Positions 1-64,000 of a stretch of DNA of 64,000 nt are shown in pieces (the stretch's first letter is position 1; every line of letters starts with the position of its first letter). The stretch covers positions 30,582 to 94,581 of the forward strand of contig JABAZY010000017.1 in the NCBI GenBank assembly GCA_018608245.1, read 5' to 3'. The notes beneath the pieces are model-generated. The model saw only the letters and a program-made list of their open reading frames with translations, was not told the DNA's origin and searched no databases. A program made the translations under genes and the position numbers. This DNA comes from Alphaproteobacteria bacterium. Lineage in GTDB: Bacteria; Pseudomonadota; Alphaproteobacteria; Micavibrionales; Micavibrionaceae.

Positions 1-2402
1 CGTCTCATCCTACTGGAGGATATGTTGTAGATATATGGGGCGATGGCACCTATATTTATACTGCTGATTATACAGAGGGCATTAAAGCTTATAGCTTTGA
101 TGGTACGACATTCACCGAATTAGATAGAGTAACAGGAAGTGGAACTACCAGAGGTATATGGGGTGATGGCACTTATATTTACTCTTCTAATGAGGCCAGT
201 GGAATTTTTGCCTATACCTTTGATGGCACAACTTTTACTGAAGTGGGAAGTTATGATTTTCCTGCGGGCCATGCCTATAAGATATGGGGCGATGGTACGT
301 ACTTATATTCTGCAGATAATAATGGTGGATTACATGCCTATACTTTTGATGGCACAACTTTTACTTTATTGGATACATATCCTACGGCTGCAGGTTTTTT
401 TAATTATGATGTAGGAATAGATGGTACTTATATTTATAATGCTGCGGGTGTAAATGGCGTAGATGCTTTAACGTTTGATGGCACAACTTTTACGCACGTA
501 GCAAATATTGATTTTGGTCCTCATAATGTAGTTGGCTTAGAAGTAGAGGGTAATTATATTTATGCTGTTTCTAGCCATGCAAGCGGTTTTAATCAGGGTA
601 TTCATGCGCTTACGTTTGATGGTACTTCTTTTACTGAAGTAGATCATATAACTTCGAATAGTTATAATGCCGTTGATATATTTGTTGACGGTAATTATAT
701 TTTTATGGCGAATTATCAATTTCAGATTCGTGCTTTTACCTTTGATGGCTCTAGTTTTGTTGAAGTTGCTACCATTGGGTCACCAAATTTTGTTGGTACT
801 GTTTGGGGAGACGGCACTTATGTTTATGGTGGATTAGCAGGTTCAGGTATTCGGGCACATTCCGGATTTGAATGTTTATCCTATAACAGTGAAATGCGCC
901 TCACGAAAGATGGTACATTAGGCATTAATAAACCTACTCCTCAAGCAAAAATTCATTCTGCCAATCGTATCCGTTCTGATGAAGGGATTATGATTGGTAA
1001 TGACACCAATTGTTCGACAGGCACAGATATCGGCGTTATGCGCTATACGGGTACACCAGCGGAACCGTTTGAGGTTTGTGATGGCACAGCATGGCAAGGC
1101 TTAAGTACTTATACGGCGGCAACTTCATCAGTTGATACGGTTAATTGTTCTCCTATTTCTTTTGAATTACTGGATGTAGCAGATGTTGCGCTTAATACAG
1201 CGATTGAAACGAATAGAATTTTAATTGGCGGTTTGGAAAGACCTTGTGATTTATCGGTGGCTTCTGATTCATCCAGTATCACGATTAATAAAAATGGTGT
1301 CGATGAAACAGGTACAATCGTTTCAGTCGATAATGGTGATGTGGTTTATTTAAAAATTAGATCAGCTAATGCCGAAATAACTGAAACAAATACGTATATA
1401 TCTTTGGGAGATAAAACAGATCAGGTGACCATTGAAACGGAATGTACAGGAACACTGACAGAAGAAGATACACTGACAACAACTGAGTTAAATGATGTTG
1501 TTAGTATAATCATTGATGGTGATTACGCTTATGTTGCTACCATTGGGTATGATGGATTGGTTTCAGTAGATATCTCTGACCCTACTAATATGTCACAAAC
1601 TGATAGCGTTACTAATGGTAGTGATATTTTAAATCCAGGTAAGATGGACATACAAGGTGAGATTGTATATATCGCTGTTTATGGCTCAAGTAGAATTACG
1701 AGTGTTGATATCTCTGACCCCACTAATTTAACGATATTAGATAGTACAAGCGCCACAAATATTTCTAATCCAGGCGCGGTTGCTATTAAAGGAAATTATG
1801 CATTTTTAGCCAATAGTGATGGTATTATTTCTATTGATATTTCTGATCCCTCTAATATGACGGAAGCTGATTATCTATCTTCCACAGATATGGATGGTGG
1901 TGCGGATATTAAAATTATCGGAGATCATGCTTTTGTCGTTGCTTATACAGATAGAACACTTACATCAATAGATATATCCGATCCTACTAATATGTCACAA
2001 ACTGATAGTACGACATCCCCATCTAGTAGTTTAACTGCAGTAAACGATATGGAAGTTAAAGGAAATTATATTTTTGCTACTTCTAATCTTACAGATTCAG
2101 TTGCTGTCTTTGATGTTTCAGATCCAACAAACCTAACTGAAATTGAAAATTATGTTATTCCTAGCGCTTCTGATTCTGGAGCGATAGCGTTATTAGGAAA
2201 CTACGTGTATGTAGGCGACAGTAACGGAGGTGGAGGGCTTGCTAAAGTAGATATATCTGATCCAACAAATTTATCTGAAAAAGCGTATACGACGTCAACA
2301 AACATAAATAACCCCGTCGCAATTGCAGTAAAGGGTGAGTATGTATTTGTTGGTGCAACCGCAGATGACAGCATTACTTCTTTTAAAATTAAGTGCCAAT
2401 AA
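1..2402 (+). CDS. Large repeat surface protein, 5' end outside window (WGDGTYIY and LVIVD-type repeats)
   Basis: The frame is open from base 3 onward, so the gene starts upstream of the window; the ATG at 243 is internal. About 290 residues of tandem 41-42 residue repeats come first, each with a WGDGTYIY-like strand, an AYTFDG turn and FTEV. A short module with GNDTNC and CDGTAWQ follows near 990-1110. The C-terminal 300 residues hold at least five LVIVD-type repeats, each with a DISDPTN motif preceded by a G-N/D-YAY/F-V strand, as in predicted beta-propellers. No catalytic motif is visible. The next gene starts 15 bp downstream and shares the 41-residue repeat and the GNDTNC/CDGT module, so the two are probably co-transcribed. 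A role as a surface or secreted binding protein is inferred from the repeats; the signal or anchor would lie in the missing N-terminus. Confidence 0.8.
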   Translation, partial: SHPTGGYVVDIWGDGTYIYTADYTEGIKAYSFDGTTFTELDRVTGSGTTRGIWGDGTYIYSSNEASGIFAYTFDGTTFTEVGSYDFPAGHAYKIWGDGTYLYSADNNGGLHAYTFDGTTFTLLDTYPTAAGFFNYDVGIDGTYIYNAAGVNGVDALTFDGTTFTHVANIDFGPHNVVGLEVEGNYIYAVSSHASGFNQGIHALTFDGTSFTEVDHITSNSYNAVDIFVDGNYIFMANYQFQIRAFTFDGSSFVEVATIGSPNFVGTVWGDGTYVYGGLAGSGIRAHSGFECLSYNSEMRLTKDGTLGINKPTPQAKIHSANRIRSDEGIMIGNDTNCSTGTDIGVMRYTGTPAEPFEVCDGTAWQGLSTYTAATSSVDTVNCSPISFELLDVADVALNTAIETNRILIGGLERPCDLSVASDSSSITINKNGVDETGTIVSVDNGDVVYLKIRSANAEITETNTYISLGDKTDQVTIETECTGTLTEEDTLTTTELNDVVSIIIDGDYAYVATIGYDGLVSVDISDPTNMSQTDSVTNGSDILNPGKMDIQGEIVYIAVYGSSRITSVDISDPTNLTILDSTSATNISNPGAVAIKGNYAFLANSDGIISIDISDPSNMTEADYLSSTDMDGGADIKIIGDHAFVVAYTDRTLTSIDISDPTNMSQTDSTTSPSSSLTAVNDMEVKGNYIFATSNLTDSVAVFDVSDPTNLTEIENYVIPSASDSGAIALLGNYVYVGDSNGGGGLAKVDISDPTNLSEKAYTTSTNINNPVAIAVKGEYVFVGATADDSITSFKIKCQ
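33..880 (+). repeat. Tandem ~123-bp coding repeats (WGDGTYIY unit), first array
   Basis: Units begin at about 33, 156 and 282 (period 123-126 bp) and continue in more diverged form to about 880, giving roughly seven copies. Each encodes I/VWGDGTYIY, then G-I/V-RAY-T/S-FDG and FTEV. The same unit recurs at 3453-4130 in the next gene. Confidence 0.85.
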
Positions 2403-2417
2403 TACAGAAAGAATAAA

Positions 2418-5400
2418 ATGAAATTTTTAAAACGCTACAGACGGACAAGAAAAACAGAAAAAGGAAATATCTTTTTTATGCTTTTTGCTGCTGTCGGTGT
2501 TGTTGGCGCATTAGGGGTCGGTTCGACCACAATTCTAAAAGGGCCAGTAAGTAGTATGGTTAAAACCAATCAAGTAACCATGATTGAAAATCGTGCAGAG
2601 CTTGATTTAAAGTTAATGATTAATAATATCATTACCACAACGCCAGATTGTGACTCTGATGACACAATAGAGGCGATGGAGTGGCGCGATGCAGTCGGTG
2701 GTGAACCACCGGTCATTACAGGCGGTGGTTACCTTCCTGCGGCTATTGCAGGGGCAACGACAGACCCATGGGGGCGTGAATTAGGGTATTGTGTATGGGA
2801 TAATGGTTCTGCGATTGATGATGTGGGTTGTGGCGGAGCAACACAAGACAGGCTTACGGGGTCAATTCTAACAGACGAGCCATTTGTGGCAGTTGTTTCT
2901 GCAGGACCCGATCAAAAATTCCAAACAAGTTGTGTTGATTTTGTTGATACAACACCTGCTGATGGCGACCCAGACACGCCATTAATCGCACGCGTTGCCA
3001 ATAGTGACGATATTGTTCTGACCTATACTTACGATGAATTAAAAGCAGTGATGGGTGATAATTGGTTATATACCTCTGATAGCGTCGGGGAAGATACTGT
3101 TAAGACAAATCAAGGCGTTGAAATAACAAATGATGTCACTATCTCAACGGGTGTCTTAGATATGAATTTATTGGGTGGAACCTTAAGTCTATCCGAAGTA
3201 CCAGGAAGCTGTACTGTTGCAAGAGATGGGCAAATGTTCCGTGATGCATCAGTAACCCCTCCTGCCATTATGCTGTGTGATTCAGGTACGTTTGTCTCCA
3301 TTGGTGGTGGCGGCGCTTCTAGTGACGATTGTGCAGGTAAAACAACAGGCATCTGCATCGGCTTCGATCCAGAAGCTGCAAATTGTGAAGTAAATAATGG
3401 CGATCCTTTTGTTGAAGCAGGCGCTATTGCCACACCTAATCTTGCCTTCGGTGTTTGGGGCGATGGCACATATATATATGTTGGAGTGAGGGACGACGGC
3501 GTACGTGCGTATACATTTGATGGGTCAACATTCACAGAAGTAGGTGCTTTTAATACACCTGGCCATTCCCATAGTGTATGGGGCGACGGCACATATATAT
3601 ATGTTGGTGATACATTTAGTGGCGTACGCGCCTATACATTTGATGGATCAACGTTCACAGAAGAAGGTTTTTTTAATACACCTGACAGTGCCTTCGATGT
3701 CTGGGGAGATGGCACATATATATATGTTGCTGACAGCGCAAGTGGCGTGCGTGCATATACATTTGATGGATCAACGTTTACAGAAGTAGGCGCTTTTGAC
3801 ACACCTGACAACGCTACTGGTGTATGGGGAGATGGCACATATATATATGTTGGTGATGCAAATAGTGGCGTACGTGCTTATAGTTTTGATGGGTCAATTT
3901 TTACAGAATTAGGTGTTTTTTATTCACCTGGCCAATCTGGTGCTGTATGGGGCGACGGCACATACATATATGTTACTATAAATTCTGAAGGTATAGCGGC
4001 ATATACATTTGATGGATCAACTTTTACAGAAGTTGATATTTTTGAAACTGGAGGCAATGCTAATGACATCTGGGGCGATGGAACATATCTTTATGTTTCT
4101 ACTCAGGCAGGTGGTTTACGCGCTTATTCTGGCTTCGAATGTACATCCATCTCTGCGAAGCCAGAGATTGATACAAAAACCGATAGAAACACCAAAATTT
4201 ATGGTTGGGGTGGAAATGGAAATGCTCAATTTGTTGATCCTGCTTACGGTACAACTGATCAACCTTCGGCGGTTGAAATCACAGGGTTAAATGATATTAG
4301 AAGAATTTCATTAGGGATTTCTGGACACGCTTGTGGAATAGATTCAAACGATCAAGCATGGTGTTGGGGTGAGGCATCTAACTTTAAACAAGGGCATAAT
4401 AATTTTGGTAGTAATCAACCACCAACAAAAGTCATTGGTGAAAATTCGAATTTTAAATCCATTTCGGCGGCACTACGACATACATGCGCGTTGAAATATG
4501 ATGGAACGGCATGGTGTTGGGGGTATAATAGTGATGGGCAATTAGGCGATGGTACTATTGGAGGCAGTAGGGCAACACCAGAACAAGTTGTTGATATTAC
4601 TGATTTTATTGATATCAGAACAGGTGGTGATAACACGTGCGGTATACGCAAAAATAAGGAGTTATGGTGTTGGGGTGAAGATGATAATGGAGAGCTAGGT
4701 AATGGGACGTTATTAACCGCTGACTTACCGAGACCATCAAAAGTACAAAATTTATCTGGTGTTGTACAAATTGGTTTTGCTGGATATGATTCAATTTGTG
4801 CACTTACTGAATCAGGAAATGTCTGGTGTTGGGGACAAAATGATCGTGGACAACTTGGTATAGGATCAGTTACTGCAGATCAACCTTTGCCTGTTAAAAC
4901 AAAAGTTTTATCAGATGTTATACAAATAGCTCAATACCGCGAGGGTGCATCTGCTTGTGCTTTAAAGCAAGATGGAACAGCATGGTGTTGGGGACACGGG
5001 TTTGAAGCACAATTAGGAAATGGTTCAACAAGCCGTCAAGAGACACCGACACAAGTAGCAACAATTACAGATTTTGTTAAAATTTCTACTTTGGGGCAAG
5101 GGGGCTGTGGTTTACGTGCCAATGGTGAAATTTGGTGTTGGGGTGCTGATGGTAGTGGGCAATTAGGGAACGGCGCGGTTACAACTGGGAGTCAATACAC
5201 GCCTGTTTTAAGTGATCCAACTTTAAAATTCTATGATTTTGTGTCACAATCAAACGAAGTAATTGCTTATACAAAAGACTACACCGACGGTGATGAAAGC
5301 TTACCAGTAGCACCTGTGATGATTCAACAATCTCATGACGCGGGGGAGGCCGTTGGGTCGCATGGTTTGGCGGTAACCTATAATGGACCTTCTGGCGATC

Positions 5401-7961
5401 GCGTTGGTATTGCACTTACTGTTGATGCGGATGCGGATAGTGGTGACCCTACTTCGGTAAATATTAATGCCCGAAAAGGTACATCAGAACATGAACTTCG
5501 GTTTACAACGAACAGCACCGATATTTTACGACTTAAAAAAGATAGTTTTACTATAGGTAATGAAAACGGTGTTATTGGAACTAGAGTAGGTCAGTTACAA
5601 ATAGGTGTGCATGATGGAGGTTGGAGTTTAGATCTTTCCTATATAGATGGTCTTTTAATTTCTAAAAAAGGTGTTGCTACACTAAACCCATCTTACTTTG
5701 GGGTTAATTCAGAAACGGGTGAGACAAATATTTTATCTGGCCGTGAATTACTTATTCAACATACGGATGATACAGGCGTCACAATTGCACCTGTTGCCTC
5801 TTTTTTAAATAATACAGGCAGTACATTCTTTGGTGCGGTGAATATACGCGGTGGTGATTTCACCATTACGGCATACACAGACACAGCTACTGAACATGCG
5901 TCCTATAAATTCTTCCGCTACCGTGGAGATGCAACAACGCCAACACAAGCTATAGGAAGTGATCATTTAGGTAGAGTTAGATTTTTAGGGTACGCAGGTG
6001 GAAATTACACAGGGCCCGCAGATATTCAATCTCGATTAATTGGTAACTTTGGTGTTGGTGATTTGCGTACAAATTTAATAATGAACACAGGTTCAATTAG
6101 TTTTGGTGGTGCTTCTGTGAATGACTTTGCTGTAAATTATGATGGTATTGTGCTTTTTAACAGAGCGGTCTCTCCTAAATCTCTCTTGACCATCGGTGGG
6201 CGCGGCGCGGCGGATGAGGGTGTTAAGTTCAGTAACGACACAACCTGCGCCAGCGCGGCTTACGACGAAGGTACAATCCGCTGGACAGGTACAACTTATG
6301 AATATTGCGATGGAACACAATGGTTACCTATGATACCAACTGCGGTCGGTAGCACCTGTACCGATGATGAAACATTTTATGATATAGGCTTAGGATTAGA
6401 ACATAGTTGCGCTGTCTACTCTAATGGACAAGTGGTTTGTTGGGGACGCTCACATCTTGGTCAATTAGGAAATGGTACTCTGAATTTAGAAGAAGCTTCT
6501 TTGATACCAATTTCTAGATCGGTCATTGATGACGCAATTAAAGTGGCAAGTGGGTGGGGCCATAGCTGTGCTTTAACAAAAAAAGGTGAAATTTATTGTT
6601 GGGGTGGAAACTCAGTAAATGGAGAATTGGGTAATGGTAGTGCTGATAGTATGGATTTTCCAATTAAAATTGCCTCTCCCGAAAAATTTATCGATGTTGG
6701 TATTAACCATCAACACGGTTGTGGAATTACTGAAGACAATGCTCTTAAATGTTGGGGTAATGGCGGATCAGGTCAATTAGGAGATGGTGGATCTACTGAT
6801 GCTACGATTCCACAGGATGTATATGGTATTGATAACGCAGTTAAAGTTTCTGTTGGGTATAATAATACATGTGTCGTTTTAGCAGATAAAACGGCCAAAT
6901 GTTGGGGTGATAATGCCTATGGTGAATTGGGTAGAGGAACATTTACTGCTTTCGAATTTCTACCTGGCGCTGTAACAGGTTTAACGGATGTTATAGATAT
7001 AGATATAAATGGTCGATTTAGTGGTTCTCCAGTTTATACAGCCTGCGCTGTAAAAACGGATGGTACGGTGTGGTGCTGGGGTAGTAATGGGCAAGGTCAA
7101 TTAGGAAATGGTAGTACAGGAGCGGCTCAAGCCAACCCATTACAGGTCACTGGTATTACAAATGCTATTGATGTTGAAGTAGGAAGGGAGCATGTATGTG
7201 CTTTACGGGCTGATGGAACAGTGTCGTGCTGGGGAGATGATCTGCATGGTAAATTAGGAAGTGGTGCATCGACTTTAGATAGTAGCACGCCCGTCACTGT
7301 CACTGGTATTGCAACAGCCGTTAAAATAGATGTTGGGGATAGACATAGTTGTGCTTTATTGTTTGATGGCGCAATGCAATGTTGGGGAAATAATGCTTAT
7401 CATAGGTTAGGTGACGGAACCAATACAAATCGCCCTGAGCCTGTTGATGTAATAAATTCATTATCGTGTGATTCAGATAAGTATGTATTTCTTACTTCTA
7501 TCTCTTATCCAGCTGATTTAGGTGGATTAGAAGGCGCGGATGCTGTTTGTCAATCGCATGCCGATCAGGTGAGGTTACCAGGTACTTATAAAGCCTGGCT
7601 GTCCGATAGTACGAATAGTCCATCCACAAGATTTAATAGGTTAGATTCTACGTATGATTATAAGCTTGTGAATGGTACAGTTGTTGCGGACGGTTGGGAT
7701 GATTTAACAGACGGTACAATTGATACTCCAATTATTGTGACTGAAGAGAACGTTACACTAGCAAATGATGTAGTTCCTACAAATACTGCTACAGATGGAA
7801 CGGCTTTTAATGCAACAGAAAACTGTGCTAACTGGACAACTAGGTCAGGCGCATTGAATTATAATCGTGGACGGTTCAGTGTTAGTGATTCAAGATGGAC
7901 TTTTGAAGGTTCTACAAGTTCATGTAACTCTACGCATAAATTATATTGTTTCCAGCAATAA
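2418..7961 (+). CDS. Giant prepilin-like, multi-propeller surface protein with C-terminal DUF1554
   Basis: An 1847-residue protein. The N-terminus is basic (about residues 1-15), followed by GN and a hydrophobic helix at about 17-40. That is the layout of type IV prepilin or pseudopilin leaders, although the exact cleavage motif is not certain. After a roughly 300-residue head come six 41-residue WGDGTYIY repeats (346-575) and an RCC1 block of seven CWG-containing repeats (about 592-933). A middle region with phage-tail-fibre-like flavour includes a CDGTQW module (to about 1310). A second RCC1 block of seven repeats lies at about 1320-1681, and a DUF1554 domain at about 1688-1847 (LGGLEGADAVC, KAWLSDST; a lectin-like fold). 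Most RCC1 repeats carry two cysteines, suggesting disulfides and an extracellular location. It lies 15 bp behind the related upstream gene, and its stop abuts that of dnaQ. An adhesin role is inference. Confidence 0.85.
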   Translation: MKFLKRYRRTRKTEKGNIFFMLFAAVGVVGALGVGSTTILKGPVSSMVKTNQVTMIENRAELDLKLMINNIITTTPDCDSDDTIEAMEWRDAVGGEPPVITGGGYLPAAIAGATTDPWGRELGYCVWDNGSAIDDVGCGGATQDRLTGSILTDEPFVAVVSAGPDQKFQTSCVDFVDTTPADGDPDTPLIARVANSDDIVLTYTYDELKAVMGDNWLYTSDSVGEDTVKTNQGVEITNDVTISTGVLDMNLLGGTLSLSEVPGSCTVARDGQMFRDASVTPPAIMLCDSGTFVSIGGGGASSDDCAGKTTGICIGFDPEAANCEVNNGDPFVEAGAIATPNLAFGVWGDGTYIYVGVRDDGVRAYTFDGSTFTEVGAFNTPGHSHSVWGDGTYIYVGDTFSGVRAYTFDGSTFTEEGFFNTPDSAFDVWGDGTYIYVADSASGVRAYTFDGSTFTEVGAFDTPDNATGVWGDGTYIYVGDANSGVRAYSFDGSIFTELGVFYSPGQSGAVWGDGTYIYVTINSEGIAAYTFDGSTFTEVDIFETGGNANDIWGDGTYLYVSTQAGGLRAYSGFECTSISAKPEIDTKTDRNTKIYGWGGNGNAQFVDPAYGTTDQPSAVEITGLNDIRRISLGISGHACGIDSNDQAWCWGEASNFKQGHNNFGSNQPPTKVIGENSNFKSISAALRHTCALKYDGTAWCWGYNSDGQLGDGTIGGSRATPEQVVDITDFIDIRTGGDNTCGIRKNKELWCWGEDDNGELGNGTLLTADLPRPSKVQNLSGVVQIGFAGYDSICALTESGNVWCWGQNDRGQLGIGSVTADQPLPVKTKVLSDVIQIAQYREGASACALKQDGTAWCWGHGFEAQLGNGSTSRQETPTQVATITDFVKISTLGQGGCGLRANGEIWCWGADGSGQLGNGAVTTGSQYTPVLSDPTLKFYDFVSQSNEVIAYTKDYTDGDESLPVAPVMIQQSHDAGEAVGSHGLAVTYNGPSGDRVGIALTVDADADSGDPTSVNINARKGTSEHELRFTTNSTDILRLKKDSFTIGNENGVIGTRVGQLQIGVHDGGWSLDLSYIDGLLISKKGVATLNPSYFGVNSETGETNILSGRELLIQHTDDTGVTIAPVASFLNNTGSTFFGAVNIRGGDFTITAYTDTATEHASYKFFRYRGDATTPTQAIGSDHLGRVRFLGYAGGNYTGPADIQSRLIGNFGVGDLRTNLIMNTGSISFGGASVNDFAVNYDGIVLFNRAVSPKSLLTIGGRGAADEGVKFSNDTTCASAAYDEGTIRWTGTTYEYCDGTQWLPMIPTAVGSTCTDDETFYDIGLGLEHSCAVYSNGQVVCWGRSHLGQLGNGTLNLEEASLIPISRSVIDDAIKVASGWGHSCALTKKGEIYCWGGNSVNGELGNGSADSMDFPIKIASPEKFIDVGINHQHGCGITEDNALKCWGNGGSGQLGDGGSTDATIPQDVYGIDNAVKVSVGYNNTCVVLADKTAKCWGDNAYGELGRGTFTAFEFLPGAVTGLTDVIDIDINGRFSGSPVYTACAVKTDGTVWCWGSNGQGQLGNGSTGAAQANPLQVTGITNAIDVEVGREHVCALRADGTVSCWGDDLHGKLGSGASTLDSSTPVTVTGIATAVKIDVGDRHSCALLFDGAMQCWGNNAYHRLGDGTNTNRPEPVDVINSLSCDSDKYVFLTSISYPADLGGLEGADAVCQSHADQVRLPGTYKAWLSDSTNSPSTRFNRLDSTYDYKLVNGTVVADGWDDLTDGTIDTPIIVTEENVTLANDVVPTNTATDGTAFNATENCANWTTRSGALNYNRGRFSVSDSRWTFEGSTSSCNSTHKLYCFQQ
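3453..4130 (+). repeat. Six tandem 123-bp coding repeats (WGDGTYIY unit), second array
   Basis: Unit starts at 3453, 3576, 3699, 3822, 3945 and 4068 are spaced exactly 123 bp; the last unit is cut short. DNA identity between units is high by eye, and the GGGCGATGGCACATATATATATG core recurs with few changes, so slippage or recombination could change copy number. Confidence 0.9.
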
Positions 7962-8654
7962 TTATTTATTCCAAATAGCGTTTTTTAAATCTTCTAGCAT
8001 TTTACTATGAGACGCTATTTCATCATCATTAGCTGAAAATTCTCTTGGTTCACGATACGTACGTTCAATAGTTTTTGTCGAGATATTTGTTGTTTCTTCT
8101 TGGTTAGTTTCTTTTTTCGTATCAATGTCTAACCCACGCTGACGGCCACCGAGAAGCTCCATATAAACTTCCGCTAGTAACTCAGAATCGAGCAACGCCC
8201 CATGAAGCGTACGGTTAGAATTATCAATTTGAAAACGACGGCATAACGCATCTAGGTTAGCAGGTGATCCTGGAAATTTTTTACGCGCCATCCATAGTGT
8301 GTCAATAATACGTCGCTTATCAATGGACGGAAAACCAAACATTTTCAGTTCCGCATTAATGAACTTCATATCAAATTCAGCATTGTGAATAACAAGTTTT
8401 GAGTCAGTGCCCAAAAAATCTAAAAAATCACCTACAATTTCACCAAAAGTAGGTTCACTTTTTAAACGCTCTTCTGTTAATCCATGAACGGCTACAACTT
8501 CGGCAGGTACATCGCGTTCTGGGTTAATATATTGATGATACGTACGCCCAGTTGGCATATGGTTATCCAACTCAATACAACCAATTTCGACTATTCGGTG
8601 ACCTTCCGTTGGATCCATACCTGTGGTTTCTGTATCTAAGACAATTTCAATCAT
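7962..8654 (-). CDS. dnaQ: DNA polymerase III epsilon subunit (3'-5' proofreading exonuclease)
   Basis: This is the proofreading exonuclease of the replicative polymerase. The DEDDh residues are visible: D7 and E9 in the first motif (VLDTETTG), an aspartate in HNAEFDMKF, then H and D in [10 protein letters not shown]. The 230-residue length fits bacterial epsilon, with a roughly 50-residue low-similarity tail that would hold the polymerase-binding part. The start ATG overlaps the stop of the amidotransferase gene (ATGA), so it is the last gene of the operon. Its stop directly abuts the end of the giant repeat gene on the other strand, and no obvious terminator lies between them. Confidence 0.96.
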
Positions 8655-9355
8655 GATAAGACCATGTCTAACCAGTCATTTAAAAATAACTTGGTTTGTT
8701 TATCTAGCAGTGCGCTTCTTTCAGCTGTTTCTGCCCGAAAATCAATTACGCTCAAGCCAATATTTTCCAGCTCGTTTACACTACCTATACTGTTAAACTC
8801 AATATTGTCAGGGGTCATTTCTGGATGAAATTGAAGTGCCAAAATATTATTACCAACTTGGAAAACTTGATTTTTATACTGCTCTGAAGAGGCTAGTAGA
8901 GTAGCCTCTTCAGGAAGATCAAATGTATCACCATGCCACTGTATAATTTTTGTAAGTTCTTTATTAAAATGATGAATTGGATGTTTCTGTCCCACATCAT
9001 TGAGTGTAATTTCGTGCCAGCCAACTTCTTTACCCCGTGCTCCAGGGTATACTTCCTTGCCCATTGCTTTTGCCACCATTTGTGCCCCTAAACATACACC
9101 TAAAGTCGGTTTATCCTTGTCAATACGCGCCTTTATATAATCAATTTCATTGTAAAGGTACGGGAACATATCAGCTTGATACACCCCCATTGAACCACCC
9201 ATGATAATGGCTAAATCATGCTCCATAGGGTCAATATTAACTAATTTGTCATGATACCCAATGGCAAAATCAATTTCTATTTCACGTGCTTCAAGAACGT
9301 CTTTAAAACGCCCTAGATCATTTTTAACTTTGTGGCAGACAACTAATGTCTTCAT
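8651..9355 (-). CDS. Class I glutamine amidotransferase domain protein
   Basis: A 234-residue stand-alone class I glutamine amidotransferase resembling the glutaminase half of GMP synthase. The nucleophile elbow GVCLGAQM places the cysteine at residue 88, and LQFHPEM supplies the His and Glu. No synthetase domain is present. Proteins of this kind are often annotated as GMP synthase-like or gamma-glutamyl hydrolases; the substrate here is unknown. It sits between coaE and dnaQ with 4-nt ATGA overlaps on both sides, so it is translated as part of the operon although it is not a usual member of it. Confidence 0.85.
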
Positions 9356-9942
9356 TTAATACTCGCTAATATTTTTTTCAGAATTGCGTAACTATAGGCC
9401 ATTCCCATGCCCGTGGGCACTATAAAATCGGCTAATGCACATTTTTGTGCGTTGGGCATTTGTGCGTCTAAAATAGCCTTGAACTTTATTTCTGTCATAT
9501 TTGGGCGCGCTAAAACACGGCGCTTTTGGGTCTCATATGGTGCATCAACACATATGGTGTAATCGACACGTTTGTCTGCTCCAGTTTCAAAAAGAAGGGG
9601 AATATCAAGGACAACAATTTTTATACCTAGTCGCTGTTGTGTACGAATAAATTTATATTGCGAAGCAACAGTTAGGGGGTGCAAAATATTTTCTAATATC
9701 TGTTTTTTACCTGCATCATTAAAAATAATTTCTGCAAGAACATCACGTTTAATAATATGTTTTTTCTTATCCCAACATTTAGGAAATGTTAATGCTACTT
9801 CTTCAAATGCATCACCATATGGATTTAATGCTTTGCGTACTACTTGGTCAGAGTCATGCACAGCACAATTCAATTTTTTAAGCATAGTTGCTGTTGTGGT
9901 TTTGCCCATACCGATAGATCCTGTTAGGCCAATAACAATCAT
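9352..9942 (-). CDS. coaE: Dephospho-CoA kinase
   Basis: Catalyses the last step of coenzyme A synthesis, phosphorylating the 3'-OH of dephospho-CoA. The P-loop GLTGSIGMGKTT lies at residues 5-16, followed by HDSDQVV and the DIPLLFETG motif typical of CoaE. The length of 196 residues is normal. Both ends overlap their neighbours by 4 nt (ATGA), in the conserved aroE-coaE order. Confidence 0.96.
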   Translation of the reverse strand: MIVIGLTGSIGMGKTTTATMLKKLNCAVHDSDQVVRKALNPYGDAFEEVALTFPKCWDKKKHIIKRDVLAEIIFNDAGKKQILENILHPLTVASQYKFIRTQQRLGIKIVVLDIPLLFETGADKRVDYTICVDAPYETQKRRVLARPNMTEIKFKAILDAQMPNAQKCALADFIVPTGMGMAYSYAILKKILASIK

Positions 9943-10772
9943 ACTGATATTTCTCCTAAAACCAGTTTTTCTAATTCAGGGGATGCATCTGGCATGATTC
10001 TTGTCCATAATTCAAAGGCAGGGCGCGCCTGATGGAGTAGCATGCCAATACCTGTAACTATTTGATTGTTATTGATTTTTGCTTGCTTAAGCAGATCCGT
10101 AAGAAGAGGCGTATAGACAATATCTGTGACGGTAGCATTATCAGGCAAGTTGCTAATATTTATTTCTAATTCAGGATGATTAACCATGCCAAGAGAGGTC
10201 GTGTTGATTAACAGATTTATATTAGATAAATTATTTTCTTTACCACTCCATTCTATGACTTCTATTTTTTCTGGCGCCATCTCTTTTAAATTTTCTGCGC
10301 GCCCTTGTGTACGATTACTAATATAAATTTTTGAAAATTTTTCTTGTAACAATCCGTAAATAATTGCGCGTGTTGCACCGCCTGCACCTAAAATAAAAAT
10401 ATTTTTATCTTTGAAATTATAATTGGCAATGGACATCTTTATATTTTCAATGAAACCAAAATAATCTGTGTTGTGCCCAATTAATTTTTTATTTTTTATT
10501 TTAACTGTGTTTACTGCACCAATAATTTTAGCTGCAGGGGATAGTTCATCGCAAAGCGTTAAAATATTTTCTTTATGGGGAATGGTGATATTGAATCCAT
10601 CATATCCTTCAGAAACTAGATTTTGAATACCAGATTCTAAATTTTCTGGCGCTATATCAATAGTTTTATAACTACCCTCTAATTCATGTTGTTGTAACCA
10701 ATATTGGTGAATAATTGGGCTTTTGCTATGGGATATAGGGTGCCCAATGACCCCAGCTTTCAAGGATTTCAT
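9939..10772 (-). CDS. aroE: Shikimate dehydrogenase
   Basis: Reduces 3-dehydroshikimate with NADPH in aromatic amino-acid synthesis. Shikimate-binding SKSP lies near residue 15. The catalytic Lys is K67 in IPHKEN and the Asp is D103 in NTDYFGF. The nucleotide-binding loop GAGGATRA is at 129-136, and the conserved GIGMLLHQA is near the C-terminus. The 277-residue length is normal. It overlaps maf upstream and coaE downstream by 4 nt each. Confidence 0.96.
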   Translation of the reverse strand: MKSLKAGVIGHPISHSKSPIIHQYWLQQHELEGSYKTIDIAPENLESGIQNLVSEGYDGFNITIPHKENILTLCDELSPAAKIIGAVNTVKIKNKKLIGHNTDYFGFIENIKMSIANYNFKDKNIFILGAGGATRAIIYGLLQEKFSKIYISNRTQGRAENLKEMAPEKIEVIEWSGKENNLSNINLLINTTSLGMVNHPELEINISNLPDNATVTDIVYTPLLTDLLKQAKINNNQIVTGIGMLLHQARPAFELWTRIMPDASPELEKLVLGEISV

Positions 10773-11362
10773 GATAATAACCCTTCTTTTTCTAAGAAAT
10801 TGAGTAGAGGGAGCAAAGGCATACCTAAAATGGTGAAGTAATCACCTTTTATCTCTTCAAACAACCGAACACCTGTCTTCTCTAATGCGTAGCAACCCAC
10901 GCAGTTATAAATATCATCGCCCGCATTATCGATATAATGATCTATGAAATCTTCGGTTAAGTCTTTCATTTTCAAATGCGCACTCTGGGTTGCATGCCAA
11001 ATAATTTCGTTATTTTTAGTAACACAAACAGAAGAGGTAAGTTGATGCGTTTTACTAGAAAATTCTAGAAGTTTCTCTTTAGCTTTCTGTTTATTTTTTG
11101 CTTTAGAAAATAATTTATTATCCAAATTTAAAATTTGGTCACTACCAATTATATATTTACCATCCGATTTAATTGATAAAGATTTTTTTTTTGCTAATTT
11201 TAAAGAAATATCATTAATGGATATGTTTTTCTTTTTCATTGAACTTAAAATTGATTCTTCGTCAATATTAGCGGGGCTTATTTCAAAATCTACACCTGCA
11301 TTTTTTAACATTTCTTGGCGCGCATGACTGCCAGAGGCTAGAATGATTTGAGTGTTACTCAT
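10769..11362 (-). CDS. maf: Maf family nucleotide pyrophosphatase
   Basis: A 197-residue Maf/HAM1-fold protein; family members hydrolyse non-canonical or canonical NTPs to NMPs. The N-terminal signature reads ASGSHARQEML, a variant of the usual S-x-S-P-R-R. The SDQILNLD and DDIYNCVGCYALE segments are family-typical. It overlaps ppsR by 8 nt and aroE by 4 nt. Which Maf subfamily (and so which nucleotide) it belongs to cannot be told by eye. Confidence 0.92.
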   Translation of the reverse strand: MSNTQIILASGSHARQEMLKNAGVDFEISPANIDEESILSSMKKKNISINDISLKLAKKKSLSIKSDGKYIIGSDQILNLDNKLFSKAKNKQKAKEKLLEFSSKTHQLTSSVCVTKNNEIIWHATQSAHLKMKDLTEDFIDHYIDNAGDDIYNCVGCYALEKTGVRLFEEIKGDYFTILGMPLLPLLNFLEKEGLLS

Positions 11363-12227
11363 TATCCAAATCCTTCTTTAATTTCCCCTTATGTTTTTGT
11401 AATAAAACAATAATTTCTGCTGTTGTTTCTTCTACTGAACGGCGTGTTACATCGATAACAGGCCAGTTATTCTTTGAGAAGAGGCGGCGAGCATTTTTGA
11501 TTTCTTCTTCAATTTTTTCTAACTCTAAATATTCATTACCTGCATAGTCATGTTTATTCTCTTCTGCATTTAAACGAGAGCGTCTTAAATTTTCTAATCT
11601 TTTTGGTGACTCTGTTAAGCCAACAAATAGTGGCTTCTTTAAACCAATTAATTTTTCTGGGAATGAAACACCTGGCACTAATGGAATATTTGCAGCTTTT
11701 ATACCGCGACGTGCCAAAAAAATACAAGTAGGTGTTTTTGAAGTACGTGACACACCTACCAAAACAACATCCGCTTCATTCAATCCATCTAAATGCTGAC
11801 CATCATCATAGCTAAGGGCAAAATCTACAGCATCCATTCGTTTGAAATAAGCCTCATCAAGCGCATGTTGTAAGCCTGGGATACCTTTACTCGGCAGACC
11901 TAAATAAGATGACATATTACGCAAAATAGGATCCATAATAGGCATGCAAGGAATGTCTAGATCAGCGCAGATATCTTGTAGTTTATGACGTAGCTTTCGG
12001 TCAACAAGAGTGAATAGCACAGGGCCTGGCGTTTTTCGAATATCCTCAATAGCGCGGTCAATCTGCGCTTCGGAGCGTATCATGGGCCAGAAACGCTCCT
12101 TGGCTTCAATACCATCAAATTGTGATAGCGCGGCTCGTGCAAGCCCCTGCAGGGTCGTCCCAGTTGCATCGGAAACTAGGTAGATATTAAAATTCCGTAT
12201 TGGTGATTTTACTTTTTTAGGTGTCAT
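11355..12227 (-). CDS. ppsR: Pyruvate,phosphate dikinase / PEP synthase regulatory protein (kinase-pyrophosphorylase)
   Basis: A DUF299-family bifunctional serine/threonine kinase and pyrophosphorylase that switches PEP synthase or pyruvate phosphate dikinase off (ADP-dependent) and on (Pi-dependent). The P-loop-like GVSRTSKT lies at residues 158-165, and the SDATGTT motif is near residue 19. Length 290 is normal. As first gene of the ppsR-maf-aroE-coaE-(amidotransferase)-dnaQ operon it starts at an ATG just downstream of a roughly 60-bp gap. The target enzyme is not in the window. Confidence 0.94.
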   Translation of the reverse strand: MTPKKVKSPIRNFNIYLVSDATGTTLQGLARAALSQFDGIEAKERFWPMIRSEAQIDRAIEDIRKTPGPVLFTLVDRKLRHKLQDICADLDIPCMPIMDPILRNMSSYLGLPSKGIPGLQHALDEAYFKRMDAVDFALSYDDGQHLDGLNEADVVLVGVSRTSKTPTCIFLARRGIKAANIPLVPGVSFPEKLIGLKKPLFVGLTESPKRLENLRRSRLNAEENKHDYAGNEYLELEKIEEEIKNARRLFSKNNWPVIDVTRRSVEETTAEIIVLLQKHKGKLKKDLDNE

Positions 12228-12286
12228 TAAGCTATTTTAACAGCAAGATTTTTTTTTGCACTTTAAAACAACTATATAAAGGTAGA

Positions 12287-13519
12287 TTAGTCTGAAGGAA
12301 AAATTTTATGCGCTAATGACACGTCACGGAAAGGTACCCCATCAACTTGTGTTACCTTATTGTCATAGATGATTTGGAACAAATGCGCTTGGTTAATTGG
12401 GTCGCCTAATCCTGCAAAAAACGGGTCACGTAAAACTGTGTTGCTCAGCTCTATTAGGTAACAGCTTTTATCTGGGAGGGTCGAAATAGCTTCGAAATTT
12501 TCTTCAGTGACCTTTTCAGTGCCTAACTCAATGTCAGTTTCCATTAACAGATAGTCTAAATGTTCTAGGATTGAGTGATCGCAAGCATCTATGCGGTCAA
12601 TATTTGCATACCATTGGCGGAAAATATGGGCTGTTGCCATACCGTTATAAAGGGCTGTTGGGTAGCGATCTAATATATTGATAAGAACTTGCGCCATATC
12701 CCCTTCGTCACTGCCGATCATGTGACGCCAAATTTCTTGGTGGTCTGTGCTTCTTAACTCCCAACCAATAACAATAGCGATTGAATCTATGTCAGCCGTA
12801 CGTGCGCGCTCGATGAATAAAATCGCTTCAGGGTTATATTTGGTCTCAAGCCTATTTAAACGTTCTTCGTGCCAGATATCACGCAATGCTTTCATTAAGC
12901 TACATAGTAATGTTGTACGGAAAAAAGTTGAATTACCTAATGTCTGTACGTCTAATCCATGATCGTTTAATTCGATAAATTTACTTTCAGCATTTAGACG
13001 ATATTCGCCATTTTCTAAGTTATTTAATTGTACTGCCCAGCCTTTATTTTCTGCTTCTTTAAGGAGTGCGCGGGCTATAGGGCTGTCGGTTAGAAGGGCT
13101 GTTGCCCAGTTAAGTACATCATATTCTTCTTCAAATGCGTACGGGTACGCCTCTAGATTTTGGAATTTTTTAGTGTTTAAGGAATCTTTAAGGCAAAACT
13201 CATAGCTGGTATCAGCTGACAAATCATAGTCAGTCGTTCCAATAAAGCTGTCATATTGTGATGATGACTCGCCTATTTTCTCTGCCGTATCAACATTACG
13301 GTTCTTGGAAGAGTATGAAAAAATATTAGGACGCATACCGTTTAAGCTTTCTTTAACAAGTGTGTCACCAACAGAGCGTACGTCTTCTAATATATCTACC
13401 TCACAATCAAGTAAGTATGTTTTCGAGTGTGTTGTCGCTAGATGACCCAAATGCGATATGGATGATATTGTCTCCGTTAGATCTATCATACTCGCATATA
13501 TTGCTGGTGTTGGTTTCAT
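12287..13519 (-). CDS. Unknown protein, paralogue of the adjacent upstream gene (possible DUF6782-like)
   Basis: About 410 residues from ATG 13519, which is preceded by GAGG at a good distance; an upstream GTG at 13585 is less likely. The protein has no signal peptide or membrane segment. Its last 250 residues align by eye with the neighbouring gene product: an FI/LN strand, a helix ending LRDIW, an IAIVIGWELR segment, AHIFRQWY and LRDPFF. I recall a family called DUF6782 (putative metallopeptidases) with this layout; if so, the expected HExxH is replaced here (KALRD). The start lies 113 bp inside the upstream gene in another frame, so the two may be translationally coupled. Function unknown. 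Confidence 0.75.
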   Translation of the reverse strand: MKPTPAIYASMIDLTETISSISHLGHLATTHSKTYLLDCEVDILEDVRSVGDTLVKESLNGMRPNIFSYSSKNRNVDTAEKIGESSSQYDSFIGTTDYDLSADTSYEFCLKDSLNTKKFQNLEAYPYAFEEEYDVLNWATALLTDSPIARALLKEAENKGWAVQLNNLENGEYRLNAESKFIELNDHGLDVQTLGNSTFFRTTLLCSLMKALRDIWHEERLNRLETKYNPEAILFIERARTADIDSIAIVIGWELRSTDHQEIWRHMIGSDEGDMAQVLINILDRYPTALYNGMATAHIFRQWYANIDRIDACDHSILEHLDYLLMETDIELGTEKVTEENFEAISTLPDKSCYLIELSNTVLRDPFFAGLGDPINQAHLFQIIYDNKVTQVDGVPFRDVSLAHKIFPSD

Positions 13520-14681
13520 TGTGTATGTCCTCGTGCATTTTTTGATTATCTGCCTGATCGATGCCAGACATGTTGATAAGTTCACGAGGTTGCAATTCTT
13601 GTTCCGCTTCTAAGAATGAGCGTTCAAACTTGATAAACCATAGGAAATTGGCGTTTGAGCGGTCTCTTGCTTCGGTAAACAGAGGGTCATGCAGAATAGT
13701 TTGTGCATGCTCATTAAGGTAATTTTTGCCGAATGACTGTTCACCTAGAGCTGAGATTAACTCTATGGAAACACGCTCTGATGTTTGCGCTGTGTCAAAA
13801 CCATATCCGCGGTAATCGGCCAGCATGGTATTTATAAGTTTTTTATCTTGTTGGCAGCAACGCTCTGACAAGAACCATGTCTCAAAGATGGCCGCGCTTG
13901 CTTTACCGTTATTTAAGGTTCTGAAATCATCCAATGCTTCTCTGGCAAGGGCGCGCCCTAAATCAGCCATAGAGGAATGCTCAATTCGTACCCAATAATC
14001 TTTTTTGTTTTGTAATTGTAATTCCCACGCTGTACGTACAATTGCCACGCTTAAATCGGCAAGTTGCGTGCGGTTAATTAAAACCGCATGATCAGGGTGG
14101 AACGTTAATGGGTGTTTATCCGCATCATGTTTATGTTGCCAATGACGACGTAATTCCTGAACAGATAATAAAACCTGATCAACATGGTTTAGCTCTTGGC
14201 GAATGAAAATTGTTTTTGCAGCTTTATCGTAGAAGGCTGTTTCTACTTGTTTGCTCAGGGCGATGTTAACATTGTTGCCTTGTGCAAATTCAAGCAAGCT
14301 TTGTGCATAACGGCTTTCGCTTAATGTTTGCGTGATAGACGCTAGAATTTCTTTTGGCTCTCTATTTGGTTCGGTAAAATTTTCAATGAATTCATCTAAT
14401 ACATTGGAACTTTGTGTGAATTCAGATGATAGGCGCTCATAGCGCGCCATTTTACTTTGTAAGGCCCTGATCTCTTCGTCTAAGGCAACATCATATAGAC
14501 CTTCTTCCATCAAGGCTTCTTCCGCATCAAAATCACACTCTTCATCCATATAGAAAAAAGGCTGTTCACTAATGATTGTACAGGCCACTGGTTGGTGGTC
14601 GTTCAGGGTATAGGCCATGCGCACCTTTTGCCTATCTAACAAGATTGGTGTTTGCGCTGTGTTTTCGATTTCGTTATCCAT
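13407..14681 (-). CDS. Unknown protein, first of a paralogous pair (possible DUF6782-like)
   Basis: About 424 residues if started at ATG 14681; ATG 14741 in frame would add 20 residues, and neither has a strong Shine-Dalgarno site. The first 100 residues are acidic and probably coiled. From about residue 150 it parallels the downstream gene: a helix with QELRRHWQ where a metallopeptidase HExxH would fall, then VAIVRTAWELQ, SAAIFETWF and ILHDPLF. The missing first histidine suggests a non-catalytic copy, if the family guess is right. The 3' end overlaps the downstream gene by 113 bp. A TTAA-N7-TTAA motif lies about 150 bp upstream. Confidence 0.75.
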   Translation of the reverse strand: MDNEIENTAQTPILLDRQKVRMAYTLNDHQPVACTIISEQPFFYMDEECDFDAEEALMEEGLYDVALDEEIRALQSKMARYERLSSEFTQSSNVLDEFIENFTEPNREPKEILASITQTLSESRYAQSLLEFAQGNNVNIALSKQVETAFYDKAAKTIFIRQELNHVDQVLLSVQELRRHWQHKHDADKHPLTFHPDHAVLINRTQLADLSVAIVRTAWELQLQNKKDYWVRIEHSSMADLGRALAREALDDFRTLNNGKASAAIFETWFLSERCCQQDKKLINTMLADYRGYGFDTAQTSERVSIELISALGEQSFGKNYLNEHAQTILHDPLFTEARDRSNANFLWFIKFERSFLEAEQELQPRELINMSGIDQADNQKMHEDIHNETNTSNICEYDRSNGDNIIHIAFGSSSDNTLENILT

Positions 14682-14826
14682 GACCCTATACTCTTTATTT
14701 TTAGATGTTAATTTATGTGCGCCAACCCTATCGGCGTCCATCTATCTATTATGGGGGGATAAAGATTAACGAATTACTACCAAATCAGGATAAAAAGCCA
14801 TTTTTGAAAATTAATTTTCTTGAATA

Positions 14827-14841
14827 TTAACAGGGGGTTAA
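14827..14841. promoter_or_regulatory. Candidate CtrA binding site (TTAA-N7-TTAA)
   Basis: TTAACAGGGGGTTAA matches the CtrA full-site spacing exactly. In AT-rich DNA such a match can occur by chance, so this is a candidate only. It would sit upstream of the gene pair ending at 12287 or upstream of valS. Confidence 0.35.
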
Positions 14842-14908
14842 GATAAGGCTCAATTAATTTACATAAAGTTAAAATTGGAGCTGTTTCAGCAATGAATTTA
14901 AGCCTTTT

Positions 14909-14933
14909 CATTTTAACTTTTCTGGTTAAAATG
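14909..14933 (+). promoter_or_regulatory. Perfect 9-bp inverted repeat in the valS leader
   Basis: CATTTTAAC, a 7-nt spacer, then GTTAAAATG. It could be an operator or an RNA stem-loop about 60 nt ahead of the valS start. No T-box features were recognised. Confidence 0.4.
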
Positions 14934-14990
14934 GCGCTTTCAACCGTAAATAGCGCGAAACAGCGCTTATAAAAGATAAAAGAGGGTAAA

Positions 14991-17492
14991 ATGAAATTTC
15001 CAGAATTGGATACGAATGTTGATTTAGAGGGCGTTTCTAAGAAATGCCTGAGCTTGTGGGAAGAACAAGGTATTCACAAATTTAACCCTGATTCTGGTAA
15101 AAAAGTATTCTCTATTGATACACCGCCACCATATGTATCCGCCTCTCATTTGCATGTTGGTCATGCGATGTCTTATACGCAGGCTGAAATTATTGTTCGT
15201 TATCAACGTATGTTGGGGAAGGAAATTTTCTATCCTATGGGCTTTGATGATAATGGCCTACCTACTGAGCGTCACGTTGAACAAGTTCATAACATTAAAG
15301 ATAAATCACAAATTACCCGTAGTGAGTTTAGAAAACTTTGTCGTGAAGAAACAGAAAAAGGAGCGGTTGCTTACGAACAATTATGGCGTGGCTTGGGTAT
15401 CTCTGTTGATTGGAATTTACGCTACTCAACAATCGATGATCGTTGTCAGCGTGTTGGGCAATTATCGTTTTTAGATCTTTATAAAAAAGGCAAACTTTAC
15501 CGTGCGGAAGAACCTGTGCTTTGGGATACAAAATTCAAAACGGCGTTGGCGCAAGCAGATTTAGAAACAATTGAGCGTAAGGGTAAGCTTTACGATATTG
15601 AGTTTAAGTCAGAGCTTGGTGATACGCTTGTTATCTCAACCACTCGTCCAGAGCTAATTCCAGGGTGTGTCGGGTTGTTCTTTAACCCAGAAGATACGCG
15701 CTATAAGCACCTTGTTGGCAAGAAGGCAATCATTCCTATCTTTGGTCAAGAAGTGCCAATTTTAACATCTGAAAAAGTTGATAAAGAATTTGGAACGGGC
15801 TTAATGATGGTCTGTACCTTCGGGGATAGTGAAGATGTTGAGAAGTGGAAAGAACATAAACTCGATACACGTATTTGTATCAGTGCCGATGGTAAAATGA
15901 CAGAATTAGCTGGTGATTACCAAGGTTTAATTGTTGTTGAGGCACGCGCAAAAATTATTAAAGATTTAAAAGAGCAAGGTTTAGTACCTGCTGAAAAAAC
16001 AGTTCAGCAAAATGTATCTGTTGGTGAGCGTTCAGAACAGCCTGTTGAATTTCATATGGCGCCTCAGTGGTTTATTAAACTGCTCGATAATAAGGAAAAA
16101 TTCCTTGCGCGTGCGGAGGAACTAAATTGGCATCCAGCACATATGAAGGTTCGTCTGATTAACTGGATTAATGGCCTTAAATATGACTGGAACGTATCGC
16201 GTCAGCGTTATTATGGCGTGCCTGTACCAGTTTGGTATGTGCAGGATGCTGATGGTAGCATTATTAATACAATCGTTGCTGATGAAAAAGATTTACCTGT
16301 CGATCCGATGGAAGATAACCCACCACAATGGGCGCTGGATAAATATGAAGGTAAAGAATTCGTGGCTGAGACGGATGTGCTTGATACTTGGATGACTTCA
16401 TCTGTTAGTCCGATGATTAATGCTAACTGGACATCACTTGATCAAGATTTAACCGCAAGCGGTATTTACCCAATGGATTTACGTGTTCAGGCGCATGAGA
16501 TTATTCGTACTTGGTTGTTTTATACGATGATTAAATCTGACTATCATACGGATACTCTTCCATGGAGTGATGCGATGATCTCTGGTTGGGGTTTGAACGA
16601 ACAAGGTAAAAAAATCTCTAAACGCTCGCTTGAGAAAGAGACGGATGAGACTGGCTTTAACCGTTTTGACCCTGATAATTTGATTGATAAATATGGCGCT
16701 GACGCCGTTCGTTATTGGGCAGGTGGTGCGAAGCTTGGGCAAGATCTTAAGTTTTCTGAGAAAGAAATTAAACGTGGTAAAGCCGCTGTGACCAAGCTTT
16801 GGAATGCATCGCGTATGGCGTTTACGTACATGACTGATTTTGACCCAGCAACGGATATGGTCGCCTTTAATGCGCGTACGATGGAAGACCAATGGGTGAC
16901 ATCAGAAGCGCATAAGGCAATTGCTGAGGCAACAGAGGTAATGGACAATTTTGAGTATTCAACTGCCCGTGAGAAAATTGATCGTTTCTTCTTTATGACT
17001 TATTGCGATGATTATCTTGAAATCGTGAAAATGCGTTTCCAAGATGGTAGCGCATGGACAGCGGAAGAAATTAAATCAACGCAAAGCACATTATTTGAAT
17101 GTACCAAAATTCTGATTAGTCTTTACGCGCCTTTCATGCCGTTTGTGACTGAAGAAATTTATCAGCAAGCGGGTAAGTTTGGTGAAGATGTAGTTTCTTT
17201 ACACGTTAATAGCTGGCCAGTAGCTGATTCAGCATCTGCCTTTGGTACAGAGGATGATATGGAGTTTCTAATTTGGGCGTTAAACGAAACGCGTAAAATT
17301 CGTTCAACACAAAAAATTAGTGCTGGGCTTATGCTTGATGCCGTTACGCTTCAGGTTGAGACTGATGACGAAGTTGCGCTGGCGGAAAAGCTCAAAAAAT
17401 CACTGACAACGGCACTTCGTACCAATGATATTATTATTGAGCAAGGCGCTGAAAAAGGTGTAAGCGATATTCAAATGAGCAAGGCTGCTTAA
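14991..17492 (+). CDS. valS: Valyl-tRNA synthetase (archaeal/Rickettsia-like type)
   Basis: Charges tRNA-Val. The class I signature is HLHVGH at residues 53-58, the KMSKS-like loop is KISKR near residue 540, and DTWMTSS and IRTWLFY are typical of ValRS. At 833 residues it is shorter than the roughly 900-950 residues of most bacterial ValRS. The N-terminal FYPMGFDDNGLPTER segment is that of the archaeal-like form found in Rickettsiales. The start ATG follows AGAGGG. The HIT gene follows after 20 bp. Confidence 0.96.
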   Translation: MKFPELDTNVDLEGVSKKCLSLWEEQGIHKFNPDSGKKVFSIDTPPPYVSASHLHVGHAMSYTQAEIIVRYQRMLGKEIFYPMGFDDNGLPTERHVEQVHNIKDKSQITRSEFRKLCREETEKGAVAYEQLWRGLGISVDWNLRYSTIDDRCQRVGQLSFLDLYKKGKLYRAEEPVLWDTKFKTALAQADLETIERKGKLYDIEFKSELGDTLVISTTRPELIPGCVGLFFNPEDTRYKHLVGKKAIIPIFGQEVPILTSEKVDKEFGTGLMMVCTFGDSEDVEKWKEHKLDTRICISADGKMTELAGDYQGLIVVEARAKIIKDLKEQGLVPAEKTVQQNVSVGERSEQPVEFHMAPQWFIKLLDNKEKFLARAEELNWHPAHMKVRLINWINGLKYDWNVSRQRYYGVPVPVWYVQDADGSIINTIVADEKDLPVDPMEDNPPQWALDKYEGKEFVAETDVLDTWMTSSVSPMINANWTSLDQDLTASGIYPMDLRVQAHEIIRTWLFYTMIKSDYHTDTLPWSDAMISGWGLNEQGKKISKRSLEKETDETGFNRFDPDNLIDKYGADAVRYWAGGAKLGQDLKFSEKEIKRGKAAVTKLWNASRMAFTYMTDFDPATDMVAFNARTMEDQWVTSEAHKAIAEATEVMDNFEYSTAREKIDRFFFMTYCDDYLEIVKMRFQDGSAWTAEEIKSTQSTLFECTKILISLYAPFMPFVTEEIYQQAGKFGEDVVSLHVNSWPVADSASAFGTEDDMEFLIWALNETRKIRSTQKISAGLMLDAVTLQVETDDEVALAEKLKKSLTTALRTNDIIIEQGAEKGVSDIQMSKAA

Positions 17493-17512
17493 ATTCTACG
17501 AAGGACAGAATT

Positions 17513-17869
17513 ATGATTTACGATAACGATAATATCTTCGCCAAAATTTTACGTGGTGAGATACCGTGCGATAAAGTTTTTGAAGACGACCATGTGTTGG
17601 CGTTTAAGGACATTAATGCCCAAGCCCCTGTTCATTTTTTGGTTATCCCTAAGGGCAATTATGTGTCGCAAGAGGATTTTGGTGCCAATGCTAGTGATGA
17701 AGAAATTACGGCGTTCTATCGTGCCGTCGCTAAAATTGTTAGTGAGCAAGGGTTAGACGCCGCAGGGTCACGCACGATTAGTAATAGCGGTGTTCACGGT
17801 GGTCAGGAAGTACCGCATTATCATCTGCATATCTTGGGTGGCCGTGAATTAGGTCGTATGGTTGAGTAG
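17513..17869 (+). CDS. hinT: HIT family purine nucleotide-binding protein
   Basis: A 118-residue HIT protein with the HxHxH triad at H102, H104 and H106 (HYHLHILGG), which in HinT hydrolyses purine nucleoside phosphoramidates and aminoacyl-adenylates. The start ATG is preceded by GAAGGACAG. It follows valS by 20 bp and so probably shares its transcript; clearing stray aminoacyl-AMP would suit that position, but this is inference. Confidence 0.92.
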   Translation: MIYDNDNIFAKILRGEIPCDKVFEDDHVLAFKDINAQAPVHFLVIPKGNYVSQEDFGANASDEEITAFYRAVAKIVSEQGLDAAGSRTISNSGVHGGQEVPHYHLHILGGRELGRMVE

Positions 17870-18273
17870 TAGAATTTATGGCATATAATCTGCTGTTTTT
17901 ATTATCAAAAAACAGGGTCTTTCAGTTCGTTCCTTTAGTGCGCCGTATTTTGATTAAAATCGCTTGTTTACAGCAATAAGTCATTGGTTTTATTGAGCAA
18001 TTAGAGTTACTCATTTCGTTCCACTGGTGAGCGGATATTTGAGCCTTTAAACACCATAATAATAAAAGGGCGCAATAATGCTGTGTACGCGCCCAGTATA
18101 TGATTTTATTCCTATTTTGTCAATAGTAGAGATTTATATATAGTCATTGCGCAAATCTCAATTAAACCCTAATTTTGCCTTTATGCGGCGATGATTGCTT
18201 TGCATTATGTAACAGTTGGTTCGTAAAGCCCGAATATATGATATAAGTTAGTTTAATTACTGGAAGGTTGAAT
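17870..18273. other. 404-bp intergenic region ahead of chvI
   Basis: No reading frame or tRNA was seen. It contains an imperfect direct repeat of about 32 bp (17922-17953 and 18011-18042, about 23 of 32 positions alike, core TTCGTTCC). It also holds a GGGCGC/GCGCCC inverted repeat at 18068-18094 without a T-run. It probably carries the chvI promoter and the end of the valS-hinT transcript. Confidence 0.5.
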
Positions 18274-18975
18274 ATGTCACAAAATATAGCGTTGGTTGAT
18301 GATGACCGTAATATCTTAACGTCTGTTTCTATGTCCTTAGAAGCGGAAGGCTTTGCTGTCAAAACGTATAATGACGGCGAAGAGGGGCTTAAGGGTATTA
18401 CAACAAATGTGCCTGATTTGGTGGTGTTGGATATTAAAATGCCGAAAATGGACGGCATGGAAGTGCTAACCAAGCTTCGTGAAGATTCTGCTGTGCCTGT
18501 TATTTTCCTAACCTCTAAAGATGATGAGGTGGATGAGGTGATTGGCCTGCGCATGGGCGCGGATGATTATATTACCAAGCCATTTTCACAACGTTTATTG
18601 ATTGAACGCATACGTGCGCTTTTACGTCGTCAATCTTTGCGTGACAGTAAGGAAGAAGTCGCTTCTGAGGAGCGAATGACACGCGGCAGTTTAACGTTGG
18701 ATGATTCGCGCCACCTCTGTGCGTGGAATATGAAGCCTGTAAATTTGACGGTGACTGAATATTTACTCGTGAAAGCCCTTGCTCAGCGCCCTGGACACGT
18801 TAAGAACAGAGATCAGTTGATTGATTTAGCATATGGTGAGAATATCTATGTAGACGATAGAACAATCGACTCTCATATCAAACGGGTTCGAAAGAAATTT
18901 AAATCCGTTGATCCAGAATTCGACCAAATTGAAACACTCTATGGCATTGGGTACAGGTATAAAGAAGAAGCGTAA
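18274..18975 (+). CDS. chvI: Response regulator ChvI, OmpR family
   Basis: Response regulator of the alphaproteobacterial ChvG-ChvI envelope/acid stress system. The receiver domain has acidic residues D9-D11 and phospho-acceptor D53 in VVLDIKMP, with K in YITKPF. A winged-helix DNA-binding domain fills residues about 140-233 ([15 protein letters not shown]). ATG 18274 is chosen over TTG 18268 because GGAAGG lies six bases upstream. The 3' end overlaps the chvG start. Confidence 0.93.
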
Positions 18976-20686
18976 AATTCTACCTCGTTTTATAACGAAA
19001 TTCTTTAAAGATGAGAATTTTTCGGTCCAAGAGGCTGTGCCTATTGATCAGCGTTGGACGGCATCTTCAAATAAAATAAGTAGCTTAACCGTACGGATTA
19101 TGTCCGTGAATATTATTGCGTTAATGATTTTGGGGTTTGGGCTCCTTTACCTTGGGCAATATACAGATAGTTTAATCGAGAGTGAGTTAGAAACGATGCG
19201 TGTTGAAGCGCGTTTCCATTCAGCGGCTATTTCAGAAGGAGCGGTGCGATCCGTTTTTCAAATATCCCCTATTCCCTTTGAAGATCCGATGGGTACAGAA
19301 GCCATAAAGCCTAGTCTCGCCAGAAGCATGGTAAAGCGCCTGGGGGATATGAATGATTCACGGGTTAGGTTATTTAGCATTGATGGCAATATTTTAGCCG
19401 ATAGTTATACGTTGAATGGCCCAGCGGGCGTTGTAGGCGTTGAGCGACAAAAGCCAGAAAAGAAAATTTCTTTTAGTGATAGTTTTAGCCGTACAGCCAT
19501 TAGCTTTTTGGATTTGATTCCAATGCAAACGAAACTAAAAAATTTCCCTATAGATCAAATTGATGACTTAACATCATTTCCAAATTCTAAATTAGCGTTG
19601 GATGGATATGTTAGTGCGGCCGTGTGGAAGAATGAGAAAGGCAAGTATGTGATAACAGCTGCGGCGCCTGTTCAACGTGTTAAACAAGTTTTGGGTGTTG
19701 TGTTACTTGAAAAAGAGGGGACAGGCCTTGAGAAGAAAATTAACCAAATTCGTGTTGATGTGTTTAGGCTATTTTTAGGCGCGTTGGGTATTACGGTTAT
19801 GCTATCTATTTATTTAGCAGAACTTATTGGTAACCCGCTCAAACGCTTGGCAATGGCCGCTGAAAATGTGCGTATTGGGAAAAATAGAGACGCTGAGATT
19901 CCTGATATGAGCTCTAGAGGGGATGAAATTGGGGAGCTATCTGTTGTGTTGAGGGAGATGACCAAAGAGCTGTCTGATCGTATGGACGCGATTGATAGCT
20001 TTGCGGCTGATGTTGCACATGAAATTAAAAACCCACTTTCTTCTATCCGTAGTGCGGTTGAAACAGTGGAACGGGTTAAGGATGAGAAAAGCCGTAAGAA
20101 ATTAATGGATATTATTAGTCATGATGTGAAACGTCTTGATCGTTTAATCACGGATATTTCAAACTCATCACGCTTGGATTCAGAATTATCTAGAGAGCGA
20201 ATGAGTGCAGTGGATGTTGTTGGTTTATTATATGAATTAAGTGATTTATATCAAAACCCGCTTGATGATAACCAAAAACATAAAGTATCAGTAATTATTG
20301 ATACACCACAATATAATGAAATAAATGTTATGGGGAATAGAGACAGGCTGGCGCAAGTTTTTACAAACTTGATTACCAATGCAATTTCATTTTCATCCCA
20401 TAATTCAGAAATCCATATCTCTATCTATCAGCAAGAAAACAAGCAGATTATTTGTATTATGGATCAGGGAAGCGGTATTCCAGATAATAAGTTGGAGACT
20501 ATCTTTGATCGTTTTTACACAGAACGTCCTGATCACGAAAATTACGGTAATCATTCTGGTTTAGGGCTTTCAATTTCTAAGCAGATAATTGAAGCGCATG
20601 AGGGGAAAATATGGGCAGATAATGAGATTAGTGAAGATGGAGACATTATTGGCGCTAAATTCTATGTGTCTCTACATGTGGCTTAA
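18941..20686 (+). CDS. chvG: Sensor histidine kinase ChvG
   Basis: Membrane sensor kinase for ChvI. From ATG 18941 (a TTG at 18908 is also possible) the protein has 581 residues. There is a basic cytoplasmic N-terminus, a first membrane helix at about residues 50-75, and a periplasmic sensor of about 200 residues. The second helix lies near 285-305, followed by HAMP. The HisKA box has H360 in [11 protein letters not shown], and the HATPase domain has NAISF, DQGSGI and GLGLSI. It overlaps chvI by 35 nt and precedes rapZ by 8 bp. In many relatives hprK lies between chvG and rapZ; here it is absent. Confidence 0.92.
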
Positions 20687-20694
20687 AAGGAATA

Positions 20695-21537
20695 ATGATG
20701 ACATCAGGTGAATTGATATTTGTGACGGGTTTATCTGGTGCGGGCATGTCCTCTGCGCTGAAAAGCTTGGAAGATCTTGATTATGAGGTGCTGGATAATT
20801 TTCCACTTTCATTGCTTGAGACATTATTGAGCGATAAGAAACATCAAGGGAATAATATTGCGATTGGGATTGATAGCCGTACGCGTCATTTTACACCCGC
20901 TAAATTAATTAAGGCCGTCAAAGAGTTTGAAGCGTCGCTTGTTTTTGTGACGTGCGATGATGCAATTCTACAAAAAAGATTTACGGAGACGCGGCGTAAA
21001 CATCCATTAGCAAAAGACAGATCAATTTCAGATGGTATATTAAAAGAGCGAAGGTTATTAGAAACTGTTCAGAAAAAATCTGATCTTGTAGTTGATACGT
21101 CTGATTTATCTATCCATGATTTACGCCATATTATTAAAGGTAATTTTACGCCTGAAAAGCAAACAAGTTTAAATGTGACTTTAATGTCATTTGGGTTTCG
21201 TAATGGTTTGCCGCGAGAAGCAGATATCGTGATGGATGTTCGTTTTTTGCGTAATCCACATTGGGATAAGGCGTTAAAGGCACTCACGGGGCAAGATAAA
21301 GCTGTTGGGGCTTATATTGCTGAGGATAAAGCGTTTGAGGGGTTTATAGAGAATTTCAAGGGCATGATTGAGCCGCTTTTGGCGCGTTACGTGCAAGAAG
21401 GTAAAAGTTATTTAACAATCGCGATTGGGTGTACGGGCGGTAAACATAGATCTGTTTATACGGTTGAAACGTTGAAGCCGTGGCTAAAGAAACTGGGTAT
21501 TACGCCACACATCGTGCACCGTGATATGCCCGTTTAA
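20695..21537 (+). CDS. rapZ: RapZ/YvcJ-family nucleotide-binding protein with altered Walker A
   Basis: A 280-residue RapZ homologue. In gammaproteobacteria RapZ targets the small RNA GlmZ to RNase E; in other bacteria (YvcJ) it binds nucleotides and links to PTS and cell-wall metabolism. The P-loop reads GLSGAGMSS (residues 12-20), so methionine 18 stands where the phosphate-binding lysine is expected. The C-terminal domain is intact (IAIGCTGGKHRSVY). It is co-transcribed with chvIG (8-bp gap, AAGGA ahead of ATGATG). No hprK, ptsN or ptsH follows, unlike in many relatives. Confidence 0.9.
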   Translation: MMTSGELIFVTGLSGAGMSSALKSLEDLDYEVLDNFPLSLLETLLSDKKHQGNNIAIGIDSRTRHFTPAKLIKAVKEFEASLVFVTCDDAILQKRFTETRRKHPLAKDRSISDGILKERRLLETVQKKSDLVVDTSDLSIHDLRHIIKGNFTPEKQTSLNVTLMSFGFRNGLPREADIVMDVRFLRNPHWDKALKALTGQDKAVGAYIAEDKAFEGFIENFKGMIEPLLARYVQEGKSYLTIAIGCTGGKHRSVYTVETLKPWLKKLGITPHIVHRDMPV

Positions 21538-21540
21538 TTT

Positions 21541-21654
21541 TTATGAAGGTTGTGGAGCATCTGGATTAGATTCCAGTGCGGGCGCAGGATCTACGCTCAC
21601 AGAATTACAGAAACCTACTAGTACACCTTTGGCATTATTAATATCAAAAGACAT
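21541..21654 (-). CDS. Possible 37-residue small protein
   Basis: A short frame from ATG 21654 to TAA 21541 encodes a 37-residue peptide starting MSFDINNAKG and ending in a proline-rich tail (NPDAPQPS). GGGA lies six bases upstream of the ATG, and the start overlaps the stop of the preceding 127-residue gene by 11 bp, which suggests coupled translation. No family recognised; too short to be sure that it is real. Confidence 0.4.
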   Translation of the reverse strand: MSFDINNAKGVLVGFCNSVSVDPAPALESNPDAPQPS

Positions 21655-22027
21655 CTTGGTCCCTTTCTAATCTTAATAGAGCATTTTCTTTTGAGACACC
21701 TTGTTGCCCTAATTGATAAAATAAAACATTCATTTTGTTTTCTTCATCTTGTTCTTTGGTGATCTTATACAGAACGCGTGCATTTGTTTCTTGCCCTAAA
21801 GGTATTAATCGTTCGCGACCATTTAGAAGTGCAATTAAGTTCATGACTTTTTTCTCAGCCAGCTCAACTTCCTCAGATTTGTCTAAAACTGTGTAATCGC
21901 CGACAGGCTTTGGGGCGTAAGTGAACTCATCCAATTTCATAATAACAAAGGCACGTTCATTCACAGGGGTAGGTTGGTAAAGATAGCGCGCTGGTGTACT
22001 TTCTGTATTGAAATCTTGAGTTTGCAT
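21644..22027 (-). CDS. Hypothetical protein, 127 residues
   Basis: A soluble, acidic protein with no signal peptide or membrane helix. The middle holds a charged stretch rich in Glu/Lys/Leu that is probably helical (VELAEKKVMNLIALLNGRERLIPLG). No family recognised. It starts at ATG 22027, divergent from ahcY with about 130 bp between them, and overlaps a possible 37-residue gene at its 3' end. Confidence 0.65.
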   Translation of the reverse strand: MQTQDFNTESTPARYLYQPTPVNERAFVIMKLDEFTYAPKPVGDYTVLDKSEEVELAEKKVMNLIALLNGRERLIPLGQETNARVLYKITKEQDEENKMNVLFYQLGQQGVSKENALLRLERDQDVF

Positions 22028-22159
22028 GTTTTGTCTAAATATCCTTTAAATTCCTTGCTTTTCGTAAGCTAAGATATTAATTCTTAACCCATAATAGTTA
22101 AATAATTATGAAACTAATATTGCAATTATACATAAAAACAGAATCTGGAGCAAAAAATT

Positions 22160-23482
22160 ATGACTGCTAACGCACAAGCCACTGAAAATATTAACGAAAA
22201 TGACTATAAGGTTGCCGACATGTCTTTGGCAGACGCTGGTCGTATGCAAATTGATTTGGCGCAAGATGAGATGCCAGGTTTGATGGCAACCCGTGAAGAA
22301 TACAAATCTGAGCAACCTTTGAAAGGTGCCCGTATTGTTGGCTGTCTTCATATGACAGTTCAAACAGCTGTATTGATCGAGACATTGACCGCACTGGGTG
22401 CGGAAGTACGTTGGAGTTCATGTAACATCTTCTCAACACAGGATGAAGCAGCGGCAGCAATTGCAGCAGCAGGCATTCCTGTTTTCGCTTGGAAAGGCCA
22501 AACTGAAGAAGAAGGCGAATGGTGTATTCATCAAACAGTTAAAGGTCCAGATGGTTGGGTACCAAACATGATTTTAGATGATGGTGGTGACTTAACTGCG
22601 ATCATGCATAATGACTACCCAGAATTAATGGCGGCTGTTAAAGGTGTTTCTGAAGAAACAACAACAGGTGTTTTATTCTTGAAAAAAATGGAAGAAGAAG
22701 GTCGCTTAAAAGTACCTGCCATTAACGTGAATGATTCAGTAACAAAATCAAAATTTGATAACAAATATGGTTGTCGTGAATCACTTGTTGATGCGATCCG
22801 CAGAGCCACTGATGTGATGATGGCGGGTAAAGTAGCCATGGTTTGTGGCTATGGTGATGTGGGTAAAGGTTCTGCGGAATCTCTTGCCTCACAAGGCGTT
22901 CGTGTCATGGTAACTGAAATTGACCCAATCTGCGCGCTACAGGCTGTTATGGACGGTTTTGAAGTTGTAACTATGGAAGATGCAACACCGCGCGCTGACA
23001 TTTTTGTAACAACAACAGGTAACAAAGATATTATTACGGTTGATCATATGCGTGAGATGAAAGACCGTGCGATTGTTTGTAACATTGGTCACTTTGATAA
23101 TGAAATTCAGGTGGAACCATTACGCAACATGAAATGGAAGAACATTAAACCACAAGTTGATGAAATTGAATTCCCAAGTGGTAAACGTATTATCTTGCTT
23201 GCTGAAGGTCGTTTGGTGAATTTAGGTTGTGCAACAGGTCACCCATCATTTGTGATGAGTGCTTCTTTCACAAACCAAACTTTGGCGCAAATTGAGCTTT
23301 GGAAAAATCATGAAAATTATGAGAATAAAGTTTATGTATTGCCAAAACATTTGGACGAAAAAGTAGCGATGCTTCATTTGGGTAAAGTGGGCGCGAAATT
23401 ATCTAAGCTTTCAAAAGATCAAGCTGATTATATCGGCGTTGAAGTTGAGGGCCCGTTCAAGGGTGATGCTTACCGCTACTAA
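22160..23482 (+). CDS. ahcY: Adenosylhomocysteinase
   Basis: Hydrolyses S-adenosylhomocysteine to adenosine and homocysteine in the methyl cycle. The NAD-binding loop is GYGDVGKG from residue 230, and [12 protein letters not shown] carries the catalytic Lys/Asp region. The C-terminal end KGDAYRY, which reaches into the NAD site of the partner subunit, is intact. Length 440 is normal. The SD is a weak GGAG. I looked for a SAM/SAH riboswitch upstream and saw none. A strong hairpin terminator lies 17 bp after the stop. Confidence 0.97.
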
Positions 23483-23486
23483 TTAA

Positions 23487-24161
23487 TTATTTTGTATGAA
23501 AATCGGTGAATGCTTCTGTGAAAAGGGCTTCACCGATTTTTTTCGCTATTTTTTCGTGACCTTTATCATTGGGGTGCAGACCATCACTTAAATGGTTCTC
23601 TAAATCTGGAAATGCTTTCCACTCATCAAAGAATGAAATGAATGACAGCCCTTCGCTTTTACACGTGTCTTCAATGATTGTGTTAAAACGTTCAATGTTC
23701 TCGTTACGATAGGCCAAATAAGGCGACCAGACACATGGATCCATGCGTTCTTGCTCAACGGGCAATAAGCCTACAAACGTTATGTTTGATGTAATTTTTT
23801 TCGCTAAGCTGATAAGTTTTAGCAGGTCTTCTTTGAATATTTCATCACTGGCATGATCACGCTCTTCTTCCAGTAGATAAACAGTGTCATTTACACCCAC
23901 GGCAAAGACAAATTGGACTGTGTCTGTCTCATTGTCGCTATATGTACGGGTGCTGACTTCTTTTTCGAAGCGCCGAATAACATCAGCAACGGTATCGCCA
24001 GACACGCCCAAGTTATAAGGCATGCAGTAGAATCCTTCATGTTTACGCTCTGATGTGTTTAAGCGCTCTAATAGCTGGGCAGATAGGCGGCTAGCCCACC
24101 CCCCTTGGTTATCCCAAGCGCCTGCAGTTATGCTGTCACCAATAAAAAATAACTTTGCCAT
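23487..24161 (-). CDS. SGNH/GDSL-family hydrolase
   Basis: A 224-residue GDSL lipase/esterase-like enzyme. Block I GDSITAG gives nucleophile S10, a GVND block supplies the oxyanion Asn, and block V DGLHPNDKGH supplies Asp and His. There is no signal peptide, so it is probably cytoplasmic; the substrate is unknown. It converges on ahcY with 4 bp between the stops, and the ahcY terminator is encoded in its last codons. Confidence 0.88.
   Translation of the reverse strand: MAKLFFIGDSITAGAWDNQGGWASRLSAQLLERLNTSERKHEGFYCMPYNLGVSGDTVADVIRRFEKEVSTRTYSDNETDTVQFVFAVGVNDTVYLLEEERDHASDEIFKEDLLKLISLAKKITSNITFVGLLPVEQERMDPCVWSPYLAYRNENIERFNTIIEDTCKSEGLSFISFFDEWKAFPDLENHLSDGLHPNDKGHEKIAKKIGEALFTEAFTDFHTK
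23499..23543 (+). terminator. Rho-independent terminator of ahcY, inside the opposing gene
   Basis: A perfect 12-bp stem (AAAATCGGTGAA / TTCACCGATTTT) with an 18-nt loop, followed by further T residues. It lies within the last codons of the minus-strand GDSL hydrolase gene, so it doubles as coding sequence. Confidence 0.85.
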
Positions 24162-24218
24162 GATGTTTCTTTTTCAATATGTTTGTGAGTGTATTTTCAA
24201 AAGCTAAAGGGAAAGCAG

Positions 24219-24794
24219 ATGAGCGTCAAATTATTATTTCTAGCGGGTAGTGCCCGTAGAGACTCAGTCAATAAGAAGTTGGCTCAGTTTGCGTGTAAGC
24301 AAGCGGAAGCAATGGGCGTTAAAGCGGAATTTATTGACCTAAAAGATTTCCCTATGCCCCTTTATGATGGTGATCTAGAAGAGGCGGAAGGTATGCCAGA
24401 ACATGCTGAGCGCCTGAAGAAGCTCTTTATCGAGTGTGATGGATTTTTTATTACCTCGCCTGAGTATAATAGTAGTTTTTCTGCGTTGCTCAAAAATGCA
24501 CTTGATTGGATTTCACGTCCCTCTGGTGAAGGCGAAGCGCCTTTAATTGCTTATCAAGGGAAAGTAGCGGCGATTAGTGCGGCATCTCCCGGTGGATTAG
24601 GTGGTTTACGTGGGTTAGTACCGTTGCGCATGATGTTGGGTAATATTGCGGTTACAGTTGTGCCAAATCAATTTGCATTGGGCGGCGCGTTTGGCACGTT
24701 TGATGACCAAGGAGATTTAAAGGATGATAAACAAAGTGCTCAATTAAAAAATGTTGTGGCGCAATTAGTAGAAACAACAAAGGCTCTAAAATAG
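24219..24794 (+). CDS. NADPH-dependent FMN reductase family protein
   Basis: A 191-residue flavodoxin-fold reductase (PF03358 type). The N-terminal LLFLAGSARRDSVN segment binds the FMN phosphate, and PEYNSSFSALLKNALDW is the family signature. ATG 24219 follows AAAGGGAAAG; an in-frame GTG at 24189 is less likely. Its stop overlaps the purU start by 1 nt. It resembles quinone or chromate reductases; the substrate is not known. Confidence 0.87.
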   Translation: MSVKLLFLAGSARRDSVNKKLAQFACKQAEAMGVKAEFIDLKDFPMPLYDGDLEEAEGMPEHAERLKKLFIECDGFFITSPEYNSSFSALLKNALDWISRPSGEGEAPLIAYQGKVAAISAASPGGLGGLRGLVPLRMMLGNIAVTVVPNQFALGGAFGTFDDQGDLKDDKQSAQLKNVVAQLVETTKALK

Positions 24795-25645
24795 TGACTG
24801 ATAACCAACAAATATTAAATCTATATTGTGATGACCGTCCGGGTATTGTGGCAGCTGTTGCAACAACGCTTTCGAATAACCAATGTAATATTGAAGAATC
24901 TGCGCAATTTAATGACCATTTATCTGGAAAATTTTATATGCGCGTTGTCTTTTCACCGATGGAAAATGGGTGCTTAAACGCTTTTCAGGAGCGCCTTAGC
25001 GATATTTCAGAGAATTTCGATATGGTTTGGAGTATTGATTCAGTAAAGCAACCTGTCAACACTATTTTAATGGTGTCTCAACATGATCATTGTTTGAATG
25101 ATTTGCTTTATAGATGGCGGACGAATGCGCTACCAATTAATATTACAGCTGTCGTTTCTAATCACGAAAAAACAAAAAACTTAGTAGCGGCGCATAATTT
25201 ACCGTTTTATTATTTGCCAGTTACAAAGGATACAAAGACGGATCAAGAAGTGCGCGTAAAAGAAATTATAGAAGAAACTGATTCTGAATTAATTGTATTA
25301 GCGCGTTACATGCAAATTTTATCACAAGATATGTGTGAAACTTATGCTGGGCGTGTCATCAATATTCATCATTCTTTCTTACCCGGATTTAAGGGTGCTC
25401 GTCCTTATAATCAAGCTTATGAGCGTGGCGTAAAAATTGTTGGAGCAACGGCGCATTTTGCGACGTCCGATTTGGATGAAGGCCCTATCATTGAGCAAGA
25501 AATCACTCGCGTAGACCACAGCTATACACCAGAGAAGATGCAGACATTGGGGCGTGATATTGAATCCCGCGTACTGGCGCGTGCCATACGCTTGTATGCA
25601 GAGCGTCGTATTTTTGTACACGGCAAGCGTACAGTCATACTTTAA
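24794..25645 (+). CDS. purU: Formyltetrahydrofolate deformylase
   Basis: Hydrolyses 10-formyl-THF to formate and THF, balancing the one-carbon pool. An N-terminal ACT domain (residues about 7-85, starting CDDRPGIVA) is followed by a formyltransferase-like hydrolase domain. The Asn and His of NIHHSFLPGF and the GATAHF and DEGPIIEQ motifs are present. The start is GTG overlapping the preceding TAG by one base. Length 283 is normal. Confidence 0.95.
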   Translation: MTDNQQILNLYCDDRPGIVAAVATTLSNNQCNIEESAQFNDHLSGKFYMRVVFSPMENGCLNAFQERLSDISENFDMVWSIDSVKQPVNTILMVSQHDHCLNDLLYRWRTNALPINITAVVSNHEKTKNLVAAHNLPFYYLPVTKDTKTDQEVRVKEIIEETDSELIVLARYMQILSQDMCETYAGRVINIHHSFLPGFKGARPYNQAYERGVKIVGATAHFATSDLDEGPIIEQEITRVDHSYTPEKMQTLGRDIESRVLARAIRLYAERRIFVHGKRTVIL

Positions 25646-25727
25646 TTTTTTTGGAATGTGGCTTGTTTGGCAAAATACTCGATAAAAGCTTGTTCTTTTA
25701 CTGAGGCGCTTTTAAAATTCATTCATA

Positions 25728-28073
25728 ATGACTCAATCACCTCAAAATAAAGTTCCTAAGACTTTTTGGAAGTCTGTATTAAGCCCGTTAACTGGTTCGG
25801 ATCAGCTTGAGCTGGAGAAAAGTAGACTAGAAGCTTTCCTTTCTGCCTTCCCAGGAGAGTATTGCGGTTTTTCATCACAGCATAATGCCGTTTATAGCGA
25901 CAAATTCGCTAATATGCTTAATTTGAAAAAAATTGAAGATGTTCATGATATTCAAAATTGTTTAAATGCAGGTGACGCAGCGGCTTTGGAGGGTATGTTT
26001 AATGGTTTACGGGAACAGGGCCAAGAATTTTCAATAGACGTACACTCCCTTGATGGTGAGCGTTATTTCAAACTATCTGGCACAAAAGGATCTGCGGTCA
26101 ATGGACGAGAGCAGTTTTATATTTTGTGGTTGGAGGATATCACAGAGACCAAGGGACAAGTGCTTGGCCTTCAAAAAAACCGTGAGTTTGCGGAACAAGA
26201 ATTAGAAAAATTTCAGAATATGTTGAATGCCGTATCCATACCTTTATGGATGCGTAATGCGCAAAGTGACATTATTTGGTGCAATAAGGCGTACAGTGAT
26301 TTGGTTGGCGAAACGCCCGCGAGTGTTGTGGCTCAGCAGCATGAATTATCCTTAACGTCTAAAAATACCGCGTTAAAACCTAAAGCGCTCGCACAAAAAT
26401 GTTTAATACAAGGTGCAGAACAGACAATGCGGGCGCACATTATTGCGGATGGAAATCGTCGTTTTATTAATATTGCTGAATCACCTTTATCTGGTACTGA
26501 TTCAACCATAGGCATGATCAACGATTTAACGCGCGAAGAAGATATTGATAATGAGCTTCAGCGTTACGTGGCGTCCAATAAAACATTGTTGGAGCAATTA
26601 CGTTCAGCCATTGCAATTTATAATGCTGATCATGGATTAGAGTTTTATAACTCTGCGTTCGCTCAGTTTTGGGGCTTGGAAGATCAATGGTTAAATACAG
26701 GTCCTAAATTAGGGGACATCTTAGAAAAGCTTCGTGAGACAAGGCGTTTGCCAGAACAAGCAGATTTTAGAAATTATAAAAAAAGCTGGCTTGATATGTT
26801 TACTAGCTTGATTGATCCGCATGAAGATATGATGTATTTGCCTGATGGAAGCGCACTTCGTATTTTGGTTGCACCCCATCCTATGGGTGGTTTAATGATG
26901 ACGTTTGAGGATGTGACGAGTCGTTTGGAGCTTGAATCTTCATATAACACCTTGATCGCAGTTCAGAAAGAAACGCTCGATAATCTATCAGAAGGTGTCG
27001 CCGTGTTTGGTGGTGATGGGCGTTTAAAATTATATAATCCTGCTTATACATCTCTGTGGAAATTGAATCCTGAAGTTTTGGAAGGCGAGCCACACATATC
27101 TGTTTTGGTGAATAAAATGGAGTCTCTTTTTGTACCTGATAAATGGGCAGAGGCGAAGGCTGTTATTGTCTCACACGGTATTGATCGTCATATTCATGAG
27201 GGACGTTTAGCTAGGGAAGATGGTATTTTGCTGGAATACACGACCGTCCCGTTGCCTGATGGTGGCGTACTTGTTTCTTACTACGATATCACTGATTCAG
27301 TGCAAGTAGAGAATGCGTTGAGAGAGAAAAATGCGGCTCTTGAAGCGGCAGAACAATTAAAGACAGACTTTTTGGCGAATGTATCTTATCAATTGCGTAC
27401 GCCTCTTAATGCCATTATGGGCTTTGCTGAAATTTTGGATAATCAATATTTTGGTGAGTTAAATGAGCGCCAAAAAGAATATACTGTTAGTATTCAAGAT
27501 GCAGGTCATAAGCTGGTCGATTTGATTGATGATATTCTTGATCTTTCAACGATTGAGGCAGGTTATCTTGAGCTTGAAATGGCTGAATTTAATATTCAAG
27601 ATATGCTTGAAAGCTTGCAAGAATTGACCGAACAATGGGCGCATAAACAAAAACTAACCGTTAGTGTTGAATGCAAAGATTGCGCCGGATCGCTGATAGC
27701 AGATGAGCGTCGCATTAAGCAGATTATGCTTAATCTTATTCGTAATGCTATTAACTTTACGCCTGAAAAGGGCTTAATAAAAATTACAGCGACACGTACA
27801 GATGATCATATGCATCTGGCGGTAACGGATACAGGCGTTGGTATTTCAAAACAAGATCAGGAACGTATTTTTGAACCGTTTGAACGCGCTTACGTTGAAA
27901 AGGCAGACATGTCTGCGGGGGCTTTATCGCGTGGTGCGGGTTTAGGGCTATCGTTAGTGAAAAATATTGCTGAGCTACATGGCGGTAGTGTTTTAATAGA
28001 TTCTGAAGAGAATAAAGGCACAACTGTAACATTACAATTACCGTTGAAACCTGTTTTAGAGCCGTTATTTTAA
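25728..28073 (+). CDS. divL: DivL-like PAS histidine kinase homologue with Tyr at the phospho-acceptor site
   Basis: A 781-residue soluble protein: several PAS-like domains fill residues 1-540, then a HisKA helix and a HATPase domain (NAINF, TDTGVGI, GAGLGLS). The HisKA box reads NVSYQLRTPL, so Tyr554 replaces the histidine. This is the hallmark of Caulobacter DivL (Tyr550), which controls the CckA-CtrA cell-cycle phosphorelay by binding DivK. No membrane helix is evident. The neighbourhood (ahcY upstream; tsaE, nucleotidyltransferase, addB and addA downstream) matches divL loci of other alphaproteobacteria. ATG 25728 is the likely start. Confidence 0.85.
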   Translation: MTQSPQNKVPKTFWKSVLSPLTGSDQLELEKSRLEAFLSAFPGEYCGFSSQHNAVYSDKFANMLNLKKIEDVHDIQNCLNAGDAAALEGMFNGLREQGQEFSIDVHSLDGERYFKLSGTKGSAVNGREQFYILWLEDITETKGQVLGLQKNREFAEQELEKFQNMLNAVSIPLWMRNAQSDIIWCNKAYSDLVGETPASVVAQQHELSLTSKNTALKPKALAQKCLIQGAEQTMRAHIIADGNRRFINIAESPLSGTDSTIGMINDLTREEDIDNELQRYVASNKTLLEQLRSAIAIYNADHGLEFYNSAFAQFWGLEDQWLNTGPKLGDILEKLRETRRLPEQADFRNYKKSWLDMFTSLIDPHEDMMYLPDGSALRILVAPHPMGGLMMTFEDVTSRLELESSYNTLIAVQKETLDNLSEGVAVFGGDGRLKLYNPAYTSLWKLNPEVLEGEPHISVLVNKMESLFVPDKWAEAKAVIVSHGIDRHIHEGRLAREDGILLEYTTVPLPDGGVLVSYYDITDSVQVENALREKNAALEAAEQLKTDFLANVSYQLRTPLNAIMGFAEILDNQYFGELNERQKEYTVSIQDAGHKLVDLIDDILDLSTIEAGYLELEMAEFNIQDMLESLQELTEQWAHKQKLTVSVECKDCAGSLIADERRIKQIMLNLIRNAINFTPEKGLIKITATRTDDHMHLAVTDTGVGISKQDQERIFEPFERAYVEKADMSAGALSRGAGLGLSLVKNIAELHGGSVLIDSEENKGTTVTLQLPLKPVLEPLF

Positions 28074-28077
28074 GAGT

Positions 28078-29100
28078 TTACCCGTTTGGTAGGCCTTTAG
28101 TGGTTGAGTATTCAAAGTGTAGTGGTTTGTCTGGATTGATTTGTTCATATATATGATGCGCAGCGAAGGAAGCTTCTGAAAAGCCTGTTAGAATTAATTT
28201 CTTTTTGTTTTTATAAGCGGCAATGTCGCCAATAGCATATATATTGCTCTGGCTTGTCTCTGCAGTCGTTGGATTAATTAGGATATGACCATCTTGTAAA
28301 TCAAGATTCCATTGCTCAATAGGGCCTAAATCTGTGGCTAGCCCATAGAATGGAAGTAAAATATCGGCTTCTAGTGAACGAATTTCTTTGTTTGTATTCA
28401 TAACTTCAACGGAGGTTAATTGTCCATTATCACCTGATAAACCGTGCAATTGATAAGGAATAACGAGTTCAATATCGCCTTTATCATGGAGCTCGTGAAG
28501 TTTTTGAGCGTTATCTGGCGCGGCGCGGAATTTATCACGGCGGTGAACAACGTATAATTTTTTGGCGATTGGCGCTAAAGACAGCGCCCAGTCGACGGCA
28601 CTATCGCCGCCGCCGGCTATGACGATATTTTTATTTGCGAAATCCGCTTTTTGGCGCACCATATAGAATATTGAGGTACCCTCAAACGCTTCAATATTAT
28701 CTAATGGTGGTTTATTGGGTCCAAATGACCCTGCTCCACCAGCGATTATAATGGCTTTTGCTGTTATTTTTGTATCTTTAGAGGTGGTTACTTTAATATT
28801 AGTGGCATTGTCGCTAATGGACACTACTTGTTGATTTAGGTGGTAGGTTGGCTTAAAAGGTTCTGCTTGTTTTTCCAGATTTTCGATTAAATCATTGGCC
28901 GATATTTGCGGGTAGGCAGGAATATCAAAGATAGGTTTTTCTGGATAAAGTGCGCTACATTGCCCGCCAATTTCAGCTAGTGAATCTACAACATGGCATT
29001 TTAAACCCAGCATGCCACATTGAAAGACAGCAAAAAGCCCTGTGGGGCCTGCGCCTACAATAATTACATCTGTTTGAAATTTGTTGTCATTCTGGTTCAT
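28078..29100 (-). CDS. Ferredoxin/flavodoxin-NADP+ reductase, thioredoxin-reductase type
   Basis: A 340-residue FAD-dependent enzyme of the TrxR-like ferredoxin-NADP reductase family. The FAD-binding GAGPTGL lies near residue 17, GGQCSALYPEKPIFDIP is the family mark, and the NADPH loop is GGGDSAVDW. The C-terminal FAD motif is YAIGDIAAY. The CxxC redox pair of true thioredoxin reductases is missing, which favours the ferredoxin reductase role. It lies between divL and tsaE on the other strand, an insertion relative to the usual divL-tsaE order. Confidence 0.88.
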   Translation of the reverse strand: MNQNDNKFQTDVIIVGAGPTGLFAVFQCGMLGLKCHVVDSLAEIGGQCSALYPEKPIFDIPAYPQISANDLIENLEKQAEPFKPTYHLNQQVVSISDNATNIKVTTSKDTKITAKAIIIAGGAGSFGPNKPPLDNIEAFEGTSIFYMVRQKADFANKNIVIAGGGDSAVDWALSLAPIAKKLYVVHRRDKFRAAPDNAQKLHELHDKGDIELVIPYQLHGLSGDNGQLTSVEVMNTNKEIRSLEADILLPFYGLATDLGPIEQWNLDLQDGHILINPTTAETSQSNIYAIGDIAAYKNKKKLILTGFSEASFAAHHIYEQINPDKPLHFEYSTTKGLPNG

Positions 29101-29169
29101 TGCTATGATTACGCTTCCTTTTTATGCGTCCATATTGTTATAGTGAGGTTCAATGATATAGCGAAAAAA

Positions 29170-29619
29170 ATGCAATTAGTCGAATATATAAGTAAAAATG
29201 AAGCCGATACGGTGGAATTAGCGCGTAAATTGGCGTTAAAGGCACCGTCGACAATGATTTATATACTTAAAGGCACGCTCGGTATGGGGAAAAGTGTTTT
29301 TGCGCGTGGGTTTATCCGTACGCTTATGGGGGAAGAGGTGGAAGTGCCTAGCCCTACTTTTACGTTAGTGCAACAATATGAAGCACCAACGAGAGAGATT
29401 TGGCATTTTGATCTTTACCGCATTGAAACGCCAGACGAAGTTTATGAGATTGGATGGGAAGAGGCGTGCGTTAACGCCATATCCTTAATTGAATGGCCAG
29501 AACGTTTGGGGGGGATCTTGCCAGAAAACTATATTGAAATTGCGTTTGAAGCGATGGATGGTGATGCGCGGAAAATTATTATTTCAGCGCCAGAAGAATT
29601 GAAAGAGTACGTTATATGA
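29170..29619 (+). CDS. tsaE: tRNA threonylcarbamoyladenosine synthesis ATPase TsaE
   Basis: A partner of TsaB and TsaD in making t6A37 in ANN-decoding tRNAs. The Walker A loop is GTLGMGKS near residue 37, followed by SPTFTLVQ and HFDLYRI, both conserved in TsaE, and EWPERL near the end. From ATG 29170 it has 149 residues, the normal length; the frame is open upstream but shows no family similarity there. It overlaps the next gene by 4 nt (ATGA). Confidence 0.93.
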   Translation: MQLVEYISKNEADTVELARKLALKAPSTMIYILKGTLGMGKSVFARGFIRTLMGEEVEVPSPTFTLVQQYEAPTREIWHFDLYRIETPDEVYEIGWEEACVNAISLIEWPERLGGILPENYIEIAFEAMDGDARKIIISAPEELKEYVI

Positions 29620-30353
29620 GCGATAAACCTAATTATGCTTTTATTTTGGCTGCGGGTAAGGGGACTCGGTTGCGTCCCTATACGGATACGACACCCAAAC
29701 CAATGGTGATTGTTAATGGAAGACCAATATTGGATCACACGTTGGGAAAGCTAGAAAAGGTGGATGTAACCCATGTGACAATAAATACAATGCATTTAGG
29801 TCATGTAATTGAGCAATATTACAGCACACGTACATCTCCAAAAATAACATTCTCTAAAGAAGATGAGCTGCTGGATACTGGCGGTGGCGTTAAGAAAGCA
29901 CTTAATACGATAAAATCAGATGCATTTTATGTGATTAATGGTGATGCGTTGTGGGAAGATAATGCAGAGGGGCAATCTGTATTGGAGCATTTGGCGCAGA
30001 ATTGGGATGCGGATAAGATGGATATGCTGTTATTATTAAAGCCAGTCAATTTGAACAATGCGTCAGAGGCGAGTGGCGATTATAGTATAGAAGCAGATGG
30101 ACGACCTGTACGTTCTTTGGATGGAACGGGCACGCATATGTTTAGTGGTATCCGCATTAGTTCAAAGCATATATTCGATGGGGCACCAGAGGGCACTTTT
30201 TCTTATTTAGAGTTAATGGATAAGGCGGAGAAAGATGGTCGGCTTTATGCGGTTGAGCTTCAAGGGACTTGGCACCATATTAGCACAGCGGAAGATTTGG
30301 AGCGCGTGAATGCGTTAATGAGCAAAGCAGAAAACAGCGCAAAGGCCGTATAG
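29616..30353 (+). CDS. murU: Nucleotidyltransferase, MurU-like (MurNAc-1-phosphate uridylyltransferase)
   Basis: A 245-residue sugar-phosphate nucleotidyltransferase. The N-terminal AAGKGTRLRPYTDTTPKPM motif binds nucleotide, and VINGDALW carries the metal-binding Asp. In the same alphaproteobacterial cluster the gene is usually paired with amgK (MurNAc/GlcNAc kinase) for peptidoglycan recycling to UDP-MurNAc. No amgK lies between tsaE and this gene, so the substrate could be another sugar phosphate. It overlaps both tsaE (4 nt) and addB (1 nt). Confidence 0.82.
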   Translation: MSDKPNYAFILAAGKGTRLRPYTDTTPKPMVIVNGRPILDHTLGKLEKVDVTHVTINTMHLGHVIEQYYSTRTSPKITFSKEDELLDTGGGVKKALNTIKSDAFYVINGDALWEDNAEGQSVLEHLAQNWDADKMDMLLLLKPVNLNNASEASGDYSIEADGRPVRSLDGTGTHMFSGIRISSKHIFDGAPEGTFSYLELMDKAEKDGRLYAVELQGTWHHISTAEDLERVNALMSKAENSAKAV

Positions 30354-33300
30354 TGAGCATACCAACATTATATAATATACCTGCTCATTATTCTTTCGTT
30401 GATGTATTTGCAACTGGGTTGTTGAAGCAATATGAAGAAACACCAGAAGCGTTATCAAAATTATTAATATTATTACCAACCCGCAGAGCTTGTAGGGTTT
30501 TGAGGGATAGTTTTTTAAAGCACACCCAAGGAAAACCATTGCTATTACCCCGCATGTGCCCGTTTGGAGACATTGATGAGGAAGAATTGTTTATCTCATC
30601 ACGTGGAAATAATGTGTTGGATATTCCCCCCGCTTTATCGGCGCTAAACAGACAAATATTGTTGGCACGTACAATTTCAGGATTACCAGATTTTTCAAAA
30701 TCACTTGATCAAGACATGGCCTTAGCAAAAATGCTAGGACAATTAATGGATCAAATTTACACGGAAGATTTGGATCTGTCAGAACTGCCAAATTTGGTTG
30801 ATGCGGAAGAATTTCAGGCCCATTGGCAAATCACTGTACGCTTTTTATCTATCTTAAGTGAGGTGTGGCCAAGCATATTAACGGAGCGTGATGTGATTGA
30901 TGCGGCTGATCGTAGGAATAGGTTAATAAATGCGCTAACCGAACATTGGAAGTCGTTTCCGCCTAGTTTTCCTGTTATCGCGGCGGGTTCAACAGGATCG
31001 ATTCCAGCTACGACAAACTTATTACATCTAATTTCAGAGCTTGAGCAGGGCAGTGTTGTTTTGCCAGCTTTAGATCAGCAAATGGACGAGGACATTTGGG
31101 CAGAAGTTGTTGATGGACACCCTCAAGCCACTTTGAAAAATTTGATTGAGCAAATTGGTGTGCGTCGTGCGCAGGTGGAATTATGGCCATATTGCCCTAA
31201 AGATCAATCTGGATTTCAAAGTAAAAAAATTAAACAAAATTTCTTAACACAGTTAATGTACCCTGCGGACAAAACAGATCAATGGCAAAAAATTAACTTA
31301 TCCAAAGATAACAAGAAATTGCTTGAAGAAGAATTGGCCAATATCAGTCTTTATGAATGTCCGACACCCAATGATGAGGCGTTATTAATTGCGTTAATTA
31401 TGCGGGAAACGTTGGAAGAAAAAGAGAAGATAGCAGCGCTTGTGACGGCTGACCGTAACTTGGCGCGCCGTGTGGCAATGGCGTGTAAGCGTTGGGGCAT
31501 TGATATCGATGACTCTGGCGGGACGATGTTGAGTGATACACCAATTGGTCAATATTTACGTCTTTGTGCGTTGAGTTGTTTGAATGATATAACGCCTGTT
31601 TCTTTGCTGGCTTTGTTAAAACATGAATTATGCCGAGGAGCAGGCGTAGAAAATTTCCGTGGTGGTGTACGTGTTTTAGAAAAAGAAATATTGCGCGGGT
31701 TAAAACCTGAAAATTCTTTTGAGGGTTTATATCAACGTATTCGTGATTATAGAGAACAGCCCTATAATAAAGATAAGGATACGGAGTTTGATGAGGCAGA
31801 GGCTTTATTGAAACATTTAGAGCCATATTTTAATTCTTTATGCTCAAAAATGACCAAAGGCGCGCATAGTTTTCTGGATATTTTGGATGCACATATTATG
31901 CTCGCGGAGCAACTAGCAAATGGGGCGGATGACTTATGGTCAGGGGAAGCTGGGGAAGCCGCTGCGTCATTTTTATCTGAATTACGCTTATATGCAGATC
32001 AAATGCTTGAGGTTACAGGGCAAAATTACTTTGATGTTTTTGAGCAATTATTGTCAACGGTCACTGTACGTCCTAAATTTGGAACACATCCGAGGTTAAT
32101 GATTTTAGGGCAGTTAGAGGCGCGTCTGCTACAGGCTGACCGTGTGATATTAGGCGGACTTAATGAGGGTAGCTGGCCGCCAAACCCTGGGCATGATCCG
32201 TGGATGTCGCGCCCGATGAGGGGGAAATTTGGTCTTCCAACTCCGGAGCGTGGTATTGGGCTATCGGCGCATGATTTTGTGCAGGCAGTGAGTGCATCGG
32301 ATGTGATTATAACGCGTGCAACCCGTGTTGAGGGCACGCCTACTGTGCCTGCGCGGTGGTTAGCGCGTATGGATACATTGTTAGATACGTTAGGGATTAA
32401 CAAGAATGTGGTGAGGCAGGGAGCGCATTTGGAATATGTACGTGCTTTAGATCATACTGAGCAATCTAATAAGATAGAGCGACCTGCGCCACAGCCACCG
32501 TTGGAGGCACGCCCCAGAAAATTATCAGTGACGCGGATAGAGACTTGGTTGAAAGATCCTTATTCAATTTATGCGCGGTCAGTGTTGAGATTGAAAAAAT
32601 TAGAAGAGCTTGAGAAGTTGCCTGAAGCATCTGAAAAAGGCATGTTGCTTCATGATGTATTGGAAAAATTTGTGACGAAGCACCCTAGGGAGTTGCCCAT
32701 AGATGCAGAGCATCAATTTATTGTGCTGTCTAAAGAAGTGCTAGCTGAGCATTATGACGAAGCAAGTGATTGGCATTTTTGGTCGCCGCGTATGGTTAGG
32801 CTGGCGGACTGGTTTGTTGGGCATGAGCGGGCGCACAGGCAAGAAAATGCGATACAAAAATTAGAAGCTGATGGAGAGATTGCTTTCACACCTAGTAGCG
32901 ATATAATTGATAAAGAGTTTTATTTAACGGCGCGGGCAGACCGTATTGATAAACGTCATGATGGAACTGGGGCGGTAATTATTGATTATAAATCAGGCGG
33001 AGCGTATAGCCTGAAAGGGATGATCACGGGTAAAATGCCACAGTTGCCGTTAGAGGCGTTAATGATTGAGCGTGGTGGTTTTTCAGGTGTACAGAGCGAT
33101 AAAGTTGCTTCATTAGAGTATTGGAAGCTTACGGGCGGACGTGACGAAGGGGATGTTACGCAGTTAGCCAAATCAGCGGATGTTGAGCAAGCGGTTATGA
33201 ATGCTGAGATAGGTTTATTGAATTTAATCCGTACGTTTGATGACCTTGCTACGCCTTATTACAGTATTCCTAATTTGGATAATGCGCCGCGGTTTAATGA

Positions 33301-33373
33301 TTACGAGCATTTGGCGCGGGTGAAGGAATGGACTGCCTTGGGTGAAGCAGATAGTAGTGGGGAGGCGGCGTAA
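30353..33373 (+). CDS. addB: Double-strand break repair protein AddB
   Basis: A 1006-residue alphaproteobacterial-type AddB subunit of the AddAB helicase-nuclease, which processes double-strand ends for RecA. The N-terminal helicase-like half includes LLPTRRACR, QLEARLLQADRVILGGLNEGSWP is family-typical, and the C-terminal RecB-type nuclease has VIIDYKSGG near residue 876. The start is GTG, overlapping the stop of the preceding gene by one base; the stop overlaps the addA ATG by one base. Confidence 0.93.
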   Translation: MSIPTLYNIPAHYSFVDVFATGLLKQYEETPEALSKLLILLPTRRACRVLRDSFLKHTQGKPLLLPRMCPFGDIDEEELFISSRGNNVLDIPPALSALNRQILLARTISGLPDFSKSLDQDMALAKMLGQLMDQIYTEDLDLSELPNLVDAEEFQAHWQITVRFLSILSEVWPSILTERDVIDAADRRNRLINALTEHWKSFPPSFPVIAAGSTGSIPATTNLLHLISELEQGSVVLPALDQQMDEDIWAEVVDGHPQATLKNLIEQIGVRRAQVELWPYCPKDQSGFQSKKIKQNFLTQLMYPADKTDQWQKINLSKDNKKLLEEELANISLYECPTPNDEALLIALIMRETLEEKEKIAALVTADRNLARRVAMACKRWGIDIDDSGGTMLSDTPIGQYLRLCALSCLNDITPVSLLALLKHELCRGAGVENFRGGVRVLEKEILRGLKPENSFEGLYQRIRDYREQPYNKDKDTEFDEAEALLKHLEPYFNSLCSKMTKGAHSFLDILDAHIMLAEQLANGADDLWSGEAGEAAASFLSELRLYADQMLEVTGQNYFDVFEQLLSTVTVRPKFGTHPRLMILGQLEARLLQADRVILGGLNEGSWPPNPGHDPWMSRPMRGKFGLPTPERGIGLSAHDFVQAVSASDVIITRATRVEGTPTVPARWLARMDTLLDTLGINKNVVRQGAHLEYVRALDHTEQSNKIERPAPQPPLEARPRKLSVTRIETWLKDPYSIYARSVLRLKKLEELEKLPEASEKGMLLHDVLEKFVTKHPRELPIDAEHQFIVLSKEVLAEHYDEASDWHFWSPRMVRLADWFVGHERAHRQENAIQKLEADGEIAFTPSSDIIDKEFYLTARADRIDKRHDGTGAVIIDYKSGGAYSLKGMITGKMPQLPLEALMIERGGFSGVQSDKVASLEYWKLTGGRDEGDVTQLAKSADVEQAVMNAEIGLLNLIRTFDDLATPYYSIPNLDNAPRFNDYEHLARVKEWTALGEADSSGEAA

Positions 33374-36300
33374 TGGTTTTATCGAATATAAAAAAACATG
33401 ATGTTGAGAATTCTGTTCGTGCGCCTGATCCGAATGTATTGCAATATCGTGCAGCCAATCCGCAAGATTCAGTTTGGGTGAGCGCGTCTGCGGGCTCGGG
33501 TAAAACCAAGGTTTTAACAGATAGAATTTTAAGGTTGTTATTGCCTTCCGCTGATGGGCAATCAGGAACATTACCGTATAAAATTTTAGCACTGACATTT
33601 ACGAAAGCAGCAGCCAGTGAAATGGTTTTGCGGATTAATAAAGAATTAAGTGCGTGGGCGACGCTTCCGTTAGAGGGGAAGAAAGACAAGAACCTTAGCG
33701 ATGCGTTAGAGAAATTATTGAAGGCAACGCCAACGTCCAAACAAATTGAAAGCGCGCGCCGTTTATTTGCGCAAGTAATAGATGTACCAGGTGGTCTTAA
33801 AATCATGACTATCCATTCATTTTGTCAGTCACTATTGGGCCGTTTCCCAATTGAAGCGGGACTTTCGCCGAATTTTAAGATCTTAGAAGAAAATCACGCG
33901 CAAGGGCTTTTGATTAAAGCGCGTGATAGTGTTTTGACGCGTGCGGTGAGCGAAAACGGATCACCTTTATCACAAGCTATTCATCAAATTGCGATACAAA
34001 AAAACGAAGAACAATTTTTAGGACTACTCAATAATATTATTAGTGAGCGTCGACAGTTTAAACAAATATTAGAAAAAACTTTTGGTGTTGATGGGCTGTA
34101 TACAAATTTATGCGCTAGCTTATCGATTGAACCAAATAAAACGTCGAAAGATATTATCTATGATGGGTGTAATGATGGTGCGTTTGATGAGACGAATTTG
34201 AGGCAGGCCTGTCAAGCTTTGTCGCAAGCTAAGTCGAAAGGTGATTTAGAAAATTCAATTATTCTTCAAAGTTGGTTAGATGCGGGCGTTGAAAATCGTG
34301 TTGAGCAATATGATAATTACAAAAATATGTTTTTGAAAAAAGATGGTGATATACGGACGAAATTAGCGACCGTTCCTGTTGTTAAAATTATGCCTGATAT
34401 TCTTGAGGTTATGTTCGCTGAAGCTGAACGTGTATATGCGTTAGAACAAGCGGTGAATGCGGGTTTAGTGGCCTCTTTGACGCGTGATTTATTCTATTTA
34501 GGGCAAGATATATTGGATAAATTTCAAGCGTTAAAAGAACAAAAATCTGCGCTTGATTTTGAAGATTTGATTTTGCAAACATTGAACTTGCTTGATGGTA
34601 AATCAATGAATATGAGTGCGGCCGATACGACCCCTTGGGTTCGGTTTAAATTAGATCAAGGTATTGACCATATTTTGGTTGATGAAGCGCAAGATACAAA
34701 TCCAGAACAATGGGAAATTATAAAATTACTATGTGATGATTTCTATGCAGGTAATGCATCAAAAGAATATGAGCGCACAGTGTTTATTGTGGGTGATGAA
34801 AAACAATCTATCTTTAGTTTTCAACGTGCGTCACCTGATAAATTTAATGATATGAAGTCATGGTTTCAAGCACGTATAGATCAAGCACAAAAAGAATTTA
34901 GTGTGATTGATTTTCAAACATCTTTTAGGTCTGTCCCAAGTGTATTGAGTTTGGTTGATAATGTGTTTTCAACGCCAGAGATGGTGCATGGTTTAGGGGG
35001 TGTTGCACTTGAGCATCATGCTTTTAAATCAAAGCAAGCTGGACTCGTTGAGTTATGGCCGATTATGACGTCGCCTGAGAAGGAGCAGCTTGATCCGTGG
35101 ACTCCACCAGTCAATATCATCGAATCGCAATCTGGTGCCGCAAAAATGGCGGATTATATAGGGGAACAGATTAAAGGTTGGATCGATAATAAGGTCATGT
35201 TGGAAGGCAAGGGGCGTCCAATACAGGCTGGTGATATTATGATATTGCTTCGCTCCCGTACGGCCTTTGTTGATCAATTAGTGCGGTCGTTAAAGACAAA
35301 AGACATACCCGTTAGTGGTGTTGATCGTATGGTGTTAAATGATCAGTTGGTTGTTCAAGATTTATGTGCATGTGCGTCTTTTGCGTTGTTGCCTGATGAT
35401 GATTTAACACTCGCTAGTTTGTTAAAATCACCGTTCATTGGTTTGGATGAAGAGCAATTATTTGAGTTAAGTTATAAGCGTGATAGCACTTTATGGCAGT
35501 CATTAAAAAAATCAGAACATTTAGATATTATAACGTGGTTAGAAAAAATAATTCGTCAAGCAGGTCGTCAAAAACCATATGAATTTTTTAGCTGTGTGTT
35601 ACAGGAAAAATGCCCTGCACATGATAGAGGTGGGTTACTTGCAATTAAGGAGCGTTTAGGACAGGAAGTGTTAGACCCACTGGATGAATTTTTGAATATT
35701 GCATTGGGCTTTGAAAAAGAGAATATTCCAAATTTACAATTGTTTTTACAAGATCAGCTAGCAAATAACACGCAAGTAAAACGCCAGATGGAAGAGGCTG
35801 GGCAAGCGGTACGTATTATGACCGTTCATGGCTCAAAGGGCCTTCAGGCACCGATTGTGATCCTGCCAGACACTATTCGGGGGACGTCGCCCAAGGCAGA
35901 TCAGATATTGTGGCCTGATCGCAGTGGGCTGGATTTACCTTATTTCTGCCCGCAGGCGAAGAGTGCGCCAGATTTATGTCAGGGCGGGATAGATACACTT
36001 AAGGCACGTGATAATGATGAGTATAGAAGACTTCTATATGTTGCGCTTACGCGGGCTGAAAACAGGTTATATATTGGCGGTTATACAAATGCGAAAAAAC
36101 CAGCAGAAGAAAGTTGGTATCGTTATATTGAGCAGGGGTTTAAAAAATTACCTGATATTGAAGAAATTTTATTTAGTGATGCAGAAGACAATGATGCAAT
36201 TATTTTACGCTATACTAATCCTGATTTAGAAAATGCAGATCAGGAAACCCACAAAAATATTCTTGAAAAAGTAAGTGTGGATATTCCTGACTGGTTATTT

Positions 36301-36876
36301 AAGCCTATGCCAGCGGAACCAACACCGCCACGTCCGCTTGTGCCGTCAAGGCCATCAGAGAATCTGGATGTTGCTTTGTCACCTTTACACAGTAATAAAA
36401 ATGATAGGTTCAAGCGGGGAAATATTACGCATAAGCTATTGCAGATATTGCCTGATATACCGAGTGACGCATGGGAGAGCACAGCGCAGAAATTTTTGAA
36501 CCAAAGTGCGCATGAGTTGAGTGTTAGCGTGCAGAAAAGTATTTTGGATGAAACATTAGCAATTTTAAATCATCCTGAGTTCGCGCCTATTTTTGGTGAA
36601 AACTCTATGGCAGAAGTCCCGATAACAGGTTTGGTGCGGGGCAATGTCATGGTCTCAGGGCAAATTGATAGATTGTTAATTACGCAAGATGAAGTGTTTA
36701 TTATTGATTACAAAACTAATCGTCCAGCACCAATAGATGAAAAAGATGTTCCGTTGATCTATAGGAATCAGCTGCAAAGCTATGCGGATGTGTTGTGTGA
36801 GATTTATCCAGCGCATAAAATTAGAACGGCTTTGTTATGGACGGATACCGCGCGACTAATGGAAATTGAATTATAG
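33373..36876 (+). CDS. addA: Double-strand break repair helicase-nuclease AddA
   Basis: The 1167-residue UvrD-type helicase and nuclease subunit of AddAB. Walker A ASAGSGKT is at residues 38-45. DFEDLIL, LVDEAQDTNPEQW (Walker B), DEKQSIFSFQ and TVHGSKGLQAPIV are helicase motifs, and FIIDYKTNRP near the C-terminus is the nuclease motif. It is the last gene of the tsaE-murU-addB-addA run; a hairpin terminator follows at 36885. trxA, which often comes next in relatives, is not here. Confidence 0.95.
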   Translation: MVLSNIKKHDVENSVRAPDPNVLQYRAANPQDSVWVSASAGSGKTKVLTDRILRLLLPSADGQSGTLPYKILALTFTKAAASEMVLRINKELSAWATLPLEGKKDKNLSDALEKLLKATPTSKQIESARRLFAQVIDVPGGLKIMTIHSFCQSLLGRFPIEAGLSPNFKILEENHAQGLLIKARDSVLTRAVSENGSPLSQAIHQIAIQKNEEQFLGLLNNIISERRQFKQILEKTFGVDGLYTNLCASLSIEPNKTSKDIIYDGCNDGAFDETNLRQACQALSQAKSKGDLENSIILQSWLDAGVENRVEQYDNYKNMFLKKDGDIRTKLATVPVVKIMPDILEVMFAEAERVYALEQAVNAGLVASLTRDLFYLGQDILDKFQALKEQKSALDFEDLILQTLNLLDGKSMNMSAADTTPWVRFKLDQGIDHILVDEAQDTNPEQWEIIKLLCDDFYAGNASKEYERTVFIVGDEKQSIFSFQRASPDKFNDMKSWFQARIDQAQKEFSVIDFQTSFRSVPSVLSLVDNVFSTPEMVHGLGGVALEHHAFKSKQAGLVELWPIMTSPEKEQLDPWTPPVNIIESQSGAAKMADYIGEQIKGWIDNKVMLEGKGRPIQAGDIMILLRSRTAFVDQLVRSLKTKDIPVSGVDRMVLNDQLVVQDLCACASFALLPDDDLTLASLLKSPFIGLDEEQLFELSYKRDSTLWQSLKKSEHLDIITWLEKIIRQAGRQKPYEFFSCVLQEKCPAHDRGGLLAIKERLGQEVLDPLDEFLNIALGFEKENIPNLQLFLQDQLANNTQVKRQMEEAGQAVRIMTVHGSKGLQAPIVILPDTIRGTSPKADQILWPDRSGLDLPYFCPQAKSAPDLCQGGIDTLKARDNDEYRRLLYVALTRAENRLYIGGYTNAKKPAEESWYRYIEQGFKKLPDIEEILFSDAEDNDAIILRYTNPDLENADQETHKNILEKVSVDIPDWLFKPMPAEPTPPRPLVPSRPSENLDVALSPLHSNKNDRFKRGNITHKLLQILPDIPSDAWESTAQKFLNQSAHELSVSVQKSILDETLAILNHPEFAPIFGENSMAEVPITGLVRGNVMVSGQIDRLLITQDEVFIIDYKTNRPAPIDEKDVPLIYRNQLQSYADVLCEIYPAHKIRTALLWTDTARLMEIEL

Positions 36877-36884
36877 GCAATAAA

Positions 36885-36913
36885 AAACGCCAGATTATAA
36901 CAAGCTGGCGTTT
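36885..36913. terminator. Bidirectional hairpin terminator between addA and the IcmD-like gene
   Basis: A 9-bp stem AAACGCCAG / CTGGCGTTT with an 11-nt loop, preceded by an A-run and followed by TTT-rich sequence. It lies between convergent genes and could end both transcripts. Confidence 0.8.
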
Positions 36914-36937
36914 GAATTTTGTTATGATTTTAATTCT

Positions 36938-38563
36938 TTAACCAAACCCGAGTCCGATGTTGGTAATGCCTAATGTATTTTGTACAGCGACAATCATTGG
37001 TCCTAAGTTAACGGCAATTGCGCCACCAATCATGTGAGTCATGCCTGCCATGGTTGAAGCTTGTGAATCACCTTCTGCAACCTTACGCATGATAAAGAAG
37101 CCACGCATTACACTGATGAGGCCGAGTATATAAACAAACTTAATAATGGCATCAACGACTGCTTGAATACGAGCTATTTCATCACCTTCTAAGCCTGCTG
37201 TATAGATCAGTTCTGATTGTACTGTTGTTACAGGATTGATAAATAAACTTGTTGTTAATGCGGTGATCATTGGGCTGAAAGCAATTAATGCGCCACCAAC
37301 TGCGAATGTGATTATTGTCCCTATGCCACCAGGTCCACGAGCGCCCTCTTGAGCAGATTTCATTAAGCGCGTAATACCGATAAAGATTAATACGCCACCA
37401 GCAATGAAGCCGAACCAGTTAATAAGAACAGTCATCGGGCCAAAGATATCGGCCATTAAACCACCTAACATAGCATCCAAACCACCACCACCTGCAGCAG
37501 GGCCACCAGTAAAGAAGCTAATAATACTGCCTAATACACCAGTATTGGTGTGAACTGGAACAAAGCCAGCAACTGTGTTGTAAATAACACTCATCATCGT
37601 TGGTAGGGCGAATAATGCTCCTGCAACTAACAGACGTGATACACCTTCCCAAACGGTTACTTGGTCTGGCTTGAGAACGTGTTCTTGTACTTTTAATAAG
37701 CCCCAAATTGCGACAAAGATACCACAAATATAAGCGAAAGATTTAACCAATAGTGGGAAAGAGAGTGTACCGCCCCACATGCGACAGATAACACCGCCTA
37801 ATGAATTTGAGAATAAATTAACAGGACAAGCACCACCTTCGCTTGATAGACCTAACATGTTAGCGCCCATGACACCTAAACCCATACCTGCTGTATCACC
37901 ATCATCAGCAACTGTGGTGAACACAACTTCAAAAATGAATGGGATAGTTAGGAAAGCACCAGAGATTAATGCACGGATAACAGATTCTTTAAGAGCTACT
38001 TGACCGCTTGTTTCAACGTGCGCTTTTAGTTTTAAAAGAGCTGCAATACCTGCGACTATTCCAAGCAAATAAGATACGCCTGTGGCCAGCCCTGGTAATG
38101 TTGAAAGAGATGTTCCTATATTTCCAAAAATAGCATTCATAGAAAAAGGAATTCTTGCTAATGCATTTCCTGCTTCTGATAGAACATTACTGTCTTGCTC
38201 TCTAAAACCAATACCATCTACTGGATTGATTGTATTTTGGAATACGTCATACATTGTTGGGAGTGCGAGCAATGCCCCACTAATTAAAAGGTTGATGACT
38301 GGGATTTTTAGTTCGACACTTGTAGGTGCTTCAACATGCGCCTTTAATTTAACTAATCCAATAGAACCGAAGATAGTAGCGAGAATGTAACCACCACCCG
38401 TTACGATTCCGGGAAGAGAAGCAGCAGAAGTTCCCGCATTATCAACGAGGTCGGTGACATCTTGTGCAAGCGGGCTATCCGCGCCAATAATCATTGCTAT
38501 CGCAAAATTAAACAATAATGCTGAGTATATTAGAACCTTATGGCTGTATTTATTATTTTTCAT
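36938..38563 (-). CDS. Membrane protein with five tandem IcmD/DotP-like repeats
   Basis: A 541-residue protein. An N-terminal hydrophobic segment (about residues 9-33, ending SPLAQ) looks like a signal peptide. Five repeated hairpins follow at about 50-110, 157-217, 268-331, 377-440 and 468-531. Each has a membrane helix, a short basic link (LKLKAHVE in the first two, KVQEHV in the third, diverged in the last two) and a second helix rich in GAL and P ending near a VxxNT/TT motif. This hairpin resembles IcmD/DotP and IcmC/DotE of the Dot/Icm type IVB secretion system, which carry one copy. The start has a GAGGGTGG sequence just upstream. No other secretion genes are in the window. The function is inferred from resemblance only. 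Confidence 0.75.
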   Translation of the reverse strand: MKNNKYSHKVLIYSALLFNFAIAMIIGADSPLAQDVTDLVDNAGTSAASLPGIVTGGGYILATIFGSIGLVKLKAHVEAPTSVELKIPVINLLISGALLALPTMYDVFQNTINPVDGIGFREQDSNVLSEAGNALARIPFSMNAIFGNIGTSLSTLPGLATGVSYLLGIVAGIAALLKLKAHVETSGQVALKESVIRALISGAFLTIPFIFEVVFTTVADDGDTAGMGLGVMGANMLGLSSEGGACPVNLFSNSLGGVICRMWGGTLSFPLLVKSFAYICGIFVAIWGLLKVQEHVLKPDQVTVWEGVSRLLVAGALFALPTMMSVIYNTVAGFVPVHTNTGVLGSIISFFTGGPAAGGGGLDAMLGGLMADIFGPMTVLINWFGFIAGGVLIFIGITRLMKSAQEGARGPGGIGTIITFAVGGALIAFSPMITALTTSLFINPVTTVQSELIYTAGLEGDEIARIQAVVDAIIKFVYILGLISVMRGFFIMRKVAEGDSQASTMAGMTHMIGGAIAVNLGPMIVAVQNTLGITNIGLGFG

Positions 38564-38730
38564 TCCACCCTCTGCCTGTATTACTATTACATTAATACTA
38601 TACCACAGTGGGTTAGCAGAATAAAAATTTCGCCACGCTCACTATGGTTATATGAATGTATCTCAAGTTATTATTTTAAGTGAAATTGATTAATAATCTA
38701 TAAATATCAATAGATTAGATAAATTTATGC

Positions 38731-39351
38731 TTAAGAGACAGGTGCATCCACTTTTACAGGTAAATCTGCTGCAATAGGTTCGTCATTCAGCATCTCGATC
38801 ATACCGCCGGGTTGTACAGAGAAATTGGCGATAAATAGAGCATTTGCGTAGTATACAACCGCATCACAGAGCCAGTTTCCAGCATCATCCTTACCTTCGT
38901 AAGTGGCAGGGCGAATTGTTCCTTCGATCACCATTTTGGTTTTATCATCTAATTCTTTAGGCACATAAGTGTCTTCCATGCTTTCAGCAATCAAAAATGG
39001 TCCTGCTTCTCCACGAACGAAGAAACAGAAGAATTTTAAGTACTCAAGCACGTTTTCTTCAGTGATTTTGATAGGTGCTTGCGCATTAACTTCATGAATA
39101 GGCGGAGATGTTCCATTTAGCCAAAAAAGGTTACCTTGATCGGTCAAATAGTAAATAAATAGGTTTTTAGGCGACCATGCGGGGTCTTTTACGCGAATAA
39201 GCGCTACTTGATCATAAAAAGGCAGAGGTCTCCAATCCACGTATGTTGTGCTTGAATTAACGTGATATTTATCACCGATTGGGTTAATTTGGTCTAGAAA
39301 CCCTGCTAGTTCTTCGCCTTGAACGGGATTCCAGTTATCATCCATATACAT
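38731..39351 (-). CDS. Conserved-looking hypothetical protein, 206 residues
   Basis: A soluble protein without signal peptide or membrane helix, rich in aromatic residues. Notable segments are PFYDQVALIRVKDP, LFIYYLTDQGNLFWLNGTSPPIH and YLKFFCFFVRGEAGPFLI. The fold is likely alpha/beta. No family is recognised. It lies upstream of the IcmD-like gene on the same strand with a 167-bp gap, and divergent from rpmH. Start at ATG 39351 (or 39345). Confidence 0.7.
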   Translation of the reverse strand: MYMDDNWNPVQGEELAGFLDQINPIGDKYHVNSSTTYVDWRPLPFYDQVALIRVKDPAWSPKNLFIYYLTDQGNLFWLNGTSPPIHEVNAQAPIKITEENVLEYLKFFCFFVRGEAGPFLIAESMEDTYVPKELDDKTKMVIEGTIRPATYEGKDDAGNWLCDAVVYYANALFIANFSVQPGGMIEMLNDEPIAADLPVKVDAPVS

Positions 39352-39463
39352 TTTAAGTCATGACCTCTTGTGTTAAATATGTGTAAATGCTTGTTTTTTA
39401 GGCATTTGAACCAACCCATATTGCCATTTTTCAATAATTTCGCAAGTTATTTCATAAGTAAAA

Positions 39464-39492
39464 TTGACAAAAAACTTTTTCGTCTGTATAAA
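39464..39492 (+). promoter_or_regulatory. Sigma70-type promoter of rpmH
   Basis: -35 TTGACA (39464-39469), a 17-bp spacer, then -10 TATAAA (39487-39492). It is nearly consensus and about 48 bp ahead of the rpmH start, which fits strong expression of a ribosomal protein operon. Confidence 0.8.
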
Positions 39493-39539
39493 ACCTCTCA
39501 GAATACACAATAACTAATAGATAGAGAGCGGAGAGCGTC

Positions 39540-39674
39540 ATGAAACGTACCTTTCAACCAAGTAACCTAGTTCGCGCCCGTAGACACGGATTTCGTTCAC
39601 GTATGGCCACAAAAAACGGTCGTCGTGTGATTTCGGCACGCCGTGCTAAAGGACGTAAGCGCTTAAGCGCTTAA
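39540..39674 (+). CDS. rpmH: 50S ribosomal protein L34
   Basis: A 44-residue, very basic protein beginning MKRTFQPSN and ending KGRKRLSA, the standard L34 form. GGAG lies upstream at normal spacing. It heads the rpmH-rnpA-yidD-yidC-engB cluster. Its last codons and stop form an 18-bp perfect palindrome (39656-39673). Confidence 0.97.
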
Positions 39675-39710
39675 GTTGCACTATAAGCGGGCTTAAGATA
39701 GCCTGAATAT

Positions 39711-40106
39711 ATGAAAGCCCTAAAAACAGAGATTAAAACATTGGACCGCTTGAAAAAGCGGTCTGATTTTTTGTATGTACAGCATAATGGCGTTAAATGG
39801 GTACCAAAGGGCTTCATTGTTCAATTAGCAACGCGTGAGGTATCAGAAAAGGCCCCTAAGACAGGTTTACGTTATGGATTAACCGTTACAAAGCGCGTTA
39901 GTAAGTTAGCTGTGGTACGTAATCGCATTAAAAGACGTCTAAAAGCTGTGGCTTGTGATGTTTTGCCCAATTATAGCGACAATAATATTGATATTGTGTT
40001 GATTGGACGTACTACTACATTAGAAAAAGACTACGAAACGCTCAAAAATGACCTTATTTGGTCGTTAAAACGGCTTGATATTAAGATAAATGCGAAAAAA
40101 CCATGA
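39711..40106 (+). CDS. rnpA: Ribonuclease P protein component
   Basis: The basic protein subunit that helps RNase P RNA cut the 5' leader of pre-tRNAs. The RNR motif is intact (RNRIKRRLKA), preceded by the FxV/FxL core. Its 131 residues and its position 36 bp after rpmH are standard. It overlaps yidD by 4 nt. Confidence 0.95.
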   Translation: MKALKTEIKTLDRLKKRSDFLYVQHNGVKWVPKGFIVQLATREVSEKAPKTGLRYGLTVTKRVSKLAVVRNRIKRRLKAVACDVLPNYSDNNIDIVLIGRTTTLEKDYETLKNDLIWSLKRLDIKINAKKP

Positions 40107-40336
40107 TAAAATCTATTATAATTGCCTTTATTAAGGGCTATAGGTTCATTTTATCCCCTTTTTTAGGACAAAACTGCCGTTTCTACCCTACTTGTTCGGC
40201 TTATTCTATCGAAGCATTTGAGAAGCATGGTGTTTTTAAAGGGGTTTATTTAAGCATTAAACGCATTCTAAAATGCCACCCTTGGTATAAGGGTGAGATG
40301 GTCGATCCTGTTCCTACAAAAGAGCATAAAAAATAA
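40103..40336 (+). CDS. yidD: Membrane protein insertion efficiency factor YidD
   Basis: A 77-residue YidD with the conserved YRFILSPFLGQNCRFYPTCSAY and CHPW motifs, three cysteines in the usual places and an amphipathic N-terminal helix. It assists YidC. It overlaps rnpA and lies 73 bp ahead of yidC. Confidence 0.95.
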   Translation: MIKSIIIAFIKGYRFILSPFLGQNCRFYPTCSAYSIEAFEKHGVFKGVYLSIKRILKCHPWYKGEMVDPVPTKEHKK

Positions 40337-40409
40337 AGCTTTAATCAGTCTGGGTGATTGCATGTGAGGCAGTCATCGGCTATAAACGCCCAATATTAAT
40401 AACTAAAAA

Positions 40410-42353
40410 ATGAACGAGTGTCCTATGCAGAAAAAAGATCAAATGCACCCCGATGATATGAAGAATTTAATTCTGTTTGGAATTATTTCTGTTGTCCTAT
40501 GGTTGGCCTATGATCATTTTGTCTTGAAGCCTAAAATGGAGCAAGTACGAATTGCACAAGTTGCTGCAGAGAAGCGTGCAAAAACAGAAATTAAAACACC
40601 AACTATTGTTGATTTACCACGTGCGGAAGTTGTTGCGCAAAATCAAAATAGACGCCTAAAAATTGATTCTACCGAGATTATTGGATCAATTAATTTAACG
40701 GGTGCGCGTATTGATGATGTAAGTTTGAAAAATTATTTCAAAACAATTGAGAAACGCGAAAACGTTAATATTTTATCCCCTGTTGGTACACCGCATACGC
40801 GTTATATTGAGCATGGTTGGGTTGTTGCAGATAAAAATATTAATGTACCAACATCAAAAACATCATGGCAAGTTTCTGGTAATGATGTTTTGACTGATAC
40901 AAATCCTGTGACGCTTTATTGGGATAATGGCCAAAATATTCGTTTCGAGCGTAAAATTTCGATCGATGTGCATTATGGTTTTACTGTAGAACAACGTGTG
41001 ACAAATAACGGTAGTGCATCTGTTACGCTGTTTCCTTATGGCCTTATTTCACAACGCGATATCCCAGAAAATTTTGTTGGGCGCTTTATTGTTCACGAAG
41101 GTTTAGTTGGTTATTTCAATAAAGAGCTGATTGAGAAAAGTTATAAAAAGATCAGAAAAGTTGATGGCCTTAATCAAGTAGCTGATACTGGTTGGATTGG
41201 GATCACAGAAAAAGATTGGCTTACCGCGTTAGTGCCAACACAAAATGTGGAGACAAAATATCGTCTGACTTATACAAAGAATGCGCAAAATAAATTAAAA
41301 GATAAATATCAAGTTGATATGACAGGCTTGCCTGTGGCTGTGGCACCGCAATCATCTGCATCATATAAAAGCCATGCTTTTGCGGGTGCTAAAAAATTGA
41401 ATTTGCTAAATGAGTATGAAGAAAAGTGGGGGATGCCACATTTTGATTTGGCGGTTGATTTTGGTATTTTTTATTTCCTAACACGCCCTTTCTTTGCTGT
41501 GATTAATTTCTTTTATGGATTGGTCGGAAATTTTGGGGTGGCAATTATTATGTTCACCGTTGTTTTAAGAATTTGTGTGTTCCCGCTAGCGAATACATCC
41601 TTCCGTTCATTTGCAAAAATGAAACAAATTTCACCGCAAATGGCAGAACTTAAGGTGGAGTACAAAGGGAATAAACAGAAGCTTCAGGAAGAATTAATTA
41701 AGTTATATCAAAAAGAAAAAGTGAATCCGATGGCGGGGTGCTTACCAATATTGGTGCAGATCCCAATTTTCTTTGCGTTATTTAAAGTGTTGTCGAATAC
41801 AATTGAAATGCGTCATGCGCCGTTCTTTGGGTGGATTCAAGATTTGTCTGCGCCGGACCCGACATCACTATTTAATTTATTTGGTGCTATTAGCTGGACG
41901 CCGCCATCATTTTTAATGATCGGTATTTGGCCGTGTTTGATGTTTGTGACGATGACGTTTCAGCGTAAATTATCACCACCACCGACGGATAAATTACAGG
42001 CTGATATGATGGCTTTGTTGCCGTTAATTATGACGTTTGTATTGGCAAAATTTGCGGCAGGGTTGGTTATTTACTGGACGTTTAACAATCTGTTCTCAAC
42101 CATTCAGCAATATATTATCATGCGCCGTTGTGGCGTGAAGATTGATATTATTGGTAACTTTATGCATTGGAAAAAGAAAAAAGAAGAAGAGCCAACACCG
42201 ATTGAAGGTGTCCATGTGGAAGCCGCGATGGTGGAAGAGAGTATTGAAACGGCACTCGGTGTTGATCAGGAAGATACGCCTGAAAACCACGTTAAGCAGA
42301 TTTCTAAACCAAAGCCTAAGAAGAAGAATCCGACACAGAAGAAGAAAAAATAG
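40410..42353 (+). CDS. yidC: Membrane protein insertase YidC
   Basis: Inserts membrane proteins with or without Sec. An N-terminal helix at about residues 20-35 is followed by a large periplasmic domain (to about 345), then the conserved five-helix core from NFGVAIIMFTVVLRI, with KVNPMAGCLPILVQIPIFFALF. The C-terminal tail is strongly Lys-rich (KPKPKKKNPTQKKKK), suited to ribosome contact. The start could be ATG 40425 instead of 40410, which would give the shorter N-terminus usual in the family. The stop overlaps the engB GTG by 1 nt. Confidence 0.95.
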   Translation: MNECPMQKKDQMHPDDMKNLILFGIISVVLWLAYDHFVLKPKMEQVRIAQVAAEKRAKTEIKTPTIVDLPRAEVVAQNQNRRLKIDSTEIIGSINLTGARIDDVSLKNYFKTIEKRENVNILSPVGTPHTRYIEHGWVVADKNINVPTSKTSWQVSGNDVLTDTNPVTLYWDNGQNIRFERKISIDVHYGFTVEQRVTNNGSASVTLFPYGLISQRDIPENFVGRFIVHEGLVGYFNKELIEKSYKKIRKVDGLNQVADTGWIGITEKDWLTALVPTQNVETKYRLTYTKNAQNKLKDKYQVDMTGLPVAVAPQSSASYKSHAFAGAKKLNLLNEYEEKWGMPHFDLAVDFGIFYFLTRPFFAVINFFYGLVGNFGVAIIMFTVVLRICVFPLANTSFRSFAKMKQISPQMAELKVEYKGNKQKLQEELIKLYQKEKVNPMAGCLPILVQIPIFFALFKVLSNTIEMRHAPFFGWIQDLSAPDPTSLFNLFGAISWTPPSFLMIGIWPCLMFVTMTFQRKLSPPPTDKLQADMMALLPLIMTFVLAKFAAGLVIYWTFNNLFSTIQQYIIMRRCGVKIDIIGNFMHWKKKKEEEPTPIEGVHVEAAMVEESIETALGVDQEDTPENHVKQISKPKPKKKNPTQKKKK

Positions 42354-43015
42354 TGAGTGATCTATCGACAGATATGCCCCAAGGAATGCCTGAGTACACT
42401 AAGGCACAATTAGAAAAAGGCCGTTTGCTTTTTGAGGCGGAGTGCGATTTTGTTTTGGGTGTGGCGGGATTAGATCAGCTTCCTGATTCTGATCGTACGG
42501 AAGTGGCGTTTGCGGGTCGTTCAAACGTTGGTAAATCATCATTGGTCAATACGTTGACGCGCCGTAATGCATTGGCACGTGTGTCACATACGCCGGGGCG
42601 TACACAACAACTAAACTTCTTTGATCTGGGGCATGGACAACTTTATTTGGTTGATATGCCCGGCTATGGTTACGCCAAAGTTTCCAAGAAACAACGTGCT
42701 GAGTGGGATGATTTAATCTTTACCTACCTTCAGGGGCGGGCAAATTTGCGTTGTGTTTTTATTCTGGTGGATGGGCGTCATGGATTGAAAGAAAGCGATG
42801 AGCATTTGATGACGATGCTGGATAAAGCGGCGGTGTCTTACCGTATTATCCTGACCAAATGCGATAAATCGAAGAAGGCAGAGATGGTTAAGATTAAGGA
42901 AGATTTAGCCTTATCTCTTAAAAAGCATCCCGCGGCCTATCCTGAGTTTTTAGAAACAAGTTCGGTTAAGGGTATTGGAATTAATGAGTTCCGCGCGCTA
43001 ATCGCTGATTTATAA
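42353..43015 (+). CDS. engB: Ribosome biogenesis GTP-binding protein EngB/YsxC
   Basis: A 220-residue essential GTPase for 50S assembly. G1 is GRSNVGKSS at residues 55-63, G3 DMPGYGYA, G4 TKCDK. The start is GTG, overlapping the yidC stop by one base. It ends one base before the convergent pilin-like gene. Confidence 0.95.
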   Translation: MSDLSTDMPQGMPEYTKAQLEKGRLLFEAECDFVLGVAGLDQLPDSDRTEVAFAGRSNVGKSSLVNTLTRRNALARVSHTPGRTQQLNFFDLGHGQLYLVDMPGYGYAKVSKKQRAEWDDLIFTYLQGRANLRCVFILVDGRHGLKESDEHLMTMLDKAAVSYRIILTKCDKSKKAEMVKIKEDLALSLKKHPAAYPEFLETSSVKGIGINEFRALIADL

Positions 43016-43016
43016 G

Positions 43017-43670
43017 TTAACGTGCTGCGATAATGTTGTAAAATCCATATGTTTCCACACCGTTATCTTGGACGCATAGGCTTGGCATTCCGACACATTC
43101 CGCACAATCTGAAGTTTCAAAATAAACAGGAGCTGCACTAATCGCATAAGCATAAAGACTACCTGTAGTTAGTTCGGGTATGTCGCTAGTGCCTGTGATT
43201 TTTTTATTAATATTCTCACAAATACTAATGGGAATATCTACCGCAGAAATTACGACATCATTCAGTGTTGAGGGTGTCCATTCAGTATCAATGTGATCTC
43301 CTAAATACCAGCCAGAATTACCATTAACTTGTAAAGCTTGGGAAAATTCAAATTTGTAATTCAATCCACCTCCTTGAGGGTGGTAAAGTTTATGAATATG
43401 GGGCGGGGTATCAAATCCTGCACTTGCAGGGTTGATAAAGTCTAGTTCATCAATATCGGTGCCTGTTGCAATCATTTGATCAATGATGTTTTTGGTGCTG
43501 GCGACATATTCAATTAATTCGCTGGCATAAAATTCAGCTTGTTCATCGCTTAAGTCTTGACCATCGGCTTGTTCATTTTGACTGGAGAGGGTAAGGGTAA
43601 GCGCGCCAAATAACGCAAGCGCGATTAAAACATAAATCATGGCGTTACCTGTTTGATATTTATTTCTCAT
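43017..43670 (-). CDS. Pilin-like secreted/anchored protein
   Basis: A 217-residue protein with a short basic N-terminus, a TGN motif and a single hydrophobic helix (about residues 11-29), then an extracellular-type region. It has four cysteines, paired as CxxC (SDCAEC) and spaced further along. The head-plus-helix layout matches the N-terminus of the giant protein at 2418 (KGN then helix), pointing to a shared prepilin-like export or anchoring route. It is divergent from rmuC. No family recognised. Confidence 0.65.
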   Translation of the reverse strand: MRNKYQTGNAMIYVLIALALFGALTLTLSSQNEQADGQDLSDEQAEFYASELIEYVASTKNIIDQMIATGTDIDELDFINPASAGFDTPPHIHKLYHPQGGGLNYKFEFSQALQVNGNSGWYLGDHIDTEWTPSTLNDVVISAVDIPISICENINKKITGTSDIPELTTGSLYAYAISAAPVYFETSDCAECVGMPSLCVQDNGVETYGFYNIIAAR

Positions 43671-43724
43671 AACCCTCTATAATCCTTGAATGTTAAGCCT
43701 GTTCCGTTTATCCTGCATCCTATC

Positions 43725-44990
43725 ATGGAATTAAACTTAGATTTAGAAAATTTATCAATTGAGCCAACCTCTCTGGGGATTGGTTTATTACTTGGTATGG
43801 GTATTGGTGTACTCATTGGGCTTCTTGTGTGGCTTTGGCAAAAAAGTAAGCTTCAGTCTGAAAATGCGACGTTGAAAGCATTAATGGAATCGGAACGTGC
43901 TTCATTGGAAGATCGATTTTCTATATTGGCACAGCAAACACTGCAATCTAACTCTGAGAATTTCCTGAATATTGCGCAAGAAAAGTTAAAAGCAGCGCAG
44001 GCTGATGGTAAACATGATTTAGATAAACGTACACAAGCCATTCAAGAAATGGTGAAACCAGTTGAGAAGCATTTGCTTCATTTAAATGGTGTTGTGGAGC
44101 AATTACAAGGCACAGATAAAGCCATTCGTGATGACATACAGAACTTATCACAAGCTACAGCAAGGCTGACAGGTGCGTTGAAAAACCCAGCCGCACAAGG
44201 TAAATGGGGGGAATTTGTGTTAGAGCGTTTATTGGATAACGCGAACCTGATTAAGGGGCTTCATTATAAAACCCAAGTGACGTTAGAGGGCGAAGATGGT
44301 CGCCTGCGTCCTGACGTTATTATTTCGCTTCAAGACGGGTTCAACATAATTGTAGATGCCAAAGCGCCGATCACTGATTTTATCAACCGTATGGACGATG
44401 ATATGAGTGAAGATGAATTTAACGATCATCGTAATGGTTTGGCACGGGCTGTACGTTCTCACGTAAAAGCATTAGGGGCTAAAGCGTATTGGGAGCAGTT
44501 AGAGAGTCCTGATTTTGTTGTGTTGTTCTTGCCTTCCGAAAATATTTTCTCGACGGCGTTGTCGGCTGATCCAAACATGGTTGATTTTGCGTCTGAGAAT
44601 AATGTGGTGATTGCGTCGCCTACGTTGATGATGTCGCTTTTGCGTGTTGTAGGGCTTAGCTGGCGTCAGGTTGAAATGGCGAAGAACGCGCAGGAAGTGT
44701 CTAAGTTAGGCTCAGAGCTGTTTGACCGTATCAGTAACTTTGCGACGCATTTAAGTAAGGTTGGTGGTGGTATTAACTCTGCGCTATCGGCTTATAATAA
44801 GGCGATCGGTACATTCGACACACGTATTTTAAGCAGTGCACGTAAATTAAAAGACATGCATGTGACGGATAAAACGATTGAGCCACCAACATTATTAGAA
44901 GGAGCACCCCGTACTATTGGGGTATTGGATAAAGAAGCGAGTGAAGAATTAGATGAGACTATTAAAGAAGACAAAGCCAGCTATGGTTGA
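43725..44990 (+). CDS. rmuC: DNA recombination protein RmuC
   Basis: A 421-residue RmuC from ATG 43725; a TTG at 43686 is possible but less likely. It has an N-terminal membrane helix (about residues 17-38), a coiled coil to about 150, then the nuclease-like domain with GKWGEFVLERLL, LRPDVIISL and VDAKAPI. The family limits inversions at short repeats. It overlaps def by 8 nt. Confidence 0.92.
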   Translation: MELNLDLENLSIEPTSLGIGLLLGMGIGVLIGLLVWLWQKSKLQSENATLKALMESERASLEDRFSILAQQTLQSNSENFLNIAQEKLKAAQADGKHDLDKRTQAIQEMVKPVEKHLLHLNGVVEQLQGTDKAIRDDIQNLSQATARLTGALKNPAAQGKWGEFVLERLLDNANLIKGLHYKTQVTLEGEDGRLRPDVIISLQDGFNIIVDAKAPITDFINRMDDDMSEDEFNDHRNGLARAVRSHVKALGAKAYWEQLESPDFVVLFLPSENIFSTALSADPNMVDFASENNVVIASPTLMMSLLRVVGLSWRQVEMAKNAQEVSKLGSELFDRISNFATHLSKVGGGINSALSAYNKAIGTFDTRILSSARKLKDMHVTDKTIEPPTLLEGAPRTIGVLDKEASEELDETIKEDKASYG

Positions 44991-45558
44991 TTTATACGAT
45001 ATTATTAAAGTGCCTGATCCTGTTTTAAAACAAAAGGCACAGCCAGTTCAAATCATAGATGATGAAATTCGTACCCAAATAGATACGATGATCAATACGA
45101 TGTATCATGGTGCGGGTATTGGTTTAGCCGCTAACCAAGTGAACATGTTAAACCGTATTTTTGTGATGGATTTACCTGATAATTCATGGGTTCATGGTGA
45201 TGAAAAAAATGGCATTATTCAGGTGATTAGTCAAAGCCCTAAAGGGGAGATTGAAATGGCGCCGCTTGCCATGATTAATCCTGAAGTCGTTTGGCAGTCT
45301 GAGTTACAGTCTGTTTATGAAGAGGGTTGTTTGTCTATTCCGAAGCAATATGCTGACGTTGTACGTCCTGCACAAGTGCGTGTGAAATTTTTGGATTATA
45401 ATGGTGATGATCAAGAAGAGCTTTATGACGGTCTTCATTCCCATTGTGTTCAGCATGAAATTGATCATTTGAATGGGGTTTTATTTACTGATTATTTATC
45501 ATCCCTAAAACGTAATATGATTTTGAAGCGCGCTAAAAAGACCATTAAAGAATTATAA
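44983..45558 (+). CDS. def: Peptide deformylase
   Basis: Removes the formyl group from nascent N-terminal Met. All three metal-site motifs are present: GIGLAANQ (residues 45-52), EEGCLS and HEIDH. ATG 44983 is chosen because the family N-terminus (residues near DIIKVPDPVL) starts there. It forms an operon with fmt (6 bp) and truA. Confidence 0.96.
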   Translation: MVDLYDIIKVPDPVLKQKAQPVQIIDDEIRTQIDTMINTMYHGAGIGLAANQVNMLNRIFVMDLPDNSWVHGDEKNGIIQVISQSPKGEIEMAPLAMINPEVVWQSELQSVYEEGCLSIPKQYADVVRPAQVRVKFLDYNGDDQEELYDGLHSHCVQHEIDHLNGVLFTDYLSSLKRNMILKRAKKTIKEL

Positions 45559-45564
45559 AATAAA

Positions 45565-46506
45565 ATGACTAAAAAATTACGTATTGCCTTTATGGGGACT
45601 CCAGATTTTGTGGTGCCATTATTTCAGTCATTATTGGATAATGACGCGTGTGAAGTTGTGTGCGTTTATACGCAACCACCGCGTGCGAAAGGGCGTAAAA
45701 ATAAGTTAGAGAAAACGCCTATTCATTTAGCAGGCGAAGAAGCTGGGTTAGAGGTGTGCTATCCTGAGAATTTTAAGCAAGTGGATGATGTTCAATTATT
45801 TGAAGCGTTGAACTTGGATGTTGTGATCGTCGCCGCCTTTGGGATGTTGCTACCGCAATCAATTTTGGAGGCACCCAAGCATGGCTGTATTAATATTCAT
45901 CCCTCATTGCTACCGCGCTGGCGTGGGCCTTCGCCTGTGCAATATGCTATTTGGAAGGGAGATAGCGAGACTGGCGTAAGTGTTATGAGCCTTGAGAAAG
46001 GCATGGATAGTGGGCCTATTATCGCGCAAGCACATTACCCGATTAATGATGAGATTACGTTTCAGGAATTAAACGTTGTTTTATGGGCACGGGGCACCAA
46101 TTTATTGAATGATATCCTGCGTGATTTGAATGAGACAGATGAGTTGAAATCTGAGATTCAAAATGAAGATGGCGTAACTTACTGTAAGTTATTTACAAAA
46201 GAGCAAGGTATTGTTGATTGGTCTAATAAAGTCATAGAAATTAATAGGCAAATTCGCGGGCTTAATCCGTGGCCAGGGACATGGTGTTTAACACCAGATC
46301 AACACCGTTTGAAAATTTTAAAAGCAAGCTTGAGTAAAATCAATAGCGATCAAAAGATAGGTACTATTTTGGATAATGGGCTTGTGGTTTGTGGGGATGG
46401 TAAAGCGCTTCAGCTTGACCTTGTGCAACCTGAAAATAAAAAGCCGATGGATATTAAATCTGCATTGAATGGTGGCTATATTGTGAGTGGAGAAATTCTG
46501 TCGTGA
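45565..46506 (+). CDS. fmt: Methionyl-tRNA formyltransferase
   Basis: Formylates Met-tRNA for initiation. The family signature INIHPSLLPRWRGPSPVQ and the catalytic His/Asn are present, with the C-terminal OB-like domain from about residue 205. Length 313 is normal. Its stop overlaps the truA GTG by 4 nt (GTGA). Confidence 0.96.
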   Translation: MTKKLRIAFMGTPDFVVPLFQSLLDNDACEVVCVYTQPPRAKGRKNKLEKTPIHLAGEEAGLEVCYPENFKQVDDVQLFEALNLDVVIVAAFGMLLPQSILEAPKHGCINIHPSLLPRWRGPSPVQYAIWKGDSETGVSVMSLEKGMDSGPIIAQAHYPINDEITFQELNVVLWARGTNLLNDILRDLNETDELKSEIQNEDGVTYCKLFTKEQGIVDWSNKVIEINRQIRGLNPWPGTWCLTPDQHRLKILKASLSKINSDQKIGTILDNGLVVCGDGKALQLDLVQPENKKPMDIKSALNGGYIVSGEILS

Positions 46507-47276
46507 CGCGGTGGAAGTTAACGTTGGAATATCATGGTGCGCCTTATTGTGGGTCGCAACGCCAGCCAGATGTACCAACAGTGCAGGGTGCAGTAGAAGC
46601 AGCAGTTAAGGAATTTTGTCAACAAGAAGTTCCTGTAACCTTTGCTGGCCGCACAGATGCAGGTGTTCATGCACGAGCGCAAGTGGCACATTTAGATCTA
46701 GAATATAAAACCAAAAAAGGTGATGTTAGGGACTTAACGGGGTTTGAATTAACTAAGGCCATTAATGCACATATGATTGACGAAGCCGTATCTGTGATTG
46801 ATTGTGTTGAGGTTGATAGTGAATTCCATGCACGCTTTAGCGCGCATAATAAGCTTTATACGTACCGAGTTATTAATCGTCCCTATACGTTAGCGCTTGA
46901 TAAAGGGTTTGCATGGTGGGTTAAAAAACCTTTGGATGTAGAAGCTATGCAAAAAGCGGCCAATTATTTAATTGGGGAACATGATTTTTCAAGTTTTCGC
47001 GATGCAGAATGTCAGGCGAATTCTCCTATACGATCGATAGATAGATTTGACATTGAAACGAAAGATGTTATGAATGGCCAAGAAATTTTGTTCCATGTTG
47101 AAGGGCAATCTTTTTTACATCATCAGGTACGAAATATGGTCGGAACGCTTAGTTTAGTGGGTGAAGGTAAATGGACGCCAGAAGACCTTGAATCTGCGCT
47201 GGAAGCCAAAGATCGTAAGCTAGGCGGAACAAATGCCCCTGCGCATGGGTTATATTTAGTAAGAATTGACTATTAA
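46503..47276 (+). CDS. truA: tRNA pseudouridine synthase A (positions 38-40)
   Basis: Catalytic Asp52 lies in FAGRTDAGVHA. QSFLHHQVRNMVG and the C-terminal GLYLVRIDY are typical. The start is GTG inside the fmt stop. It is the last gene of def-fmt-truA. Confidence 0.96.
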   Translation: MTRWKLTLEYHGAPYCGSQRQPDVPTVQGAVEAAVKEFCQQEVPVTFAGRTDAGVHARAQVAHLDLEYKTKKGDVRDLTGFELTKAINAHMIDEAVSVIDCVEVDSEFHARFSAHNKLYTYRVINRPYTLALDKGFAWWVKKPLDVEAMQKAANYLIGEHDFSSFRDAECQANSPIRSIDRFDIETKDVMNGQEILFHVEGQSFLHHQVRNMVGTLSLVGEGKWTPEDLESALEAKDRKLGGTNAPAHGLYLVRIDY

Positions 47277-47327
47277 TATTTTTGGCTTATATCTAGCTAA
47301 AATTTTACATACAGATAAGGAACGATA

Positions 47328-48251
47328 ATGTCTTTGGATATTAAAGAGAAAAAAGGAATTATGCTCTCTTTGGGCGGGTTTAGCTTATTTGCCATTGGAG
47401 ATTTGTTTATCAAATTTTTGGCAGATGACGGATTTAAAGCCGTTGAAATTGCTTTCTTTTTAAATATGTTCTATCTACCTTTCTTACTTTTATTATCTCC
47501 TATTATTGGTGGTATCAAGGCCACGCTCCGTACTGAAAATTTATGGCTTCATGTTTTACGCTCTTTATTAGGGGTTTGTATCTTTGTTATCAACGTTACC
47601 GCATTTCAAAAATTAGGGCTAAGTATGGCATATACCCTAATTTTTGCGGCACCATTTTTTGCAACGATATTATCGTTTCTTGTTTTAAAAGATAAAATTC
47701 ATATGCATCGTTGGTCAGCAATTATTCTAGGCTTTGTTGGCGTAATCGTGGTGCTACGCCCCGGTTCTGTCCCACTTGATCCTATCGCTTATGCGGTATT
47801 GTTTGGTGCGTTTTTAATTGCGGTTAATCATTTGATTGTCCGTAAAATTGGTGAAGATGAACCGCTTATGGCTTTCTCTCTATTTGGCTGTATTATTGGC
47901 TTACAGGTCTTTGGCGTGCTGAATTTCTGGGATGGAGAGTCTAATATTCCTTCGCATAGTGACTGGCTATATTTCTTTATTATCGCATTGTTTCATATGG
48001 CCGGTGGCCTGATGACTGCGCGGGCATTTTCTATGGCAGATACGGCCATTGTCGCCCCTTTCCATTATGTTCAGCTGTTATGGGGAACAGGATTTGGAAT
48101 TGTAATTTTTGCGACTGTTCCAGATATTTGGACAGGGCTAGGTGCGTTAATTATTGTGTCTAGCGGTGTTTATTTGATTTACCGTGAGCATGTGAAAAAA
48201 CAAAATATCACAACAGGTATTACGGCTCATGGTGCGTTGGATCAGGATTAA
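47328..48251 (+). CDS. DMT superfamily (EamA) transporter
   Basis: A 307-residue protein with about ten membrane helices in two EamA repeats (about residues 12-140 and 150-290). Substrates of this family range from amino acids to S-adenosylmethionine and cannot be read from the sequence. AAGGA lies ahead of the ATG. It converges on the PLP decarboxylase gene 3 bp away. Confidence 0.87.
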   Translation: MSLDIKEKKGIMLSLGGFSLFAIGDLFIKFLADDGFKAVEIAFFLNMFYLPFLLLLSPIIGGIKATLRTENLWLHVLRSLLGVCIFVINVTAFQKLGLSMAYTLIFAAPFFATILSFLVLKDKIHMHRWSAIILGFVGVIVVLRPGSVPLDPIAYAVLFGAFLIAVNHLIVRKIGEDEPLMAFSLFGCIIGLQVFGVLNFWDGESNIPSHSDWLYFFIIALFHMAGGLMTARAFSMADTAIVAPFHYVQLLWGTGFGIVIFATVPDIWTGLGALIIVSSGVYLIYREHVKKQNITTGITAHGALDQD

Positions 48252-48254
48252 TGA

Positions 48255-49463
48255 CTACGACTGAATAAAAAACTCATCTGGCTCAGCGTGTCCTAAAAAT
48301 TTTGTATGCGACATGGTTAACCCATAGGCGCCAGCTAAACCTAATACAACTATATCGCCGATTTCTGCCTGTTCAACGTAGATATCTTTGGGGGCGAGAC
48401 GATCCGCTCCATTACAAAGGGGGCCACCAATAAATATCATTTCGTCTTTAACAGATTCTTGCCCATCAAAAATTTTGTCTTCGTGTTGCGTAATAATGGA
48501 TAAAGGGTGGTTGATATTAAGGGCTACTGGACGTCTAAAGTGATGTGCGCCGCCTGTGCAGATGACCTGTTTTTTACCAAGGCTAGTTTTTATATCTGTG
48601 ATTTTAGTGCAATACCAACCTGAATCAGCCGTTAAATAGCGCCCTAATTCGAGAATAAATTCACGATCTGAAAATTTAAAGTTATCAATTAGCTTTTTTA
48701 ATTCTTTTGCGTATAAATCGATTGAAAAATCTGCGCCTGTTTCTAGGTAATCAATACCAAAGCCACCACCAAAATCAATGATGTCGCAACGTGTTTCAGG
48801 GTTTTTTGCCTCAAGCTCTCGCGTGATGGTAAAGACACGACGGCAGTTTTCTAATAAATCTTCAACTTTTAAAACACCAGATGCGGCATATACGTGCAGA
48901 CCTTTGAAGTTCAAATTTTTAAGGTTTAAAATTTGAGGAAGTACTTCTAAGAAAACGTCTTGGTCGATACCAAATTTACAAGAGTCACCAGAAAACTTTG
49001 TTTGAGCACCATGAATATCAAAATTAGGATTTACACGAATAAGAATATCTTGAACATGATTTAATTCTTTGCAAATTTTATTAAGTCGATGCGCCTCAAC
49101 CAATGATTCAATATGAATTTTTTGTATTTTATTTTCAACGCCCCACCTTAATTCATTTTCAGTTTTACCAGGGCCTGTGAAAACGATTTGAGAAGGGCTA
49201 AACCCTGCTTCAACAGCGGCTTTAGCCTCACCAATACTGGCAATTTCGATACCTTTAGCGCCTGCGTTTTTTGCTGTTTCTAGGAATTTTTTATGGGGAT
49301 TAGCCTTCATTGCATAATAGATTTGAACAGATTCTGGTAGAATTTTTTGAAGTTCTTTTATCTTATTGCCCATGACAGACATATCATAAAGGTAGAAATT
49401 TTTATGTTCCGATTTTGATGAAAAATCAGAAATAATATTTATAATATTTTGATCTAAAATCAT
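48255..49463 (-). CDS. lysA: Fold-III PLP-dependent decarboxylase, probably diaminopimelate decarboxylase
   Basis: A 402-residue alanine-racemase-fold decarboxylase. The PLP lysine is K53 in YYAMKANP, and the glycine loop DFGGGFGIDY binds the phosphate. The C-terminal active-site motif is GPLCNGAD, and SHTKFLGHAEPDEF ends the protein. Position next to dapE and dapD favours LysA (meso-DAP to lysine). However, the C-terminal half resembles BtrK-like acyl-carrier decarboxylases, so the substrate is not settled. AAGGA precedes the ATG. Confidence 0.75.
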   Translation of the reverse strand: MILDQNIINIISDFSSKSEHKNFYLYDMSVMGNKIKELQKILPESVQIYYAMKANPHKKFLETAKNAGAKGIEIASIGEAKAAVEAGFSPSQIVFTGPGKTENELRWGVENKIQKIHIESLVEAHRLNKICKELNHVQDILIRVNPNFDIHGAQTKFSGDSCKFGIDQDVFLEVLPQILNLKNLNFKGLHVYAASGVLKVEDLLENCRRVFTITRELEAKNPETRCDIIDFGGGFGIDYLETGADFSIDLYAKELKKLIDNFKFSDREFILELGRYLTADSGWYCTKITDIKTSLGKKQVICTGGAHHFRRPVALNINHPLSIITQHEDKIFDGQESVKDEMIFIGGPLCNGADRLAPKDIYVEQAEIGDIVVLGLAGAYGLTMSHTKFLGHAEPDEFFIQS

Positions 49464-49490
49464 GAAGTTGTCCTTAAGGGATTTTTAAGC

Positions 49491-50648
49491 TTATTTAAAA
49501 TATATTTGTAAAAATTTTGTGTAAATGTTGGTTAATGTCTCTAGCGCATCAACTGAAATATGTTCATTAATGTGATGAGCCGTTTTGTTAAGAAGGCCAA
49601 ATTCAAAAACAGGGCAATAATTTTTGATGAACCTAGCATCAGAAGTGCCACCACCAGTGGATAGAGTAGGCTTATGATTAGTAATAGACGTGATGCAATC
49701 GCAAAATAGTTCAACTGTATCGTTTGTTTCCGTTAAAAATGCTTCACCACCATCTTTATTCCAAATGAGTTCAATTGTGTGATCATATTCTTTTGAGATA
49801 TTATCTATTTTACCTTGAATTGTTTTCTTCAAGCTCTCGATTGTATGACGATCATTAAAGCGAATACCTAATTTAGCTGTGGCATCAAGGGGAATGACAT
49901 TGCCTGCGCCTGCACCACTTTGTACATCAACAAATTCTAAATTTGTGGCTTGAAAATGTTCTGTGCCTTCATCAAATACAATATCATTAATATCTTGGAT
50001 CAGGCGTGTCATGACGGGGATGGGGTTTAAGGCTAAATGGGGATAAGCAACGTGCCCTTTCTTCCCTGTCACAGTGATTATTCCGCCTGTGTATCCCCGA
50101 CGACCAATTTTTACAGTATCGCCAATAACTTCGTCATTGGTTGGTTCCCCGACAATGGTGATATCTGGTATGTGATTATTTTCTTTTATCCATTCTAAAA
50201 CGCGTTGTGTGCCGTTAATACTTTCAGCTTCTTCATCGCCAGTGATGAGTAGACTGATAGAGCCATTAAAGCCTGATTTATCGTCTAAGAATCTTGATAT
50301 AGCGGAAATAAATGTTGTGATGCCTCCTTTCATATCAACTGTGCCACGGCCAATCATGTTACCGTCAACAATATCAGCGCTAAAAGGGGGAACACTCCAA
50401 AGTTTTTCATCGCCCACTGGGACAACATCGGTATGTCCAGCGAAACAGATATGTGGGTATTGCGTGCCTAAACGTGCGAAGAAGTTTTTGACAGGGTAGC
50501 TACCACCATTGCCTTCAAAAGGGAGGTCAAAAATCTCGAAACCTAATTCGGACAATGTCTTTTTTAATAAATCTTGGGCGCCCGCATCCTCCGGCGTGAC
50601 AGAGGCACAACGTATTAATTTTTGAGTTAAGGTAATAGGATCAATCAT
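49491..50648 (-). CDS. dapE: Succinyl-diaminopimelate desuccinylase
   Basis: An M20-family zinc enzyme of the succinylase DAP pathway, giving LL-DAP. Metal ligands are visible in AGHTDVVP and GTVDMKGG, with the GDEEAESINGT loop and the C-terminal HHINEHI. ATG 50648 gives the typical family N-terminus (MIDPITLTQKLIRC); a TTG ten codons upstream is unlikely. Length 385 is normal. Confidence 0.95.
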   Translation of the reverse strand: MIDPITLTQKLIRCASVTPEDAGAQDLLKKTLSELGFEIFDLPFEGNGGSYPVKNFFARLGTQYPHICFAGHTDVVPVGDEKLWSVPPFSADIVDGNMIGRGTVDMKGGITTFISAISRFLDDKSGFNGSISLLITGDEEAESINGTQRVLEWIKENNHIPDITIVGEPTNDEVIGDTVKIGRRGYTGGIITVTGKKGHVAYPHLALNPIPVMTRLIQDINDIVFDEGTEHFQATNLEFVDVQSGAGAGNVIPLDATAKLGIRFNDRHTIESLKKTIQGKIDNISKEYDHTIELIWNKDGGEAFLTETNDTVELFCDCITSITNHKPTLSTGGGTSDARFIKNYCPVFEFGLLNKTAHHINEHISVDALETLTNIYTKFLQIYFK

Positions 50649-50696
50649 GGCAATAGTTTTATCAAGTTTTGATAGCAATGTCTCTAGAGAATTAAA

Positions 50697-51623
50697 CTAT
50701 GCCGCGGAACAACTTCTTGCGGGTGAATTGGGGTGTGGCAGAGATTGGAGCTGTTTTAAAATGCGGCTTACAGACAGGGCGATCGGATCTAATCCGGGCG
50801 GTAGAGCAAAACCAGTTTGAGGCTCTTCTTCTTTTATGTCATCGATAGAAGGTAATGGTTTGCCAGTCTTGTCATATACAATTTGATAACTGCCAATTTG
50901 GCACAGGGTATTTAGCATTGTCTGGCAACTTTTATAGGCTTGCTCTTGTGCAGGGTAGCGCTCTGTAACATCATTAATATAATCATTTAATATGACTCTA
51001 ATTTCCAAAATACGCTCTACACATTTTTCTCGGGACATGACGGATACCTGTGTAGCTAAATTATGTATGGTGTCATATAGCTTCGCCAGTGAACAATTTT
51101 CACTATCTTTTTGTGCATTGTAATAATCGTTTTCATTCGCATATTGACGTTCTTCACCATCATATTTCTTTGTAATAGTGTTGAAATCTGAACAGATAAC
51201 ATTGAGTTGTGGTGAGTCAGAAATATTTTTGTCTAGTGAATATAATTTTAAGCCTTTTGGCTTTAAACCAAAATCTTCACCTAAATCATGTGTAATATTT
51301 ATTGTAATAACGGCTTCTGGGTTTTCTATGTGAACTTCAGCTGCAAGTTGTGAGATAGTATAAGAGACTTGTGAGAGTTGATGAACAATACTTGGTGTTT
51401 TGTTGTCAGCTCGTGTTTCGCAGTGTTGCATAATTAAAGCGAGATTTAAACTGGTAAGCGCTGTATCAAAATTATTTTCTTTGAAAAAAAACTTAATATC
51501 TTGAATCAAAACATCAGTATTCTCTATGACAAGCTCTTCGCTGTCATAGAGATGAGAATCCATCAGGCGTTGCGTGAAATCTTGCGCAGATTTTTGTAGT
51601 AATATTCTGTTAGTTTCTTGCAT
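50697..51623 (-). CDS. Stand-alone HD-domain protein resembling the RelA/SpoT hydrolase domain
   Basis: A 308-residue soluble protein. Residues 76-117 parallel the RelA/SpoT HD domain: a TPSIVH segment (H81), then about 30 residues later THDLGED (H112, D113, E116, D117). Further on, AKLYDTIHN places D184 where Rel proteins have KLADRLHN. No synthetase or regulatory domain is present. If the fold is right it could hydrolyse (p)ppGpp or another nucleotide, like small alarmone hydrolases. It sits between dapE and dapD on the same strand, with gaps of 48 and 113 bp. Confidence 0.65.
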   Translation of the reverse strand: MQETNRILLQKSAQDFTQRLMDSHLYDSEELVIENTDVLIQDIKFFFKENNFDTALTSLNLALIMQHCETRADNKTPSIVHQLSQVSYTISQLAAEVHIENPEAVITINITHDLGEDFGLKPKGLKLYSLDKNISDSPQLNVICSDFNTITKKYDGEERQYANENDYYNAQKDSENCSLAKLYDTIHNLATQVSVMSREKCVERILEIRVILNDYINDVTERYPAQEQAYKSCQTMLNTLCQIGSYQIVYDKTGKPLPSIDDIKEEEPQTGFALPPGLDPIALSVSRILKQLQSLPHPNSPARSCSAA

Positions 51624-51736
51624 TTTAGAGCCGTCTAGTTGGTATTAAGCAGTTTATACCTAGATTCAAAATACAAAGCCAACAAAATTACGGAAAAACG
51701 AGGAAAAAATTAACTTAATAAGTAAGTTACGCCTAA

Positions 51737-52558
51737 TCAATCACGTAGAAGGTCATTAATACCAGTTTTACTGCGGGTTTTAGCATCTACACGCTTCACA
51801 ATAACCGCGCAGGCTAAATGCGGTGTTTCAGGTGTTTTACCAGGTAGGGTTCCTGGAACAACAACAGAATAAGCTGGTACGCGACCATAGCTGATCTCGC
51901 CACTTTCGCGGTCAACAATTTTAGTTGAGGCACCTAAGAATACGCCCATAGAAATGACTGAGCCTTCTTCAACGACGACACCTTCAGCAACTTCTGAGCG
52001 GGCGCCAATGAATACATTATCTTCGATGATAACGGGACCAGCTTGTAATGGTTCAAGAACACCACCGATACCAGTACCTCCTGAGATATGACAGTTCTTA
52101 CCAATTTGCGCACATGATCCGATTGTCGCCCATGTATCAACCATCGTGCCTTCGTCAACGTAGGCACCTAAATTTACAAAGCTAGGCATTAAAACAACGC
52201 TTGGCGCAATAAAAGCAGAGTGACGAACAATGGCATGAGGCACGGCACGGAAGCTTGCTTTTTCAAAATCTTCTGCGGTCCAATCCTTGAATTTTGATGG
52301 AACTTTATCCCACCAGCTTGATCCTTGTGGGCCGCCCGCCATCATTTCCATTGGGTTTAAGCGGAAAGATAAAAGAACAGCTTTTTTCAACCATTGATTA
52401 ACGTTCCACTCAGCGCCAGATTTCTCAGCAATACGTACTTTACCAGAATCAAGATCGTTTAACGCTTGCATGACTGCATCGCGTACATCGCCTTTTGTAT
52501 CAGTGTTAATTTGATCGCGCTCATCCCAAGCTTGATTAATAATGGTTTCTTGATTCAT
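51737..52558 (-). CDS. dapD: Tetrahydrodipicolinate N-succinyltransferase
   Basis: First enzyme of the succinylase DAP branch. A 273-residue protein with a left-handed beta-helix of hexapeptide repeats in the second half ([33 protein letters not shown]). Together with dapE and the lysA-like gene it feeds peptidoglycan and lysine synthesis. Confidence 0.96.
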
Positions 52559-52625
52559 GATTTTATCCGTATAGTTGGTTTTTACTTGTTTGTTTAATTT
52601 TTAGGGCCTTATAGGTTTAACCACA

Positions 52626-53576
52626 ATGAAGTGTGAAATTCAATGGAACATATTATCTTTAGATGAGTGGACAGCCCATTTTGATAAAATAGAGCGCTCT
52701 AATCTTCTTCAGAGTTATGTTTATGCGCAGGCGCAGTGTAAATTAAAGCGACAACGCGCACGTTGGGGCTTGATTACGGTGGACGGTAAACCCGCTGGAT
52801 TAGTGCAGATGCTTGAGGCGGGCATTTTGAAGAATTTATTTCATGCTGTTATTTTAGACCGTGGGCCGTTGTGGTTTGAGGGGTTTGGTGGTGTGGCGCA
52901 TATAAAAGTATTTTTTGAAGAATTTAACCGTCAATTTCCTAATCGGTTTGGACGGAAAAGACGGATTATTCCTGAAATGCAAAATGGTGCAACGGCGCAG
53001 GCTATTCTTAACCAAATTGGATTGGAAAAATATGAGGCGCAAACGCCTTACCAGACTTTATGGTGGGATTTAACGATAGAGAATGAAACGGCGCGTGCGA
53101 ATTTGAAGAGTAATTGGCGCGGAGCTTTACAAAAAGCAGAGAAAAGCGCGGTTAAAATAGAATGGGATACGGAAGGGAAATTAGCCTCTTGGATGTTGTC
53201 ACATTATGAGCGTGATAAGCGCGATAAAGGCTATTCTGGGGCATCGCCTCAATTATTGGATAATATTGCCTTATTTTCAGCGCGTCAGAAGTCTATAGTC
53301 ATAGGCAGAGCAACATTGGATAGTAACGATATTGCAGGTGTCATGTTTATAAAGCATGGACGAAGTGCCACTTATCAAGTGGGCTGGTCAGGGGATCTGG
53401 GGCGTGCAAATTCAGCGCATCATTTGCTTCTCTGGCAGGGTAGAAATGTGTTAAAAGATTATGATATTCGTGAGCTTGATTTAGGAGGCGTAAATGATGA
53501 AACAGCAGCAGGTGTTAAAAAGTTTAAATGTGGGACTGGCGCTCAAGAAATTGAGCTTATTGGTCAGTATATGTAG
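52626..53576 (+). CDS. FemAB/GNAT-fold acyltransferase-like protein
   Basis: A 316-residue protein resembling the FemAB-type double-GNAT fold. NLLQSYVYAQA near the N-terminus and VGWSGDLGRANSAHHLLLWQ followed by ELDLGGVN near the end are typical. Gram-negative members are often annotated as peptidoglycan-bridge-like, but the acceptor in alphaproteobacteria is unknown. It overlaps the next gene by 83 bp. Confidence 0.78.
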   Translation: MKCEIQWNILSLDEWTAHFDKIERSNLLQSYVYAQAQCKLKRQRARWGLITVDGKPAGLVQMLEAGILKNLFHAVILDRGPLWFEGFGGVAHIKVFFEEFNRQFPNRFGRKRRIIPEMQNGATAQAILNQIGLEKYEAQTPYQTLWWDLTIENETARANLKSNWRGALQKAEKSAVKIEWDTEGKLASWMLSHYERDKRDKGYSGASPQLLDNIALFSARQKSIVIGRATLDSNDIAGVMFIKHGRSATYQVGWSGDLGRANSAHHLLLWQGRNVLKDYDIRELDLGGVNDETAAGVKKFKCGTGAQEIELIGQYM

Positions 53577-54423
53577 CGCATTTGTTTTAGTTGCACCTTA
53601 TCAGGTGAAGGCTGAAGGCAAGAATACTGTTATCCCTAAAGTAGTTGTGCCTGAGGGTAAGCAAGAAATTCGTTATGACGTCTATGCAGGAGGCGTACAT
53701 GCCGTGCAGGCAGATATGAATATTGACCTTAGTAAAAAGGGAAAATATGACTTCTCAATGACGGCTAAAACCTATGGTTTACTTGGTAAATTAGCGCCGT
53801 GGGAAGGTATTTTTGCGACAGAAGGTTGGGAGAAAAAAGGTAATGCTTATCAGCCGGAAATGCATAAATCAGAAGCTACATGGAAAGATGAGCTCGAGGT
53901 CAAAAAGTACGAATATAACGAAGATGGTTCTTTTAAGTCATATACGATTAAGGAAGACAAAAAAGATACCGCCATCCAAAAAATTGATGATGAACTGACT
54001 CAAGGGACAACGGATGTCATGAGCGCTGTACTTGCAATGATGAAGCAGGTGACAAAGGGTGAAGAATGTAAAGGCAGTGCCGATATATTTGATGGAAAGC
54101 GCCGTTTTAAACTGATTTTCAATCATAAAAAAGAAGTCGAGTTACCTAAATCTAAATATAATCTTTATCATGGTCTTGCTACGGAATGTAGTGTTGAAGT
54201 GAAACCAGTGGCAGGAAAATGGCATGATAAGCCACGCGGCTGGATTTCAATTCAAGAACAGGGCAGAGAACGTGGAAAAATGCCAACAGTGTGGTTTGCA
54301 CAAATGGCAGAAAATCAACCTGCTATTCCGGTAAAGGTACGTGTTAAAACAGCGTACGGAACCTTATTTATGCATATGACGGAATATAGTGGCCTCAATA
54401 AGAAGCTGGTTTTGAAAAAATAA
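53494..54423 (+). CDS. DUF3108 periplasmic protein
   Basis: A 309-residue protein. The N-terminus has a long basic/hydrophobic signal peptide with a likely cut after VKA (about residue 40), then a DUF3108-type beta-rich domain starting QEIRYDVYAGG. A complete AGGAGG lies six bases ahead of ATGATG 53494, inside the upstream gene, which decides this start despite the 83-bp overlap. The function of DUF3108 proteins is unknown; they are probably envelope proteins. Confidence 0.82.
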   Translation: MMKQQQVLKSLNVGLALKKLSLLVSICSAFVLVAPYQVKAEGKNTVIPKVVVPEGKQEIRYDVYAGGVHAVQADMNIDLSKKGKYDFSMTAKTYGLLGKLAPWEGIFATEGWEKKGNAYQPEMHKSEATWKDELEVKKYEYNEDGSFKSYTIKEDKKDTAIQKIDDELTQGTTDVMSAVLAMMKQVTKGEECKGSADIFDGKRRFKLIFNHKKEVELPKSKYNLYHGLATECSVEVKPVAGKWHDKPRGWISIQEQGRERGKMPTVWFAQMAENQPAIPVKVRVKTAYGTLFMHMTEYSGLNKKLVLKK

Positions 54424-54501
54424 AGTGAAACAGCCCCCAGATGTCATGATTTGCAACACGATGTGACTTGATTTGTTCCGTCTTTTCCTGAAAATAGCCT
54501 A

Positions 54502-55836
54502 ATGAAAAATAAAACCCCTTTAGCAATTGTAATTTTGGCCGCTGGCCGTGGTACGCGTATGAAATCGTCACGTGCCAAAGTCATGCACGAGATTGCTGGC
54601 CGTCCGATGATTTCTTGGCTGATTGAAACAGCAGAACAGCTAAATCCTGAAAAAATAATTGTCGTGACCGCCTCTGATATGGATGATGTTGCTGACGCTG
54701 TGGCACCATATGCTTGTGTTGTTCAAGACAAGCAATTAGGTACAGGTGATGCTGTGAAGCCCGCTATGGCTTTGTTGGGAGGCTTTAAGGGAAAAGTTTT
54801 GGTGTTACTGGGTGATGAGCCTTTCTTAAACGTGCAAGATTTAGAGGAAATGATTGCGACAGATGATATTTCTGTTATGGCTGTACGCTCTTCTGAGTTT
54901 CAAGGTTTGGGTCGTATGGTCTTAAATGATGATCAAACGCTAGATCGTATTGTGGAAGAAAAAGACTGTACGTCTGCGCAAAAAGAAATTGATTTACGAA
55001 ATGCTGGAAATTTCTGTTTTCCTGCTGAAAAATTGGCAAATTGGTTAGGGAAATTACAAAATGATAACAAGCAGTCAGAATATTATTTAACGGATATTCC
55101 CAAAATTGCGCAAGGTGAAGGTGTTTCGACAAAAGTGATTGAAACAGCTGCCGAATGTTACTGGGGGATTAATACCCGCGCGCAACTGGCAGAACATGAG
55201 GCTGTTGCACAAAATAGACTACGTGCTAAAGCCATGGAAAATGGTGCAACCTTAATTGATCCTGCGACGGTGACGTTTTGTTGGGATACAAAAATAGGTG
55301 AGGATGTATTGGTTGAGCCAAATGTTATTTTTGCTGCAGGTGTAACGATTGATAATAACGTACAGATTTTTGGCTTTTCTTATATCGAAGGAGCGCACAT
55401 TGAAGCGGGGGCTAAAATTGGGCCATTTGCGCGTATTCGTCCGCAATCGCACATAATGAAAAAAGCAAAAGTGGGTACGTTTGTAGAAATTAATCGCTCT
55501 ACGATAAAAGCAGGGGCAAAAGTGCCTCATTTAACTTACGTTGGTGATGTCACTATTGGTGAGCGCGCTAATATTGGTGCAGGTACAGTCTTTGCTAATT
55601 ATGATGGTGTGTTCAAACATAAATCAACGATTGGTAAGGATGTTTTTGTTGGATCAAATAGTACGGTTATTTCGCCTGTCACTGTTGGTGAGGGTGCGAT
55701 TTTGGCGGCAGGATCTAACATTAATAAAGACGTTCCAGAAAACGCGATGGCGATTGGACGTTCGCGTCAGGAAAATCGTCATGGTTGGGCCAGTGAATAC
55801 CGAAAAATTAAACAAGAAGAAAAGAAAAAAGTATAA
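54502..55836 (+). CDS. glmU: Bifunctional GlmU (GlcN-1-P acetyltransferase / GlcNAc-1-P uridylyltransferase)
   Basis: Makes UDP-GlcNAc for peptidoglycan and LPS. The N-terminal pyrophosphorylase has AAGRGTRMKSS and the C-terminal half is a hexapeptide beta-helix (KVGTFVEINRSTI, GAGTVFANYDG). Length 444 is normal. The stop overlaps the glmS start as TAATG. Confidence 0.96.
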   Translation: MKNKTPLAIVILAAGRGTRMKSSRAKVMHEIAGRPMISWLIETAEQLNPEKIIVVTASDMDDVADAVAPYACVVQDKQLGTGDAVKPAMALLGGFKGKVLVLLGDEPFLNVQDLEEMIATDDISVMAVRSSEFQGLGRMVLNDDQTLDRIVEEKDCTSAQKEIDLRNAGNFCFPAEKLANWLGKLQNDNKQSEYYLTDIPKIAQGEGVSTKVIETAAECYWGINTRAQLAEHEAVAQNRLRAKAMENGATLIDPATVTFCWDTKIGEDVLVEPNVIFAAGVTIDNNVQIFGFSYIEGAHIEAGAKIGPFARIRPQSHIMKKAKVGTFVEINRSTIKAGAKVPHLTYVGDVTIGERANIGAGTVFANYDGVFKHKSTIGKDVFVGSNSTVISPVTVGEGAILAAGSNINKDVPENAMAIGRSRQENRHGWASEYRKIKQEEKKKV

Positions 55837-57665
55837 TGTGTGGAATTATTGGCGTTATTGGTAATGAAAAAGCAACTCCACAATTATTGGAAGGGCTAAA
55901 GCGTTTAGAATATCGTGGATATGACTCAGCGGGGATTGCGACGCTTGTTGATGGTCAGATTGATCGCCGTCGCGCCGAAGGTAAGCTGGTTAATCTTGAA
56001 AATTTATTGAACGAATCCCCTCTGGACGGCGTTATTGGCATTGGACACACGCGCTGGGCGACACATGGCGGGCCAACCACCAATAATGCGCATCCACATG
56101 CGACCGAAAAAGTAGCCGTTGTGCATAATGGTATTATTGAGAATTATGCTGAGATTAAAAAAGAGCTTCAAGATTTGCAGTGTCGTTTTGAAACAGATAC
56201 AGACACAGAAGTTATTGCACATTTAATTACACATTACTTAACGCAAGGTGCATCACCTACAGAGGCATTTGATAAAGCGGCTGATCGTTTAAAAGGTGCC
56301 TATGCTTTAGCGGTTATTTTTTCTGGTGAAGAAAATTTAATGATTGGCGCACGCCAAGGAACACCCCTTGCTGTTGGGTATGGTGAAGATGAAATGTATT
56401 TGGGATCAGATTCATATTCGTTAGCACACTTAACACAAAAAATTACGTTTTTAGAAGATGGAGATCGTGTAGCCCTGACCAAAAAATCAGTGCGTATTTA
56501 TACAGCAGAAAATGACAATGTTGATCGTCCTATTCGAATTACGGCGCAATCTGGTGCGACGACTGGTAAGGGTGAATATCCACATTTTATGCTGAAGGAA
56601 ATCTACGAACAGCCTGCGGTTATTGGCGATACGCTGAATTCATTTATTAACCCGGCAACAGGCGATATCGCGCTTTCTGCGGAGATTATTGATGCGTTAG
56701 AAGCGACATCGCGTATAACGCTAATCGCCTGTGGAACAGCGTATTACGCCTGTATGGTCGCAAAATATTGGTTTGAACAACTGGCTCGAATTCCGTGTGA
56801 AATTGATATTGCGTCAGAGTTTCGCTATCGCGAAGCACCAATGCCTAAAGACGGTATTTGTATTTTTGTTTCTCAATCAGGTGAGACGTTAGATACATTA
56901 GAAGCACTTCGTTACTGCAAACGCCAAAAACAAAAAATCCTCTCAATTGTTAATACAATTGAAAGTACAATTGAGCGTGAGTCAGACATGGTACTTCATA
57001 CATTGGCCGGGCCAGAAATTGGTGTGGCTTCGACGAAGGCATTTACCACACAGCTAACTACCCTTGCTTGTCTGACTCTAGCACTCGCGTTTAAAAAAGG
57101 CACGATTACAGGTAAAGATAAAGAAGTTCATTCAGAAGCTCTCCGTCATTTACCAAAAATTGCGGCGAATATTTTAAATCATGATGAAGAAATTAAAAAA
57201 ATTGCGAAACAAATTTCTGGTGTACGTGATGTTTTATATATGGGACGTGGAAGTTTGTATCCAATCGCTCTTGAGGGAGCGCTTAAGTTAAAAGAAATTT
57301 CCTATATTCATGCAGAAGGTTATGCTGCAGGTGAAATGAAACATGGGCCGATTGCGTTGATTGATGAAAATGTGCCGATTGTGGCTATTGCGCCGTCTAA
57401 TGACCCTTTATTTGAAAAAACGGTGTCTAATATTCAGGAAACTGTGGCACGTGGTGGACAGGTTTTATCATTTTCTGATCTTGCAGGTACAGAAGTTATG
57501 AAAGATATGTTTAAATGGTCAGTATCGTTAGGCGACGTACATCCTTTTGTTGCACCAATTCTCTATACAATTCCTGTACAGTTGCTATCATATCACGTGG
57601 CTGTTGCTAAAGGGACGGATGTTGATCAACCAAGAAACTTAGCGAAATCAGTTACCGTCGAATAA
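55836..57665 (+). CDS. glmS: Glutamine-fructose-6-phosphate aminotransferase
   Basis: Makes GlcN-6-P. Cys2 is the glutaminase nucleophile (MCGIIGVIG). The N-terminal class II amidotransferase domain spans about residues 1-220, with two SIS domains after it (SQSGETLDTLEA), and the C-terminal LAKSVTVE is standard. It is joined to glmU by a 1-nt overlap. With rapZ nearby, a link to GlmS control is tempting, but no GlmZ-like RNA was seen. Confidence 0.97.
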   Translation: MCGIIGVIGNEKATPQLLEGLKRLEYRGYDSAGIATLVDGQIDRRRAEGKLVNLENLLNESPLDGVIGIGHTRWATHGGPTTNNAHPHATEKVAVVHNGIIENYAEIKKELQDLQCRFETDTDTEVIAHLITHYLTQGASPTEAFDKAADRLKGAYALAVIFSGEENLMIGARQGTPLAVGYGEDEMYLGSDSYSLAHLTQKITFLEDGDRVALTKKSVRIYTAENDNVDRPIRITAQSGATTGKGEYPHFMLKEIYEQPAVIGDTLNSFINPATGDIALSAEIIDALEATSRITLIACGTAYYACMVAKYWFEQLARIPCEIDIASEFRYREAPMPKDGICIFVSQSGETLDTLEALRYCKRQKQKILSIVNTIESTIERESDMVLHTLAGPEIGVASTKAFTTQLTTLACLTLALAFKKGTITGKDKEVHSEALRHLPKIAANILNHDEEIKKIAKQISGVRDVLYMGRGSLYPIALEGALKLKEISYIHAEGYAAGEMKHGPIALIDENVPIVAIAPSNDPLFEKTVSNIQETVARGGQVLSFSDLAGTEVMKDMFKWSVSLGDVHPFVAPILYTIPVQLLSYHVAVAKGTDVDQPRNLAKSVTVE

Positions 57666-57700
57666 TTTTACTTTCATCACAGTAATCAGGATTTTGAATA

Positions 57701-58876
57701 ATGCCCGTCGATCACGTTAAAAACTTTTTTAACTCTAAATCATCTCCAGGTATTTTGCTTTGTATTGCCGCTTTATCAGCGATGATATTAGAAAATTCAC
57801 CTTTCTTTGAACTTTACGATTTATTTAAAAATATTCCTGTTGCTATCCAACTAGGATCTTTTGAAATAAATAAACCATTATTGCTTTGGATCAATGATGG
57901 ATTGATGGCGATTTTCTTTTTGCTTATCGGGCTGGAGATTAAACGGGAGTTATTAGAGGGGCATTTATCAAAACGTTCTCAGATTATTTTGCCTGCTGTT
58001 GCGGCGCTAGGTGGGCTTATTTGTCCAGCGTTAGTGTATGCGTATATTAATATAAGTAGCCCAGAGACCTTGCAAGGGTGGGCTATTCCTGCTGCGACGG
58101 ATATTGCCTTTGCTTTGGGCGTATTAATTATATTAGGGGATCGTATTCCACCAGCCTTAAAGGTGTGTTTGGTTGCGATTGCAATTATTGATGACTTGGC
58201 GGCGATTGTTATTATTGCTTTGTTCTATACAGCAGAAACATCAATTGTGTCGCTCTCTGGGGCGGGTATTGGGTTGTTGATTGTTTTCTGGATGAACCGT
58301 AGAGGGGTAACACAGTTAGGTCCTTATATGGTCATGGGGCTTATTATCTGGGCGTTTGTTTTAAAATCAGGCGTGCATGCTACGCTCGCAGGGGTGGCAT
58401 TAGGGTTATTGATTCCTTTACGTGCTGAAAATGAAGAAGGGAAATCACCTTTAAAAGTCATTGAGCATGCGCTTCATCCTTGGATTGCGTTTGCGATTAT
58501 TCCTATTTTTGCCTTTGCTAATGCGGGTGTTTCATTAAAAAGCGTTACATTAGAAACATTCTTACAGCCTGTAACATTAGGAATTATGTTGGGGCTATTT
58601 TTAGGAAAACAATTTGGAGTCATGTTATTCACTTATTTAGCCGTGACTTTAAAACTATGTCGTTTGCCCGAGGGAGTGAATTGGAAACAGTTCTATGGGG
58701 TTGCGTTGTTAACGGGTATTGGCTTTACCATGAGTTTATTTATAGGGACGTTGGCGTTTTCTGATATTCAATATTTATCAGCTGTCAGATTAGGGGTGCT
58801 AAGTGGTTCAATTTTATCAGCTATTTTTGGTATAACTATTTTATTGATGAGCACATCACCAAATAAAACTAAATAA
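57701..58876 (+). CDS. nhaA: Na+/H+ antiporter NhaA
   Basis: A 391-residue antiporter with about 12 membrane helices. Ion-binding Asp pair is in AIIDDLAAIV, and AATDIAFALGVL and GIGFTMSLFIG are family marks. It is 35 bp after glmS and may share its transcript. A weak hairpin follows the stop (58892-58908). Confidence 0.96.
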   Translation: MPVDHVKNFFNSKSSPGILLCIAALSAMILENSPFFELYDLFKNIPVAIQLGSFEINKPLLLWINDGLMAIFFLLIGLEIKRELLEGHLSKRSQIILPAVAALGGLICPALVYAYINISSPETLQGWAIPAATDIAFALGVLIILGDRIPPALKVCLVAIAIIDDLAAIVIIALFYTAETSIVSLSGAGIGLLIVFWMNRRGVTQLGPYMVMGLIIWAFVLKSGVHATLAGVALGLLIPLRAENEEGKSPLKVIEHALHPWIAFAIIPIFAFANAGVSLKSVTLETFLQPVTLGIMLGLFLGKQFGVMLFTYLAVTLKLCRLPEGVNWKQFYGVALLTGIGFTMSLFIGTLAFSDIQYLSAVRLGVLSGSILSAIFGITILLMSTSPNKTK

Positions 58877-58891
58877 TTTTCTTCGTAATTG

Positions 58892-58908
58892 ATTCCATAA
58901 AATGGAAT
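58892..58908 (+). terminator. Possible weak terminator after nhaA
   Basis: A 7-bp stem ATTCCAT / ATGGAAT with a 3-nt loop and TTTTC after it. The stem is AT-rich, so the call is weak. Confidence 0.35.
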
Positions 58909-59011
58909 TTTCTTGATTTTTGACCGACTCTATGATCTACTCAAATTAATTAATAAAAAAAGAAGCGATTTTTATTAAACATAGTCGTGGAAAAAAACAG
59001 GGTACAAAATT

Positions 59012-59563
59012 ATGTGTAGCGATAAGACATGTAATGCTTTCTGGCCACCAAAAGGCTGGAAGCATTTCGACGTCATTAAAAATACTTCTGGTCAATCAGT
59101 AACCAAAGACCCCGTGAGCGGTAAGGTCAAAGGCTTGGTGTACCAAATCGATTCTTCTCCTACATATTATGCTGGTAATATTATTTCTGCGGTGCATGAA
59201 ATTAAAATTTCTGGTTGGGAATATAATATTTTGGGTGAAAGTGAAGAATATCCTATATTGTCATTTTTCTTAGAAGACCGCTTAAACCATACAACACAGA
59301 AAGAAAGATGCATTTCACAAATTAAAGTGAAAAATAAACTATTTCCTGTGACGAGCAGTTCTGCACATAGAAGCTATATGGTTGCTTTATTGTTTATGAA
59401 GCAAATTGATGTGGGTAATGTGTTGGATATTAACCGCGTGTTATCTATGTATAAAATTCATCCGACACAGCGTGGTATTTATAAACTCAAAAACTATGTT
59501 AGAAATGCATTTTTTGTTACTGAATATTCTAAATCAGATGATAAGAAGGTTAATACCGACTAA
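59012..59563 (+). CDS. Hypothetical protein, 183 residues
   Basis: A soluble protein starting MCSDKTCNAFWPP, basic at the C-terminus, without signal peptide or membrane helix. AGGG lies nine bases ahead of the ATG. It includes an HRSYMVALLFMKQIDVG helix and a C-terminal RGIYKLKNYVRNAFF helix. No family recognised. It converges on prmA with a 4-nt overlap of the ends. Confidence 0.6.
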   Translation: MCSDKTCNAFWPPKGWKHFDVIKNTSGQSVTKDPVSGKVKGLVYQIDSSPTYYAGNIISAVHEIKISGWEYNILGESEEYPILSFFLEDRLNHTTQKERCISQIKVKNKLFPVTSSSAHRSYMVALLFMKQIDVGNVLDINRVLSMYKIHPTQRGIYKLKNYVRNAFFVTEYSKSDDKKVNTD

Positions 59564-60399
59564 TCTTTAAAAAAAATGAGTGTTGACCATTCGTCGATAT
59601 GATAATTTTTCTGTAATGTTACATTATCATAGTGAGATTTTATATCGTCTTCTTGTTCTATTAAAAGACCAGACAAAATAATGTGACCCGTCACATTTGT
59701 ATGAAGCATAATATCTTCTGATAATATTCTTAAGGGCATTGCCAAAATATTAGCGATTGTTAAATCAAAGGAAAGTGCTGGGTCAATTTTTTTAAATCCG
59801 TCGCTTTCAATGACATCAATGTTATTTGCTTTGTTTATTCTAACGTGATTATTTGTGACGATAATTGATTCTGGATCAATATCAGTCGCTAGAATTTTTG
59901 CGCTCGGCCATAGCTTATGTGCAGCAATGGATAGAATGCCTGCGCCTGCGCCCAAATCAAGGATTGTTTCAGGGGTAAATCCTTCGTTTTTTAAGCTTAA
60001 TAAGGCCTTTAAACAGCCGGCTGTTGTACCGTGAGAACCAGAGCCAAAAGCAGTTGCGGCATCGATCAAGAGGGGAATTTTATCTTCTGGTATATCGCCT
60101 TCATAGTGACTGCCGTATACAAAGAAATCTTCTATTTCAAACGCAGGAAGCGCTTCATAGCTTTGAGCAAGCCAATTAACATTTTCGTCCAATTTTTTAA
60201 TTTCAAACTGGTCAATTTTGATTAAACCGACGTCATTGGCGGGAATACGTTTTATTAGATAATCTGTAAATTCTGCTTCTGTTATGTTGTGATCAATGAC
60301 ACATAGTATTTCATAGCCATTTTTTGTAATTAAGCTTGATACGGATAAGCAAAATTCTTGTAAAGACTCATTAAAAAGACCGAGCTGCGTTTGTGACAA
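59560..60399 (-). CDS. prmA: Ribosomal protein L11 methyltransferase
   Basis: Methylates ribosomal protein L11. The SAM-binding motif DLGAGAGILSI and the preceding AFGSGSHGTTAGCL are diagnostic. The first standard start codon is TTG 60399 (279 residues), but the frame stays open to 60453 and the extra residues (NYQINFII) look like the usual PrmA first strand. The true start may be ATT 60450, which overlaps the stop of the upstream gene as TAATT, with GAGG about ten bases before it. Confidence 0.92.
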   Translation of the reverse strand: MSQTQLGLFNESLQEFCLSVSSLITKNGYEILCVIDHNITEAEFTDYLIKRIPANDVGLIKIDQFEIKKLDENVNWLAQSYEALPAFEIEDFFVYGSHYEGDIPEDKIPLLIDAATAFGSGSHGTTAGCLKALLSLKNEGFTPETILDLGAGAGILSIAAHKLWPSAKILATDIDPESIIVTNNHVRINKANNIDVIESDGFKKIDPALSFDLTIANILAMPLRILSEDIMLHTNVTGHIILSGLLIEQEDDIKSHYDNVTLQKNYHIDEWSTLIFFKD

Positions 60400-60449
60400 T
60401 TCGGTCTTAATAATAAAATTAATTTGATAATTAGAAGATAAATCAGAAA

Positions 60450-60827
60450 TTATTTATCGTCCTCTTCATCGTCTATATCGTCATCATCATCGACTTCTAT
60501 GTCGTCTAAATCACTATCGATTGTTAATGTTGCATCATCATCGTCATCGTCGTCATCATCTTCATCAACATCATCTAAGCTTACGATATCATCATCAGCA
60601 TCAATGTCGTCTAGGTCATCATCTTCGGCTTCTTCAGCTGTTTTTGCTTTTTCAGCTTCTTTAACGGCAACGGCTTCTTCAATTTTTGCAATGCTTCCGC
60701 GACGTGATTTAACCTTAATCTCTCCTGTAAATTCTGCTTCACAAGAAGGGCAAACGATAGGTGTTTTGCCGAGATCATAAAAACGCGTCCCACAATCCAT
60801 ACAAATGCGTTTTAATCCTTTAGACAT
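60450..60827 (-). CDS. TIGR02300 family protein (zinc-ribbon plus acidic tail)
   Basis: A 125-residue protein. The N-terminus has four cysteines (C9, C12, C26, C29) and the GTRFYDLGKTPIVCP motif of the alphaproteobacterial TIGR02300 family. A Lys/Ala/Glu linker leads into a tail of about 50 residues that is almost all Asp and Glu. The function is unknown. It lies directly upstream of prmA on the same strand. Confidence 0.88.
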   Translation of the reverse strand: MSKGLKRICMDCGTRFYDLGKTPIVCPSCEAEFTGEIKVKSRRGSIAKIEEAVAVKEAEKAKTAEEAEDDDLDDIDADDDIVSLDDVDEDDDDDDDDDATLTIDSDLDDIEVDDDDDIDDEEDDK

Positions 60828-61040
60828 ATTAATCTCTCCTTCAATAAATAAAAATTCTAACCCTTGGATTGCATGATTTTTGACGTGTTGTCAAAAAAAA
60901 TATAGCAAATTGGCATTATTATTTTTAAAACGTTCATCATTGCTAGACCTACGTGACTTTCCACGATAATATTGGGTAATTTTTAACCACTCTTGGGTTA
61001 AGATAATACCCACTTTCAATTATTTGGAGATTTTCATTCA

Positions 61041-62171
61041 ATGCATACCTCAGTCGTTATTTGCGGATATAAACGCTCTCCCTTCCATTTTGCTAATAAA
61101 GGTGCGTTAGCGCGTGTACGCCCAGATGACATGGCCGCAACCGTGATTAAGGCGCTGATAAATGAAACAGGCGCTAAGGCGGATGATATCGAAGATTTGC
61201 TAATGGGTTGTGCATTCCCAGAGGCTGAGCAAGGATTTAATGTTGCTAAAATTGTGGCGCAATTGGCTGGATTGCCGAATAGCGTTGCAGGTGCGACCGT
61301 TAACCGTTTTTGTGGCTCGTCCATGACGACTGTACAAATGGCGGCGGGCTACATTCAAATGGGTGCGGGTGATTTATTCATCTGTGCCGGTGTTGAATCA
61401 ATGTCACGTATTCCAATGGGTGGATTTAACCCGATGCCAAACCCTAACATGACGCCAGTTTGTGATGCGGCCTATATTGGCATGGGTGAGACAGCAGAGA
61501 ATTTAGCGAAGAAATACAAAATTGACCGTAAAACGCAGGAAGAATTTGCAGCATTATCCCATCAAAAAGCAGGTAAAGCGCGCGCAGATGGCAAATTCAA
61601 AGATGAGATCGTACCAATCGGTGACGTAACAGAAGACGGGTGTATTCGCCCTGAAAGCACCGCAGAAGGTCTTGCGGGATTGAAATTAGCCTTTGATGAA
61701 AACGGAACCGTGACAGCAGGAACAGCTTCTCCATTAACAGATGGTGCGGCAGCTGTTTTGGTCGCGTCTGAAGAATATGCAAAGAAACATGGCCTTCCTA
61801 TCATGGCACGTATCAAATCAGTGGGTGTGGCTGGGTGTGATGCCTCCATTATGGGGATTGGCCCAGTGCCTGCGTCGACAAAAGCATTAGAGCGTGCAGG
61901 CTTAACAATTGATGATATTGATATCGTGGAGTTAAACGAAGCGTTTTCTGCGCAATCTTTACCAGTTATTCAAGATCTTAAAATTGATCAATCCAAGCTT
62001 AATCTTGATGGTGGCGCGATTGCTCTAGGGCATCCACTCGGTGCCTCTGGTGCGCGTATCACGGGTAAGTTGGCTAGCCTTATGCAACGTGAAGGCAAGA
62101 AACTAGGCCTTGCGACCATGTGTATTGGTGGCGGTCAAGGGACAGCGATTATTTTGGAATCAGTAGAATAG
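61041..62171 (+). CDS. fadA: Acetyl-CoA acyltransferase (thiolase)
   Basis: A 376-residue thiolase for the last step of beta-oxidation. The acyl-binding Cys91 lies in NRFCGSS, HPLGASGAR carries the His, and TMCIGGGQG carries the second Cys. GGAG lies upstream at long spacing. It is 12 bp ahead of the fadN-like gene, so the two form an operon. A biosynthetic acetoacetyl-CoA thiolase is less likely given the partner. Confidence 0.93.
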   Translation: MHTSVVICGYKRSPFHFANKGALARVRPDDMAATVIKALINETGAKADDIEDLLMGCAFPEAEQGFNVAKIVAQLAGLPNSVAGATVNRFCGSSMTTVQMAAGYIQMGAGDLFICAGVESMSRIPMGGFNPMPNPNMTPVCDAAYIGMGETAENLAKKYKIDRKTQEEFAALSHQKAGKARADGKFKDEIVPIGDVTEDGCIRPESTAEGLAGLKLAFDENGTVTAGTASPLTDGAAAVLVASEEYAKKHGLPIMARIKSVGVAGCDASIMGIGPVPASTKALERAGLTIDDIDIVELNEAFSAQSLPVIQDLKIDQSKLNLDGGAIALGHPLGASGARITGKLASLMQREGKKLGLATMCIGGGQGTAIILESVE

Positions 62172-62183
62172 GACACGTACATT

Positions 62184-64000
62184 ATGACGATTAAAAAAGT
62201 TGCAGTCATTGGTGCAGGGGTTATGGGGAGCGGAATTGCTGCTCAGATAGCCAATGCAGGTGTACCTGTTGTGTTGCTGGATATTGTGCCCAAAGATGCA
62301 GAAGACAGAAATGTCATCGCTAAGGGTGCTATTGCGAAGATGTTGAAGGCTGATCCTGCGCCGTTCATGTCAAAACGCAATGCGAAGCTGATTGAAGTGG
62401 GTAATTTAGAAGATGATTTAGAAAAATTATCTGAGTGTGATTGGATTGTTGAAGTGGTGCTTGAGGATTTGAACATCAAGCATGCAACATATGAAAAAAT
62501 TGAAAAGCATCGTAAAAAAGGTTCGATTGTTACGTCTAACACTTCCACTATTCCGCTGGCTAAATTAGCAGAAGGTCAGTCTGAGTCGTTTACGAAAGAC
62601 TTTATGATTACGCATTTTTTCAACCCGCCACGTTATATGCGTCTTTTAGAAATTATTGTAGGTGATAAGACACGTACAAATGCGGTTAAAACGATTGAAG
62701 AATTTTGTGATGTACGCCTTGGTAAAGGTGTTGTGCATTGTAAGGATACACCAGGATTTATCGTCAATAGATTGCTTGTATTTTGGATGCAGTCCGCTGT
62801 TAATCATGCCATCGCCGATAATGTGCCGATTGAGGTTGCGGATGCGGTGATGGGTAAGCCTATTGGTGTGCCAAAAACGGCTGTATTTGGTTTAATTGAT
62901 TTGGTTGGTGTTGATTTAATGCCTTATTTATCTACATCTATGCTTTCTAGTTTGCCGAAAGATGACGCGTACAGAAAAATCTATCAAGATTATCCATTTG
63001 TCAGCCAAATGATTAAGGCTGGTTATAACGGACGTAAAGGTAAAGGTGGTTTTTACCGTTTGAACCCAGATGCGCCGAAAGGCACGAAAGAAAAGCAAAC
63101 ATTAGAGCTTAAGGCTGATAAGTTTGATGAAGCACAATACCGTAAATCAGATAAGCCAAAATTAGAGTCTGTTAGTGCGGGTAGAAAAGGCTTGCGCGCG
63201 GTTGTTGAAACGGACGATCAGGGTGGTCATTATGCATGGAAAGTGTTGAGTGAAACATTATCGTATGCGGCGTCACTTGTGCCACAAATTGCTGATTCAA
63301 TTTTAGAAATTGATCAAGCGATGAAGTTGGGAACGAATTGGAAATTTGGTCCGTTTGAAATGATAGACCAACTGGGTGCAAAATGGTTCGCTGATAAGTT
63401 GGCTGATGCAGGTATGGGTGTACCAGAACTTATTACCAAAGTAGGTGATGGAAGTTTCTATAAGGTCGAAGACGGTCAGCAACAATATTTTGGAACCGAT
63501 GGTAAGTACCACAAAGTTGAGCGTGGCGAAGGTGTGTTACTTTTAAAAGATATTAAGCTTGCTTCTGAGCCAGTTATTAAAACAGGTAGTGCTAGCGTTT
63601 GGAATGTCGGTGATGGTGTTTTATGTGTTGAGTTCACAGGTAAAATGAATGCGCTGGATGAAGAAGTATTTACGGCTTATCACAAGGCTATCAAATTAAT
63701 TGGTGATGGCAGTGGTGAGTATAAAGCGATGGTGATTTATAATGAAGGATCACATTTCTCTGCGGGTGCTAATCTAGGGTTGGCTATTTTTGCGATGAAT
63801 ATAGCGATGTGGCCACAAATTGAATCGCTAGTTTCTGGTGGTCAAAAAGTTTATAAAGCGTTGAAATATGCGCCTTTTCCAGTCGTGTCTGCCCCTAGCG
63901 GTATGGCACTTGGTGGGGGATGTGAGATTTTATTACATTCAGATCATGTGCAAGCGCACGCGGAAACTTATACTGGTTTAGTTGAAGTTGGTGTTGGCTT
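62184..64000 (+). CDS. fadN: 3-hydroxyacyl-CoA dehydrogenase / enoyl-CoA hydratase, FadN type (3' end outside window)
   Basis: The frame is open from ATG 62184 to the end of the window (at least 605 residues); the stop lies beyond. The dehydrogenase is N-terminal: VIGAGVMGSGIAAQIANAG binds NAD near residue 8, followed by NTSTIP and THFFNPP. The second dehydrogenase domain ends near 450. The hydratase/isomerase domain begins near 490 (SHFSAGANLG, GMALGGGCEI). This domain order is that of Bacillus FadN rather than FadB. It forms a beta-oxidation pair with the upstream thiolase. Confidence 0.9.
   Translation, partial: MTIKKVAVIGAGVMGSGIAAQIANAGVPVVLLDIVPKDAEDRNVIAKGAIAKMLKADPAPFMSKRNAKLIEVGNLEDDLEKLSECDWIVEVVLEDLNIKHATYEKIEKHRKKGSIVTSNTSTIPLAKLAEGQSESFTKDFMITHFFNPPRYMRLLEIIVGDKTRTNAVKTIEEFCDVRLGKGVVHCKDTPGFIVNRLLVFWMQSAVNHAIADNVPIEVADAVMGKPIGVPKTAVFGLIDLVGVDLMPYLSTSMLSSLPKDDAYRKIYQDYPFVSQMIKAGYNGRKGKGGFYRLNPDAPKGTKEKQTLELKADKFDEAQYRKSDKPKLESVSAGRKGLRAVVETDDQGGHYAWKVLSETLSYAASLVPQIADSILEIDQAMKLGTNWKFGPFEMIDQLGAKWFADKLADAGMGVPELITKVGDGSFYKVEDGQQQYFGTDGKYHKVERGEGVLLLKDIKLASEPVIKTGSASVWNVGDGVLCVEFTGKMNALDEEVFTAYHKAIKLIGDGSGEYKAMVIYNEGSHFSAGANLGLAIFAMNIAMWPQIESLVSGGQKVYKALKYAPFPVVSAPSGMALGGGCEILLHSDHVQAHAETYTGLVEVGVG

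What the first reader, a model, noticed from the sequence alone, without database searches (positions are those of the whole stretch)
36938..38563. One membrane protein made of five IcmD/DotP-like hairpins
Dot/Icm secretion systems use small IcmD/DotP-type proteins with one two-helix hairpin. Here five diverged copies are fused behind one signal peptide. The LKxKxH link and the GAL...P second helix are kept in the first three and lost in the last two. Such a fusion could form a ready-made pentameric or pseudo-symmetric membrane ring. I know of no described protein of this form, and no other secretion gene is nearby.
Basis: partly seen in the sequence, partly recalled or inferred. Interest (0 to 1): 0.72.

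Follow-up and report, generated by a model that had tools for sequence, protein, structure and literature searches.

The report
Fused hairpin subunit of Dot/Icm secretion
This gene from a Micavibrio-like bacterium joins three copies of one small membrane subunit (DotP/IcmD type) and one copy of another (DotE/IcmC type) of a Legionella-like secretion machine into a single protein; the fusion is real and unusual, but the number of hairpins varies between relatives, so a built-in five-part ring is not supported.

Summary
The 541-aa protein has a signal-like N terminus and five two-helix hairpins. They are not five copies of one thing. Units 1-3 belong to the stand-alone IcmD/DotP-like family (TraR, DUF6750). 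Units 4-5 are together one TraQ/IcmC (DotE) protein (hhalign 99.1%, E 8.5e-19 over 168 columns). So the architecture is (IcmD)3-IcmC.

The genome does carry a type IVB (Dot/Icm) system, on other contigs: DotD, DotC, DotB, IcmT, DotI, DotH, IcmJ, DotO, DotM, a coupling ATPase and four tandem DotA paralogs. In relatives where the gene has stayed in the cluster, it sits between dotF and icmD-icmJ-dotO, the icmC/traQ slot. In this genus it moved beside rnpA.

All 38 relatives searched have the family. The number of IcmD-like units is 1, 2, 3 or 4 (3-6 hairpins in all), and it changes even inside one genus. That argues against a required pentamer.

Most likely it is a T4BSS inner-membrane component in which VirB2-type (TraR/TraQ) hairpins are fused, fixing their ratio and order; free IcmD subunits are still encoded. 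Its exact role is inference. New variant of a known kind.

The parts
36938..38563 (-). whole gene: (IcmD/DotP-like)x3 - TraQ/IcmC/DotE fusion, 541 aa
   Evidence: ORF; orthologs in 38 of 38 relatives
38462..38563 (-). signal-peptide-like N terminus, res 1-34 (lysines, hydrophobic core, ADSPLAQ)
   Evidence: read from the sequence; hydropathy; no signal-peptide predictor was available
38225..38464 (-). unit 1, IcmD/DotP-like hairpin, res 34-113
   Evidence: 69.8 bits to the stand-alone IcmD-like HMM; 49% identical to the genome's own stand-alone protein
37889..38143 (-). unit 2, IcmD/DotP-like hairpin, res 141-225
   Evidence: 72.1 bits
37784..37828 (-). Cys pair in the unit 2-3 linker (C246, C260), possible periplasmic disulfide
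   Evidence: both invariant in 31 five-hairpin sequences; disulfide is inference
37568..37774 (-). unit 3, IcmD/DotP-like hairpin next to the DotE part, res 264-332
   Evidence: 61.0 bits; a unit in this place is present in every chromosomal member examined
37229..37471 (-). unit 4 = first hairpin of the TraQ/IcmC/DotE domain, res 365-445; conserved KSAQEGARGPGG loop
   Evidence: NF033883 hit res 365-533; hhalign to TraQ 96.9%, E 1.3e-10
36953..37201 (-). unit 5 = second hairpin of the TraQ/IcmC/DotE domain, res 455-537
   Evidence: hhalign to TraQ 98.0%, E 2.6e-13; whole unit 4-5 region 99.1%, E 8.5e-19

Best explanation
It is an inner-membrane component of a chromosomal type IVB (Dot/Icm-like) secretion system of a Micavibrionaceae bacterium: the DotE/IcmC (TraQ) subunit, fused at its N terminus to three DotP/IcmD (TraR) hairpins. 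Shown by sequence and synteny: the domain identities, the slot in the dot/icm cluster of relatives, a complete-looking T4BSS in the same genome, and variation of the number of IcmD-like units (1-4). Inferred: after signal-peptide cleavage the linkers face the periplasm and the basic loops face the cytoplasm, as in VirB2-type hairpins; the chain works as a pre-assembled inner-membrane scaffold with a fixed DotP:DotE order and ratio, beside the DotA-based channel, which freely encoded IcmD subunits join. The least certain step is the last: whether this scaffold is a channel collar, a pilus base or only a stoichiometry device. The confidence given is for the identity as a fused T4BSS DotE/DotP component; the scaffold role alone I would put near 0.5.
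For: Units 1-3 against the stand-alone IcmD-like family: hhalign 99.9-100%, 99.9% E 2.1e-33 for the best unit. Stand-alone IcmD-like against TraR/DUF6750: 95.8% E 8.3e-9; 13 of 22 members hit Pfam DUF6750 and 4 hit TrbC/VirB2 at E<=0.1. Units 4-5 against TraQ: 99.1% E 8.5e-19; 29 of 30 family members hit NF033883 TraQ. TraQ is homologous to DotE (IcmC) of L. pneumophila, and TraQ/TraR are VirB2-related and indispensable for transfer (PMC6112013). Synteny dotI-dotH-dotG-dotF-[fusion]-icmD-icmJ-dotO in G016, G028, G012, G018, G010, G011, G035, matching plasmid traM-N-O-P-Q-R-HNH-U. T4BSS genes in G000: DotD, DotC, IcmT, DotI, DotH, IcmJ; four DotA/TraY related to solved DotA 9ngy; DotM and coupling ATPase. 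Charge pattern fits periplasmic linkers and cytoplasmic loops. No PF04956 VirB2 match in this genome.
Against: P0001 scores below the NCBIfam TraQ cut-off (34.9 against 80 bits). No direct comparison with Legionella IcmC/IcmD was made; that link rests on a paper's alignment and on gene order. Nothing shows that the gene is expressed, membrane-inserted or not processed into pieces.
Confidence: 0.85

Rival explanations
1. Ready-made pentamer: the five hairpins form one pseudo-symmetric five-fold ring in the membrane, matching the pentameric DotA-IcmX (VirB6-VirB5) channel or the five-fold layers of VirB2 pili.
For: Five hairpins in this genome and in the largest long-form group (35 distinct five-hairpin proteins in the tree set). 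DotA-IcmX is reported as pentameric (PMC12857230). The hairpins are VirB2-related.
Against: Hairpin number is 3, 4, 5 or 6 among orthologs; sister genomes in the DotO tree have 6 and 3 (G001 and G008); units 4-5 are a different family from units 1-3, so the ring would not be symmetric in sequence.
Confidence: 0.08
2. Pilin polyprotein: the chain is a string of VirB2-type pilins that is cut between units, and the released hairpins polymerise into a pilus.
For: TraQ/TraR are placed in the VirB2 family (PMC6112013); stand-alone hairpins are encoded in the same genome; some linkers are long and rich in small residues.
Against: I see no repeated cleavage-like segment between units; only the first unit is preceded by a signal-like segment; the Cys pair C246/C260 in one linker is invariant, so that linker seems to be kept rather than discarded; units are position-specific orthologs rather than interchangeable.
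Confidence: 0.07
3. Stoichiometry device only: fusion has no structural novelty; it just ensures that DotP-type and DotE-type hairpins are made together, and extra units come and go by duplication.
For: Copy number is labile, and in four-unit forms unit 3 is closest to unit 2 of other genomes, as a duplication would give; free IcmD genes persist in the clusters.
Against: In three-unit forms unit 1 matches unit 1 (29 of 35) and unit 2 matches unit 2 (34 of 35) across genomes, so units keep distinct, long-held identities.
Confidence: 0.25

Closest known systems
TraQ of IncI/IncM-type conjugation systems, homologous to DotE/IcmC of Legionella Dot/Icm (NCBIfam NF033883)
   Same: Units 4-5 align over the whole TraQ length; same place in the gene order (after traP/dotF, before traR/icmD).
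   Different: TraQ/DotE stand alone (176-180 aa in the plasmids read here); in this protein three IcmD-like hairpins and a signal-like peptide precede it.
TraR (Pfam PF20535 DUF6750), gene-order counterpart of DotP/IcmD
   Same: Units 1-3 and the neighbouring stand-alone genes of relatives are of this type: signal-like peptide, one hairpin, basic loop.
   Different: TraR/IcmD have one hairpin per protein; here three are in one chain, each with position-specific sequence.
VirB2/TrbC pilins (Pfam PF04956)
   Same: Two-helix hairpin with basic loop; weak Pfam hits in 4 of 22 stand-alone relatives.
   Different: VirB2 are single-hairpin pilins of T4ASS; P0001 has no PF04956 hit and this genome has none.

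Membership tests
TraQ/DotE (IcmC) | full-length sequence match of the two-hairpin domain | tested here: met
   hhalign 99.1%, E 8.5e-19, 168 columns; NF033883 E 1.3e-8, but 34.9 bits against a curated cut-off of 80
TraQ/DotE (IcmC) | position between dotF/traP and icmD/traR-icmJ-dotO | tested here: met
   met in relatives G016, G028, G012, G018, G010, G011, G035; in G000 itself the gene lies on another contig
TraQ/DotE (IcmC) | stand-alone ~180-aa protein | tested here: not met
   541 aa with three extra hairpins; a domain member, not an ordinary TraQ
IcmD/DotP (TraR, DUF6750) | hairpin profile match | tested here: met
   units 1-3 at 61-72 bits; stand-alone family against TraR 95.8%; units 4-5 are not members
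IcmD/DotP (TraR, DUF6750) | single hairpin per protein | tested here: not met
   three in one chain
VirB2 pilin (TrbC, PF04956) | Pfam match over cut-off | tested here: not met
   no PF04956 match to P0001 or in G000
VirB2 pilin (TrbC, PF04956) | assembly into a pilus | not testable with these tools
   needs microscopy or structure
Type IVB secretion system in this genome | DotB/C/D, DotI/H/G, IcmJ, DotO, DotA and coupling complex in one genome | tested here: met
   DotB, DotG, DotF and DotO assigned partly by gene order

The most novel reading that the evidence does not exclude
The fusion is a covalently built, non-extractable base of VirB2-type hairpins on which free IcmD hairpins assemble, i.e. 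a pilus base or channel collar not described for any T4SS, whose size is tuned by gaining or losing hairpins, in a lineage that has also multiplied its DotA channel genes.
Probability: 0.18. Interest if true: 0.75.

Novelty: new variant of a known kind. Interest (0 to 1): 0.48.

Why it matters
The roles of DotE/IcmC and DotP/IcmD (TraQ/TraR) are, to my knowledge, unsettled, and I found no solved relative by sequence. A natural fusion suggests that the two work side by side, gives their order in a chain, and offers natural variants with one to four DotP units for tests of stoichiometry. It also points to a Dot/Icm-like machine throughout the sampled relatives in Micavibrionales, a group with epibiotic bacterial predators, for whose reference strain ARL-13 no evidence of a type III or IV system was reported (PMC3189940).

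Tried and rejected
A single-sequence scan of genome contigs found nothing; the alignment scan worked. PDB sequence searches with the fusion, IcmD-like, TraQ and TraR profiles gave no credible relative. Considered and rejected: chance similarity of membrane helices (reversed decoys give under 8% probability apart from one 12-column self match; unit 4 against units 3 and 5 is no better than decoys); assembly artefact (35 distinct five-hairpin proteins); an orphan remnant without its system (T4BSS present). Piscirickettsia plasmid hits were not opened, as other plasmids served. Yue et al. 2025 and Guglielmini et al. 2014 were not held in the paper library.

Full report
What is there. Window 36938-38563 (-) encodes 541 aa. 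Pfam gives nothing credible; NCBIfam gives TraQ of IncI1 conjugation at residues 365-533, E 1.3e-8, below its cut-off. Family-averaged hydropathy shows an N-terminal hydrophobic segment and ten strong helices in five pairs, plus one marginal hydrophobic stretch in the linker at the Cys pair (res 246-264). The short loops are basic (family means 2.2-3.6 K/R) and the long linkers acidic (0.2-0.9 K/R), which by the positive-inside rule puts loops in the cytoplasm and linkers in the periplasm (inference).

What the units are. A profile built only from stand-alone IcmD-like proteins of the relatives and of this genome hits units 1-3 at 61-72 bits and units 4-5 at 8-10 bits, all in register. Profile-profile: units 1, 2, 3 and the stand-alone family are one family (99.9-100%); unit 4 matches the first half of plasmid TraQ (96.9%, E 1.3e-10) and unit 5 the second half (98.0%, E 2.6e-13). 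The whole C-terminal part matches TraQ at 99.1%, E 8.5e-19, 168 columns. The stand-alone IcmD-like family matches plasmid TraR (95.8%, E 8.3e-9), and 13 of 22 members hit DUF6750. Units 1-3 against 4-5 are weak (2-71% by pair), mostly above reversed decoys, so a common hairpin ancestor is likely but not shown for each pair. Published work aligns TraQ of pCTX-M3 with DotE (IcmC) of L. pneumophila and places TraQ and TraR in the VirB2 family (PMC6112013).

The rest of the machine. The genome (72 contigs, 2.02 Mb, 99.86% complete) has on contig C62: DotD, DotC, DotB, IcmT, DotI, DotH, DotG and DotF by position, three IcmD-like genes (two encode identical proteins), IcmJ and DotO; on C70 DotM and a coupling ATPase; on C1 four tandem DotA/TraY-family genes, similar to solved DotA 9ngy.

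Synteny. In G016, G028, G012, G018, G010, G011 and G035 the fusion lies between dotF and icmD-icmJ-dotO. In G001, G003-G009 and G017 it lies beyond dotO, in the opposite orientation, beside a 206-aa gene and rnpA-yidD, the flank seen in the window. In G000 cluster and flank are on different contigs, so their true distance is unknown. This explains the apparent isolation.

Distribution. 38 of 38 genomes of the order (28 genera, 7 families, own genome included) have the family; 18 of 385 genomes drawn from the class do, some with only stand-alone hairpins. The alignment scan of named genomes returned 79 loci, titled Micavibrio, Micavibrionaceae, Rhodospirillales or simply Alphaproteobacteria; contig lengths tie G001:C50 to 'DT-Micavibrionaceae-1'. 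So the source is most likely a Micavibrionaceae genome (inference from these matches).

Copy number. Among 122 rows (some are the same protein seen twice) the count of IcmD-like units before the DotE part is 0 in 7 (plasmid TraQ), 1 in 59, 2 in 5, 3 in 47 and 4 in 4. On a DotO tree the count needs at least 6 changes; G001 (4 units) and G008 (1 unit) are sisters with SH-aLRT 100. Yet in the tree of the DotE part, G001+G008 is rejected (AU p 1.35e-9), and long and short forms tend to group apart. The simplest reading is that long and short forms of the gene have replaced each other at the same locus; differential loss of paralogs is not excluded. Units hold their place: unit 1 is nearest to unit 1 in 29 of 35, unit 2 to unit 2 in 34 of 35; in four-unit forms unit 3 is nearest to unit 2 of others, so the extra unit looks like a duplication.

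How it may work. Shown: identity, place and variability. Established elsewhere: traQ and traR are indispensable for conjugation (PMC6112013); DotA-IcmX forms a pentameric central channel in Legionella (PMC12857230, PMC12981334). Inferred: the chain is an inner-membrane scaffold that presents DotP-type and DotE-type hairpins in fixed order beside the DotA channel and the DotO motor, with free IcmD proteins as further subunits. A strict five-fold reading does not fit the varying count.

Limits. No structure prediction was possible. The DotE/DotP link to Legionella is by literature and gene order. Function in predation is not tested here; a T4BSS that kills bacteria is known in Pseudomonas putida (PMC9519443, abstract).

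Noticed in passing
G000 contig C1:11012-22138 (L148, L149): Four tandem DotA/TraY-family genes (898, 933, 877, 911 aa; 33-51% identical). Micavibrionaceae relatives have several (3 or more matches each); other families of the order have one or none at the same threshold.
   Followed up: partly
G000 contig C62:31273-36722 (L039): Four tandem ~450-aa secreted, cysteine-containing paralogs (38-52% identical) next to dotI, of no known Pfam or NCBIfam family, conserved in the family; possibly the IcmX/VirB5 counterpart, which is not shown.
   Followed up: partly
window 38731-39351 (-): 206-aa protein of unknown family next to the fusion gene, 84-87% identical to its orthologs in G005 and G001, where rnpA, yidD, yidC and the fusion are only 43-63% identical; unusually conserved.
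   Followed up: no
G000 contig C62:41589-42612 (L040:1589-2612): Two tandem IcmD-like genes encode identical 132-aa proteins, a recent duplication or an assembly effect.
   Followed up: no
window 2418-7961 (+): 1847-aa protein with many RCC1-type propeller repeats and a weak C-terminal DUF1554 match.
   Followed up: no
L029:571-2385 (+) and L100:2245-4059 (+), genome G006: The short-form ortholog in G006 has an open frame with about 280 extra N-terminal residues without IcmD-like match; may be a start-codon artefact.
   Followed up: no
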